NCBI GenBank assembly: GCA_945862235.1
Contig: CAMAYU010000031.1
Location: forward strand, 1 to 40,727
Direction: 5' to 3'
DNA length: 40,727 nt
DNA from: Schlesneria paludicola DSM 18645
GTDB lineage: Bacteria; Planctomycetota; Planctomycetia; Planctomycetales; Planctomycetaceae
A model generated the notes under the pieces. The model was not told where the DNA came from. It saw nothing but the letters and a program-made list of their open reading frames with translations, and ran no database searches. The position numbers and the translations under genes were made by a program. The number at the start of each line of letters is the position of its first letter. Position 1 is the first letter of the stretch. Shown in pieces: positions 1-40,727 of the stretch.

Positions 1-672
1 CGAGGCCATTTCAATCACGGTTGGCTCGACACGTTTCACACGTTTTCGTTTGGCGACTACTTCGACCCGGCGCACAACAATTTTCGTTCGCTGCGAGTGA
101 TGAACGAAGACCGCGTCTCTCCCGGCCAAGGTTTCGGAATGCACGGGCACCGAGACATGGAGATCGTCACCTACGTCCTGAGCGGCGCATTGCAGCACAA
201 AGACAGTTTGGGCAACGGCGAGACTTTGCGACCGGGCGAATTCCAACGGATGTCGGCCGGGACCGGGATTCGTCACAGTGAATTCAATCCGTCCGCGACT
301 GAGCCGGTCCATCTCTATCAAATCTGGCTGACTCCGCGCCAACTTGGCTTGCAGCCCGGTTACGAACAAAAAGCGTTCGCGGAATCCGAGCGGCTCAATC
401 GCTTCCGCTTGGTCGCGTCGCCTGACGGCGTTGATGGCTCGCTCACCATCCAGCAAGACGCTCGCGTATTTCTGGCGACGCTGTCACATGGCGAGAGTAT
501 CTCACACGAGATGGCACCGGAGCGTCACGCTTGGCTGCAAGTTCTGCGAGGTCGAGTGATGTTGAACGGCATCTCGCTTGAAACCAGCGACGGTGCAGCG
601 GTCAACGATGAGCCACTGCTATTGATTGTTGCTGCTGAACCCACGGAGCTGATGCTGTTTGAACTGGCATAG
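1..672 (+). CDS. Pirin family protein (5' end outside window)
   Basis: This is the 3' part of a pirin-like bicupin gene; the frame is open from base 1, so the true start lies upstream. The visible N-terminal cupin begins with residues like WLDTFHTFSFGDYFDP, then HGHRDMEIVTYVLSG and GTGIRHSEFNPS. These carry the His-x-His, the later His and the nearby Glu that bind one iron or other metal in pirins and YhhW-type quercetinases. A second, weaker cupin follows (about residues 140-223) and ends normally at TAG. Pirins act in the cytoplasm; some bacterial members oxidise quercetin, others have regulatory or unknown roles, and the substrate here cannot be told. A GTG and an ATG at 97-102 are internal codons of the conserved domain, not starts. 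Confidence 0.9.
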   Translation, partial: RGHFNHGWLDTFHTFSFGDYFDPAHNNFRSLRVMNEDRVSPGQGFGMHGHRDMEIVTYVLSGALQHKDSLGNGETLRPGEFQRMSAGTGIRHSEFNPSATEPVHLYQIWLTPRQLGLQPGYEQKAFAESERLNRFRLVASPDGVDGSLTIQQDARVFLATLSHGESISHEMAPERHAWLQVLRGRVMLNGISLETSDGAAVNDEPLLLIVAAEPTELMLFELA

Positions 673-862
673 TCGGCGGATTTGTTTGCGCAACTCGTAC
701 TGATCTAGAGTCTTCAACCATCCCACTTACACTCGGAAAATGCTGTCCGTCGTGACTTGAAGCTATGGAGACAAGTCGGAAAAGCTCCTAGGCCAACCGC
801 AGCTGTGCCCGCCCAACGTCCGCCCTTTTTTCAAATTCCAACACTCGACGAGTAACGGTTCT

Positions 863-1111
863 TCATAGAAGTGGCACATTTCCCGTGATTGCGAACCCGA
901 AGCCGGGCCATCCGTTCTGCGCCAGCACTGAGTCCACAAACGTCTCATGGCACTGCTTCGGCCCCTCGCTCTCTACCACCACCGACAACCGCGACACCAC
1001 GCCCCCCGCATCGGCGAGGTAGAGCACCTGATGCGTCTCCACCGGCGGCGAGTCGCTCGCAAAGACCGTGACGGCCGTGAGCAGCAGAACGAATGACGAG
1101 ACAACTTTCAT
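863..1111 (-). CDS. Small secreted protein, possibly an N-terminal remnant
   Basis: An 82-residue frame starts at ATG (1111, minus) with an AAGGCGG-like ribosome site just upstream. Residues 1-19 (MKVVSSFVLLLTAVTVFAS) look like a Sec signal peptide. The rest includes HQVLYLADAGGVVSRLSV and ends abruptly in NVPLL. I do not recognise a finished domain. From memory, similar N-termini occur in longer secreted planctomycete proteins with EF-hand-like segments, so this may be a truncated copy; that is inference only. The start abuts a dispersed repeat at 1121, consistent with rearrangement nearby. Coding status is moderate and function unknown. Confidence 0.45.
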   Translation of the reverse strand: MKVVSSFVLLLTAVTVFASDSPPVETHQVLYLADAGGVVSRLSVVVESEGPKQCHETFVDSVLAQNGWPGFGFAITGNVPLL

Positions 1112-1120
1112 GGCAACCGC

Positions 1121-1792
1121 CTTGTCCCCTCGCCCCGGCCTTGCAGGGAGAGGGTGAGTGGTTCTTCTGCGAAGTGTGGCTGGGGTCAGGAGTCTTCGAC
1201 TGCCCCCAGTCTGCGAGCAATGTGAGCAGTAGCTGGGGGCTCGAAGACTCGACCCCAGCTACCCTGTCCGGGGTTTCGCGAAACGCTCCAGCCCCGACCG
1301 CCCAACCGCAGGCCAATAAGAGACTTGCGACATAAAAACGCAAGCAAAGCCCACTTTTCCACGCCCAATTCGTCCGCCAGCGTCTTGAAAAAGACTTTTC
1401 CAAGCCGCTGGCGGCCTCCAACGCCTCAAAAAAGACTTTTCCAACGCGCCGTAGCCCTCCAGCGCGCCGAAAAAGTCTTTTCCAACGCGCCGGAGGCCGC
1501 CAGCGCGCCAAAAAAGTCTTTTCCAACACGTCACAGCCCGCCAGCGCGCCGCACAAGACTTTTCCAACGCGCCGCAGACCGCCAGCGAGGTAAAAAAGTC
1601 TTTTCCAACGCGCCAAAACAGAACCGCGAGTTCAGAAAGTCCGCTGGGTAGCCGTGGCTGGAGCCGCCTTGAGCGAAGCCACGTGGTTTCGCGAAACGCT
1701 CCAACCCCGGCCACCCGATCGCATTTGTTCATTGCACTGAAGAACCCCTCACCCTGGCCCTCTCCCCGCAAGGCCGGGGCGAGGGGACAAAG
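1121..1792. repeat. Composite non-coding repeat block with inverted ends
   Basis: This gene-free stretch is bounded by inverted copies of one GC-rich element: 1121-1166 (core TTGTCCCCTCGCCCCGGCC) and 1741-1792. The right copy reads the same on the minus strand apart from a short indel. Inside are a hairpin (1179-1209 with 1232-1260), two direct copies of GGTTTCGCGAAACGCTCCA (1272-1290 and 1685-1703) with similar following bases, and a 41-bp tandem array (1388-1618). Long frames exist on both strands but are repeat-driven: 41 is not a multiple of 3, so every frame cycles through the repeat, and the translations look like no known protein. I see no transposase or gene here. Confidence 0.75.
1388..1618. 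repeat. 41-bp tandem repeat, six copies
   Basis: Six units each carry AAAAG(A/T)CTTTTCCAA followed by a GC-rich segment related to CGCGCCGNAGNCCGCCAGCG. The central A/T base of the AT-rich core falls at 1394, 1435, 1476, 1517, 1558 and 1599: exactly 41 bp each time. The core is palindromic except for its central base, and it alternates between GAC and GTC forms. The GC-rich part also contains short inverted segments. The exact spacing, about four helical turns, would place successive AT-rich palindromes close to the same face of the DNA. Confidence 0.9.
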
Positions 1793-1952
1793 CCAAGTTC
1801 GTCGTAAGCCCAGTCGGGTGCGTGAAACAATGCCGACGGTCATTTCCAAGTGATCTCCGCAGTGAGACGATTCGGAGTTGAACCGCGAACCTGCGGGAGG
1901 AATAATCGGCTCGACCACGGAAGCCGCTGTCAGACTCTTGAGGCCCCATCCC

Positions 1953-2228
1953 ATGCTCATTGACACACAGAATCTCGTCGATTCGGAATCGTTTCGGCGG
2001 GAACCGGAGCGTTACATGACGGCCGCCAGTGCCGGCAATGGCCCCGTCGCGGTGATGAAGGACGCCCGGGTGATCGGCGTGCTGGTGGATCCCGACGAGT
2101 ACGAGCAGATGTTCGGTGTGGCGGTGCGCGAGTTGTTGTCGAGCCGGATGACCGGCCCCACGCTGACGCAGGACGAGGTCAAAGCCGGCATTCAAAAGCT
2201 GATTCAATATCGGCGACGCGGGGCATAA
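1953..2228 (+). CDS. Phd/YefM-type antitoxin
   Basis: A 91-residue protein beginning MLIDTQNLVDSESFRREP at ATG 1953; an upstream in-frame start at 1878 would add a tail read through unrelated sequence and is not preferred. The pattern of a short N-terminal strand, a segment PVAVMKDARVIGVLVDPDEYE near residues 30-50 and a charged C-terminal helix is that of Phd/YefM antitoxins, which bind their operator DNA through the N-terminal half and wrap the partner toxin with the C-terminal half. The next frame downstream is a ParE/RelE-type toxin, the expected partner. Its stop (TAA 2226-2228) overlaps the beginning of the toxin-like reading frame, suggesting translational coupling. Confidence 0.75.
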   Translation: MLIDTQNLVDSESFRREPERYMTAASAGNGPVAVMKDARVIGVLVDPDEYEQMFGVAVRELLSSRMTGPTLTQDEVKAGIQKLIQYRRRGA

Positions 2229-2290
2229 CGGCTCGCAAGCCCAAGCCCCTCCGCTGGCAATCGGCCGCCTACGATGATCTGCGCGAGATC

Positions 2291-2539
2291 GTGGGCTACA
2301 TTGCGGCGGAGAGCCCGGTCAACGCCGACCGGTTTGCGAAGGCGGTGTTCGCCCGAGTGGCACTGCTGGCCGAGTCGCCTCACCTGGGAAGCGTTTGTCC
2401 GCACTTTCGCAAGGCCCGCCAGTTGATCCACGGCAACTACATCATTTACTACAGCGTCCACCGAACCGAGATCGTGATTCGCGCGGTGGTCCACGGTGCC
2501 CGGCTCTTTCGCTCCTACTGGCTCCGGCGCGAGGAATGA
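2291..2539 (+). CDS. ParE/RelE-family toxin (start uncertain, probably further upstream)
   Basis: From GTG 2291 the protein is 82 residues: YIAAESPVNADRFAKAVFAR, then ESPHLG, then HGNYIIYYSVHRTEIVIRAV and HGARLF. This matches the ParE/RelE toxin fold, members of which poison gyrase or cleave mRNA on ribosomes. Toxin-like coding clearly continues upstream in the same frame: 2228-2290 reads TARKPKPLRWQSAAYDDLRE and onward, the usual first strand and helix of the family. I found no in-frame ATG, GTG or TTG between 2177 and 2291; only ATA 2225 (overlapping the antitoxin stop), ACG 2228 and CTG 2279 are available. Either a non-standard start with coupling is used, or the start was lost and the gene is decaying. 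The GTG start would remove the first helix. Confidence 0.7.
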   Translation: MGYIAAESPVNADRFAKAVFARVALLAESPHLGSVCPHFRKARQLIHGNYIIYYSVHRTEIVIRAVVHGARLFRSYWLRREE

Positions 2540-2579
2540 GTTTGTTCTCATGGCGTGGTGATCGACTACCGTAGCGCCC

Positions 2580-3929
2580 TCACAGAATCTCCGTGATTGG
2601 CTTGGCGGTGAGATCGGCGATGCGGATGGGGCGGCCGACGTTGGACAGGTTCTGTGTGTGCGGATCGAGGCCCAGCGATTGGCACATCGTCGCGAAGAGG
2701 TCTTGGACCGAGACCGGGCGGTCGTCGATTTTCATGCCGTCGGGGCTGGTCTTGCCGATGGCCTGGCCTCCCTTGATGCCGCCGCCGCACATCACCGTGG
2801 ACCACGCGGCGGGGAAGTGATCGCGACCGGTCTGCGGGTTGATCTTCGGAGTGCGACCGAACTCGCCCATCCAGACGATCAGCGTCGAATCGAGCAGGCC
2901 GCGATCCTTGAGGTCGCTCATCAGCGTCGCCCAGGCCGGATCGAGGACGCCGAGCAGACCTTTCACCGCTGTGAAGTTCTGCTGATGAGTATCCCAGGCA
3001 AAGGTCTGGTTGTTTCCGACGCCATTCAACGAGACCTCGACGAACGGAACGCCTCGTTCGATGAGGCGTCTGGCGAGGAGACAGGCCTGGCCGAACTGGT
3101 TGCGTCCGTAGTCGTCGCGCAGCTTGGCCGGTTCGCTGTCGAGTTGGAATGCCTTAACCGCCTCGGACCGCATCATGCGCACGGCCGCGGCGTAGGCTTC
3201 GCGATGGCTGTCGGAGATCAGTCCCGGCCGCTGGCTGGCGAAGTCGGCTTCCAAGTCGCTCAGTAAGGCCAACCGCGCGTCGGCCTGTTCGAGCTTGATG
3301 CCGCCCGGAAGGACAAGATTCTTCACGCCGAGCGACGGATCGTAGTTCATGCCGTTCGGCCCACCGGCCACTCGATTGCCGTCGCCGACCACCAGCGGAG
3401 CGTACTTCGGTCCGAGGAAGCCGGGGCCATACGCTCCGGGGCTGAACTGTGTGTACGGCGCGACGGCCACGAAGTTGGGCAGCTCCGAGTTCTCCTGCCC
3501 CAACTCCTTGCTGAACAGTGACCCCATCGTCGGGTAGTCGATCGGCCCGGTCGGCAGGTTGCCCGTCCGCATCAGATACGTGCCGCGCGTGTGATCCCCC
3601 TCCTTGGTGCTCATCGAGCGAATCGGCACGCAGTACTCCATCAGCCTGGCCAGCTTGGGGAGATGCTCGCAGACCTGAATGCCCGGCACGGATGACTCGA
3701 TCGGCTTGAACTGCCCGCCGTTCTCATGACCCGGCTTCATGTCGAACGTGTCGGTCTGAGGCGGCCCGCCCGTCATCCACAGCAGGATCACCGACTTCTT
3801 CCGACCGGGCGATTTGATCGCCTCATTCGCGAAAGCGGGCATCCAGCGAGACATGGATGCGCCGAAGGCTCCGCAGGTGGAGAGCTTGAGTAAGTCACGA
3901 CGGGAAAGAGCAGAGGCCGTTCGCTGCAT
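2580..3929 (-). CDS. DUF1501 family protein, Tat-exported
   Basis: 449 residues from ATG at 3929; a TTG at 3959 in frame would add ten residues and is less likely. The N-terminus has a twin-arginine motif, SRRDLLKLS at residues 9-17, followed by a hydrophobic stretch ending near MPAFA: a Tat signal. The body is typical of DUF1501 (ILLWMTGGPPQTDTFDMKP, then LVVWMGEFGRTPKI, then GRDHFPAAWSTVMCGGGIKGG near the C-terminus), a family with an alkaline-phosphatase/sulfatase-like fold that is very abundant in Planctomycetes. The enzymatic reaction is not established. DUF1501 genes often sit beside DUF1549/DUF1553 genes; none is present here, so this is a solitary copy. Likely periplasmic. Confidence 0.93.
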   Translation of the reverse strand: MQRTASALSRRDLLKLSTCGAFGASMSRWMPAFANEAIKSPGRKKSVILLWMTGGPPQTDTFDMKPGHENGGQFKPIESSVPGIQVCEHLPKLARLMEYCVPIRSMSTKEGDHTRGTYLMRTGNLPTGPIDYPTMGSLFSKELGQENSELPNFVAVAPYTQFSPGAYGPGFLGPKYAPLVVGDGNRVAGGPNGMNYDPSLGVKNLVLPGGIKLEQADARLALLSDLEADFASQRPGLISDSHREAYAAAVRMMRSEAVKAFQLDSEPAKLRDDYGRNQFGQACLLARRLIERGVPFVEVSLNGVGNNQTFAWDTHQQNFTAVKGLLGVLDPAWATLMSDLKDRGLLDSTLIVWMGEFGRTPKINPQTGRDHFPAAWSTVMCGGGIKGGQAIGKTSPDGMKIDDRPVSVQDLFATMCQSLGLDPHTQNLSNVGRPIRIADLTAKPITEIL

Positions 3930-4037
3930 GGTGGGTCTCCAAGTTCGATCAGTAGTCAATCAGTCGTTTAAGCGCTTGGGCAACGCCCCGCGCGTCGGTG
4001 ACAATAATTGGACCTCTCCCCTTTTTTGTCTCCCACA

Positions 4038-5807
4038 TCACCGGAAGACATTTTGCACGAAGTGAAACAGGGCCTGTTTCCATTCGGGGCCGTCGTGGCC
4101 TCGGGGGGTGACGTGCCAAGTGTGGGGGATGGATTGCGTTTTGAGGTGCGAGTGGAAGCCTTGGCTGATCGGGAAGAGGCTGTCTTTGGTCCCGCAGGAG
4201 AGGAAGAGGAGCTTCAGTTGTTTGACGGCTTCGGGGTCGGGGACGAGGTCGGCGGGCTTCTTCGTGTTGGGGGCCGATGAGAATCCGCCGACCGAGCCGA
4301 ACGTGTCGAGGTGACTGAGGCCGAAGTTCAGTGATTGGCCCCCTCCCATCGACAAACCGGCCAGGGCGCGGTGGTCTCGATCGGCGAGCGTGCGGTAGCG
4401 CGATTCAATCGCGGGGATCACATCGTCGAGCAGGTCTCGCTCGAAGGTCGCGAAGGCGGGAGCGGCGGCGAAGACGTTTCCTTCGGCTCGGTCATTCTTC
4501 TGGGCACGGCCATTCGGCATGACGACGATCATCGGGACCGCCTTGCCGTCGGCGATCAGGTTGTCGAGCAACACGCCCGGCTGAGCGAACCGCTGCCATT
4601 CGGTCTCGTCACCGCCGATGCCGTGCAGCAGATAGAGGACCGGGTACTTCTTCGCTGCGTTGTCCTTGTCGAAACCGGGGTTGTCCTTGTCGAAACCGGG
4701 GTTGTCCTTGTCATAGCCCGGCGGCGTGTAGACGTGCATCTTTCGCTTCGTGCCGACGGTCTTCGAGTCGTATTCGATCATCTCCAGCCTCCCGTGCGCG
4801 ATCCCTTCGCGCGGCTTGTCGAATCCTTCCGCCGGTTCCGCGAAGGCGGGAACGTCATCCGCGTTGACGACGATCGGCGTGCGAGTTCCTCGTCGTTCTG
4901 GTCGCGTTGCGCTGGCGGCTTGAGCCACGGTGACTCCCGAGTATGCGTACTTCGAGACCGTCTCCCACGCGAGCTTTTGCAGCAGGGCGTGTTGTTCGTC
5001 GGTGACTCCGCCCCCCTGAGCCTTCAGTCCTTCGGGGCTGATGCGGTAGATGGCCGCGAAGTTACAGTACGACGCCAAGACCTGAACGTGTGGTCCGGCG
5101 TGTCCGATCGGGTCGGTGAAAAGTTCCGACTGCTTCGTGATGCCGGGGAACTTGCCGTCAACAACGAGGCCCCTCAGCTTCACAACGGCATCTCCGACGG
5201 GGATGAGGAAGACCGCGGTCTTCCCGTGTTGCTGGTTGAGATCGTCGGCTTGAGCTTCGAGTTTCGTTCGCCAGTCATCGACGGCAGTCTGAAGGTCTTC
5301 GATCTTCGCGTTGTCGCGCTGGGCATTGTCGGTGATGCGGCCATCTCCCGCAGGGACATCGAACGGATACCACGACCCCTGCACGAGGAGCCTCAGTTTC
5401 GGATTGTGCTTCAAACCCAGCTCAGCGAATTTCGTGATCCCCTCGTCAGGGATCAGAACGTGAGCGGCCATTGTGAAGACATCGACCTCGCCACTGGTCA
5501 GCGCGGGCTTGGCCTTGTTCTTCGCGTCCTCAAGGTCCCAATGCTGGATGACGCGCGAGCCGCCGATCCCCTGCTGACCGACCAGCTTGTGCCCCTGAAT
5601 GCCCGCCAGCTTCACAAGCTGTTCCACTCGCGGAGGGACAAACATGTGAAAGCTGTGCCCGGTGTAGAAGACTCGCAATCCGTCGGGCTGCTTCGCGTCT
5701 TGGGCTAGAGCGCGTCTGGCGTCTGGCAGCATCAGCACGCTCGCGATGAGGACGACCAACGCCCTAATCAGACTGCTTCGACCTGCGTCTCTCGTGACGA
5801 ATCGCAT
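4038..5807 (-). CDS. Secreted esterase with N-terminal SGNH-like domain
   Basis: 589 residues with an N-terminal signal region (hydrophobic LIRALVVLIASVLMLPD, cleavage probably after ARRALA). Residues about 45-300 contain GLRVFYTGHSFHMFVPP and TMAAHVLIPDEGI and look like a diverged SGNH-hydrolase-type domain. Residues about 340-589 are an alpha/beta-hydrolase of the esterase D/feruloyl-esterase class: VLYLLHGIGGDETEW (oxyanion region), nucleophile elbow GLSMGG with Ser486, acid Asp542 in GTKDSLF, and His571 in RGHDGPEW. Such domains release acetyl or feruloyl groups from plant-type polysaccharides. A 21-bp tandem repeat within the linker adds NPGFDKD units. It lies downstream of no obvious operon partner; the DUF1501 gene follows on the same strand after about 110 bp. 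Confidence 0.85.
   Translation of the reverse strand: MRFVTRDAGRSSLIRALVVLIASVLMLPDARRALAQDAKQPDGLRVFYTGHSFHMFVPPRVEQLVKLAGIQGHKLVGQQGIGGSRVIQHWDLEDAKNKAKPALTSGEVDVFTMAAHVLIPDEGITKFAELGLKHNPKLRLLVQGSWYPFDVPAGDGRITDNAQRDNAKIEDLQTAVDDWRTKLEAQADDLNQQHGKTAVFLIPVGDAVVKLRGLVVDGKFPGITKQSELFTDPIGHAGPHVQVLASYCNFAAIYRISPEGLKAQGGGVTDEQHALLQKLAWETVSKYAYSGVTVAQAASATRPERRGTRTPIVVNADDVPAFAEPAEGFDKPREGIAHGRLEMIEYDSKTVGTKRKMHVYTPPGYDKDNPGFDKDNPGFDKDNAAKKYPVLYLLHGIGGDETEWQRFAQPGVLLDNLIADGKAVPMIVVMPNGRAQKNDRAEGNVFAAAPAFATFERDLLDDVIPAIESRYRTLADRDHRALAGLSMGGGQSLNFGLSHLDTFGSVGGFSSAPNTKKPADLVPDPEAVKQLKLLFLSCGTKDSLFPISQGFHSHLKTQSIPHTWHVTPRGHDGPEWKQALFHFVQNVFR
4660..4722. repeat. 21-bp tandem repeat inside the esterase gene
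   Basis: Three near-identical 21-bp units (core TTGTCCTTGTCGAAACCGGG) encode repeats of the heptapeptide NPGFDKD around residues 364-383. The last unit diverges (GYDKDN). The unit is a multiple of three, so changes in copy number keep the frame. It sits just before the esterase hydrophobic strand YPVLYLLHG. Confidence 0.85.
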
Positions 5808-5969
5808 GATGACTTTCTGGGTTGAGTTGCGAGGACCGTGACGAAATCTCGGGCACCGCGGATGGTGTGTCCCTCGGCAAATGATTCAAAGACAACCGCA
5901 ATCTACCCACCTGCCACACCCACTGAAACTATGTCCCATTCCGTACTGCGTCTCGCGTCGAGTGTGTGG

Positions 5970-5975
5970 CTATAA
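5970..5975 (+). promoter_or_regulatory. Candidate -10 box for the NfeD-type gene
   Basis: A perfect TATAAT lies 77 bp before the ATG at 6052 in the only gap available for a promoter, followed by CCCGCCG. No good -35 hexamer is seen 16-18 bp upstream. A similar TA-rich hexamer followed by a CCGC-rich stretch precedes three other genes in this window. Confidence 0.4.
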
Positions 5976-6051
5976 TCCCGCCGACCGTCTGCGAAGGCTG
6001 TAGTCGCGGACGCATCGCAGTATTCGACTCTCAGTGGAACGGAAGAACTCG

Positions 6052-8313
6052 ATGATCGCTTCAGCTTTCTCCTCGCCGCGACTCCAGGTGGACTCGGTTC
6101 GGGCCGCGACTTGGTTCGGTTTGGTGGCGTGGCTGCCGTTGGCCTTCAATTGGGCGGCGGTCTCCTGCGGTGAAGACGCACCTGAGAAGGCCAAGGCGCC
6201 GCTCGGGCAGTTCATCACAGTCAGCAGTCCGGTGGACGACGCCGTGTTCGCACGCGTCACCAACGCGGCGATCAAGTTGCAGAACCAGTCGGCTCAGGAT
6301 GGTCGTCCGGCGATTCTCGTGTTGCAGATCGAACCGGGGACGAGTCAGTTCCATCATGTGCAAGGTCTGGCGAAATTCCTCACGTCGACACAGGTCTCGA
6401 ACCTGACGACCGTCGCGTGGATTCCGCAGACAGTCACCGGCCCCAACGTGATGGTGGCGCTCGCGTGTGAGCAAATTGTCATGCACCCCGACGCCGAACT
6501 CGGTGACATCGGCCGTGGCAAGCTGCTCGACCCGGATGAACAACAAGCGGCGCTGGCCCTCGCTCAGAAGCGGCACAATCCCAAACTCAACTCGGCTCTG
6601 GTGCGAGGCATGATGGACCAGCAGGTTCAGTTGCTGCGTGCCCGGCTGCGCGTGAATGAAGCGGGGCGAGACGAATTGGAAACGCGCGTTGTCACGAAGG
6701 ACGAACTGGAGACGCTGCGCAAGACAGACATCCGGATCGAAGATGTCGATCAGACTCCCGTGAAGGAATCAGGGCAGCTCGGCACGTTCAAGGGGAGTAC
6801 CGCCCGGGCACTCGACATCCTCGTCGTGCAGACCTCCGAGACGCGGGCGGCTGTCGCCGAGTATTACGGTCTCCCCCGCGAAACCCTGCGTGAACAATCG
6901 GCCGACAAGGAGACTCGGAAGGTCCGGCTGATCAAGGTCGATGGCATCATCGACCATCTGCAAGAGAGCTTCCTGATGCGGCAGATCGACCGCGCTGTGG
7001 CCGACGGCGCGCAGGCCATTGTGTTCGAGATCGACTCGCCCGGCGGACTGCTGATGTCGAGTGTCAATCTCGCACAGACCATCGCTCGACTGGAAGACAG
7101 CAACGTTCGGACGATCGCCTATGTGCCGCGCGAAGCGATCAGCGGCGCGGCGATCATTTCACTCGGCTGCGACGAAATCTATCTGCATCCCGACGCGAAG
7201 ATCGGCGACGCGGGGCCGATTGAAATGCGACCGGGCCAGCCGTTTGAACGCGCTCCCGAAAAAATCCTCAGCCCACTGCGAGCGTCGCTCAAAGAACTTG
7301 CCGAGAAGAAGTCTCGTCCGGTTGCGATCTGCGAAGCGATGGCTGATCGCTCGCTGAAAGTCTTCCAAGTCTCGCACCGCGACAACGGGCGCGTCTGGTA
7401 CATGAGCGAGGCGGAAGTTCACGCTTCGGCGGGAGAATGGATCCTCGGCCCGCAACTGCGCGAGACCAACGGTGAGCTGCTCTTCACCGTCAATGGCACT
7501 CGCGCGAACGAACTCAAGCTGGCCGAAGCGCCCGTCGGTGATCTCGGTGAGTTGAAGCTTCGCATCGGACTGCCCGTCGGTTCGCCGATCAAAATCATCC
7601 AGAAAATTTGGGTCGATGACCTCGTCTTCAGGCTGAACCGACCGGGAATGGTCGTGCTGATGATCGTGCTGGGCGTCGCGCTGATTTATCTCGAACTCCA
7701 CTTCATGACGGGCATCCTCGGCATCCTGTCGGTCCTCTGCTTTGCTCTCTTCTTTTGGGCACGGTTCCTCGGCGGAACAGCCGGGTGGCTGGAGGTCACG
7801 CTGTTCGTGATCGGTCTCTCCTGCCTTGCTATCGAGTTTTTTGCGATCCCCGGCTTTGGTGTCTTCGGCATCTCGGGCATCCTGCTCATCGTGGCCTCGC
7901 TCGTTTTGGCCGGTCACACTTGGTCATTTGACTTCACGACGAATGTCGAAGAACTGACGTGGCTCACGGGACAGGTGATGCTCTCGGTCGGAGTGGTCGC
8001 CGTGATGGGGGCCGGCGCCGCGCGCTATCTGCCTCACATACCGATGTTCGAGTCGATGATTCTCGGCCCGCCGGTTGGCCCCGAAACCGAACCGCGTCTG
8101 CGCCCCGACGCCCTCGACACGACGACAGCCACAGGCGAATCGCTCTCCATCGGTCAACAAGGCCGCGCCCTGACAATGCTGCGTCCGTCGGGCAAGGCGA
8201 GTCTCAACGACCGCGTCTTCGATGTCGTCAGCGAAGGGCCGTTCATCACGCCCGACACTCCGATCGAAGTCGTCAGCGTCAACGGCAACAAGATCGTTGT
8301 CCGTCAGATGTGA
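6052..8313 (+). CDS. NfeD-type membrane serine protease with two ClpP-like domains
   Basis: 753 residues from ATG 6052 (a GTG 18 bp upstream is also in frame). An N-terminal hydrophobic segment ending near residue 42 is a probable signal or anchor. Two ClpP/crotonase-like domains follow. The first (about 55-180) has VTGPNVMVALACEQIVMHP; the second (about 290-420) has EAISGAAIISLGCDEIYLHP. In the second, Ser364 and Lys404 are spaced like the Ser-Lys dyad of archaeal 1510-N protease; in the first, Thr129 stands where the Ser should be. Then come several membrane helices (about 525-640) and a C-terminal NfeD OB-fold (about 700-753). Long NfeD proteins are linked to membrane protein quality control, often with stomatin; no stomatin gene is adjacent. 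Confidence 0.9.
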   Translation: MIASAFSSPRLQVDSVRAATWFGLVAWLPLAFNWAAVSCGEDAPEKAKAPLGQFITVSSPVDDAVFARVTNAAIKLQNQSAQDGRPAILVLQIEPGTSQFHHVQGLAKFLTSTQVSNLTTVAWIPQTVTGPNVMVALACEQIVMHPDAELGDIGRGKLLDPDEQQAALALAQKRHNPKLNSALVRGMMDQQVQLLRARLRVNEAGRDELETRVVTKDELETLRKTDIRIEDVDQTPVKESGQLGTFKGSTARALDILVVQTSETRAAVAEYYGLPRETLREQSADKETRKVRLIKVDGIIDHLQESFLMRQIDRAVADGAQAIVFEIDSPGGLLMSSVNLAQTIARLEDSNVRTIAYVPREAISGAAIISLGCDEIYLHPDAKIGDAGPIEMRPGQPFERAPEKILSPLRASLKELAEKKSRPVAICEAMADRSLKVFQVSHRDNGRVWYMSEAEVHASAGEWILGPQLRETNGELLFTVNGTRANELKLAEAPVGDLGELKLRIGLPVGSPIKIIQKIWVDDLVFRLNRPGMVVLMIVLGVALIYLELHFMTGILGILSVLCFALFFWARFLGGTAGWLEVTLFVIGLSCLAIEFFAIPGFGVFGISGILLIVASLVLAGHTWSFDFTTNVEELTWLTGQVMLSVGVVAVMGAGAARYLPHIPMFESMILGPPVGPETEPRLRPDALDTTTATGESLSIGQQGRALTMLRPSGKASLNDRVFDVVSEGPFITPDTPIEVVSVNGNKIVVRQM

Positions 8314-8362
8314 AGGCCGTGCGACGAGTCGTGTTTCGCGTCATCGCGTGTTTGATAAATGG

Positions 8363-8423
8363 GGGTAAGCGTCTCGCTTGCCAGCATTTGCTGTGGGAAA
8401 CAGGGCCAGCGAGACGCTTACCC
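8363..8423. repeat. Inverted repeat, GGTAAGCGTCTCGC family
   Basis: The arm GGGTAAGCGTCTCGC (from 8363) pairs with GCGAGACGCTTACCC (ending 8423) across an imperfect middle. A half copy with a 6-bp insertion lies at 20181-20210. It sits 50 bp after the NfeD stop but has no T-run, so a terminator role is not supported. Confidence 0.7.
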
Positions 8424-8520
8424 TATGTTGCCTAGGCGATGAAACGACGCAAGCTTCATTTGACGACAGGCTCTCGACCCTGACCGGCGGTCTCCCTCCC
8501 TATTCCTTGCTAGGTTCGCC

Positions 8521-9477
8521 ATGTCCCTCATCAAGCGTCTTGTCGCGGTCAGCTATGCGCCGCCGGCTCACGACCATCACAACCTCGGCGTGAATCTCCA
8601 GCCACTGCGCGAGCAGGTGCTGCGGATCGCCGAACAGGAGAAGCCCGACTTCATTTGCTTCCCCGAAATCTGTGCGTGCAACGGCATCATCGCGGACACG
8701 GTCAAGTACGCGCCGGAACTCGAACCGTTCGCGGCGGCCGTCGGTGAGATCGCTCGCGAGGCCAACACGGCCCTCGTCGTGCCACTGCTAGAACGCCACT
8801 TGGGCCGCGTGTTCAACTCGGTCCCCATCGTCGATCGCTCGGGCAAACTGACGATGATCTACCGCAAAAACTATCCGACGATGGGCGAGATGGATGCGGG
8901 AGTCACTCCCGGTTGGGAAGTCCCCGTCGCCGACTGCGACGGCGTGCGCGTCGGCGCGGCGGTCTGCTTCGACGCCAATTTTGATTCGATCCCCGATCAA
9001 CTCGCCAGTCAGCGGGCGCGGCTCGTCTTCTGGCCCTCAATGTTCTGGGGCGGGAAGCTGCTGCAACACTGGGCCTTGAGATACGGCTTCACCATCGTCG
9101 TCGCGTTCGGTCCCGAGAGCGCGGTCATCAACATGAACGGCGACTACCTCGTCAAGCAGGGTCTCGACACCTGGCAGGTCCGCGGCAAACGCCTCCCCCC
9201 GTGGGCCGTCGCCGACGTGAACCTCGACCGCGAACTGTTCCACCTCGACACCAACCAGAACAAGTTCGGAGACCTTCGCGCCAAGTACGGCCGAGACATC
9301 GAGATCGAAGTCCACCAGCCAGAAGCCTTTTTCCTACTGGCAAGTCGCCGCGACGGCCTCACCGTCGAACAGATCGCCGCCGAGTTCCAGCTCGAACCCC
9401 TACGAGACTATTTGGCCCGCAGCGTGAAGCAACGAGAAGACACCTTCGCTCGCACACACCTGCCGCCGCGAAAGTGA
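8521..9477 (+). CDS. Carbon-nitrogen hydrolase (nitrilase superfamily)
   Basis: 318 residues. The Glu-Lys-Cys triad of the superfamily is visible: Glu49 in ICFPEICAC, Lys116 in YRKNYPTMGE and Cys149 in GAAVCFDANF; Glu123 may be the accessory glutamate. The overall size matches single-domain amidases and N-carbamoyl amidases, which hydrolyse amide or nitrile C-N bonds through a thioester intermediate in the cytoplasm. The C-terminal extension (about 275-318) with LTVEQIAAEFQLEPLRDYLA resembles a small helical DNA-binding-like or oligomerisation segment, unusual for this family. There is no signal peptide. It starts about 200 bp after the NfeD gene with a repeat between, so it is probably its own transcript. 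The substrate is not predictable. Confidence 0.88.
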   Translation: MSLIKRLVAVSYAPPAHDHHNLGVNLQPLREQVLRIAEQEKPDFICFPEICACNGIIADTVKYAPELEPFAAAVGEIAREANTALVVPLLERHLGRVFNSVPIVDRSGKLTMIYRKNYPTMGEMDAGVTPGWEVPVADCDGVRVGAAVCFDANFDSIPDQLASQRARLVFWPSMFWGGKLLQHWALRYGFTIVVAFGPESAVINMNGDYLVKQGLDTWQVRGKRLPPWAVADVNLDRELFHLDTNQNKFGDLRAKYGRDIEIEVHQPEAFFLLASRRDGLTVEQIAAEFQLEPLRDYLARSVKQREDTFARTHLPPRK

Positions 9478-9881
9478 TCCTCGCCGTCAGTCTCGAAGTG
9501 GCAACCTCGCAGCAACGGGTCATTGCATGGCCTCCCCTTTTTCAAGGTAGTTATTCCGTTACCGTGGGGGACACTCGTGAGGGTGGAACGGTGGGCAGAT
9601 TGGTTTAGAGCCTCTCCACCTCTCCTCTCAGTTCGACTTCTCTGTGCCTCGGCGTCTCTGTGGTAAACCTTCTTCGATGACGTTCCTGGGAGAGGATTTT
9701 ACCACAGAGACGCCGAGGCACAGAGAAGGCAAGCAGAGGTCTGTTCCTCAGGAGGGTGGGGCCAGCTCGCTTCGAGCGCCGGTCCACAATAAGAAAACGT
9801 CAAGGAATCATGGCGGGCCGGCGCGGTGAAACGCCACTGGACCCACCCTACGGCTTTTGTTGTCACTACACTTCACACGCC
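9478..9881. other. Gene-free gap with two repeat elements
   Basis: No credible gene is seen. The gap holds a perfect inverted repeat at 9637-9728 and, at about 9755-9788, an element of the form GTGGGGCCAGCTCGC...CCAC that folds imperfectly. In-frame codons upstream of the recG ATG run through these repeats and are not taken as coding. Confidence 0.6.
9637..9728. repeat. Perfect 31-bp inverted repeat
   Basis: Arms 9637-9667 and 9698-9728 are exact reverse complements (31 of 31) around a 30-bp spacer. The right arm begins TTTACCACAGAGACGCCGAG, a sequence type common as a dispersed intergenic element in Planctomycetes and neighbouring phyla (from memory). The spacer has no gene. Confidence 0.9.
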
Positions 9882-11987
9882 ATGCCGCTCGAACCCACCG
9901 ATGATCCGTTGCAGACTCCCGTGCAGTTCGTGCGCGGCGTGGGGCCTGCGCGGGCCGAGTTGTTGGCGAAACTGAATCTGCTGCGAGTCGAGGACCTGCT
10001 GCTCAACCTGCCGCGCGATGTGCTGGACCTGACGCGCGTCGTGTCAGTCTTCGATCTGAAACCGGAGACAATGCAAACAGTCTCGGGGATCGTCGTCGAT
10101 CGCGACGCGAAGGAGACCGCCAAAGGAATGGTCATTGTCGGGGTACTCCTTCAATCCGACGGCGGCTTTGTGCGGGGTGTCTGGTTCAACCAGTTGTTCA
10201 TGCTGCGGAAGTTTGAGCTGGGACAGCGCGTCCTCTTTTCGGGGAAGCCCAAGTTCAACATGCGGCGGTGGGAGTTCTCGAACCCGCGTGTTCAGTGGCT
10301 GGGAGACGACGATGGGGACGGCGAGAACGGCGGCGGCGTGATGACTCGCTACGGGTTGACGGACGGTCTGTCGCAGCAAGAGATGCGGCGCGTCATGCGG
10401 AACACGGTGGAAGACTTCGCACCGCTCGTTCCCGAGTACCTGCCCGAATCGTTCCGCGAGCGAGCCAAAGTTCCCGCGATCGGCCCCGCCTTCACACAGC
10501 TTCATCTGCCGCGAACGCTCGATGAATACGAAGCGGGACGCCGCCGCATCTTGTTCGACGATCTGTTCGAATTCCAGATCGCCATTGCGCTACGCCGCCG
10601 CGCGTGGACGAAGGATTCGCAGGCGGTTCCGTTGCCGAGTTCCGCCAAGATCGACGCACGCATCCGGCGACTGTTTTCGTTCCGGTTCACGGCGGGACAG
10701 GATCGCGCGGTGAGTGAGATCACCGCCGACTTGGCTCGCGACCGAGCGATGCACCGGCTGCTTCAGGCCGATGTGGGAGCGGGCAAAACGGCAGTCGCGG
10801 TCTACGCGATGCTCGTCGCCATCGCCGCCGGGAGGCAGGCGGTGTTGATGGCTCCGACCGAACTTCTGGCCCAACAGCACTGGCAAACGATCGACGCCTT
10901 GCTCGCGCAGAGCCGTGTCGAACGGAGACTGCTCACCGGACAAGTGACTGCCGCCGAAAGACGTGACACGTTGGCCGGGATCGCGAGCGGCGAGGTCAAG
11001 CTGATCATCGGTACGCAGGCGGTGATTCAAGATGCCGTCAACTTTCACTCGCTTGGTCTGGCGATTATCGACGAGCAACACAAGTTCGGCGTGCAGCAGC
11101 GTGCAAAGTTCTCGGCGGGAGCGGTCTCGCCCCACGTCCTCGTCATGACCGCGACGCCGATTCCACGCAGTCTCTGTCTGACGCAGTTCGGTGACTTGGA
11201 CCTCACACTGATGAACGAACTGCCGCCGGGGCGACAACGGATCGTGACCAGTCGCATTCCCAGCCGCGCGGCCGCGCGTAAAGCGTGGGACTTCGTCAAG
11301 CAAGGTCTGCGCGAAGGTCGCCAGGCTTACGTCGTCTGCCCGCGCGTTGAAGAGGATGCGTCAGTGCCCATCGGCGTCGATGCCTCCGCCAGCGCCGAGT
11401 CCGTCTTTCGCACGCTCACGACCGGCGAGTTGAAAGAGTTCAAGATCGGCCTCGTTCACGGGCAACTTGATCGAGACGAACGACAAGCGACGATGACCGC
11501 GTTCCGCAACGGCGATCTGAATGTCCTCGTCGCGACGACCGTGATCGAAGTTGGCGTCGATGTCCCGAACGCCACGTTGATGGTCGTGTTTCAAGCCGAA
11601 CGCTTCGGGCTGTCACAGCTTCATCAACTGCGAGGCCGCATCGGGCGCGGACGCTTTCAGGGCTACTGCTTCCTCTTCAGCGACGCCGAATCCGTCGAAG
11701 CGACTCGCCGCTTGGCCGCGATGGAGGCGAGTGCCGACGGCTTCCACATTGCCGAGGTGGACTTTGAAATTCGCGGCCCGGGCGATGTGTTGGGGACGAG
11801 GCAAAGCGGCGCGATGCCACTCCGCGTGGCCGACCTCGTCCGCGACAAGGCCATTTTGGAAGAGGCTCGAACCGCTGCGTTCAACCTCGTCGAATCGGGC
11901 GAACTGGACGAACCCGAGTTTGCGCTGCTCAAGCTCCGCGTCCTCGACCGGTTCGCCAAACTGATGGACATCCCACAGACGGGATGA
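9882..11987 (+). CDS. recG: ATP-dependent DNA helicase RecG
   Basis: 701 residues from ATG 9882 (MPLEPTDDPLQTPVQFVRGVG), the usual RecG length; the frame is open further upstream but through repeat DNA. The N-terminal wedge/OB domain (about 1-200) is followed by superfamily 2 helicase motifs: ADVGAGKT (Walker A, about 297-304), IIDEQHKFGVQQR (motif II in the RecG-specific DEQH form), TATPIPRSL (motif III), and QLRGRIGRGRFQGYC (motif VI). RecG reverses stalled replication forks and migrates branched recombination intermediates. No partner genes are adjacent. All catalytic motifs are intact. Confidence 0.97.
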   Translation: MPLEPTDDPLQTPVQFVRGVGPARAELLAKLNLLRVEDLLLNLPRDVLDLTRVVSVFDLKPETMQTVSGIVVDRDAKETAKGMVIVGVLLQSDGGFVRGVWFNQLFMLRKFELGQRVLFSGKPKFNMRRWEFSNPRVQWLGDDDGDGENGGGVMTRYGLTDGLSQQEMRRVMRNTVEDFAPLVPEYLPESFRERAKVPAIGPAFTQLHLPRTLDEYEAGRRRILFDDLFEFQIAIALRRRAWTKDSQAVPLPSSAKIDARIRRLFSFRFTAGQDRAVSEITADLARDRAMHRLLQADVGAGKTAVAVYAMLVAIAAGRQAVLMAPTELLAQQHWQTIDALLAQSRVERRLLTGQVTAAERRDTLAGIASGEVKLIIGTQAVIQDAVNFHSLGLAIIDEQHKFGVQQRAKFSAGAVSPHVLVMTATPIPRSLCLTQFGDLDLTLMNELPPGRQRIVTSRIPSRAAARKAWDFVKQGLREGRQAYVVCPRVEEDASVPIGVDASASAESVFRTLTTGELKEFKIGLVHGQLDRDERQATMTAFRNGDLNVLVATTVIEVGVDVPNATLMVVFQAERFGLSQLHQLRGRIGRGRFQGYCFLFSDAESVEATRRLAAMEASADGFHIAEVDFEIRGPGDVLGTRQSGAMPLRVADLVRDKAILEEARTAAFNLVESGELDEPEFALLKLRVLDRFAKLMDIPQTG

Positions 11988-12047
11988 CGAGACAACCTAG
12001 CCGGGCACAATGTTCGATGTTTCCGACATCAGGCGCAGTCGTAGTCC

Positions 12048-12131
12048 AGACCCCTTGGTTCGGACGAGGGCCTCGCCCAGGAGAGCCACTGAAGTACGCG
12101 GAGATTGCGGGTATCGTCCGGACCAAGGGGG
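12048..12131. repeat. Inverted repeat downstream of recG
   Basis: CCCCTTGGTTCGGACGA (about 12051-12067) pairs with TCGTCCGGACCAAGGGG (about 12114-12130) with one mismatch. It lies 60 bp after the recG stop but lacks a T-run, and is most likely another dispersed palindrome. Confidence 0.65.
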
Positions 12132-12165
12132 CCGGACGACAAGTCGGAGTTCGTCCGAGTCCTGT

Positions 12166-12171
12166 TAGAAT
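12166..12171 (+). promoter_or_regulatory. Candidate -10 box for the DUF983 gene
   Basis: TAGAAT followed by CCGCCCGC, 80 bp before ATG 12251. It resembles the TATAAT-CCCGCCG site before the NfeD gene. No clear -35 element. Confidence 0.3.
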
Positions 12172-12250
12172 CCGCCCGCAAGATACGACGACAACGAGAC
12201 GAATGCGCAGCGCGATCACAACGCCGCGATCACCAACAGGACATCACCTC

Positions 12251-12688
12251 ATGCTACCGATCACTTATTGGACCGCCGTCTCACGTGCGCGACGACTGCG
12301 TTGCCCACGCTGCGGCAAAGGGCCACTGTTTCGCAACTGGATCTTGATGCACAACGAATGTGCGCACTGCAATCTGATGTTTCAGCGCGGGCCGGGCTAT
12401 TACCTCGGTTCGACGTACATCAACTACGGTTTCATCGCGGTGACGCTGACGGTGGCCTATGTTGGATTGCACTTTGGAGCCGAGATCGGCAACGAGTTTT
12501 TGATGCCGCCGATGATCGCGTACTGCCTCCTCATGCCGGTGCTGCTGTTCCGGCATTCGCGGGCGTGGTGGCTCGCGCTGGACTGCTTCTTCGATCCGAC
12601 CAGTTTCGCTCCCGAGAACGATGATTTTCTCGCGGGAAGCTCCGCGTCGGGACAGTCGTCAGACAAGAATCGGAACGACGAGCAGTGA
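12251..12688 (+). CDS. DUF983 family membrane protein
   Basis: 145 residues from ATG 12251; upstream in-frame sequence passes through an inverted repeat and is not used. Residues about 15-45 form a zinc-ribbon-like site: CPRCGKGPLF and then CAHCNLMF (two CxxC pairs). Two membrane helices follow (about 57-75 and 85-105: IAVTLTVAYVGLHFG and IAYCLLMPVLLF). The tail (about 115-145) is polar and probably disordered. This arrangement of CxxC pairs before a two-helix membrane part is the DUF983 family, of unknown function; some members lie near cytochrome oxidase genes, but not here. It stands alone between recG and a convergent TPR gene. Confidence 0.85.
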   Translation: MLPITYWTAVSRARRLRCPRCGKGPLFRNWILMHNECAHCNLMFQRGPGYYLGSTYINYGFIAVTLTVAYVGLHFGAEIGNEFLMPPMIAYCLLMPVLLFRHSRAWWLALDCFFDPTSFAPENDDFLAGSSASGQSSDKNRNDEQ

Positions 12689-12700
12689 CAGTATGAAGCC

Positions 12701-12768
12701 GTAGGACGGGCGCTCTTGCCCGTCTACTTGAGTGCGGAAAGCCAGACGGGCAAGAGTGCCCGCCCTAC
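12701..12768. repeat. Palindromic repeat, GACGGGCAAGAGTGCCC family
   Basis: GTAGGACGGGCGCTCTTGCCCGTCT at the left pairs with AGACGGGCAAGAGTGCCCGC at the right. A second full copy lies at 17342-17412 and a half copy at about 34600-34617. It sits between the convergent DUF983 and TPR genes, where a bidirectional terminator would be useful, but has no T-runs. Confidence 0.75.
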
Positions 12769-12782
12769 CCGTCTGAATACGT

Positions 12783-13592
12783 TCAGTTGCGTGACGGATC
12801 GAACTGTCGCAGATTGCGGAGCCGTTCGAGGTAGTTCAACAACCGACGCGCCTTTGCGGCGGAGATCGGTGCGGGCGCATCGTCAAAACAGGCGATGGCT
12901 CGACGGACGCAAGCCATCTCGCCCCGGTGTCGATTCAGTTCGCCAAGCAGCGCCGAGAGATTGAGCAGGTCGTTCCCCATCAGCCTCAATTCTCCCGCCG
13001 CTTTGTGTCGCGAGTAGGCTCGCAGCAGCGGCCGGATTCCCTCGCGCGGGTCGGTCAGAAATCCGGTGAGCAGCCCGAGTGTCGCTTCGACTTCGGCATT
13101 CACTTCGCCGTGAACACCGTCCTCGTCAAAATCGACCTCGTCGAAATCAGCGGCCGCCCCGGCGAGACACTCTGCCATTTCAAGCCGCTCCGCTCGCCAA
13201 GCGTCGTTCGCCAAGCCCAGCAATTCGTCGGGACCGCAATCATCGACCATCGCGATCGCCCGCTGTTGGAATCGCCGGGCGAGATCGTTGTCGCCAAGTT
13301 CTCGATAGACGGCGGCCAAGTTGTGATAGATGGTCGCCAACGCACCGCGTTCTCCGCTCTGTTGCGCGATGTCGAGTGCAGACGTCAACTGGCAGAGTGC
13401 CTCGTTGAATCGCTCCTGCTCGGCCAAAGCACATGCATAGGCAATGCACCCGGCAGGAGACGCATCCACTTTGATGGCTCGCTGGAAGACGGTGTCGGCC
13501 TCGCCCCAACTTCGGGTGCGGACCAGTTCGCTGGCCCAATTGAGCAGCCATTCCACTTGGCTGGACGCAGTCTTAAATTCGGGATTGGTCAT
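12783..13592 (-). CDS. TPR-repeat protein, function unknown
   Basis: 269 residues with no signal peptide or membrane segment. Helical repeats of tetratricopeptide type are visible from about residue 10 to 130, for example AIKVDASPAGCIAYACALAE, then ALCQLTSALDIAQQ, then ATIYHNLAAVYRELGDNDLA. A second helical region (about 170-260) contains LMGNDLLNLSALLGELN. An acidic linker, DFDEVDFDEDG, joins them at about 148-158. TPR domains mediate protein binding, so this is probably a cytoplasmic scaffold or adaptor. It is convergent with DUF983 and divergent from groES across a 465-bp gap. Confidence 0.8.
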   Translation of the reverse strand: MTNPEFKTASSQVEWLLNWASELVRTRSWGEADTVFQRAIKVDASPAGCIAYACALAEQERFNEALCQLTSALDIAQQSGERGALATIYHNLAAVYRELGDNDLARRFQQRAIAMVDDCGPDELLGLANDAWRAERLEMAECLAGAAADFDEVDFDEDGVHGEVNAEVEATLGLLTGFLTDPREGIRPLLRAYSRHKAAGELRLMGNDLLNLSALLGELNRHRGEMACVRRAIACFDDAPAPISAAKARRLLNYLERLRNLRQFDPSRN

Positions 13593-14057
13593 GGCTCGTT
13601 CTCTTCATTCGTGCTTGGGATGGGGGGACAAGCAGAACGAGCGTGTTCAAATAGCCGGGAGTTCGTCACGATGAGACGTTTCGCCTCACCCATCCGTGAC
13701 GTAACCCGCAGACCTTTGACAAAGGCGACCTGAGAGATTCGTATTCTGCCTATTTTACCCGTTGTGTCAACCTCGCTATGAAATTGAATTTCAACGATTA
13801 CTAACGCGCGGACTGGCAGAATCAGTGGCCGAGGCAGAAACTCGGCCGGTGTCAGATTGGCAGAGGACACGGTCTGGACAGCTCAGGCACTCGCCACGAT
13901 GGCAGGACTCTCCAAATGTCGGTTTGCCACAAAGTACCGCTCCACAGGTGACTTCCGTCATGCGGTCCCTTTGGCGCGCGGTTCGCTTGTCCTCATCCAG
14001 CCCGTGTTGTGTCGAACGTATGATCCGCAGCGTGCCTGCATTCTTGGAGACGAAGAG
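13593..14057. other. Divergent regulatory gap upstream of groES
   Basis: 465 bp between the minus-strand TPR gene and groES with no convincing gene. A stem GGCCGAG/CTCGGCC with a 7-nt loop lies at 13827-13847. I looked for the HrcA operator CIRCE (TTAGCACTC-N9-GAGTGCTAA) and found none. TTGACA at 13716 and TATTCT at 13742 are 20 bp apart, too far for a standard promoter. Confidence 0.55.
14019..14024 (+). promoter_or_regulatory. Candidate -10 box for groES-groEL
   Basis: TATGAT followed by CCGCAGCG, 34 bp before the groES ATG. A GGAGA ribosome site is at 14046-14050. No matching -35 hexamer is evident. Confidence 0.3.
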
Positions 14058-14375
14058 ATGGCGAAAAAGGCAAGTGCCTCGAATGACATTAAGCTGGTCC
14101 CGCTGGGCGACCGGGTCGTGGTCAAGCGAGCCGAAGCGGAGTCGAAAACCGCTGGCGGCATCGTTCTGCCGGACGCTGCCAAGGACAAGCCGCAACGCGG
14201 TGAAGTGCTGGCCGTGGGCGAAGGTCACACCAAGAGCAGTGGCTTGAAGGCCGCGTTGACCGTCAAAGCGGGCGATCAGGTGATCTTCAGCTCCTACGCG
14301 GGCGACGAACTCAAGGTTGGCGATGAGACCTACTTGTTGATGCGCGAGAGCGACATCCTCGCGATCATCGGTTGA
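14058..14375 (+). CDS. groES: Co-chaperonin GroES
   Basis: 105 residues from ATG 14058 with GGAGA eight bases upstream. The sequence [20 protein letters not shown], then [14 protein letters not shown] (mobile loop), then [17 protein letters not shown] and [13 protein letters not shown] is diagnostic of GroES. A short N-terminal extension ([10 protein letters not shown]) precedes the conserved core. GroES caps the GroEL ring during ATP-driven protein folding. groEL follows after 83 bp on the same strand, and a strong hairpin after groEL ends the unit. In-frame sequence upstream of 14058 does not resemble GroES. Confidence 0.97.
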
Positions 14376-14458
14376 TCGATCGCGATCCGATTTTCTGACA
14401 ACTTCAAATTCCGCCAGCTTTGAACGTCTGGCCGTTTCCCCGTAAGGAGCAGTTCGAG

Positions 14459-16072
14459 ATGCCCAAGATTATCGCCTTCGATCAAGAAGCGCAGGAAGCG
14501 ATGAAGCGCGGCGTGCAGAAGCTGGCGCGGACCGTTCGCGTCACCCTCGGCCCACGCGGTCGCAACGTCATCATCGAGAAGAGCTTTGGCTCGCCCACCG
14601 TCACCAAGGACGGCGTGACCGTCGCCCGTGAAATCGAACTGGAAGACAAGTTCGAAGACATGGGTGCCCGCATGGTGCGTGAAGTCGCCAGCAAGACGAG
14701 TGACATCGCCGGTGACGGGACCACCACCGCGACCGTGCTCGCCGAAGCCATCTACGTCGAAGGTCTCAAGGCGGTCGTTGCCGGTGTGAACCCGATCGAC
14801 ATGAAGCGCGGCATGGACAAGGCCGTCGAGCAGATCGTCGCCAAGCTCAAGAGCATGGCCGTCGAATGCAAGAACAAGAAGTCGATCGCACAGGTCGGCA
14901 CTGTCGCCTCGAACGGCGACACCGAGATCGGTCAAATCCTCTCCGACGCGATGGAGCAAGTCGGTAAGGATGGCGTCATCACCGTCGAAGAAGGCAAGTC
15001 GCTCAAGACGGACTTCCAAGTTGTGGAAGGGATGCAGTTCGATCGCGGCTATCTGTCGCCGTACTTCGTCACCGACCCGACCTCGATGGAATGCGTCCTC
15101 GAAGATGCTTACATCCTGATCCACGAGAAGAAGATCAGCAGCATCAAGGATCTCGTTCCGGTCCTCGAAAAGGTCGTCAACAGTGGTAAGCCGCTGTTGA
15201 TCGTCGCAGAAGAAGTCGATGGCGAAGCTCTCGCAACGCTGGTCATCAACAAGCTGCGTGGCACGTTCAAGATCGGTGCCGTGAAGGCTCCTGGTTACGG
15301 TGATCGTCGCAAGGCGATGCTGCAAGACTTGGCGATCATGGTCGGTGGCCAAGCGATCTTCGAAGACTTGGGTATCCAGCTTGAAAACGTCCAGCTGTCG
15401 GATCTCGGCCGCGCCAAGCGGATCGTGATCGACAAGGACAACACGACGATCATCGAAGGTCTCGGCAAGTCCAGCGACATCAAGTCGCGGATCGAGCAGA
15501 TTCGTCGCGAACTGGCTAACTCTTCCAGTGATTATGATCGCGAGAAGCTCGAAGAGCGCGTCGCGAAGTTGTCCGGCGGCGTGGCTCAGGTCAACGTCGG
15601 TGCCGCGACCGAAAGCGAAATGAAAGAGAAGAAGGCCCGCGTCGAGGACGCCCTCTACGCAACTCGCGCTGCCGTCGAAGAGGGAATTCTCCCTGGCGGT
15701 GGTGTCGCCCTGTTGCGTTCGTCACTCGACCTCAAGCCCACCGGTTTGAACGATGACGAGACGACCGGTTTCAACATCATCGTCCGTGCTTGCCGCGCCC
15801 CGCTGACTCAGATCGCTGACAATGCCGGTGTCGATGGTGCGGTGATCTGTGAAAAGGTCGCTGAGCATAAGGACAACTTCGGTTACAACGCCGCGACCGG
15901 CAAGTACGAAGACTTGGTCAAGGCCGGGATCATCGATCCTTGCAAGGTGACTCGCAGTGCCCTGCAAAACGCAGCCAGCGTTTCGACGTTGCTGCTCACC
16001 AGCCAAGCCTTGATCGCCGAGAAGCCGAAGAACGATCCGAAGAAGGGTGGCGGCGACCACGACATGCACTGA
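14459..16072 (+). CDS. groEL: Chaperonin GroEL
   Basis: 537 residues from ATG 14459, preceded by AAGGAGC. All signatures are present: [23 protein letters not shown] (ATP binding), the apical domain segment [41 protein letters not shown] and [13 protein letters not shown]. GroEL forms the double-ring folding chamber with GroES. The C-terminus ends [11 protein letters not shown] instead of the usual Gly-Gly-Met repeats, a short His/Asp tail. It is the second gene of the groES-groEL operon, closed by a hairpin at 16203. Codon use is strongly biased to C/G-ending codons, as expected for a highly expressed gene. Confidence 0.98.
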
Positions 16073-16079
16073 TATTCCT

Positions 16080-16136
16080 GTCCCCTCGCCCCGGCTCTGC
16101 GGGGGAGCGGGCTAGGGTAAGGGGGCCTTTCTCTTC
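16080..16136. repeat. Third copy of the CCCCTCGCCCCGGC element
   Basis: TGTCCCCTCGCCCCGGC starts a copy of the element that bounds the 1121-1792 block. It sits directly after the groEL stop, before the terminator hairpin. Confidence 0.65.
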
Positions 16137-16202
16137 CAGAGAGTTCCCTTGCAAGCCCAAGGAGGCCGTTCACCTCGAACGGCGTCAGGGAGGATAAAAG
16201 TG

Positions 16203-16240
16203 ACAGCCCGCGAACTTCGGTTCGCGGGCTGTTTCCGTTT
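16203..16240 (+). terminator. Hairpin terminator of groES-groEL (UUCG loop)
   Basis: A perfect 13-bp stem, ACAGCCCGCGAAC / GTTCGCGGGCTGT (16203-16232), closes on the extra-stable tetraloop TTCG and is followed by TTCCGTTT. It lies 130 bp after groEL and 80 bp before nadA. The T-run is weak, but stem and loop are very strong. Confidence 0.75.
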
Positions 16241-16314
16241 CGTGACCACGTTGATTTCTCAACGTCCCACGCGAGAATGCCGGGCAACCACAACCTCTTC
16301 CGGAAAGAAGCATC

Positions 16315-17313
16315 ATGGACCTGACCATTCTCAACGCCGTTGCTCCCGTCGAGACCTATGATGAAGACCCGCTCGATCTGATGGATGAGATCGACGAGCT
16401 GAAGAAGTCGAAGGACGCGGCGATTCTCGCCCACTTCTATGTCGATGGCGACTTGCAGGACATCGCCGATTACACGGGTGACAGCCTCAAACTGGCACGC
16501 GATGCGACACAGGTGCCGAACTCGACGATCGTCTTCTGCGGCGTCCACTTCATGGGTGAGTCGGCCAAGATTCTCAGCCCGTCCAAGAAGGTGTTGATGC
16601 CCGACCTTCAGGCGGGTTGTTCGTTGGCGGAGAGTTGTCCAGCGGACAAGTTGGCCGCTTATCAAGCCGACCTGCGAGCGAAGGGCCACGACTTTCAAAC
16701 GGTCGCGTACATCAACACGACTGCGGCGGTGAAGTCACTGTGCGACTGGATCGTGACGAGTGGCAACGCTCGCGAGATCATTGATCGCGTCCCGGCTGAC
16801 AAAGAGATCCTGTTCGTTCCCGATCAACATCTCGGCCGCTACCTCAGTTCGGTGACCGGTCGTCCGATGATTCTCTGGCCCGGCTCGTGCATGGTGCATG
16901 AGGTCTTCAGCATCCAGGATTTGCTGCGAGCCAAGCGGAACAATCCCGGTTCGATCGTGATGGCTCACCCCGAATGTCCGGCCAACGTGTTGGATGTGTC
17001 CGACTTCATTGGCGGCACCGAGAAGATGCGGAAGTACGTCGCGTCGTTCGCCGAGAAGAAGACGTTCCTCGTCGCGACCGAAGCCAACATGATCCACCCG
17101 CTGGCGAAGCTCGCCCCGCAGCACGAGTACATCCCGGTGCCGGGGATCATGGCTTCGACGGGTGAGACTTGTGCCTGCAACCGCTGTCCGCACATGGCTC
17201 GCAACACACTGCAAAAGGTGCGCGACTGCCTGCGAGACGGACGGCCGGAGATCACGTGGCAGCCGTACTTCGCGCAGGCTCAGGAAGTGTTGCAGCGAAG
17301 CCTGTTGCAGTGA
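16315..17313 (+). CDS. nadA: Quinolinate synthase A
   Basis: 332 residues. NadA condenses iminoaspartate with dihydroxyacetone phosphate to quinolinate, the first dedicated product of NAD synthesis, using an oxygen-sensitive [4Fe-4S] cluster. Family blocks are clear: [83 protein letters not shown], and [17 protein letters not shown] near the C-terminus, supplying cluster cysteines. Residue 1 is ATG after GGAAAGAAGC-type purine sequence. The partner nadB is not in the window. It is transcribed on the same strand as groEL but separated by a terminator, so it probably has its own promoter. Confidence 0.96.
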
Positions 17314-17341
17314 AAACTCGCCCAAGGGCGACATCGGGATT

Positions 17342-17412
17342 CGTAGGATGGGCACTCTTGCCCGTCGGGCTTTGGTGCTGAAGAGCGGACGGGCAGGAGT
17401 GCCCATCCTACG
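17342..17412. repeat. Palindromic repeat, second copy of GGGCAAGAGTGCCC family
   Basis: CGTAGGATGGGCACTCTTGCCCGTC pairs with GACGGGCAGGAGTGCCCATCCTACG over a short spacer. It lies between nadA and the convergent small gene, as the 12701 copy does between its own convergent pair. Confidence 0.8.
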
Positions 17413-17422
17413 ACAGGTCGCG

Positions 17423-17809
17423 TCACTCGCGTTGCCCCTGCGCCAGCAACTGACTCATCCGCTCACCGCGCGAGAGTTCCGGATGGTCGCCCTCGGGGGT
17501 GAGTCCCAACTGACGCAGCAGGTGTTCGGCTTGCTCATACGTGCAATAGCGCTCCCCCGCTGCGACGAGATGTTGGAAGTCGTTGTCTCGCAGGGCATCA
17601 GCCATCGTCGCGTGACGCTTCAGTTGGTGAGCCGGGTTCGAGGCGACGATAAGCAGGCGACACGCCTCCGCCACTTCGAGCCATCCCGCGCGACAAGCCT
17701 CGACGCCGCCGAGCAACAAGAACCGATCTCGGGCCAAGGTCTGCTGCTTCCGGTCGGACAGCACTCCCAACTGCACATAGGCACACATCGCGAGTTCGTG
17801 GTCTGGCAT
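17423..17809 (-). CDS. Conserved-looking small protein, function unknown
   Basis: 128 residues from ATG 17809; in-frame codons further upstream run through a palindromic repeat and are discarded. The sequence MPDHELAMCAYVQLGVLSD, then LLLGGVEACRAGWLEVAEAC, HQLKRHATMADALRDNDFQ and AEHLLRQLGLTPEGDHPELS is predicted to be all helical, with no signal or membrane segment. I do not recognise the family. It is convergent with nadA and lies downstream of the Wzt gene on the same strand, 137 bp away with a perfect inverted repeat between, so co-transcription with the exporter is uncertain. Confidence 0.7.
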   Translation of the reverse strand: MPDHELAMCAYVQLGVLSDRKQQTLARDRFLLLGGVEACRAGWLEVAEACRLLIVASNPAHQLKRHATMADALRDNDFQHLVAAGERYCTYEQAEHLLRQLGLTPEGDHPELSRGERMSQLLAQGQRE

Positions 17810-17831
17810 ACGTTTGTCTTCCGTTTGTCTC

Positions 17832-17923
17832 GATTCACCGCCAGCCGAAGGCGTGCACGCAGAGTGTTGAACATGGGGACGAAGGGCTCCGTCAGCGCGC
17901 ACGCCTTCGGCTGGCGGTGAATC
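17832..17923. repeat. Perfect 25-bp inverted repeat
   Basis: Arms 17832-17856 and 17899-17923 (GATTCACCGCCAGCCGAAGG onward) are exact reverse complements around a 42-bp spacer. It fills the gap between the Wzt-type gene and the small gene. Confidence 0.9.
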
Positions 17924-17946
17924 GAATCGGTCTTAATTTCGTGTGT

Positions 17947-19248
17947 TCAGCTCATCTGTTCCGTGGACCACGGTAGCCACGGGCGGACGACTCCCGGCCA
18001 GTGGCCGAAGTATTCGCCACGCATCTCGCCGGTGTCGTGGATGTTGAAGGACAGGACATCCTCGGCACGCGCGAACGGTTCGGTGAGACCATGTCCCACG
18101 AAGGGGGTGATGGCGTAGCGGCCTTCGTTCAAGGTGTGAGCGGGGATGCGGCAGACGGATCGGAACAGCCCGACGGGGTGAGGCATCCCGCCCCAGGCAT
18201 CGGGCGTGAGCGACACGGGGCGCATCGACGACGTGGTGAAGACCGAGGTCGCAACGTGGTCTCGCAACGTGAAGCCGGCTGACAGACATTCTTGGTCGAG
18301 CAGGTTCCAGTAACTGATCTCGATCTCGATCTCTTGTGAGATCCCGATATCGGCGGTTGAACTAAGCGAGTCGGTATGACGGACTCGCACGGCGTGCAGT
18401 CGAACGATGTCATAGCCGGGGGCCGTGGCCGGGTCATTCCAAACGATTTCGCCACCGAGTGACAATCCGGTGGCAAGGTATTGCTCCACGACCTCATCGA
18501 CCGGCCCGTTCGCGGCGAGTCGCCCGCTGCGCAAGAGCAACGCGCGCGTACAGAGGTTCGTGATCGTCGGCAGGTTGTGTGAAACAATTAGGCACGTGCA
18601 GCCTCGTCGAGCCACATCGCGCATCACGTCCATGCTCTTCTTTTGAAAGGCGGCGTCGCCCACGCCGAGGACTTCATCGACGATCAATATCTCCGGTTCG
18701 AGATGGGCGGCGATCGAGAACGCCAGTCGGATGTACATGCCGCTGGAGTAATGTTTGACCGGCGTGTCGAGGAATCGTTCGACTTCGGCGAACGCGACGA
18801 TGGCGTCGAACTTCTGCTTGATTTCACGCCGCGTCATCCCGAGGAACGCGCCGTTCAGGAAGACGTTCTCGCGCCCCGTCAGCTCGTGATGAAAGCCGGT
18901 GCCGACTTCAAGCAGGCTCCCCACACGGCCGCGAATTTCGATCCGACCGCGCGTCGGAGTCGTGATCCGCGAGAGCAGCTTCAGCAGCGTACTTTTGCCC
19001 GCGCCGTTGCGACCGATGACGCCGAACACCTCGCCACGCTGGACCTCGAACGAGACATCGTCCAACGCCCAGAAGAGGTTCGCGTCGGTCTTGGCTTTGG
19101 CTGGTTTGGATGACATCAAACGAGACGGCAGTCGCGCGACGTTCTTCGCCATGTTCTCGATGAACTCGGTGAACCGGTGGTACGCGAGGTGATGTCCCAT
19201 TTGAAACACCTTCGCGAGATTCTCGACACGCAGCGCGACATCGTTCAT
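17947..19248 (-). CDS. Polysaccharide ABC exporter ATPase (Wzt type)
   Basis: 433 residues. The nucleotide-binding domain has Walker A GRNGAGKST (79-87), the signature YSSGM (167-171), Walker B ILIVDE (187-192) and the H-loop VSH (222-224). The form GTGFHHELTGRENVFLNG is typical of O-antigen and teichoic-acid exporters (Wzt, TagH, KpsT). After residue about 260 a beta-rich C-terminal domain follows (about 265-425), as in Wzt proteins whose C-terminal domain binds the end group of the finished glycan. The permease gene lies 3 bp upstream, so the two form one operon. Together they would flip lipid-linked polysaccharide across the inner membrane. Confidence 0.93.
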   Translation of the reverse strand: MNDVALRVENLAKVFQMGHHLAYHRFTEFIENMAKNVARLPSRLMSSKPAKAKTDANLFWALDDVSFEVQRGEVFGVIGRNGAGKSTLLKLLSRITTPTRGRIEIRGRVGSLLEVGTGFHHELTGRENVFLNGAFLGMTRREIKQKFDAIVAFAEVERFLDTPVKHYSSGMYIRLAFSIAAHLEPEILIVDEVLGVGDAAFQKKSMDVMRDVARRGCTCLIVSHNLPTITNLCTRALLLRSGRLAANGPVDEVVEQYLATGLSLGGEIVWNDPATAPGYDIVRLHAVRVRHTDSLSSTADIGISQEIEIEISYWNLLDQECLSAGFTLRDHVATSVFTTSSMRPVSLTPDAWGGMPHPVGLFRSVCRIPAHTLNEGRYAITPFVGHGLTEPFARAEDVLSFNIHDTGEMRGEYFGHWPGVVRPWLPWSTEQMS

Positions 19249-19251
19249 GGT

Positions 19252-20127
19252 TCAGATCCGATCGGCCAGAAAGCGTTCGACGCGCCGGAAGTACCACGCT
19301 CCCGTGACCAGCACGAGGAATGTCGCCACGAGCGACGCGACGACCTCGATCACCTCTGGTCCAGCAGTTCCAATGAGGCTCCACCGAAACGACTCCAACA
19401 ACGACGACATCGGGTTGAGGCTGTAGAGGAGGTGCCATTGAGTCGGAATGTTCAGGCTGGCGGTCTCGTAGATGACCGGGCTGACGAAGAAGCCGATCCG
19501 CAAGAGAAACGGCACGATGTAGCCAAAGTCGCGGTAGTGAGCGTTCAGCGCCGACAGCCACAATCCCAACGCAAGCGCCGTGATGACCGTCGCCAAGACG
19601 ACGAGCGGCATCATCAACAACGCGAGGCTCGGCGCGACGTGAAACCACGCCATCAAGCCCGCGAGAACAACTAAACCGACCCCAAAATCGACCAGCGGTC
19701 TCAGACAGACCGCGAGTGGCAAGACCATGCGAGGGAAGTAAACCTTCGTCAGCAGCGGCCGGTTATCGACGAGGCACGAGGTCGCCGAGCCAACAATCGC
19801 CGCGAACAGTTGCCACAACAACAGCCCGCACAAGAGCGAGATCGTGTAAGGCACCGCCTCACCCGCCGGTCGCTTCCCCAGCAGCGAGAACAGCCCACTG
19901 AAGACCACCATCTCGGCCACCGGCTGCAACACGACCCACGCCACTCCGACGACCGCCTGCCGATAGCGCACGGTGATGTCTCGTGCGGCAAGAATCCAAA
20001 TCAACTCGCGATAGTTCCAAAGCTCCCGCCAATCGAACCAACTCGCCGCGCGAGCCGCATCAATCACGACGAGCCTGGTCCCCTCCGTCGATCTTTGCGA
20101 AGCAGCGTTGTCGGCAAGAGAACTCAT
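19252..20127 (-). CDS. Polysaccharide ABC exporter permease (Wzm type)
   Basis: 291 residues, ABC-2 permease family. The N-terminal cytoplasmic amphipathic part (RELIWILAARDITVRYRQA) is typical of Wzm/KpsM/TagG proteins, followed by six hydrophobic helices between about residues 60 and 280 (for example VAEMVVFSGLFSLLG, LLCGLLLWQLFAAIVG, IVPFLLRIGFFVSPVIY). The conserved NPMSSLLESFRWSL loop near residues 230-245 is also present. It forms the membrane channel for the Wzt-type ATPase encoded 3 bp downstream. It probably exports lipid-linked glycan made by enzymes such as the WecA-like transferase encoded at 25.2 kb. Confidence 0.93.
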   Translation of the reverse strand: MSSLADNAASQRSTEGTRLVVIDAARAASWFDWRELWNYRELIWILAARDITVRYRQAVVGVAWVVLQPVAEMVVFSGLFSLLGKRPAGEAVPYTISLLCGLLLWQLFAAIVGSATSCLVDNRPLLTKVYFPRMVLPLAVCLRPLVDFGVGLVVLAGLMAWFHVAPSLALLMMPLVVLATVITALALGLWLSALNAHYRDFGYIVPFLLRIGFFVSPVIYETASLNIPTQWHLLYSLNPMSSLLESFRWSLIGTAGPEVIEVVASLVATFLVLVTGAWYFRRVERFLADRI

Positions 20128-20180
20128 GGAGCAAATAGATCACGGCAAGAAGTGAGGTAGACGAAGGACCACGAAGCGAA

Positions 20181-20210
20181 GGGCCAGCGAACTGGAGACG
20201 CTTACCCTAC
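20181..20210. repeat. Half copy of the GGTAAGCGTCTC repeat
   Basis: GGGCCAGCGA, a 6-bp insertion, then GAGACGCTTACCCTAC. Matches the right arm of the 8363-8423 palindrome. It lies between the divergently spaced permease and secretin genes. Confidence 0.6.
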
Positions 20211-20253
20211 GAGCAAATCGTCCAACACGATGGCGCTGTGAGTCCATTTCAAA

Positions 20254-21954
20254 TCATTCGCGGGACGGAACCGGAGCGGGTGGCAATTGCGTCGGTTGGA
20301 ACACTTCAAAGCCGGGGACAGGTGGCACGTCGCTAGGCTCCATCGGCGTGACGATCTCGGGAGTGATGACGATCTCGGGAGTGATGACGATCAACAGTTC
20401 GGCGTCGTCACTGGTGGACTTTGCTAAGTCATCGACCAATGAACCGACTTCAGTCACCTTTCCCACGGTTTGCGATGCCCGAGCCGCACGCGACTGCGGC
20501 GCTTTCAGCCCCTTCAGTACCAGCGTTTGTCCCGGTCGCATTTCGACCGTCGTTGTCACCCGCCGTGTGGAAGCTGCCTGATTGCTGGCCTGTTGTACGA
20601 CATCCTCTTGCCGAGTGTACTCGGCGACCACGGTCAATCGGACGCGATCCTCCGTCACCAAGGGGCACACCTCGACCGAAGTCCCAAACGGACGATACGA
20701 GACCTCGTGCGGACCGCCGACACCGACCACACTCGGAACGGCAAATTCACCGCCCGACAAGAATTTGCCCTGCTGTCCGTTCAGCAAAGTCATCTGCGGT
20801 TCAGAGACCACTTTCGCATCGCCAGTTTTGCACAAGTGGTCGAGCAGAGACTGAAACTCGGCCGACTCGAACACGCCGCCGGTAGTGCCAATGACTGCGG
20901 GGTGTCCCGCCGTTGATGCCGCTCTGGATGAATTGCCTAAGAGTACGTGAATCGACTCCATCGCCTTGGCGTCGTTCATGACCTCAACAAGTCTGATCCG
21001 GAGCGAGACCTGTGTGGCACTCGAATCGGCCGACTGCCTCAGCAGAGCGATCTCAGCCTGAAGCGACTTCAACTGTGCTTCCTTCCGTGCGGTGAACAAC
21101 GCTTCCGTGTGCTGCGCCTCAAAATTCCCGTGCAACGACTGAAGCTGCTTGGCAGCCTCGGTCAAGCCAGCTTGTCGAAGACTTGCCTCGGATGCTCTCA
21201 GATGCGACTGGAATTGATCGCCGTTGTCAGTCGAAGCGGCCTGCGAATCGGGCTTCAGCGCCGTTGGTTGAGCCGACAACAACTGCGCGATCTGCGGTGA
21301 GACTGGAGTGCTCGCCACTGGGATCGGCGGTGAACGAAAGCACGTCTCTGGAAGGGAGTATCGGCCATCGAGCGAGTTGGATTGCATGAGCGGAAGTTGT
21401 CGCCATCCGTGGGGGGGCGACGTGATCTCAAAACTTGGGATGACTGGCACAGCCCGTGCCGTCGGCCCTGCTTGTAATTCATTGATGATGCGGCCAGCGG
21501 CGCGTATTTCGGGCGTTAAATCAAACCGTAGGTCCTGCTCGAAAGCACTCAGTTCGCCCGGCTTCCAATAAGGTCCATTAATCCTGACAACAGCATGGTT
21601 GACTGCCCAGAGAACTTTTGTGGCTTCGTCCTCTGTGGGGCACTGCCCCCGAACGATGACCTTGGAATGCATCGGGATCAAATAGACTTTGCTCTGGGGG
21701 AATTGCCCGGCCAAGTCCCGTTCGAGTCGGCCGTAATCCAGCTTGCGAACTTCCATCGGCGGCAGTGCAACGGCAGCCGTCTGTGCAACGCGAGCCGCTC
21801 CTGCGAATAGGGCCGGTTTCATTGCCGGCGTCGTAGCACCAACGGAAGGCGGCTTGGTTGATTGCGTGAGGGACGGCGGCAGCTCGCCGAATCCTCTCGA
21901 TGTCGAGCCGATCAACGCCAATCCAACCCACAGCACACAGCACAACTTCTTCAT
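20254..21954 (-). CDS. Orphan secretin-domain outer membrane protein
   Basis: 566 residues; ATG 21954 is preceded by AAGGAGGG. Residues 1-23 are a Sec signal peptide. Residues about 80-120 (KVYLIPMHSKVIVRGQCPTE) resemble the BON-like N-terminal domain of CpaC/RcpA secretins. A Pro/Ser/Gln-rich linker and a helical, probably coiled-coil, segment (about 245-315) come next. The C-terminal secretin domain follows (about 320-520): VSLRIRLVEVMND, KVVSEPQMTLLNGQQGKFLSGGEF, and RVTTTVEMRPGQTLVLKGL, then ELLIVITPEIV. Secretins form multimeric outer membrane channels of type II secretion and pilus systems, but no other such genes are nearby. An 18-bp duplication repeats VITPEI near the end. Confidence 0.85.
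   Translation of the reverse strand: MKKLCCVLWVGLALIGSTSRGFGELPPSLTQSTKPPSVGATTPAMKPALFAGAARVAQTAAVALPPMEVRKLDYGRLERDLAGQFPQSKVYLIPMHSKVIVRGQCPTEDEATKVLWAVNHAVVRINGPYWKPGELSAFEQDLRFDLTPEIRAAGRIINELQAGPTARAVPVIPSFEITSPPHGWRQLPLMQSNSLDGRYSLPETCFRSPPIPVASTPVSPQIAQLLSAQPTALKPDSQAASTDNGDQFQSHLRASEASLRQAGLTEAAKQLQSLHGNFEAQHTEALFTARKEAQLKSLQAEIALLRQSADSSATQVSLRIRLVEVMNDAKAMESIHVLLGNSSRAASTAGHPAVIGTTGGVFESAEFQSLLDHLCKTGDAKVVSEPQMTLLNGQQGKFLSGGEFAVPSVVGVGGPHEVSYRPFGTSVEVCPLVTEDRVRLTVVAEYTRQEDVVQQASNQAASTRRVTTTVEMRPGQTLVLKGLKAPQSRAARASQTVGKVTEVGSLVDDLAKSTSDDAELLIVITPEIVITPEIVTPMEPSDVPPVPGFEVFQPTQLPPAPVPSRE
20350..20385. repeat. 18-bp tandem duplication in the secretin gene
   Basis: GACGATCTCGGGAGTGAT occurs twice in direct tandem (20350-20367, 20368-20385), then a partial third. 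It duplicates the peptide ITPEIV near the C-terminus and keeps frame. Confidence 0.9.
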
Positions 21955-22094
21955 CGCATCCCTCCTTGGAGCGGAACCTCCGAACTACCTGCTCGACTTC
22001 GGGCGCGATGTACTGGATGCCCACCGTTCGGTCAATTGCGATCCCCGGCCACATGTGTTGCGGGATCAGAACGAGACGCGGTCCGCCAACGGAA

Positions 22095-22120
22095 CGGCCC
22101 GCCTCAAGTGAGGCGGGCCG
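22095..22120. terminator. Perfect 12-bp hairpin between secretin and TPR genes
   Basis: CGGCCCGCCTCA and TGAGGCGGGCCG are exact complements around a 2-base loop, 37 bp after the stop of the minus-strand TPR gene. On the minus strand it is followed by TTCCGTTGG, a weak T-run. A terminator is likely; a dispersed repeat is the alternative. Confidence 0.6.
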
Positions 22121-22156
22121 GTTGTTGTGATGTGGGCGCTGGCCGCTCGCGTGGTT

Positions 22157-22630
22157 TCAGTTGCCGTTGTAGGTCGTCCGGCCTTGGGGTGGAGTGCCGA
22201 TGAGGAAGATCGGTTCGACGCCGGTCGGCAGCGTCGTGCCGGGCGGGAGATGGGCGGGGATCGCGGCGGCGACCGCTTCGTCGGCGAGGCGGTCTTGGCC
22301 TTCATGTCGGTAGCAATGACTGAGTGCCACGAGTGCCCGTTGATTGAACGGCGCGGGAAACATCTCGGCAGCGCGGTTCAACGGAGCGATGGCATCCGCG
22401 AACTTCGCCTGAGCCTGCAGGGCCTCACCGCGAAAGAGTTGGCGGATCGGTTCAAACGGCCCCGCTTCCGAAACACGGTTCAGTTCCGCGAGGGCATACG
22501 CCGGGAGGCCGATCTCCAGATAGCCTTCCGCAGCGGCGAGGCGGCGGACGACGAGCTGCGGATTGAACCGCGCGGCGTCTGGAATAATGGTGTTGGCTGT
22601 TGGGTGCGTTTCGGAATTCTCGGTGGTCAT
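22157..22630 (-). CDS. Small TPR-like protein
   Basis: 157 residues from ATG 22630, preceded on the minus strand by GGGAGGCGACC, a strong ribosome site; frame upstream of it is repeat DNA. Residues about 30-115 contain TPR-type helices (LVVRRLAAAEGYLEIGLPA, AYALAELNRVSEAG, LFRGEALQAQAKFADAIAPL). The C-terminus (about 125-157) is Pro/Gly/Thr-rich (LPPGTTLPTGVEP). There is no signal peptide, so it is probably cytoplasmic. Upstream of the secretin gene on the same strand, about 200 bp away with a hairpin between, so it is probably a separate transcript. Function unknown. Confidence 0.75.
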   Translation of the reverse strand: MTTENSETHPTANTIIPDAARFNPQLVVRRLAAAEGYLEIGLPAYALAELNRVSEAGPFEPIRQLFRGEALQAQAKFADAIAPLNRAAEMFPAPFNQRALVALSHCYRHEGQDRLADEAVAAAIPAHLPPGTTLPTGVEPIFLIGTPPQGRTTYNGN

Positions 22631-22687
22631 GGTCGCCTCCCTCTCGATTGAAAACATCACAGGTGAAGACTTCGTTGGTTTGAACAT

Positions 22688-22771
22688 CAACCCGAAGCGT
22701 GAGCGAGGACGAAGTCTCTCTGTCCTCATCTTCATCTCACGCTGCCCGCGTCCTCGCTCATGCTTCGAGTG
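22688..22771. repeat. CGAAGCGTGAGCGAGGA palindrome, copy A
   Basis: Left arm 22688-22710 (CAACCCGAAGCGTGAGCGAG) pairs with right arm 22750-22771. Related copies: 23041-23139, 29181-29240, and a half copy from about 26279. Confidence 0.8.
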
Positions 22772-23040
22772 ATTGTCATTTTTGGGCAGGTTCTCATGAG
22801 CTGGTGGCCGAGCAACTCATCTGCCAAACACGGTTCACTTTCAAAGCAGAGAACGTGCCGAAGACGGAACTTTCTTGAGCCGCGTTCTCAGGCCCAACGA
22901 TAGACGTGACTTAGGACACGTCAAGCCCCGCTCGGTTCGCTCAACGAAAATGTCAGTTTGACAATTGCCGCAGCAGGAAAGGCCAAGACGGCGGCAGTCT
23001 GACCCGCACGCGAGAGTCGCGACCTCAGAGCCAGCCATAC

Positions 23041-23139
23041 CAACCCCAAGCGTGAGCGAGGCTGCGAGCGTCAGCGAGAAGGCCCGCAGCATCGGAGTTG
23101 CGGAGTTCGTGAACTGCGCGTCCTCGCTCACGCTTCGAG
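23041..23139. repeat. CGAAGCGTGAGCGAGGA palindrome, copy B
   Basis: Left arm CAACCCCAAGCGTGAGCGAG at 23041-23060 and right arm GTCCTCGCTCACGCTTCGAG at 23120-23139. The spacer is 59 bp. Confidence 0.8.
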
Positions 23140-23312
23140 CTCGTGTTGGGAGAACTCAATGAGTTGGTTGAAGTTCCACGACGCGGCCTCACAATACGCC
23201 GACGTTTGGGCGGCTGTGGTTGATACCTCGCGCGGTCCTTGATGAGAGGTTTCTGAGACCGCCGCGTCTCACCGTTGGTTCTTCATCGCTCACCTCAAAA
23301 GAGGGCTGATTT

Positions 23313-24842
23313 ATGTCGCGAGATTTCCGAGTGCCTCGATGTGTTGCCGGATTGAGTCTGTTCGTCGTGCTGGCATTCCGCGCGGTGGAGACATCTGCCG
23401 CGTCGCCGCCGAACATTGTGTTCCTGTTCACCGACGATCATGCCGCTCATTCGATGAGCTGCTACGGATCGAAGATCAACAAGACGCCGCATCTGGATCG
23501 GATCGCATCCGGCGGGATGAGGTTTGATCGGTGCTACGTCACGAATTCGCTGTGCGGGCCGAGTCGCGCGACGATCCTCACGGGAAAGCACAGCCACGCG
23601 AACGGCTTCCGCCAGAACGGCGACAAGTTTGACGGCAGCCAGGTGACGTTTCCCAAGCTACTGCAACAGGGGGGCTATCAAACGGCCGTCATCGGCAAGT
23701 GGCACTTGGAGACGGATCCCACCGGCTTCGATCACTGGGACATCCTGATTGGGCAAGGTCCGTACTACAACCCGCCGATGATTGCGAACGGCGAGCGAGT
23801 GAAGCGTGAGGGCTACACGACGGAAGTCATCGGCGATCTGGCGATGGAGTGGCTCGACAAGAAACGTGATCCGAACAAGCCGTTCCTGTTGATGTGCCAG
23901 CACAAAGCTCCGCACCGCGAATGGCAGCCGGGACCAAAGTACTTCGATCTCTACAAGGACGAGACGATTCCCGAGCCGCCAACGCTGTTTCTCGATCACG
24001 CGCAGCTCGGTAAGGCCGCGCAGGTGCAGACACTGAGCATCGAGAAGAACATGACCGAACTCGACCTGAAGCTGACTCCGCCGAAGAACCTCACCCCGAC
24101 GCAGGCCGAAGCGTGGCACAAAGCCTACGACTCCGAAAACGCTGCGTTCCTAGCAGCGAATCTCACCGGGAAGGAACTCGTACGCTGGAAGTACCAGCGG
24201 TACATCAAGGACTATTTGCGATGCGTCGCGGCGGTGGATGACCAGGTGGGGCGATTGCTCGACTGGATCGAGAAGTCGGGCCAAGCGGACAACACGATCG
24301 TCGTCTACGCGTCCGATCAGGGCTTCTTTCTCGGCGATCACGGTTGGTTCGACAAACGGTTCATGTACGAACCGTGCTACCGGACACCGTTCCTCGTGAA
24401 GTGGCCGGGCAAGACGAAGCCCGGTTCGGTGAGCAACGATCTGGTCTCAAACCTCGACTTCGCGCAAACGTTTCTCGCCGCAGCGGGAGTACAAGCGGAC
24501 CCGTCGATGCAGGGAGTCAGCCTGCTGCCGCTGCTCGAAGGAAAGAGACCGGCCGACTGGAGGAAGAGCCTTTACTACCACTACTACGAATTCCCCGGTG
24601 CCCACGATGTGCATCGTCACTACGGCGTGAAGACCGCCCGGTACAAGCTGCTCCACTATTATCACCTCGGTGACTGGGAGTTGTTCGATGCCGAGCAGGA
24701 TCCGCTCGACACGAAGAACGTCTACCACGACCCGGCGTATGCCGAAGCTCGCAAAGAACTCGAAACGGAACTGGCACGGCTCCGCAAACACTATCAAGAC
24801 CCCGATGATCCGAAGCCCGAATCGAAGGTGAAGAAGAACTGA
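23313..24842 (+). CDS. Secreted sulfatase, formylglycine type
   Basis: 509 residues with a Sec signal peptide (about 1-29). [12 protein letters not shown] supplies the two metal-binding aspartates (Asp41, Asp42). The sulfatase signature [12 protein letters not shown] carries Cys81, which a formylglycine-generating enzyme would convert to the catalytic residue in C-x-P-S-R. Later blocks include [20 protein letters not shown] and PFLVKWPGK, the usual metal and sulfate ligands. The family removes sulfate esters, often from algal polysaccharides, and is greatly expanded in Planctomycetes. The ATG at 23313 follows a purine-rich AAAAGAGGG sequence. No anti-sigma or SusD-like partner is adjacent, so its substrate is unknown. 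It ends with a charged Lys-rich tail. Confidence 0.95.
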
Positions 24843-24895
24843 GCGTGAGGGGATCCAACGGATTCTTTCTTGGGCGTAAGCCCTCTTCCGCCTTT

Positions 24896-25125
24896 CTGAG
24901 CGGGGCGGCGTCAGCCCAATGGCACTCACTTTGAGCGGCACGGCGCTAGCCGCCGGTAAACGGAGTTGTGTTTCCAAGCAAAGAACCGGCGGCTAGCGCC
25001 GTGCCGCTCACGGAGTGAATGACAAAGTGAGTGCCATTGGGCGTCAGCCCAATGGCTCCGAATTGATTGATGCGGGGGCTAACGCCCAAAACCAAGAACC
25101 GGGGGGCTGACGCCACCCCGCTCAG
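24896..25125. repeat. Triple nested inverted repeat
   Basis: Three stems lie inside one another. Outer 24896-24917 pairs with 25104-25125 (CTGAGCGGGGCGGCG..., one mismatch in 22). Middle 24914-24932 pairs with 25024-25042 (19 of 19). Inner 24932-24957 pairs with 24985-25010 (26 of 26; TGAGCGGCACGGCGCTAGCC onward). The element fills the gap between the sulfatase and the WecA-like gene. A related outer arm recurs inside the ligase-like gene at 27477-27560. Confidence 0.9.
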
Positions 25126-25169
25126 AATGTCATGAGTTGTCGGGTTCGTGGAATGAGGCATCCTGCTCC

Positions 25170-26267
25170 ATGTGGTTTTTCATTCTCGGTTGTCTGCTTC
25201 CTGCCTTCTGGGTGTCGTTCCTGACGACGGGCCTGATGAGGCTGATCGCGCCGCGAGTCGGCTTGATTGATCGGCCGGCTGCTCGCAAAGTCCATCTCGT
25301 GCCGACGCCGCTCGGTGGCGGGATCGGCATCTGGGCGGGAGTCGTGTTGCCGCTGCTCATCGCACAGATTTTGGTGTTGATCTGGCGCGTGAATCCTCCG
25401 AGTTGGTTGCCGCTCGAATTGCGCGAGCATCTGGCGGGAGCCGCCTTTCGGGCGAAGGAATTGTGGGGCGTGTTGGGAGCGGCGACATTGCTCGCGTTGA
25501 TGGGCTTGATCGACGATCTGCGACCGCTGCCGTGGAAACCGCGACTGGCCATTCAACTGGGAGTCTCGGCGGCGGTCGTGTTGTCCGGCGTGCGCGCGAC
25601 GATCTTTCTGAGCAACCCGTGGGTCGGAATCTTGTTGTCGATCTGTTGGTTCGTGGTTCTCGTGAACTCGTTCAATTTCCTCGACAACATGGACGGTTTA
25701 TCGGGCGGCATCGCGCTCATCGTGAGCATGATCTTCGCCGTGATGATGCTCACCAAACCGGGCGACCCGCGTTGGCTGGTGGGCGGTTTTTTCTTGATCG
25801 TGGCGGGATCGCTGATCGGGTTCCTGTGTCACAACTGGTCCCCAGCCCGCATCTTCATGGGCGATTCAGGGAGTTATTTTCTCGGCTTCAGCATCGCCAG
25901 CATGACTGTTCTTGGAACGTTCTATTCACCGAGCGATCACAACCAACACGTGATCCTCGCGCCGTTCTGCGTACTGGCGGTGCCGCTGTACGACATCTGC
26001 ACCGTCGTGCTGATTCGACTGCGCGAAGGCCGCAGCCCGTTTCAGCCCGACAAGAAACACTTCTCCCACAGATTGGTCGCACTCGGCCTAACGAAGGTGC
26101 AGGCGGTGCTAACCGTTCATCTGGCGACGCTCATCACCGGGCTGCTCGGCCTGACGTTGTATTCGGTATCGAGTTGGAACGCGGCGGCGGTCGTGATCGC
26201 GTGTGTCGGCTGTGTGCTGTTGTTGATCGCGATCTTGGAAGCCGCGCCGCGCAACGGAGCGGCGTAG
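25170..26267 (+). CDS. WecA/MraY-type sugar-1-phosphate transferase
   Basis: 365 residues from ATG 25170; an in-frame TTG 33 bp upstream is possible. About ten membrane helices. Family motifs: RKVHLVPTPLGGGIGIWAG, GLIDDLRPLPWKPRLAIQL (the Asp-Asp pair), NSFNFLDNMDGLSGGIAL (catalytic Asp segment), IFMGDSGSYFLGF, and the cytosolic His-rich loop DKKHFSHRLVALGL. It would transfer a sugar-1-phosphate (GlcNAc in WecA) from UDP-sugar to undecaprenyl phosphate, starting surface polysaccharide synthesis. The window also carries an ABC exporter and a ligase-like protein, both compatible. The sugar cannot be told, and MraY itself is less likely because no peptidoglycan genes are near. Confidence 0.9.
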   Translation: MWFFILGCLLPAFWVSFLTTGLMRLIAPRVGLIDRPAARKVHLVPTPLGGGIGIWAGVVLPLLIAQILVLIWRVNPPSWLPLELREHLAGAAFRAKELWGVLGAATLLALMGLIDDLRPLPWKPRLAIQLGVSAAVVLSGVRATIFLSNPWVGILLSICWFVVLVNSFNFLDNMDGLSGGIALIVSMIFAVMMLTKPGDPRWLVGGFFLIVAGSLIGFLCHNWSPARIFMGDSGSYFLGFSIASMTVLGTFYSPSDHNQHVILAPFCVLAVPLYDICTVVLIRLREGRSPFQPDKKHFSHRLVALGLTKVQAVLTVHLATLITGLLGLTLYSVSSWNAAAVVIACVGCVLLLIAILEAAPRNGAA

Positions 26268-26352
26268 CCCGTCACACCCACCCGCAGCGTGAGCGAGGAC
26301 TCCATCGCACGCGACGCAATCGCCAACGCCGAGCCAAAACCAAGCGGAAGGA

Positions 26353-26597
26353 ATTCAACCACGGATTTCACGGAAGGCACGGATCAGAGATAAGGACCAG
26401 CGAATCACTACTGTCGGGATTATGGTGAGCCGGGTGCAGTAAGGCCCCGGACTCCTCGATGAAGAGTCCGGGGCCTTACTGCACCCGGCTCACCCAAGTC
26501 AAACAAACTCTGACAGATGTTGATTTGTCCGTCCTAAGCAAAACATTTCTATCCTTGCCGCTTTCATCCGCGGCCTGCGTGAAATCCGTGGTTGAAT
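26353..26597. repeat. Outer 19-bp inverted repeat
   Basis: ATTCAACCACGGATTTCAC (26353-26371) and its exact complement at 26579-26597, spacing about 207 bp, enclosing the hairpin at 26424. Confidence 0.85.
26424..26494. repeat. Perfect 31-bp hairpin
   Basis: Arms 26424-26454 and 26464-26494 (GGTGAGCCGGGTGCAGTAAG onward) are exact complements with a 9-base loop. No T-run follows. Such length and perfection argue for recent formation or active maintenance. Confidence 0.9.
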
Positions 26598-26653
26598 CTC
26601 ATCCTCTTCACTCTGCATCAGCATATACGCGGGATAAGAAGTCGTCGTGAACG

Positions 26654-29122
26654 ATGGGTACGAATGAGGACAGCATGGCTCGGTCGGTGACTGCGACTGT
26701 TGATCGAAGTGTGAGCCCGACTTCATTGCGAGGTCGTTTTGCCGCGACATGCGAGCCGTTCCTGAGCGGTCTCGTCGCGATGACGTTCTTCGCGCGGTTC
26801 TATCTCCCCACAGAAGACACCGCGAACGGCGCGACGCTGTGGATCATCGCGATCTGGTTTGTGATCGGGTTGTTCGCGCTGCTCATGGCGTGGCGCGGCC
26901 GAGGTGCGGCGCGGAGATGCGATGGATGTGACGCGGCGGTCTTGCTGCTGATCGGTGGGCAAGTCGCCTCAGCGGTAATGATCGTGGCGACGACGGGCGA
27001 CAAGCGAGCGGCGGTCAACATCGCATGGGAGTGGATCGGTGCCGGGATTGTTTGGTTCGTGCTGCGGTCACGCGTGGGAGGCACGGCATTTCGCGAAACG
27101 TTTGTGCGCGCGTCCGTCATCACCGGATGCATTCTCGCCGGGCTGGGCCTGTGGCAGCATTACGTCTCGCAACCGGCACTCGTCCGCGAGTATGGCCCGT
27201 TATTCGATCGGCTGCGGGAGGCAACGGGAGGCGAAGCGGAGGTCATTCTGCGGCAGTTGGCCAAGTCTGGCGTTCCGACGGAAGGTCCGGCGCTGACGCT
27301 GTTCGAGAAGCGGATACGCGACAGCCGCGAACCGATGGGACTGTTCGGTTTGACTAATACGTTCGGCGGGTGCCTGGCCGTGTGGCTCGTGCTGACTCTG
27401 GCTTCGTTTCGCCTGAGCAACGCCCAGCGCGGCCGCGAGCGGCTGCTTGTACCTCGCGCGGTCGTTGATCCGGCCTCTGAGCGGGGTGGCGTAAGCCCCC
27501 CGGTTGTTTGCAAACGGGCTGACGCCCAAGAACTGGGGGGCTTACGCCACGCCCCTCTGAAATCCCTCACTCTTGGCCGCGCGAAGTACGAAGCCGCCCT
27601 CTTGGTCGTCACGCTGGCATTGATCGCGTGGTGTCTGCTGCTGACGAAAAGTCGCACGGCGCTCGTGGGGACGGCCTGCGGTATCGCCGTCTTGGTAGGA
27701 GGGCAACTGCTGTCGTCACTGCGACGTGGCGACGCGATCACGACTTGGATTCGTCGTGCGGTTGCGGTCCTCGGGATTGGAACCGTGCTGGCGGGGATCG
27801 CGGTCGGTCTGCTGATTCAAACCGGGGGACTCGACATTGAGGTGTTGTCGGAGTCCTTCAAGTCGGCCTCGTACCGGTTGCAGTACTGGCAGGCGACTAC
27901 GCGGCTGGTGGTGGCTCATCCGTGGCTTGGCGTCGGACCCGGAAACTTTCGTCAGCACTACTTGAAATACAAATTGCCCGAGGCCAGCGAGGAGATCGCC
28001 GATCCCCACAACCTCTTCTTCGATGTCGCAGCGACCGGTGGACTGGTGTCACTCGCGGGGTTGGTGATGTTGCTCGTGCTGACGGTCTGTGGACGATTGG
28101 TGCCGGGGCGCGAGCAACCCAACGCCGGTGGCCTCGCGAGTGATTCCGTCTCATCTTGGCCGTACTGGTGTGCCGGTGTTGCACCGTTGTTGGTGTTCTT
28201 CAGTTTGATGGTGTTGAACGGCGAGTGGGACGACAGACTCCTCGTCCTGCCGTGTGTTTGGTTTGGTGTGGTGGGCGTACGGAGTTGGCTGGCAAAGGGC
28301 GAAACCTCCACACCCGACGATGCCGCACGCTGGTCCTTTGCCGCAGCCGTGGTCTTGGTCGTTCACTTGCTCGGCGCGGGCGGCATCTCGATGCCCGCCG
28401 TCTCGCAGTTGCTGCTGTGTTTGATCGCGTTCAGTCTCCCGCCGCTGGCGGTGGAAACAGTCCCGTCCAAAGTCGCACTGCGAACCAACAGGCCGATGTG
28501 TGCGGTCACGTTGATTGGCTGGGCTGTGATGTTGGCAGCGTTTGTCGCGACCGCGCTGGTTCCAGTCACGCGAGGGCAGTCGTGGTTGGCGACTGGCAAC
28601 CGGATGGCCCTTGCTCGCGAAGGCCGATCCGGTGCCGAGGTGGCCTATCGCGCGGCGTGTCTGGCCGACGACTGGTCCTCCACGCCGTGGCATCGTCGAG
28701 CCGAACTGGCTTACGAGCAGGCGGCTCGCGATCGTTTCCAGTCCAACGAATTGTTCGACACCGCCGTAAAGCTGCTGCTCGAAGCGATGGCCCGCGACCC
28801 ACACAATTTTCACGGTCCGAGGACTCTCGGAAACTGGTGGCTGACCCGATGGCAGGTGACTCAAAACGAGGCTGATGCTCGACAAGCGTTTGAGTGGCTG
28901 CGGCGTGCGCTGGACTCGTACCCGACGAACGCCTCGCTGCTTGCCGAATTCAGTCAGGCGGCAGAGGCGGCGGTGCAAATCCACGAAACGGTCACAGCCG
29001 CTCAGAGTGCTTTGAAACAGAACGAACTGAATCGACGCCTCGGACATGTAGACCGTTACTTGGCCGACGACGTTGTCGCCCGATTGCGTCGATTATTAAA
29101 GGAGAGGACTCGTTCACCGTGA
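26654..29122 (+). CDS. O-antigen ligase/polymerase-like membrane protein
   Basis: 822 residues from ATG 26654 (a second ATG at 26675). About twelve hydrophobic helices in residues 30-640. The segment YWQATTRLVVAHPWLGVGPG, followed by NFRQHYLKYKLPEASEEIADPHNLFFDVAATGG (key part DPHNLFFD), is the signature periplasmic loop of the Wzy/WaaL (O-antigen ligase) family, which joins or polymerises undecaprenyl-linked glycans. The C-terminal 180 residues are soluble and TPR-like (YEQAARDRFQSNELFDTAV, WLRRALDSYPTNASLLAEF). A palindromic repeat (27477-27560) is inserted in frame at about residues 275-302. Start is 386 bp after the WecA-like gene, likely an independent transcript. Confidence 0.85.
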   Translation: MGTNEDSMARSVTATVDRSVSPTSLRGRFAATCEPFLSGLVAMTFFARFYLPTEDTANGATLWIIAIWFVIGLFALLMAWRGRGAARRCDGCDAAVLLLIGGQVASAVMIVATTGDKRAAVNIAWEWIGAGIVWFVLRSRVGGTAFRETFVRASVITGCILAGLGLWQHYVSQPALVREYGPLFDRLREATGGEAEVILRQLAKSGVPTEGPALTLFEKRIRDSREPMGLFGLTNTFGGCLAVWLVLTLASFRLSNAQRGRERLLVPRAVVDPASERGGVSPPVVCKRADAQELGGLRHAPLKSLTLGRAKYEAALLVVTLALIAWCLLLTKSRTALVGTACGIAVLVGGQLLSSLRRGDAITTWIRRAVAVLGIGTVLAGIAVGLLIQTGGLDIEVLSESFKSASYRLQYWQATTRLVVAHPWLGVGPGNFRQHYLKYKLPEASEEIADPHNLFFDVAATGGLVSLAGLVMLLVLTVCGRLVPGREQPNAGGLASDSVSSWPYWCAGVAPLLVFFSLMVLNGEWDDRLLVLPCVWFGVVGVRSWLAKGETSTPDDAARWSFAAAVVLVVHLLGAGGISMPAVSQLLLCLIAFSLPPLAVETVPSKVALRTNRPMCAVTLIGWAVMLAAFVATALVPVTRGQSWLATGNRMALAREGRSGAEVAYRAACLADDWSSTPWHRRAELAYEQAARDRFQSNELFDTAVKLLLEAMARDPHNFHGPRTLGNWWLTRWQVTQNEADARQAFEWLRRALDSYPTNASLLAEFSQAAEAAVQIHETVTAAQSALKQNELNRRLGHVDRYLADDVVARLRRLLKERTRSP
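27477..27560. repeat. Palindromic repeat inside the ligase-like gene
   Basis: Left arm 27477-27506 (TCTGAGCGGGGTGGCGTAAG...) pairs with right arm 27531-27560 (...CTTACGCCACGCCCCTCTGA) with a few mismatches. The left arm resembles the outer arm of the intergenic element at 24896. The reading frame stays open across it, adding residues about 275-302 (SERGGVSPPVVCKRA). Confidence 0.85.
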
Positions 29123-29147
29123 ACGTGTGATGACGGATTGTGTGCGG

Positions 29148-29153
29148 TATAAG
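29148..29153 (+). promoter_or_regulatory. Candidate -10 box for the DUF1573 gene
   Basis: TATAAG followed by TCCCGCCG; preceded by GTGTGCGG, resembling GTGTGGC before TATAAT at 5970. It is 178 bp before the ATG, so a palindrome (29181-29240) would lie in the 5' leader. Confidence 0.35.
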
Positions 29154-29180
29154 TCCCGCCGCGAATGCCCTCGCACCAAT

Positions 29181-29240
29181 ACCAACCCGCCGCGTGAGCA
29201 AGGAATGTTGGCGAACTCCTTGCTCACGCGGCGGGTTGGT
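29181..29240. repeat. Perfect 24-bp palindrome, GCGTGAGC family
   Basis: Arms 29181-29204 (ACCAACCCGCCGCGTGAGCA...) and 29217-29240 are exact complements around 12 bp. Related to the copies at 22688 and 23041. Confidence 0.9.
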
Positions 29241-29325
29241 GTGAACGGCATCGACACCAGCCGCTCTAACCCTCCCCGTAAACCCCCGCTGACAATTCCA
29301 CCGCCGACGTACCGAGGACGTGCCG

Positions 29326-30480
29326 ATGAAGCCTGTTGCCGTGATATTGACGATTGCCTTCACCTTTGTGGCCCTCAGTGTCACCGTGTGGTTGGGACGC
29401 TATCAGGGCGTGATCGATCTGCCCCAGCTTTCCGGTGGTCCTCCCACGGAGGCTGTTCCAGGCAGCTTGGAGATCCCGGCCAATGGCCCGTTCGGCAAGG
29501 CCGTCCCCGTGGAGATATCGCACGATTTCGGTGTTCTTACGCTCGGTTCCAAAGGGTCACACGTCTTCGTCATTAAGAACGAAGGGCAGGGGCCGTTGCG
29601 AGTGAAAACAGGCAAGACCTCCTGCATCCAATGCACGGTGGGAGGCGTCTCACGCGAGGATGACATTCTGCCCGGTGAATCGGTCGATGTGACGATCAAA
29701 TGGGAGATCAAGTCCCCCAACGAGAAGTTCCGCCAATGGGCCGAAGTCCACACGACCGATCCGGACAACAAGCGGATCGAACTCTCCATCGAAGGACGGG
29801 TGGATCGACCACTCCGGCTGACTCCCGAGGACGTGTGGGTTGTCGGCGACCTCCTGCCCGACGTACCGACCGTCGTGCGCGGGACGCTGTACTCGTTAAT
29901 CCTCGATGAAGTCACCATCGACAAATTTGAGTGTGTCAACCCGCATGTGTCCGTGACGTGGGAACCGGCCACGCCGGAAACGCTCGCCGAATTGAAAGCC
30001 AAGTCCGGCGTGCAGATCACCGTCAGTGTGGCGGCGAACAGCCCGCTCGGTCCGCTGCGAGAATCGATCACCCTCGTGTCTCCGCATAATGGCGGGACCA
30101 GTATCCAGCTCGGATTGACGGGACAGCGGTCGGGACCGATCGAATTCAAAGGCCCCCGTTGGAACCCCGAAACCAATTTCTTGACACTCGGTGAGTTCCC
30201 CGCGAACAAAGGGATCAAGTCCAAACTCTATTTGTACGTCCGCGACTTGGAAGGCGAACTGGTCGTCGAGTCGATCGAGCAAAAGTACAACGCCGTCAAA
30301 TTCACCTTCCCGCCAACGGGCAAAGTCATCGGCAAATCGAAGTTGTACGAAGTCGAAGTCGAGATTCCGCCCGGTTCGTCGGCCAAACGGCGCGGCGAGG
30401 ATGCCGAACAAATTCGGCTGAAACTCAACCACCCCAATGCGAAAGAGTACCGGTTCTACGTCAGCTATCACTCGCTCTGA
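29326..30480 (+). CDS. DUF1573 domain protein, membrane-anchored
   Basis: 384 residues from ATG 29326 (GAGG ten bases upstream; a GTG six bases earlier is possible). An N-terminal hydrophobic helix (about 5-24) is a signal or anchor. Residues about 65-165 are a DUF1573 immunoglobulin-like domain: ISHDFGVLTLGSKGSHVFVI, KNEGQGPLRVKTGKTSCIQC, DILPGESVDVTIKWE. Two further beta domains of similar size follow to the end. DUF1573 proteins are extracytoplasmic and common in Bacteroidetes and Planctomycetes; their role is unknown. The next gene on the strand, 270 bp on, encodes a tetrahaem lipoprotein, and the pairing of such genes is suggestive of joint function. The cysteine pair in SCIQC may be a metal or disulfide site. 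Confidence 0.85.
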   Translation: MKPVAVILTIAFTFVALSVTVWLGRYQGVIDLPQLSGGPPTEAVPGSLEIPANGPFGKAVPVEISHDFGVLTLGSKGSHVFVIKNEGQGPLRVKTGKTSCIQCTVGGVSREDDILPGESVDVTIKWEIKSPNEKFRQWAEVHTTDPDNKRIELSIEGRVDRPLRLTPEDVWVVGDLLPDVPTVVRGTLYSLILDEVTIDKFECVNPHVSVTWEPATPETLAELKAKSGVQITVSVAANSPLGPLRESITLVSPHNGGTSIQLGLTGQRSGPIEFKGPRWNPETNFLTLGEFPANKGIKSKLYLYVRDLEGELVVESIEQKYNAVKFTFPPTGKVIGKSKLYEVEVEIPPGSSAKRRGEDAEQIRLKLNHPNAKEYRFYVSYHSL

Positions 30481-30572
30481 GAGTCGCCCACAGCACCTGA
30501 CTCGGGCTTGACGGTCGGTTGCCACACTCGTTAGCAAGTCTTCTCGCTTAGCAGCCCGTTGAAAAGCAGTGG

Positions 30573-30633
30573 GACGGACGCCCTCGTCCGTCCGTTTTCA
30601 ACGGAAGTTCGCTCGGACGAGGGCGTCCAAGCT
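30573..30633. repeat. Inverted repeat before the cytochrome gene
   Basis: GGACGCCCTCGTCCG (30576-30590) and CGGACGAGGGCGTCC (30614-30628) are perfect complements. Because the frame is open through it, it can mislead start calling for the next gene. Confidence 0.85.
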
Positions 30634-30750
30634 ACGTTTTTTCGAGGGCTGCTCAGTGGATCACCAGCCCTGCTTATGCTGCGGGTTGGTGTCAGAGGCA
30701 CTTCGACAGGGATGTTCATTCACACGAGTCCGGTTCCAGGAAGGATCGAC

Positions 30751-32415
30751 ATGTTTGCGACGCAGCAAGGCTCGATGTCAGCAGTACGACGATTGCCGGT
30801 CTCATTGATGTCTCTTTACGCGATGACAACTCTGGTGCTCGTGGCCGGATGCCCCGCAACGCCTCCATTACCGAAGCCCTCCGCACCGGCTGGTGGTGCT
30901 GTGAATGGTGGATCGACCAAGCCCACCACAACGGCGAACGAAAAGGCTCCCGCCAAGGGAGCCGACGCACATGAAGCTCCACCCGAACCGTTGCTGGCCG
31001 ACTGGAAGTCACCCGCGGCCGTGTTGCTGCTGACGGGCTTGCAGCACGGTTATCTCGAACCGTGCGGCTGCAGCATTCACCAATTGGGTGGCATGGCGCG
31101 GCGAGCCGACTTGGTGCGGATGCTCACCGAAGAGCGGAAGTGGGCCGTGTCGGGACTCGATGTCGGCGGGGCACCCAAACGCAACCGACGACAAGATCAG
31201 ATCAAGTATCTCGCGCTGTTCGATGCCTTCAAAAAGCTGAACTACGGTGCAGTCGCCGTTGGACGGGAAGAGCTTCTGTTGGGAGCCGACTTCCTCCTTC
31301 AGCAGATGGTGTCTGACCCCGAGGAAGCCAAGAAAACGGTGGCGCTGCTCGGCGCAAACGTCGCGTTGTACGACCCGCCGCTGGAAGGCTGGCCGCTCGC
31401 GTCGCGCATCGTTCAAGTCGGTGAGATCAAGGTCGGTGTGACGGCGATCGTGGGTGTGAGCCTGCGCAAGGATGTCGCTCCCGACGGTGCGATGAACAAC
31501 ATCACAATTCGCGATCCCGACGAAGTTCTGCCCGCCGCCATCGCTGCCTTGAAAGCTGAGCAGCCTCAATTCTTGGTGCTGCTCTCGCACGGCAGTACAG
31601 AAGAGGCCTCGGCACTGGCGGCCAAGTACCCCGAGTTTCAGATCGTGCTCACGGCGGGCGGTCCCGATGAGGCGGACAAGAAGCCCGTCGTTGTGGGCAA
31701 GACGTGGGTGATTCAGGCCGAACCCAAAGGGAAGCGGGTCGGCGTGCTCGGCTATTTCCCGGACAACGCCGAGCAACCGTTCCGCTACGACCTCGTGGCA
31801 CTCGACGACCAGCGGTTCAAGGATCATCCGACGATGCGCGAGTTGATGAAGACCTACCAGCAGCAACTGCTCGACGAAGCCATCTCCACATCCGAAGAGC
31901 TGCTCATCAAATATCCGTCCGGACACACATTTGTCGGCGCGGATAAGTGCGGTGAATGTCACACGAAGGCGTTCGCCCATTGGAAGGAGACGCCGCACGC
32001 GAAGGCGTTCGAGCCGCTGATCTCCGGCCGCAAGGGGGATGTCGATCCGATCTCGCGCATCTACGACCCGGAATGTCTGGCGTGCCACGTCACGGGTTGG
32101 GACGCGAAGCAAATGCTTCGCTACGACAGCGGCTACATCAGTCAAGAACGGACGCCGCATCTGCTGAACCAACAGTGCGAGAACTGTCACGGCCCCGGCA
32201 GTCACCACGTCAGCCTTCAAGAACGCTTTGCCAACGATGCCGCCAGTGTCACCACCGCTGAACTGGAAGCGGGAAGAACGTCTGTTCGCCAAACACTGGA
32301 AACGGCGAAAAAGGGGGCGTGCGCGAGCTGCCACGATTCCGATAACGACCCCCGTTTCACTCCCGATGCCTTCGACAAATACTGGGCAAAGATTGCGCAC
32401 CCGTGGCGCGACTGA
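30751..32415 (+). CDS. Tetrahaem c-type lipoprotein with degenerate phosphoesterase domain
   Basis: 554 residues from ATG 30751, with AGGAAGGA just upstream; an earlier in-frame ATG at 30559 lies in a repeat. A lipobox LVAGC places lipid-modified Cys34 at the membrane. Residues about 90-380 align with the 5'-nucleotidase/metallophosphoesterase pattern (LLTGLQHGYLEPCGC, GGMARRADLV, VAVGREELLLG, LLSHGSTEE), but most metal ligands are changed. The C-terminal part has four CxxCH haem sites at Cys400, 442, 476 and 524 (CGECH, CLACH, CENCH, CASCH), as in cytochrome c554-type proteins. It is probably an extracytoplasmic electron carrier attached to a binding domain. DUF1573 gene upstream; DUF971 gene 102 bp downstream. 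Confidence 0.9.
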   Translation: MFATQQGSMSAVRRLPVSLMSLYAMTTLVLVAGCPATPPLPKPSAPAGGAVNGGSTKPTTTANEKAPAKGADAHEAPPEPLLADWKSPAAVLLLTGLQHGYLEPCGCSIHQLGGMARRADLVRMLTEERKWAVSGLDVGGAPKRNRRQDQIKYLALFDAFKKLNYGAVAVGREELLLGADFLLQQMVSDPEEAKKTVALLGANVALYDPPLEGWPLASRIVQVGEIKVGVTAIVGVSLRKDVAPDGAMNNITIRDPDEVLPAAIAALKAEQPQFLVLLSHGSTEEASALAAKYPEFQIVLTAGGPDEADKKPVVVGKTWVIQAEPKGKRVGVLGYFPDNAEQPFRYDLVALDDQRFKDHPTMRELMKTYQQQLLDEAISTSEELLIKYPSGHTFVGADKCGECHTKAFAHWKETPHAKAFEPLISGRKGDVDPISRIYDPECLACHVTGWDAKQMLRYDSGYISQERTPHLLNQQCENCHGPGSHHVSLQERFANDAASVTTAELEAGRTSVRQTLETAKKGACASCHDSDNDPRFTPDAFDKYWAKIAHPWRD

Positions 32416-32517
32416 GGTAGAAGGAGTCTGGGAATAAGAGTCAGAAATCATTCGGACTCTTGCCCCTCTTTCCTGACTCCTGTCCCCTGCGTCCTGACTC
32501 CCTCCTCTAGGCCCACC

Positions 32518-32847
32518 ATGCAGCTCACCCCGCAAGCTCTCCGCGCACTGAAGGACACCTCAGTCTTCGAGATCACCTGGACCGACGGCAAGACGTTCCA
32601 GCTCCCATTCAAACTGGTCCGATCGGAGTGTCCCTGCGCCGAGTGTGTTCATGAGATCACTGGCGAACGCATTCTCCAGCCCGAGTGGATTCCCGACGAC
32701 ATCCGACCGACCGAACTCAGTTACGCTGGCAACTACGCGCTGCGGATCGTCTGGTCCGATCGTCACGCTTCGGGCATCTTCACTTGGGAACGACTGCACG
32801 GACTGTGTTCTCACTACCAAGCGGTCTTGGTCTCTCAACCCATTTGA
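32518..32847 (+). CDS. DUF971 domain protein
   Basis: 109 residues. The sequence SVFEITWTDGKTFQLPFKLV, then CPCAECVHEITGERIL (three cysteines) and later YALRIVWSDRHASGIFTWERL, then LCSHY is the DUF971 pattern, also found at the N-terminus of gamma-butyrobetaine hydroxylase and in proteins next to the ApbC/Mrp iron-sulfur carrier. The conserved Cys and His residues probably bind zinc or an iron-sulfur cluster. The stop overlaps by one base the ATG of the NYN-domain gene (TGATG), so the two genes are co-translated. Confidence 0.88.
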   Translation: MQLTPQALRALKDTSVFEITWTDGKTFQLPFKLVRSECPCAECVHEITGERILQPEWIPDDIRPTELSYAGNYALRIVWSDRHASGIFTWERLHGLCSHYQAVLVSQPI

Positions 32848-33524
32848 TGGCGGTGATGCTCGTCATGGCTGCGATCCCGTTTCTCATCATCGACGGCTAC
32901 AACCTGCTGCACGCAGCGGGGCTGTCGCTGGCCAACTACAAGCAGGGTGATCTGCATCGTCAACGAGGACGATTGCTCGCGTTGCTGGCGGAACGCCTCT
33001 CCACCGAGGAGCGGCAACGCTGCACGATCGTGTTCGACGCGGTCGATGCTCCATCGGGACTCGACAGCCAATTTGAACACGATGGCATGGCGGTCCTGTT
33101 CGCCAAGCCGGGACACGAGGCCGACGAGTTGATCGAAGAACTGGTTGCCGTCCACTCGGCGGCCCGTCAGTTGACGGTGGTCTCGAGCGATCATCGCCTC
33201 CATCGAGCCGCACGCAGCCGACGTGCGTCGCCCCTCGACAGTGAAGCCTTTCTCGCACGTCTTTCTCGTCGAGGCGACGTGATCGAGCTGGCCGGAGTGA
33301 CGCCGCCCGTCGCGCCACCGACCAACTCAGAGACGAGCTACTGGCTGCGCGAGTTCGGGACCATCGACGTGGATGCGATCGCGACGGAAGAGTCGGCAGA
33401 CACGCTCACGAATGCCGCCGATCCCTGGCAACAGCGCATTGATGAACTGGAGCGAGCACTCAACAGCCCCGAAAGCCTCGACCACTGGCTCGATAATCCG
33501 CCGCGCAAACGCCCGCGTCCGTGA
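32847..33524 (+). CDS. NYN-domain (YacP/Rae1-like) protein
   Basis: 225 residues from ATG 32847, which overlaps the DUF971 stop; ATGs nine and 18 bases later are alternatives. The motif IPFLIIDGYNLLHAAG is the start of the PIN-like NYN domain, with a conserved Asp; a second acidic site is in VVSSDHRLHRAARS and TIVFDAVDAP lies between. YacP/Rae1 is a ribosome-associated mRNA endonuclease in Bacillus. The C-terminal 70 residues (from about 155) are extra, acidic and end in a basic RKRPRP tail. Activity here is inferred from the family only. Confidence 0.82.
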   Translation: MAVMLVMAAIPFLIIDGYNLLHAAGLSLANYKQGDLHRQRGRLLALLAERLSTEERQRCTIVFDAVDAPSGLDSQFEHDGMAVLFAKPGHEADELIEELVAVHSAARQLTVVSSDHRLHRAARSRRASPLDSEAFLARLSRRGDVIELAGVTPPVAPPTNSETSYWLREFGTIDVDAIATEESADTLTNAADPWQQRIDELERALNSPESLDHWLDNPPRKRPRP

Positions 33525-33565
33525 TCGCGGTTCAGGCCAATGCCTTTTGAACCTGGAGAAGGGGT

Positions 33566-33655
33566 GCCACGGTCACGATGCTTCGACGTGGCCGTGTGAA
33601 TGAGAAACAGCCTTCACTTCCACACACGGACACGTCGAAGCTCCGTCACCGTGGC
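33566..33655. repeat. Long imperfect inverted repeat before the Gly/Tyr-rich gene
   Basis: Left arm 33566-33598 (GCCACGGTCACGATGCTTCG...) pairs with right arm 33623-33655 with few mismatches. The right arm plus following bases recurs as a direct half copy at 34621-34662. Confidence 0.85.
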
Positions 33656-33792
33656 CCCGAAATTGAGAAGGCGATGGCCTTGGGTTCAGGCAAAGCCCTC
33701 TTGCTTCGATGAGCCTCGCCGTCTTAGAGTGCGCGCGGTGCCGCAGTCGTATCAGGTACCGTGGCGGAGTTCTTCAGCAAGGGGGCAAGATC

Positions 33793-34515
33793 ATGCGTCA
33801 ATTCAGTTCGTTGGCTCTGTGGGGTGTTGTTGCAGTCGCGGGGTGGCTCTCACCCGGCGACGCTCTGGCCGACCCAAGAATTCGCGGCGGCATCTCGTTT
33901 GGAAGTGGCGGTGTTCGAGTTGGAATCGGAAGTGGGTTGGGCTATGGCTCGGGTTACGGGCCGGGTTATGGATACGGACACAACCATGGTTACGGCGGCT
34001 ATGGCTACGGTCCCGCACCAGTCTACGTTCAGCCCTATCCGGTCTATCAACCGCAGCCAGTCTACGTGCAACCTCAGCCCGTCTATACCCAGCCGCAGTA
34101 TCAGCCGCAGCCGAACTACGTGCGAGGATCGTCCATCCCCTCCAGCCCAACGCCGATCTCGGATGGAGGCGAGATCATGCTCTTCAGTCCGGCCACCAAC
34201 TTGGGCGACGTGCGTTACACATTGAACGGCCATCCCTACACGATGGCCCCGGGCACGAAACAGAAGTTCAAGAACGATCGCACTTGGACGGTCGAGTTCG
34301 AGTCGTCATCCGGTCGCTTCGCGCAGTACACGCTCACGTCATCCCGCTACAAATTCAAACCGACCGACGCGGGACTCGGCCTGTACCAGACTCAGGATCT
34401 CCCCGAGACAGCACCGCAAGCGATTCCAGCCGCCCCAATCCCCGATGCTCCGACACCATCCGATTTCGAGGGCGATGTCGTCCCACCAAGACCCGTTTTG
34501 AAGACGGAGCCATAA
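33793..34515 (+). CDS. Secreted Gly/Tyr- and Pro/Gln-rich protein
   Basis: 240 residues from ATG 33793. Residues 1-26 are a signal peptide (ALWGVVAVAGWLS...ALA). Residues about 30-75 are Gly-rich with repeated GYG units, about 76-110 repeat VYVQPQP-like units, and a folded-looking beta part follows (about 120-195; GEIMLFSPATNLGDVRYTLN, WTVEFESSSGRFAQYT). The C-terminus is Pro-rich. Such low-complexity secreted proteins are frequent in Planctomycetes and may be surface components; function is unknown. A terminator lies 32 bp after the stop. Confidence 0.8.
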   Translation: MRQFSSLALWGVVAVAGWLSPGDALADPRIRGGISFGSGGVRVGIGSGLGYGSGYGPGYGYGHNHGYGGYGYGPAPVYVQPYPVYQPQPVYVQPQPVYTQPQYQPQPNYVRGSSIPSSPTPISDGGEIMLFSPATNLGDVRYTLNGHPYTMAPGTKQKFKNDRTWTVEFESSSGRFAQYTLTSSRYKFKPTDAGLGLYQTQDLPETAPQAIPAAPIPDAPTPSDFEGDVVPPRPVLKTEP

Positions 34516-34547
34516 AGGCCAGTTCGCGTCATCACCTCATCCCTCAG

Positions 34548-34580
34548 CACCCCGGTCACTCAATGTGACCGGGGTGTTTC
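34548..34580 (+). terminator. Terminator of the Gly/Tyr-rich gene
   Basis: CACCCCGGTCAC pairs exactly with GTGACCGGGGTG around a TCAAT loop, then TTTCGTT. It is 32 bp after the stop at 34515. Confidence 0.75.
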
Positions 34581-34620
34581 GTTGACCGCGACGTAAGGCG
34601 AGCACTCCTGCCCGTCAGAA

Positions 34621-34662
34621 GTTCCGTGACCGTGGCACCCGAAATTGAAAAAGGCGATGGCC
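34621..34662. repeat. Half copy of the 33566 repeat
   Basis: GTTCCGTGACCGTGGCACCC and following bases (AAATTGAAAAAGGCGATGGCC) match 33640-33680 in the same direction with few changes, so related repeats flank the Gly/Tyr-rich gene. Confidence 0.75.
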
Positions 34663-34708
34663 CTATCTCGTCGCAGGGGGTGGGACAGAAGTTGTCGCTC
34701 GCTCAGCA

Positions 34709-35599
34709 TCAACCTTCGAGCAACGTCAGGCCCTGTTCGGTGATCTCGAACGGAATGATCTCATCGCTGCACGCGCTGCCGCGATGCTTGGCCACATGCA
34801 ACGCGCGTCTCATCTTGAGACCGTCGCGGACCTTGCCCATCAGGATGATCGTGTTGGCGTTCGACAGTTCATCGCCGCTTTCAATCGGTCGGCAGAGCAG
34901 CTCGTCGAGCAGCACTTCGTGCGACGTGTAGAGCAGCATCGTGGCGAGTTGCCGATGGTCGTAGAGATGGCTCATCACCGCCTCTTCGTTCGCTCGGAAG
35001 TGGATGCGGAACAGGTCGCGCGCGACCCAGTCGGCGTCCTTGTGCAGAATTTGGTGGTAGATGTAATCGAACACATGGAACTGGAATGAGTCGCTCGCGC
35101 GGTCGGTCGGTTCGACGCCGTCAATCACGCAGCGCCGCACACCGTGAACGAAGTTGCCGTAGAAGAAGGCGATCGCCTGATCGAGCTTCCGGTTGAGTTC
35201 GACTCGCCACTCGGCCCACTGGTCCGGCTCGAGATCGCGGATTGAGACCCGCCGCCCGGATCGCTCGAAAATGTGAAAGTAGTCCGACCGCATCCGCTCG
35301 CGATTCCAGATGTCGTCCGGCGCACACGGCTCGTCGATCTCGCGCTGCTTGAGCAGCCAGTCGAACATCCGCCGCGCATAGTCTCCGTGATTCTGGCCAT
35401 CCCCACGCGAAGCCATGTCGAACAGGATGCCTCGCTCCCCCTCCTGCTGCTGGCCGGCATTGGCGAACTGCAACCCAAGCTGTGTCTTGCCGATCCCGGT
35501 CGCACCCATGACGACGGTCAGTGTCCCCGGCACTAACCCGCCGCCAAGGAGTACATCGAGAGCCGGGATGCCGGTGGAGAAACGTTGGGGTGTCGTCAT
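34709..35599 (-). CDS. KaiC/RAD55-type single-domain ATPase
   Basis: 296 residues. [20 protein letters not shown] followed by the P-loop [16 protein letters not shown] (G32-T39) is the RecA/KaiC-like signature. A hydrophobic strand [10 protein letters not shown] near residue 160 is a Walker B-like site. Only one KaiC domain is present (clock KaiC has two), and the region after it (about 175-270, rich in His, Asp and Arg) is unlike KaiC. RAD55-type proteins act in DNA or signalling processes in many bacteria; the partner is unknown. No membrane segments. It lies beside HicBA on the same strand. Confidence 0.82.
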
Positions 35600-35642
35600 T
35601 GAATTCTGCTCGCTGGCATTTGCTTGAAAAGAAACGGGGCTG

Positions 35643-35858
35643 TCAAAGGTCTTCCCAACTCAAACCGGTCTGTCGCGAGATTCGAGCCAGCATGTGTGGT
35701 CCGATCTCGTCGCCATCATGAAAGGCGTACACGTAGTCCGGCCAACCGACTCGTTCCAAGATGCGGTGCGAACCACCCGTCTCACGTTTGATGCTCCAGC
35801 CGATCCGTAACGGAGCCGCCAGCACTCGTCGCGACTTTGTCGAAGGCCATTGGCTCAT
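35643..35858 (-). CDS. hicA: HicA-type mRNA interferase toxin
   Basis: 71 residues. The short dsRBD-like pattern ([44 protein letters not shown]) matches HicA. The catalytic His is His31 in GGSHRIL. HicA cleaves mRNA independently of ribosomes. Its ATG overlaps the stop of the upstream HicB gene by four bases, so the antitoxin is translated first. Confidence 0.85.
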
Positions 35859-36061
35859 GGCGTCACCGCAAATAGATCGTCCATTTGCGAGACCGGCTCC
35901 CCGTGATCAACGCGGTCGGCAAGGACTCGTAGTGTGAGGGCTTTCATCCGTTCAATGGCCTCGTCGCGCGTTTGGCCGTACGCCATCACTCCCGGAAGAG
36001 TGGTGACCTCCGCCAGCCAGCGCGAGTCCACTTCTTGTTCGACTTCGAGTGTGAACTGCAT
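35855..36061 (-). CDS. hicB: HicB-type antitoxin (short form)
   Basis: 68 residues, with the HicB fold FTLEVEQEVDSRWLAEVTTL, PGVMAYGQTRDEAIERMKAL. It is the partner of HicA, encoded upstream with a four-base overlap. It lacks the C-terminal DNA-binding domain of long HicB proteins, so autoregulation through it is doubtful unless another repressor acts. A TAGACT site near 36110 (minus strand) could be the -10 box. Confidence 0.82.
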   Translation of the reverse strand: MQFTLEVEQEVDSRWLAEVTTLPGVMAYGQTRDEAIERMKALTLRVLADRVDHGEPVSQMDDLFAVTP

Positions 36062-36149
36062 GATCTTCCGATCTCGCTAAAGAACATTGCTTGTCCGGCT
36101 CAGAGTCTAGCCACGCAAGCCCTCGCCGCGTAGATGAGGTTGCCACTGG

Positions 36150-37265
36150 TCAAATCGTGATGAATCGGTCGCGGCCGGTCACGTCCCACATCTCGACCAC
36201 ACGGCCACCTTCAATCACATACGCCTGCTTGTGTAGAGCTGAGGTCGGGCAGACGTGTTTGGGGATGCCGAGCAGTTCATCGCCCGGCTGATAGCGTTCG
36301 GCGAGCGGCGTTTGCAGAACGAGATGCTCTTCGTTGTGTAGCACCTGTTCGGCATCGGGCAGGTCGGGGAAGGTGACGCGCGTTCCTTTCGGCGGGTCAG
36401 ACGCGACCGACTTGTTGCCGAGATCACACGTCACGCGATCGGGTGCGGGCCGCGAGATGACTCGTGTGAGCATCGCGACCGCCGGTTCAAAGTCCATGTC
36501 GGGGAACGACGCTCCGTAGCCCGAGTCATGAAACACGCACGTCCCCGGCGCGAGTTCAATCACGGGATCGGTCATCGCCGCATAGATCGGAAATGAACCC
36601 GTTCCGCCACAGACGATGCTCGGCACCGACCAGCCTCGCGAAACGAACTCGTCGCGTAACCGAGCCGCCGGTTCCCAAGTGACTCGCACCGCCGCTTTCC
36701 GTTCGTCCAAGTTCGTTTGATGGTTGTGGCCGTCGTACAGATGAAAGCCTCCCGCCGCTAAGCCGGGTGCGTCGATGATCTGCTGGTACAACTCGGCCGC
36801 TTGTGGGCCAGCGCTGACTCCCGTCCGATGCAGGCCCGAGTCGAGATCGAGCAACACATGAATGGTCGTTCCCGACGCGACCATCGCGTCACTGAGAGCC
36901 GCGATCATCAGCGCGTCATCGGCCGTCACCGCGAACTTCACGTCGGGATACTTCTGCAAAAACTTGACCGCGCGCCCGATGTTCGGCCCGACGAGGTTGT
37001 ACGCGAGGAAGATGTCTTTCACGCCGCAGTCGGCCAGCATCTCAGCTTCGGCGAACGTCGCGCACTTGTGCTTCGTGATCCCCAACGCCAGTTCGATCTT
37101 CGTGACGGCGGGCATCTTGTGCGTCTTGCAATGAGGCCGCAGCCGCCCGACGCCTCCGGCAATCGCAATCATCTTCCGCAGGTTGCGATCGACGATCTCA
37201 CGATAGACCAACAAGGCCGGTGAAAAGATGTTCGAGGTGTCGGCGATGGCGTACTTGGCATCCAT
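36150..37265 (-). CDS. D-threonine aldolase / D-serine dehydratase-like PLP enzyme
   Basis: 371 residues. The N-terminal alanine-racemase-type barrel has RPHCKTHKMP, where Lys47 should hold pyridoxal phosphate. HVLLDLDSGLHRTGVS and GGTGSFPIYA are further barrel motifs. The C-terminal metal site reads PKHVCPTSALHKQAYVI: His337-x-Cys339, as in zinc-dependent D-serine dehydratase; D-threonine aldolases of the Alcaligenes type have His-x-Asp. The reaction would be removal of water and ammonia from a D-hydroxyamino acid, or retro-aldol cleavage. No signal peptide. Confidence 0.85.
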   Translation of the reverse strand: MDAKYAIADTSNIFSPALLVYREIVDRNLRKMIAIAGGVGRLRPHCKTHKMPAVTKIELALGITKHKCATFAEAEMLADCGVKDIFLAYNLVGPNIGRAVKFLQKYPDVKFAVTADDALMIAALSDAMVASGTTIHVLLDLDSGLHRTGVSAGPQAAELYQQIIDAPGLAAGGFHLYDGHNHQTNLDERKAAVRVTWEPAARLRDEFVSRGWSVPSIVCGGTGSFPIYAAMTDPVIELAPGTCVFHDSGYGASFPDMDFEPAVAMLTRVISRPAPDRVTCDLGNKSVASDPPKGTRVTFPDLPDAEQVLHNEEHLVLQTPLAERYQPGDELLGIPKHVCPTSALHKQAYVIEGGRVVEMWDVTGRDRFITI

Positions 37266-37348
37266 GATTGGCTCATATTGAGGGAAGGGGCAGCCCAGAT
37301 GATTCGTGGTTCCTCATCAACAAAATCGAAATGAGGTCTGGAGTGGCT

Positions 37349-38104
37349 TCATAACAAGATCGACCAGTCGGCGCTACTGTACTTTTCCTGCACGAGTCGC
37401 CCGGCGTGAGCGACCGCTGACGAAGAGCTCTCACCGGGACCGGCATGGCACGCGGTCGCGAGTAAGTCGATCAGCGTCTCGCGACTCGCAGCGACGTTTC
37501 TCACGAACGCCGCATGATCGCGACTGACGCGGTAGTCCGGTTGTCGCGACGGTGTTCTGAGATAGCGACCGATGCGCGGCAGGTCGAAGTCGTACAAGAT
37601 CGTCCCGTGATGGAGGAACGCGCGGCTGAGCCAACGCTGAGCGTTACCCGAAAACTTGCAACCGTCGTCAGCGAGATCGCTCGTCCCGCACGCGGTCGCG
37701 CCGGGGAGAATACTTTGCAGCCCGAGGGCGATCCGGTCCATCAACCGCTTCGTCAGCGAGGCAACTCCCAATGCACGCTGCTCGTCCGTCAGCGGCAACA
37801 CCAGCGAATAGGCGAGACAACCGGGACCGATCACCACGGCTCCTCCGCCGCTGGAACGTCTCATCACTGGAATGTTTTCAAGACGACAGGCATCCAGATC
37901 GGCCTCGACCTCAGCCTTGTTCGATCGCCCGAGAACGACCGCGTGACGGTCGAGTTCCCAGAACCGCAATAGTCCCCACGCGGGATCGGCCTCGACCTCG
38001 GCCAGCAGCACGTCATCCAGCGCGAGGTTCTCGGCCAGCGTCGGCAGCGTGAGGTCGAACCAGCTCAGCGGTGAAGGCCAGAGTGTGTCGTGGGGAGGAG
38101 TCAT
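37349..38104 (-). CDS. lplA: Lipoate-protein ligase A / octanoyltransferase-like
   Basis: 251 residues from ATG 38104; a GTG nine bases upstream is also in frame. LplA/LipM motifs: RRSSGGGAVVIGPGCLAYSL and CKFSGNAQRW with Lys150 of the active site, then FLHHGTILYDFDL. It attaches lipoyl (or octanoyl) groups to E2 and H proteins. The stop of lpd is 12 bp upstream, so this gene is probably co-transcribed with lpd and the E2 gene, whose product is its substrate. The cysteine that LipM-type octanoyltransferases use is not obvious at the expected position, so ligase or transferase remains open. Confidence 0.87.
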   Translation of the reverse strand: MTPPHDTLWPSPLSWFDLTLPTLAENLALDDVLLAEVEADPAWGLLRFWELDRHAVVLGRSNKAEVEADLDACRLENIPVMRRSSGGGAVVIGPGCLAYSLVLPLTDEQRALGVASLTKRLMDRIALGLQSILPGATACGTSDLADDGCKFSGNAQRWLSRAFLHHGTILYDFDLPRIGRYLRTPSRQPDYRVSRDHAAFVRNVAASRETLIDLLATACHAGPGESSSSAVAHAGRLVQEKYSSADWSILL

Positions 38105-38116
38105 GCAAAACACCGA

Positions 38117-39499
38117 TCACATGTGGATCGCGCGGCCGTCCACGGCGAAGGCGGCTTCCTTGATGACTTCGGCTAGCGTCGGGTGAGCGTGCGAGGTGCG
38201 AGCGATGTCTTCGCTGCTGGCCCCAAACTCGATGGCGGTGGCCGCTTCGGCGATCAGGTCGCCGGCGCGGGGGCCGATGATGTGGACGCCGAGGATGCGA
38301 TCGGTCTCGGTGTGAGCCAGCATCTTCACGCGACCGTCCGTTTGACCGAGTGCTTTCGCGCGACCGTTGGCCATGAATGGGAAGACACCCTTGCGGTACG
38401 GGATGCCGGACTCTTTGAGCTGCTCTTCCGTCTTGCCGACGCTGGCGATTTCGGGGTCGGTGTAGACGACGCCGGGGATCGCGTCGTAATTGACGTGACC
38501 ATGTTTGCCCGCGAGGCATTCGGCACAGGCGACTCCTTCTTCCTCAGCCTTATGCGCGAGCATCGGGCCGGGGATCGCGTCGCCGATGGCGTAGATGCCG
38601 GGGATCGACGTTTGAAACGTCTTGTCCACGACGATGAAGCCGCGTTGGTTGCGAGCGACGTTGAGTTTGTCCAAGCCGAGATCGTCCGTGTTGGGAATCC
38701 GACCGACGGCGAGCAACACGCGATCACAGTCGATCGGCGGTTGACCATCGCACTCGACAACGCAGCGACCGTTCACCACGCGGGCACCCGTGACGCGCAT
38801 GCCGAGGCGGAACTCCAGTCCCTGCTTCGTAAAGATTTTTTGAGCTTCGGTCGCGATCTCGGTGTCCATCCCCGGCAGGATGCGCGGCAGGTATTCGAGG
38901 ACCGTCACCTTCGAGCCGAGCCGCGACCAGACGCAGCCGAGTTCCAGTCCGATCACTCCCGCGCCGATCACGACGAGATGGCCGGGAACGCCGGGGTACT
39001 TGAGAGCCTCGGTACTCGTGCCGATCAGGTCGTCATCGACCTCAACACCCTTGAGCGGCGCGGAGCGACTCCCCGTCGCGATGAGGATGTTTTTCGCGGT
39101 CAGCTCCTGCGGCTGCGCGCCTTCCACGGTGACTCGGCCGGGCGCAGCGATGCGACCGTGGCCGACATATCGCGTGATCTTGTTCTTGCGGAAGAGACCT
39201 TCGATCCCCTTACAGAGGCCCGCGACGATCGACTCCTTCCGCTTCATCATCCCCGGCAGATCGAGTTGCACGCCCTCGACCTTCACGCCGTACTCGCCTA
39301 GATGGTCGCTGGCCAGTCGGTAGAGTTCGCTCGATTCGAGCAACGCCTTGCTGGGAATACAGCCGACTCGCAGGCACGTCCCGCCGAGAGCACCTTCCTT
39401 CTCAATGACACCGACATTAAGACCAAGCTGCGCTGCGCGAATGGCTGCGACGTAGCCGCCGGGTCCGGCACCAATGACGATCAGATCGTGTTGAGACAT
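38117..39499 (-). CDS. lpdA: Dihydrolipoyl dehydrogenase (E3)
   Basis: 460 residues from ATG 39499 (MSQHDLIVIGAGPGG); in-frame ATG 39517 is also possible, and the longer frame crosses a repeat. FAD-binding GAGPGG, redox disulfide GGTCLRVGCIPSKALL (Cys42-Cys47), NAD-binding VIGAGVIGLELGCVW and the dimer-interface active site SHAHPTLAEVIKE are all present. It reoxidises the dihydrolipoyl arm of the E2 of 2-oxo acid dehydrogenases, giving NADH. The E2 gene is 196 bp upstream and the lipoate ligase directly downstream on the same strand. Confidence 0.97.
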   Translation of the reverse strand: MSQHDLIVIGAGPGGYVAAIRAAQLGLNVGVIEKEGALGGTCLRVGCIPSKALLESSELYRLASDHLGEYGVKVEGVQLDLPGMMKRKESIVAGLCKGIEGLFRKNKITRYVGHGRIAAPGRVTVEGAQPQELTAKNILIATGSRSAPLKGVEVDDDLIGTSTEALKYPGVPGHLVVIGAGVIGLELGCVWSRLGSKVTVLEYLPRILPGMDTEIATEAQKIFTKQGLEFRLGMRVTGARVVNGRCVVECDGQPPIDCDRVLLAVGRIPNTDDLGLDKLNVARNQRGFIVVDKTFQTSIPGIYAIGDAIPGPMLAHKAEEEGVACAECLAGKHGHVNYDAIPGVVYTDPEIASVGKTEEQLKESGIPYRKGVFPFMANGRAKALGQTDGRVKMLAHTETDRILGVHIIGPRAGDLIAEAATAIEFGASSEDIARTSHAHPTLAEVIKEAAFAVDGRAIHM

Positions 39500-39530
39500 C
39501 GTAATCTTGCTTCCCATGTATTCATGAACC

Positions 39531-39564
39531 GAGCGACCCCACCGGGCTTGGCCCGGTGGCTCGC
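39531..39564. repeat. CCACCGGGC palindrome upstream of lpd
   Basis: CCACCGGGC and GCCCGGTGG pair around a short loop, with GAGCG/CTCGC extending it; on the plus strand TTTTTT follows. A second, related palindrome is at 39648-39668. As no plus-strand gene ends here, a dispersed repeat is more likely than a terminator. Confidence 0.7.
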
Positions 39565-39647
39565 GGTTTTTTGCACTACTCACGTCTTTTGCATGTCCCC
39601 TGAATCAGTTGAGTCAGCAACAAGCAAGTATTGCAAAATACCTGATT

Positions 39648-39668
39648 CCACCGGGGCAAGCCCGGTGG
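39648..39668. repeat. Second CCACCGGG palindrome
   Basis: CCACCGGG...CCCGGTGG with a 5-base loop, between E2 and lpd. On the minus strand it follows the E2 stop after about 28 bp; no T-run. Confidence 0.65.
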
Positions 39669-39695
39669 GGGAGAGTTCAGCAGGCCAGAGTGACA

Positions 39696-40727
39696 TCACA
39701 CATCGAGCAACAGGCGGACCGGGTTCTCGATGCAGTCTTTGATTCGCTTGAGGAACGTCACCGCTTCTCGTCCGTCCACGATGCGGTGATCGTAGGTGAG
39801 GGCGATGTACATCATCGGGCGGATGACGACTTGGCCGTCTCGCGCAACCGGACGATCTTGGATGGCGTGCATCCCGAGGACACCGCTTTGGGGCGGGTTG
39901 ACGATCGGCGTCGAAAGGAGCGAACCGTAGACGCCACCGTTGGTGATCGTGAACGTCCCGCCGGTCAACTCCTGCGGACTGAGCGTTCCGTTCTGGGACT
40001 TCTTCGCGAACTCGGCAATGGCCAGTTCGACCTCAGCAAAGCCCATTCGTTCGGCGTTGCGGAGAACTGGCACAACGAGTCCCTTGCCACCGCCGATGGC
40101 GATCCCGATGTCGCAGTAGTTGTGAAAGACGATGTCGGTCCCTTGAATCTCGGCGTTGATCGCAGGGAACGCGATCAGGGCATCGACCGCCGCCTTCACG
40201 AAGAACGACATGAACCCGAGCTTGATCCCGTACCGCTCGGTGAAGGCGTCTTGATGCTGCTTGCGGAGCGACATGATCGCCGACATATCCACTTCGTTGA
40301 ACGTCGTGAGTAACGCCGCGTTCGTCTGAGCTTCCTTCAACCGCGAGGCGATCCGCTTGCGAATGGGACTCATCGCCTGCCGCTTCTCGGAGCGTTCACC
40401 GGACGACTTCGTGATGATCGTGCGCGGCGGTTCAGCGGGAGCAGCTTTCGTTTCAGGAGCCTTCACCACCACCGTCGATGTCGCGGGAGCGGATGCTGCG
40501 GCACCAGCCACATGTCGCTGAACGTCTTCTTTGAGGAGCCGCCCGCCGGGACCAGTCGCGGTCACTTGCGAGGCCACCACACCGGCTTCGGCCAACGCGC
40601 GAGCAGCCGCAGGCATGACATGTCCCACACTCGCCGCACTCTGAGTCGATGCCGCCACAGTCGGCGCTGAGGGAGTCGCGACAGGGGCGTTTGCCGCGAC
40701 AGCCTTCTCGTCAATGAGCGCAATCAC
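39696..40727 (-). CDS. sucB: Dihydrolipoamide acyltransferase E2 (SucB/OdhB-like; 5' end outside window)
   Basis: The visible 343 residues lack the lipoyl domain, which would be off the window edge. An Ala/Pro/Thr-rich linker is followed by a peripheral-subunit-binding domain ([28 protein letters not shown]), a second linker, then the catalytic domain from [16 protein letters not shown] to the C-terminal RLLLDV. The active-site [15 protein letters not shown] is intact. The ending [16 protein letters not shown] is closest to the 2-oxoglutarate dehydrogenase E2. It transfers the succinyl group to CoA. lpd and the lipoate ligase follow on the same strand. Confidence 0.93.

Follow-up and report, generated by a model that had tools for sequence, protein, structure and literature searches.

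The locus analysed here raises the question of what a bacterial lipoprotein may do that carries four haem-binding motifs behind a phosphoesterase fold that has lost its metal ligands, and how it relates to the DUF1573 protein encoded directly upstream. The window, i.e., the whole stretch of DNA that was analysed, comprises 40,727 nt of contig CAMAYU010000031.1 of Schlesneria paludicola DSM 18645. In an earlier note, which was made from the sequence alone, a binding or scaffold domain tied to extracytoplasmic electron transfer had been proposed. This interpretation was partly supported: electron transfer is likely, while a purely passive scaffold does not agree with the Cys-Gly-Cys motif of the protein and its selenocysteine (Sec) counterparts in relatives. 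Neither of the two outcomes that the note had named as refuting occurred.

The gene at positions 30751–32415 (forward strand, as all genes and protein features of the window below) encodes a protein of 554 amino acids, P0001, which was characterized by its open reading frame, by profile searches and by its predicted fold. It starts with a lipobox-like VAGC, and by the lipobox rule C34 (30850–30852) is presumably the lipidation site. The Pfam domain Cytochrome_C554 (PF13435, residues 399–481, positions 31945–32193) was found with 59 bits at a gathering score of 20.8. Four CxxCH motifs are present, namely CGECH (residues 400–404, 31948–31962), CLACH (442–446, 32074–32088), CENCH (476–480, 32176–32190) and CASCH (524–528, 32320–32334), so that the tetrahaem lipoprotein described in the earlier note was confirmed. 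A chance origin of these motifs was ruled out, as none of 20,000 residue shuffles of P0001 contained four of them and the shuffle maximum was one. All 11 cysteines of the protein could be assigned, i.e., C34, C105 and C107 of the CGC motif, and the eight haem cysteines. The third-position GC content is 0.75 for the core, compared with 0.71 to 0.78 for the four adjoining genes. A conservation alignment of 46 rows was built from eight close relatives and 38 family rows, from which L092, L101 and the fragment L111_5655 had been dropped. The eight haem cysteines, the four proximal histidines and, in addition, His 416, 486 and 550 were invariant in all 46 rows. The haem core (residues 393–486) aligned with cytochrome c554 (1bvb, E 4.7e-11), which also has four CxxCH motifs. 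Cytochrome c554 contains three bis-His haems and one five-coordinate haem, and the three additional invariant histidines alongside four haems in the P0001 family may reflect the same pattern. In contrast to cytochrome c554, which is a free cytochrome, the version in P0001 is a domain within a lipoprotein.

The phosphoesterase (5'-nucleotidase) fold encompasses residues 86–375 (31006–31875), as deduced from a predicted structure and from the alignment. The structure was modelled with AlphaFold2 using nine sequences. The model was mostly good for residues 80–375, and the pLDDT was below 50 for the CGC loop (residues 100–113) and for most of the haem domain; because this applies to both regions, no usable CGC-to-haem distance could be derived. 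The predicted core (about residues 86–375) superimposed on CD73 with a Z score of 26.8 (275 residues, 2.9 Å), on E. coli UshA (1ush) and on SoxB (2wdf) with 25.1 each, and on SoxB in the disulfide-linked SoxYZ complex (4uwq) with 24.8. In 5'-nucleotidases and other metallophosphoesterases the dimetal site is formed by the motifs DxH, DxGD, GNHE, H and GGHTH. At the respective positions P0001 has LQHG, DVGG, GREE, LSHG and GGPDE, which verified the claim that most ligands have been lost from a recognizable 5'-nucleotidase pattern. The loss extends to the family: the bridging Asp of DxGD is replaced by Gly in 32 of the 38 family rows, GxEE is the commonest form of GNHE, the Asn-His pair of which is gone, and GGHTH is likewise lost. 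The histidines of LQHG and LSHG had been regarded as the only remainder of the site. They are indeed present in P0001, but they do not represent a conserved remnant of the metal site, as position 99 is His in 25/38 and position 280 in 23/38 family rows. An intact metal site in P0001 was ruled out by the family alignment, and the superposition that had been suggested as a check yielded the expected fold. The conserved D137 and N203 and a mostly acidic position 174 lie within the former active-site sequence motifs. Some haem-bearing relatives (L137, L138) retain DxGD and a His at the GGH position. Taken together, P0001 shares the fold with E. coli UshA and CD73 (Z 25 to 27) but differs from them in lacking the dimetal site and in having a haem domain added behind the fold. 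SoxB (TIGR04486) is similar in fold and gives a weak profile match (E 9e-11, 40.8 bits at a cut-off of 550), whereas P0001 has lost the metal ligands and gained the CGC motif and a C-terminal haem domain. Neither in the genome of P0001 nor in 14 control genomes was a protein found that exceeded the TIGR04486 cut-off.

The motif C105-G106-C107 is encoded at positions 31063–31071. The nearest NCBIfam model of P0001 was UshA_like_PCGU (NF041198, "UshA-like (seleno)protein"), a profile of 519 positions with a phosphoesterase part (about 1–300) and a haem part (about 350–519). P0001 was matched by the stretches 31–265 and 350–516, the latter corresponding to positions 31780–32358 of the window. An orphan architecture was thus rejected, since the profile already covers both parts. 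The score of 217.8 bits is below the curated cut-off of 275, which was reached in none of the 61 family genomes and in 20 of the 294 genomes of the phylum sample. In the alignment the CGC of P0001 coincides with the motif of the profile, its second Cys being at the position of a TGA codon (Sec) in relatives. Judged from its sequence, P0001 is a Cys-form homologue of NF041198 below the cut-off and is not filed as a member. It has in common with NF041198 proteins the succession of phosphoesterase fold and c554-type haems and the place of the CGC or CGU; it differs in being the Cys form and in its lower score. In a tree it was found together with DUF1573-linked proteins, separate from 24 of 26 rows from tandem loci. 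CGC occurs in 45 of the 46 rows; the remaining protein is frame-split, and its other fragment reads EPCGCS. Outside the family of the window the middle residue varies (CAC, CDC). In published selenoprotein tables the motif of the UshA-like protein is given as CxU and that of DUF1573/OS_HP2 as UxC or UGC (PMC2398784, PMC13188914, PMC9312934). Because the published motif is CxU, the CGC of P0001 represents the known Sec position, and the proposal that it is a new ligand site had to be given up, as TGA occupies this position in 20/20 flagged relatives examined. According to the text of the Global Ocean Sampling (GOS) study, three major families lack a conserved Cys-based redox motif, the UshA-like protein being one of them, and the table of the same paper gives CxU (PMC2398784). 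For a CGC disulfide a potential of −167 mV, near that of PDI, has been quoted (PMC4316792, citing Woycechowsky and Raines 2003). The location of the CGC at a Sec position speaks for redox chemistry and against a domain that passively binds or serves as a scaffold.

The upstream gene (29320–30480; alternative ATG start at 29326) encodes P0002, which has a predicted N-terminal transmembrane helix followed by beta-sandwich domains. The first of them is DUF1573 (PF07610, 48.9 bits at a gathering score of 26.1), in agreement with the claim that a DUF1573 gene precedes the haem-fused domain. It contains the Cys pair C102-x-x-C105 (29623–29634), the first Cys of which aligns with Sec in other genomes. 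The partner alignment had 47 rows that represent 44 distinct loci, as it holds the duplicates L092 and L101 and the window twice. The Cys pair was found in 44/44 distinct loci, as CxC in 42 and as CxxC in the window and in L102. The model OS_HP2 (OS_HP2_seleno, NF041425) gave 53.4 bits at a cut-off of 100. Like OS_HP2/DUF1573 proteins (NF041425, PF07610; UxC/UGC), P0002 has a DUF1573 domain with a Cys pair at the Sec position; unlike them, it has CxxC instead of CxC, further beta-sandwich domains and a predicted transmembrane helix. SoxYZ was not among the listed fold matches of P0002, where a missing row proves nothing, and the SoxZ profile had no match in the same genome, with the control being likewise silent. 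In the literature searched, as far as the sources were accessible, DUF1573 appeared in selenoprotein tables (PMC13188914, PMC9312934) and in one expression table.

The survey of gene neighbourhoods comprised Planctomycetota, i.e., close relatives, a family sample and a phylum sample. Of the 61 genomes of the family sample, the loci of 40 were taken with flanks of up to about 6 kb, which were shorter at contig ends. After removal of the duplicates L092 (of L012) and L101 (of L010), 47 loci remained (the window, eight named relatives and 38 family loci). In 40 of them a DUF1573 gene precedes the UshA-like gene in the same orientation, 38 times within 400 nt, and the pairing was thus verified in related genomes. 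The other seven genomes contain an orthologue of P0002 elsewhere (295–419 bits, compared with 37–54 bits for three other DUF1573 genes tested), and therefore both genes are present in 47/47 cases. Three family genomes had no clear UshA-like gene, and each of them is less than 90% complete; the partner match was strong in G014 (201 bits), weak in G036 (67.5) and almost absent in G016 (23.7). Outside the family, DUF1573 adjoins the UshA-like gene in 4 of 16 phylum loci that had not been selected for TGA, upstream in L144, L145 and L148 and downstream in L143; adjacency was judged with a profile of the DUF1573 of the family, supplemented by Pfam in some of the genomes. Next to the 20 TGA-flagged UshA-like genes no DUF1573 gene was found, and in none of the 18 respective genomes, which are drafts, did the Sec UshA-like and DUF1573 genes share a contig.

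The locus has further frequent neighbours. A putative WecA/MraY-like gene (25137–26267) is an upstream neighbour in 30/47 loci, a Wzy_C O-antigen-ligase-like gene (26654–29122) in 32/47, and a GBBH-like_N protein gene (32518–32847) is a downstream neighbour in 24/47. The order WecA-like, Wzy_C ligase, DUF1573 (25137–30480 in the window) is shared by many genera of the family. DUF1573 is present in all 32 loci with Wzy, and where it is displaced it still adjoins Wzy in 2/7 cases. Because DUF1573 travels with the WecA-like and Wzy genes, its first partner could be surface glycan assembly, which is a live alternative. Some observations on the locus are added here. The gap between the DUF1573 and UshA-like genes contains an inverted pair of a 14-mer (30576–30628), which has 21 copies in the genome, compared with none for the reversed control; as an inverted pair 38–39 nt apart it occurs at four places of the genome, resembling a REP doublet. 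In L111 (G020:C299) the UshA-like gene is broken by an in-frame TAA, i.e., it is a pseudogene or the result of an assembly error. A plasmid search yielded one match, with 28.6% over half of the query.

The two proteins are also linked by gene fusion. Eight long frames (L173–L180) were chosen as possible fusions, and five of them, from four genomes, turned out to unite DUF1573, the UshA-like part and Cytochrome_C554 in a single frame (L173 and L174 of G080, L175 of G139, L176 of G123, L177 of G221). All five have kept a CxC in both parts, which in the UshA-like part is CGC in three proteins, CTC in L174 and CDC in L177. The OS_HP2 cut-off was passed by three fusions (106.6 to 109.8 bits) and that of NF041198 by none (186 to 263 of 275 bits). 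The SoxB profile matched L173 with an E value of 1e-26. In a quick tree of 90 rows, which has several long branches, the fusions grouped together (support 97), and the clade of the window grouped with the remaining DUF1573-adjacent proteins (support 95); L111, L117, the haem-free L141, L142, L146 and L147, seven close copies and the duplicates were omitted from it. Since gene order and gene fusion tie them together, P0001 and its DUF1573 partner look like one extracellular redox machine.

Selenocysteine forms were found in both families. The NF041198 search gave a match in 232 of the 294 phylum genomes, and many among the matches listed carry one TGA. Twenty UshA-like genes from 18 genomes were picked because they were TGA-flagged among these listed matches (L113–L132; a flagged gene of G141 was left out), and in 20/20 the TGA takes the place of the second Cys of CGC. 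Most of these loci (16/20) have a Cys copy behind the Sec gene. All 18 genomes contain DUF1573, which is TGA-bearing in 11 and not in seven. The complete set of TGA-flagged DUF1573 domains (L153–L172, 20 domains from 11 genomes) has the TGA at the first Cys of CxC without exception (UGC in 19, USC in one), and in nine of these loci a second DUF1573 domain with a plain CGC is present. Sec is therefore the last residue in CGU of the UshA-like protein and the first in UGC of DUF1573. A SelB match above the cut-off was obtained for 17/18 genomes with Sec UshA-like genes. Apart from G012, six genomes of the window's family were sampled, among them that of the window itself, and none had such a match. 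SECIS-like hairpins were not significant compared with mononucleotide shuffles, neither after 16 UshA-like TGA codons (mean z −0.69, 5/16 below −1) nor after 15 DUF1573 TGA codons (mean z 0.01, 0/15 below −1). Because of these weak hairpins, the evidence for Sec consists of the position of the TGA, the continuation of the homologous frame before and behind it, and SelB. A motif scan revealed thioredoxin-like UGPC frames beside the DUF1573 genes in 8/20 Sec loci; such frames near DUF1573 were seen in L154, L155, L157, L159, L161, L166, L167, L168 and L188.

In addition, four genomes of the window's family have a second UshA-like tetrahaem gene with PCGC (L149–L152), which form a clade of their own. 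One of them, the diverged L152 (G012:C314), has kept CGC, and in its fourth haem motif (CVTUH) a TGA replaces the second Cys. SelB exceeded the cut-off in its genome, and CVTUH may possibly be Sec in a CxxCH motif or a sequencing error. In L131 (4602–5896) the tandem of Sec and Cys UshA-like genes is immediately preceded by a putative sigma-factor-like and a putative anti-sigma-like gene.

A periplasmic electron relay from thiols or selenols to haem, composed of the DUF1573 CxC, the UshA-like CGC and the c554-type haems, is the reading that we prefer, with a probability of roughly 0.53. The anatomy of the proteins, the invariance of the motifs, the pairing, the fusions and, for genomes with SelB, the TGA codons at the two Cys sites are observed. 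From these we infer the location, the disulfide chemistry, the exchange between the two motifs and the electron transfer. A domain of the 5'-nucleotidase/SoxB type would have traded its dimetal hydrolase chemistry for a redox-active Cys-Gly-Cys, or CGU in Sec users. P0001 would be extracytoplasmic, and its partner would be the membrane-anchored DUF1573 protein encoded upstream. The CxC or CxxC of DUF1573 would take a thiol or disulfide from a substrate, its Cys pair would then exchange with C105/C107 of P0001, and the haems would conduct two electrons, in single steps, towards the respiratory chain or away from it. Thiol/disulfide (or selenol) exchange with the four haems as electron wire would be the simplest reading of these sequences, and the favoured direction is thiol oxidation with haem as the electron sink. 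It is tempting to extend this to both families, such that UshA-like (CGU) and DUF1573/OS_HP2 (UGC) proteins would be the halves of one extracytoplasmic thiol/selenol-to-haem relay, in which the dead phosphoesterase would offer, in the manner of SoxB, a platform where a Cys-bearing Ig-like carrier docks, and which would be condensed to a DUF1573-UshA-tetrahaem polypeptide in some Planctomycetota; this wider proposal is tentative, and we give it somewhat less than even odds.

Among the other explanations, a Sox-like sulfur carrier system deserves attention. The DUF1573 Cys would bear sulfur species like SoxY, and the SoxB-like domain and the haems would act on them by release or oxidation of persulfide or sulfite. 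The closest folds include SoxB, also in the form disulfide-linked to SoxYZ, the SoxB profile matches P0001 as well as the fusion L173, and the combination of a phosphoesterase fold, an Ig-like Cys protein and haem c parallels the layout of SoxB, SoxYZ and SoxAX. However, the metals of SoxB are absent and its curated cut-off is missed by far (40.8 of 550 bits), and DUF1573 has a CxC and lacks the C-terminal GGCGG arm that is the motif of SoxY; SoxYZ was also missing from the listed P0002 fold matches, with the reservation given above. We thus consider such a system unlikely. Slightly less likely still is a metal site, in which CGC and the CxC of DUF1573 would hold a soft metal such as Cu or Fe and the haems would change its redox state, a view that is close to the new ligand site of the earlier note. 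In its favour, CxC motifs can bind metal, Cys or Sec can serve as metal ligands, and the conserved D137 and N203 and the mostly acidic position 174 are found in the old active-site motifs, but the TGA in place of one CxC cysteine in both families and the thioredoxin-like UGPC genes beside 8/20 DUF1573 loci fit thiol redox chemistry better.

The family-wide loss of the metal ligands would also be expected if the phosphoesterase part were an inert scaffold or binding module, as the earlier note had it, but the invariant CGC and its Sec form in other lineages would then be left unexplained, which makes this improbable. From the fold and from L137 and L138, which have DxGD and the His at the GGH position, it could be envisaged that some metal-dependent activity of a phosphoesterase or nucleotidase has remained or been modified; the replacement of the bridging Asp by Gly in 32/38 rows and the loss of the Asn-His pair of GNHE and of GGHTH speak against this very improbable reading. 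Against the thiol/selenol-to-haem relay itself we counted that the genes share no contig in the 18 Sec genomes, the lack of a TGA-bearing DUF1573 in seven of these, the TGA in the haem motif of L152, the association of DUF1573 with Wzy, the statement of 2008 on the absence of a redox motif, the SECIS-like result and the low pLDDT values.

The CGC as a Sec position was already known, and new here is the partnership of the UshA-like and DUF1573 families. Both have been on the list of selenoproteins since 2008 (PMC2398784), and in the accessible parts of the published compilations they are separate rows without a stated role or link (PMC2398784, PMC13188914, PMC9312934). No connection between the UshA-like and DUF1573 selenoproteins was found in the literature searched, to the extent that its sources were accessible and with most subscription papers outside its scope, and a search of mostly non-subscription papers for a metallophosphoesterase with a multihaem part in planctomycetes gave nothing. 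By linking the two families through their gene order, their fusions and the correspondence of their Sec sites, each of them gains a partner and a testable chemistry, and a case is offered of a hydrolase fold that would have turned into a redox protein. If this is true, planctomycetes would possess a haem-dependent periplasmic pathway for thiols.
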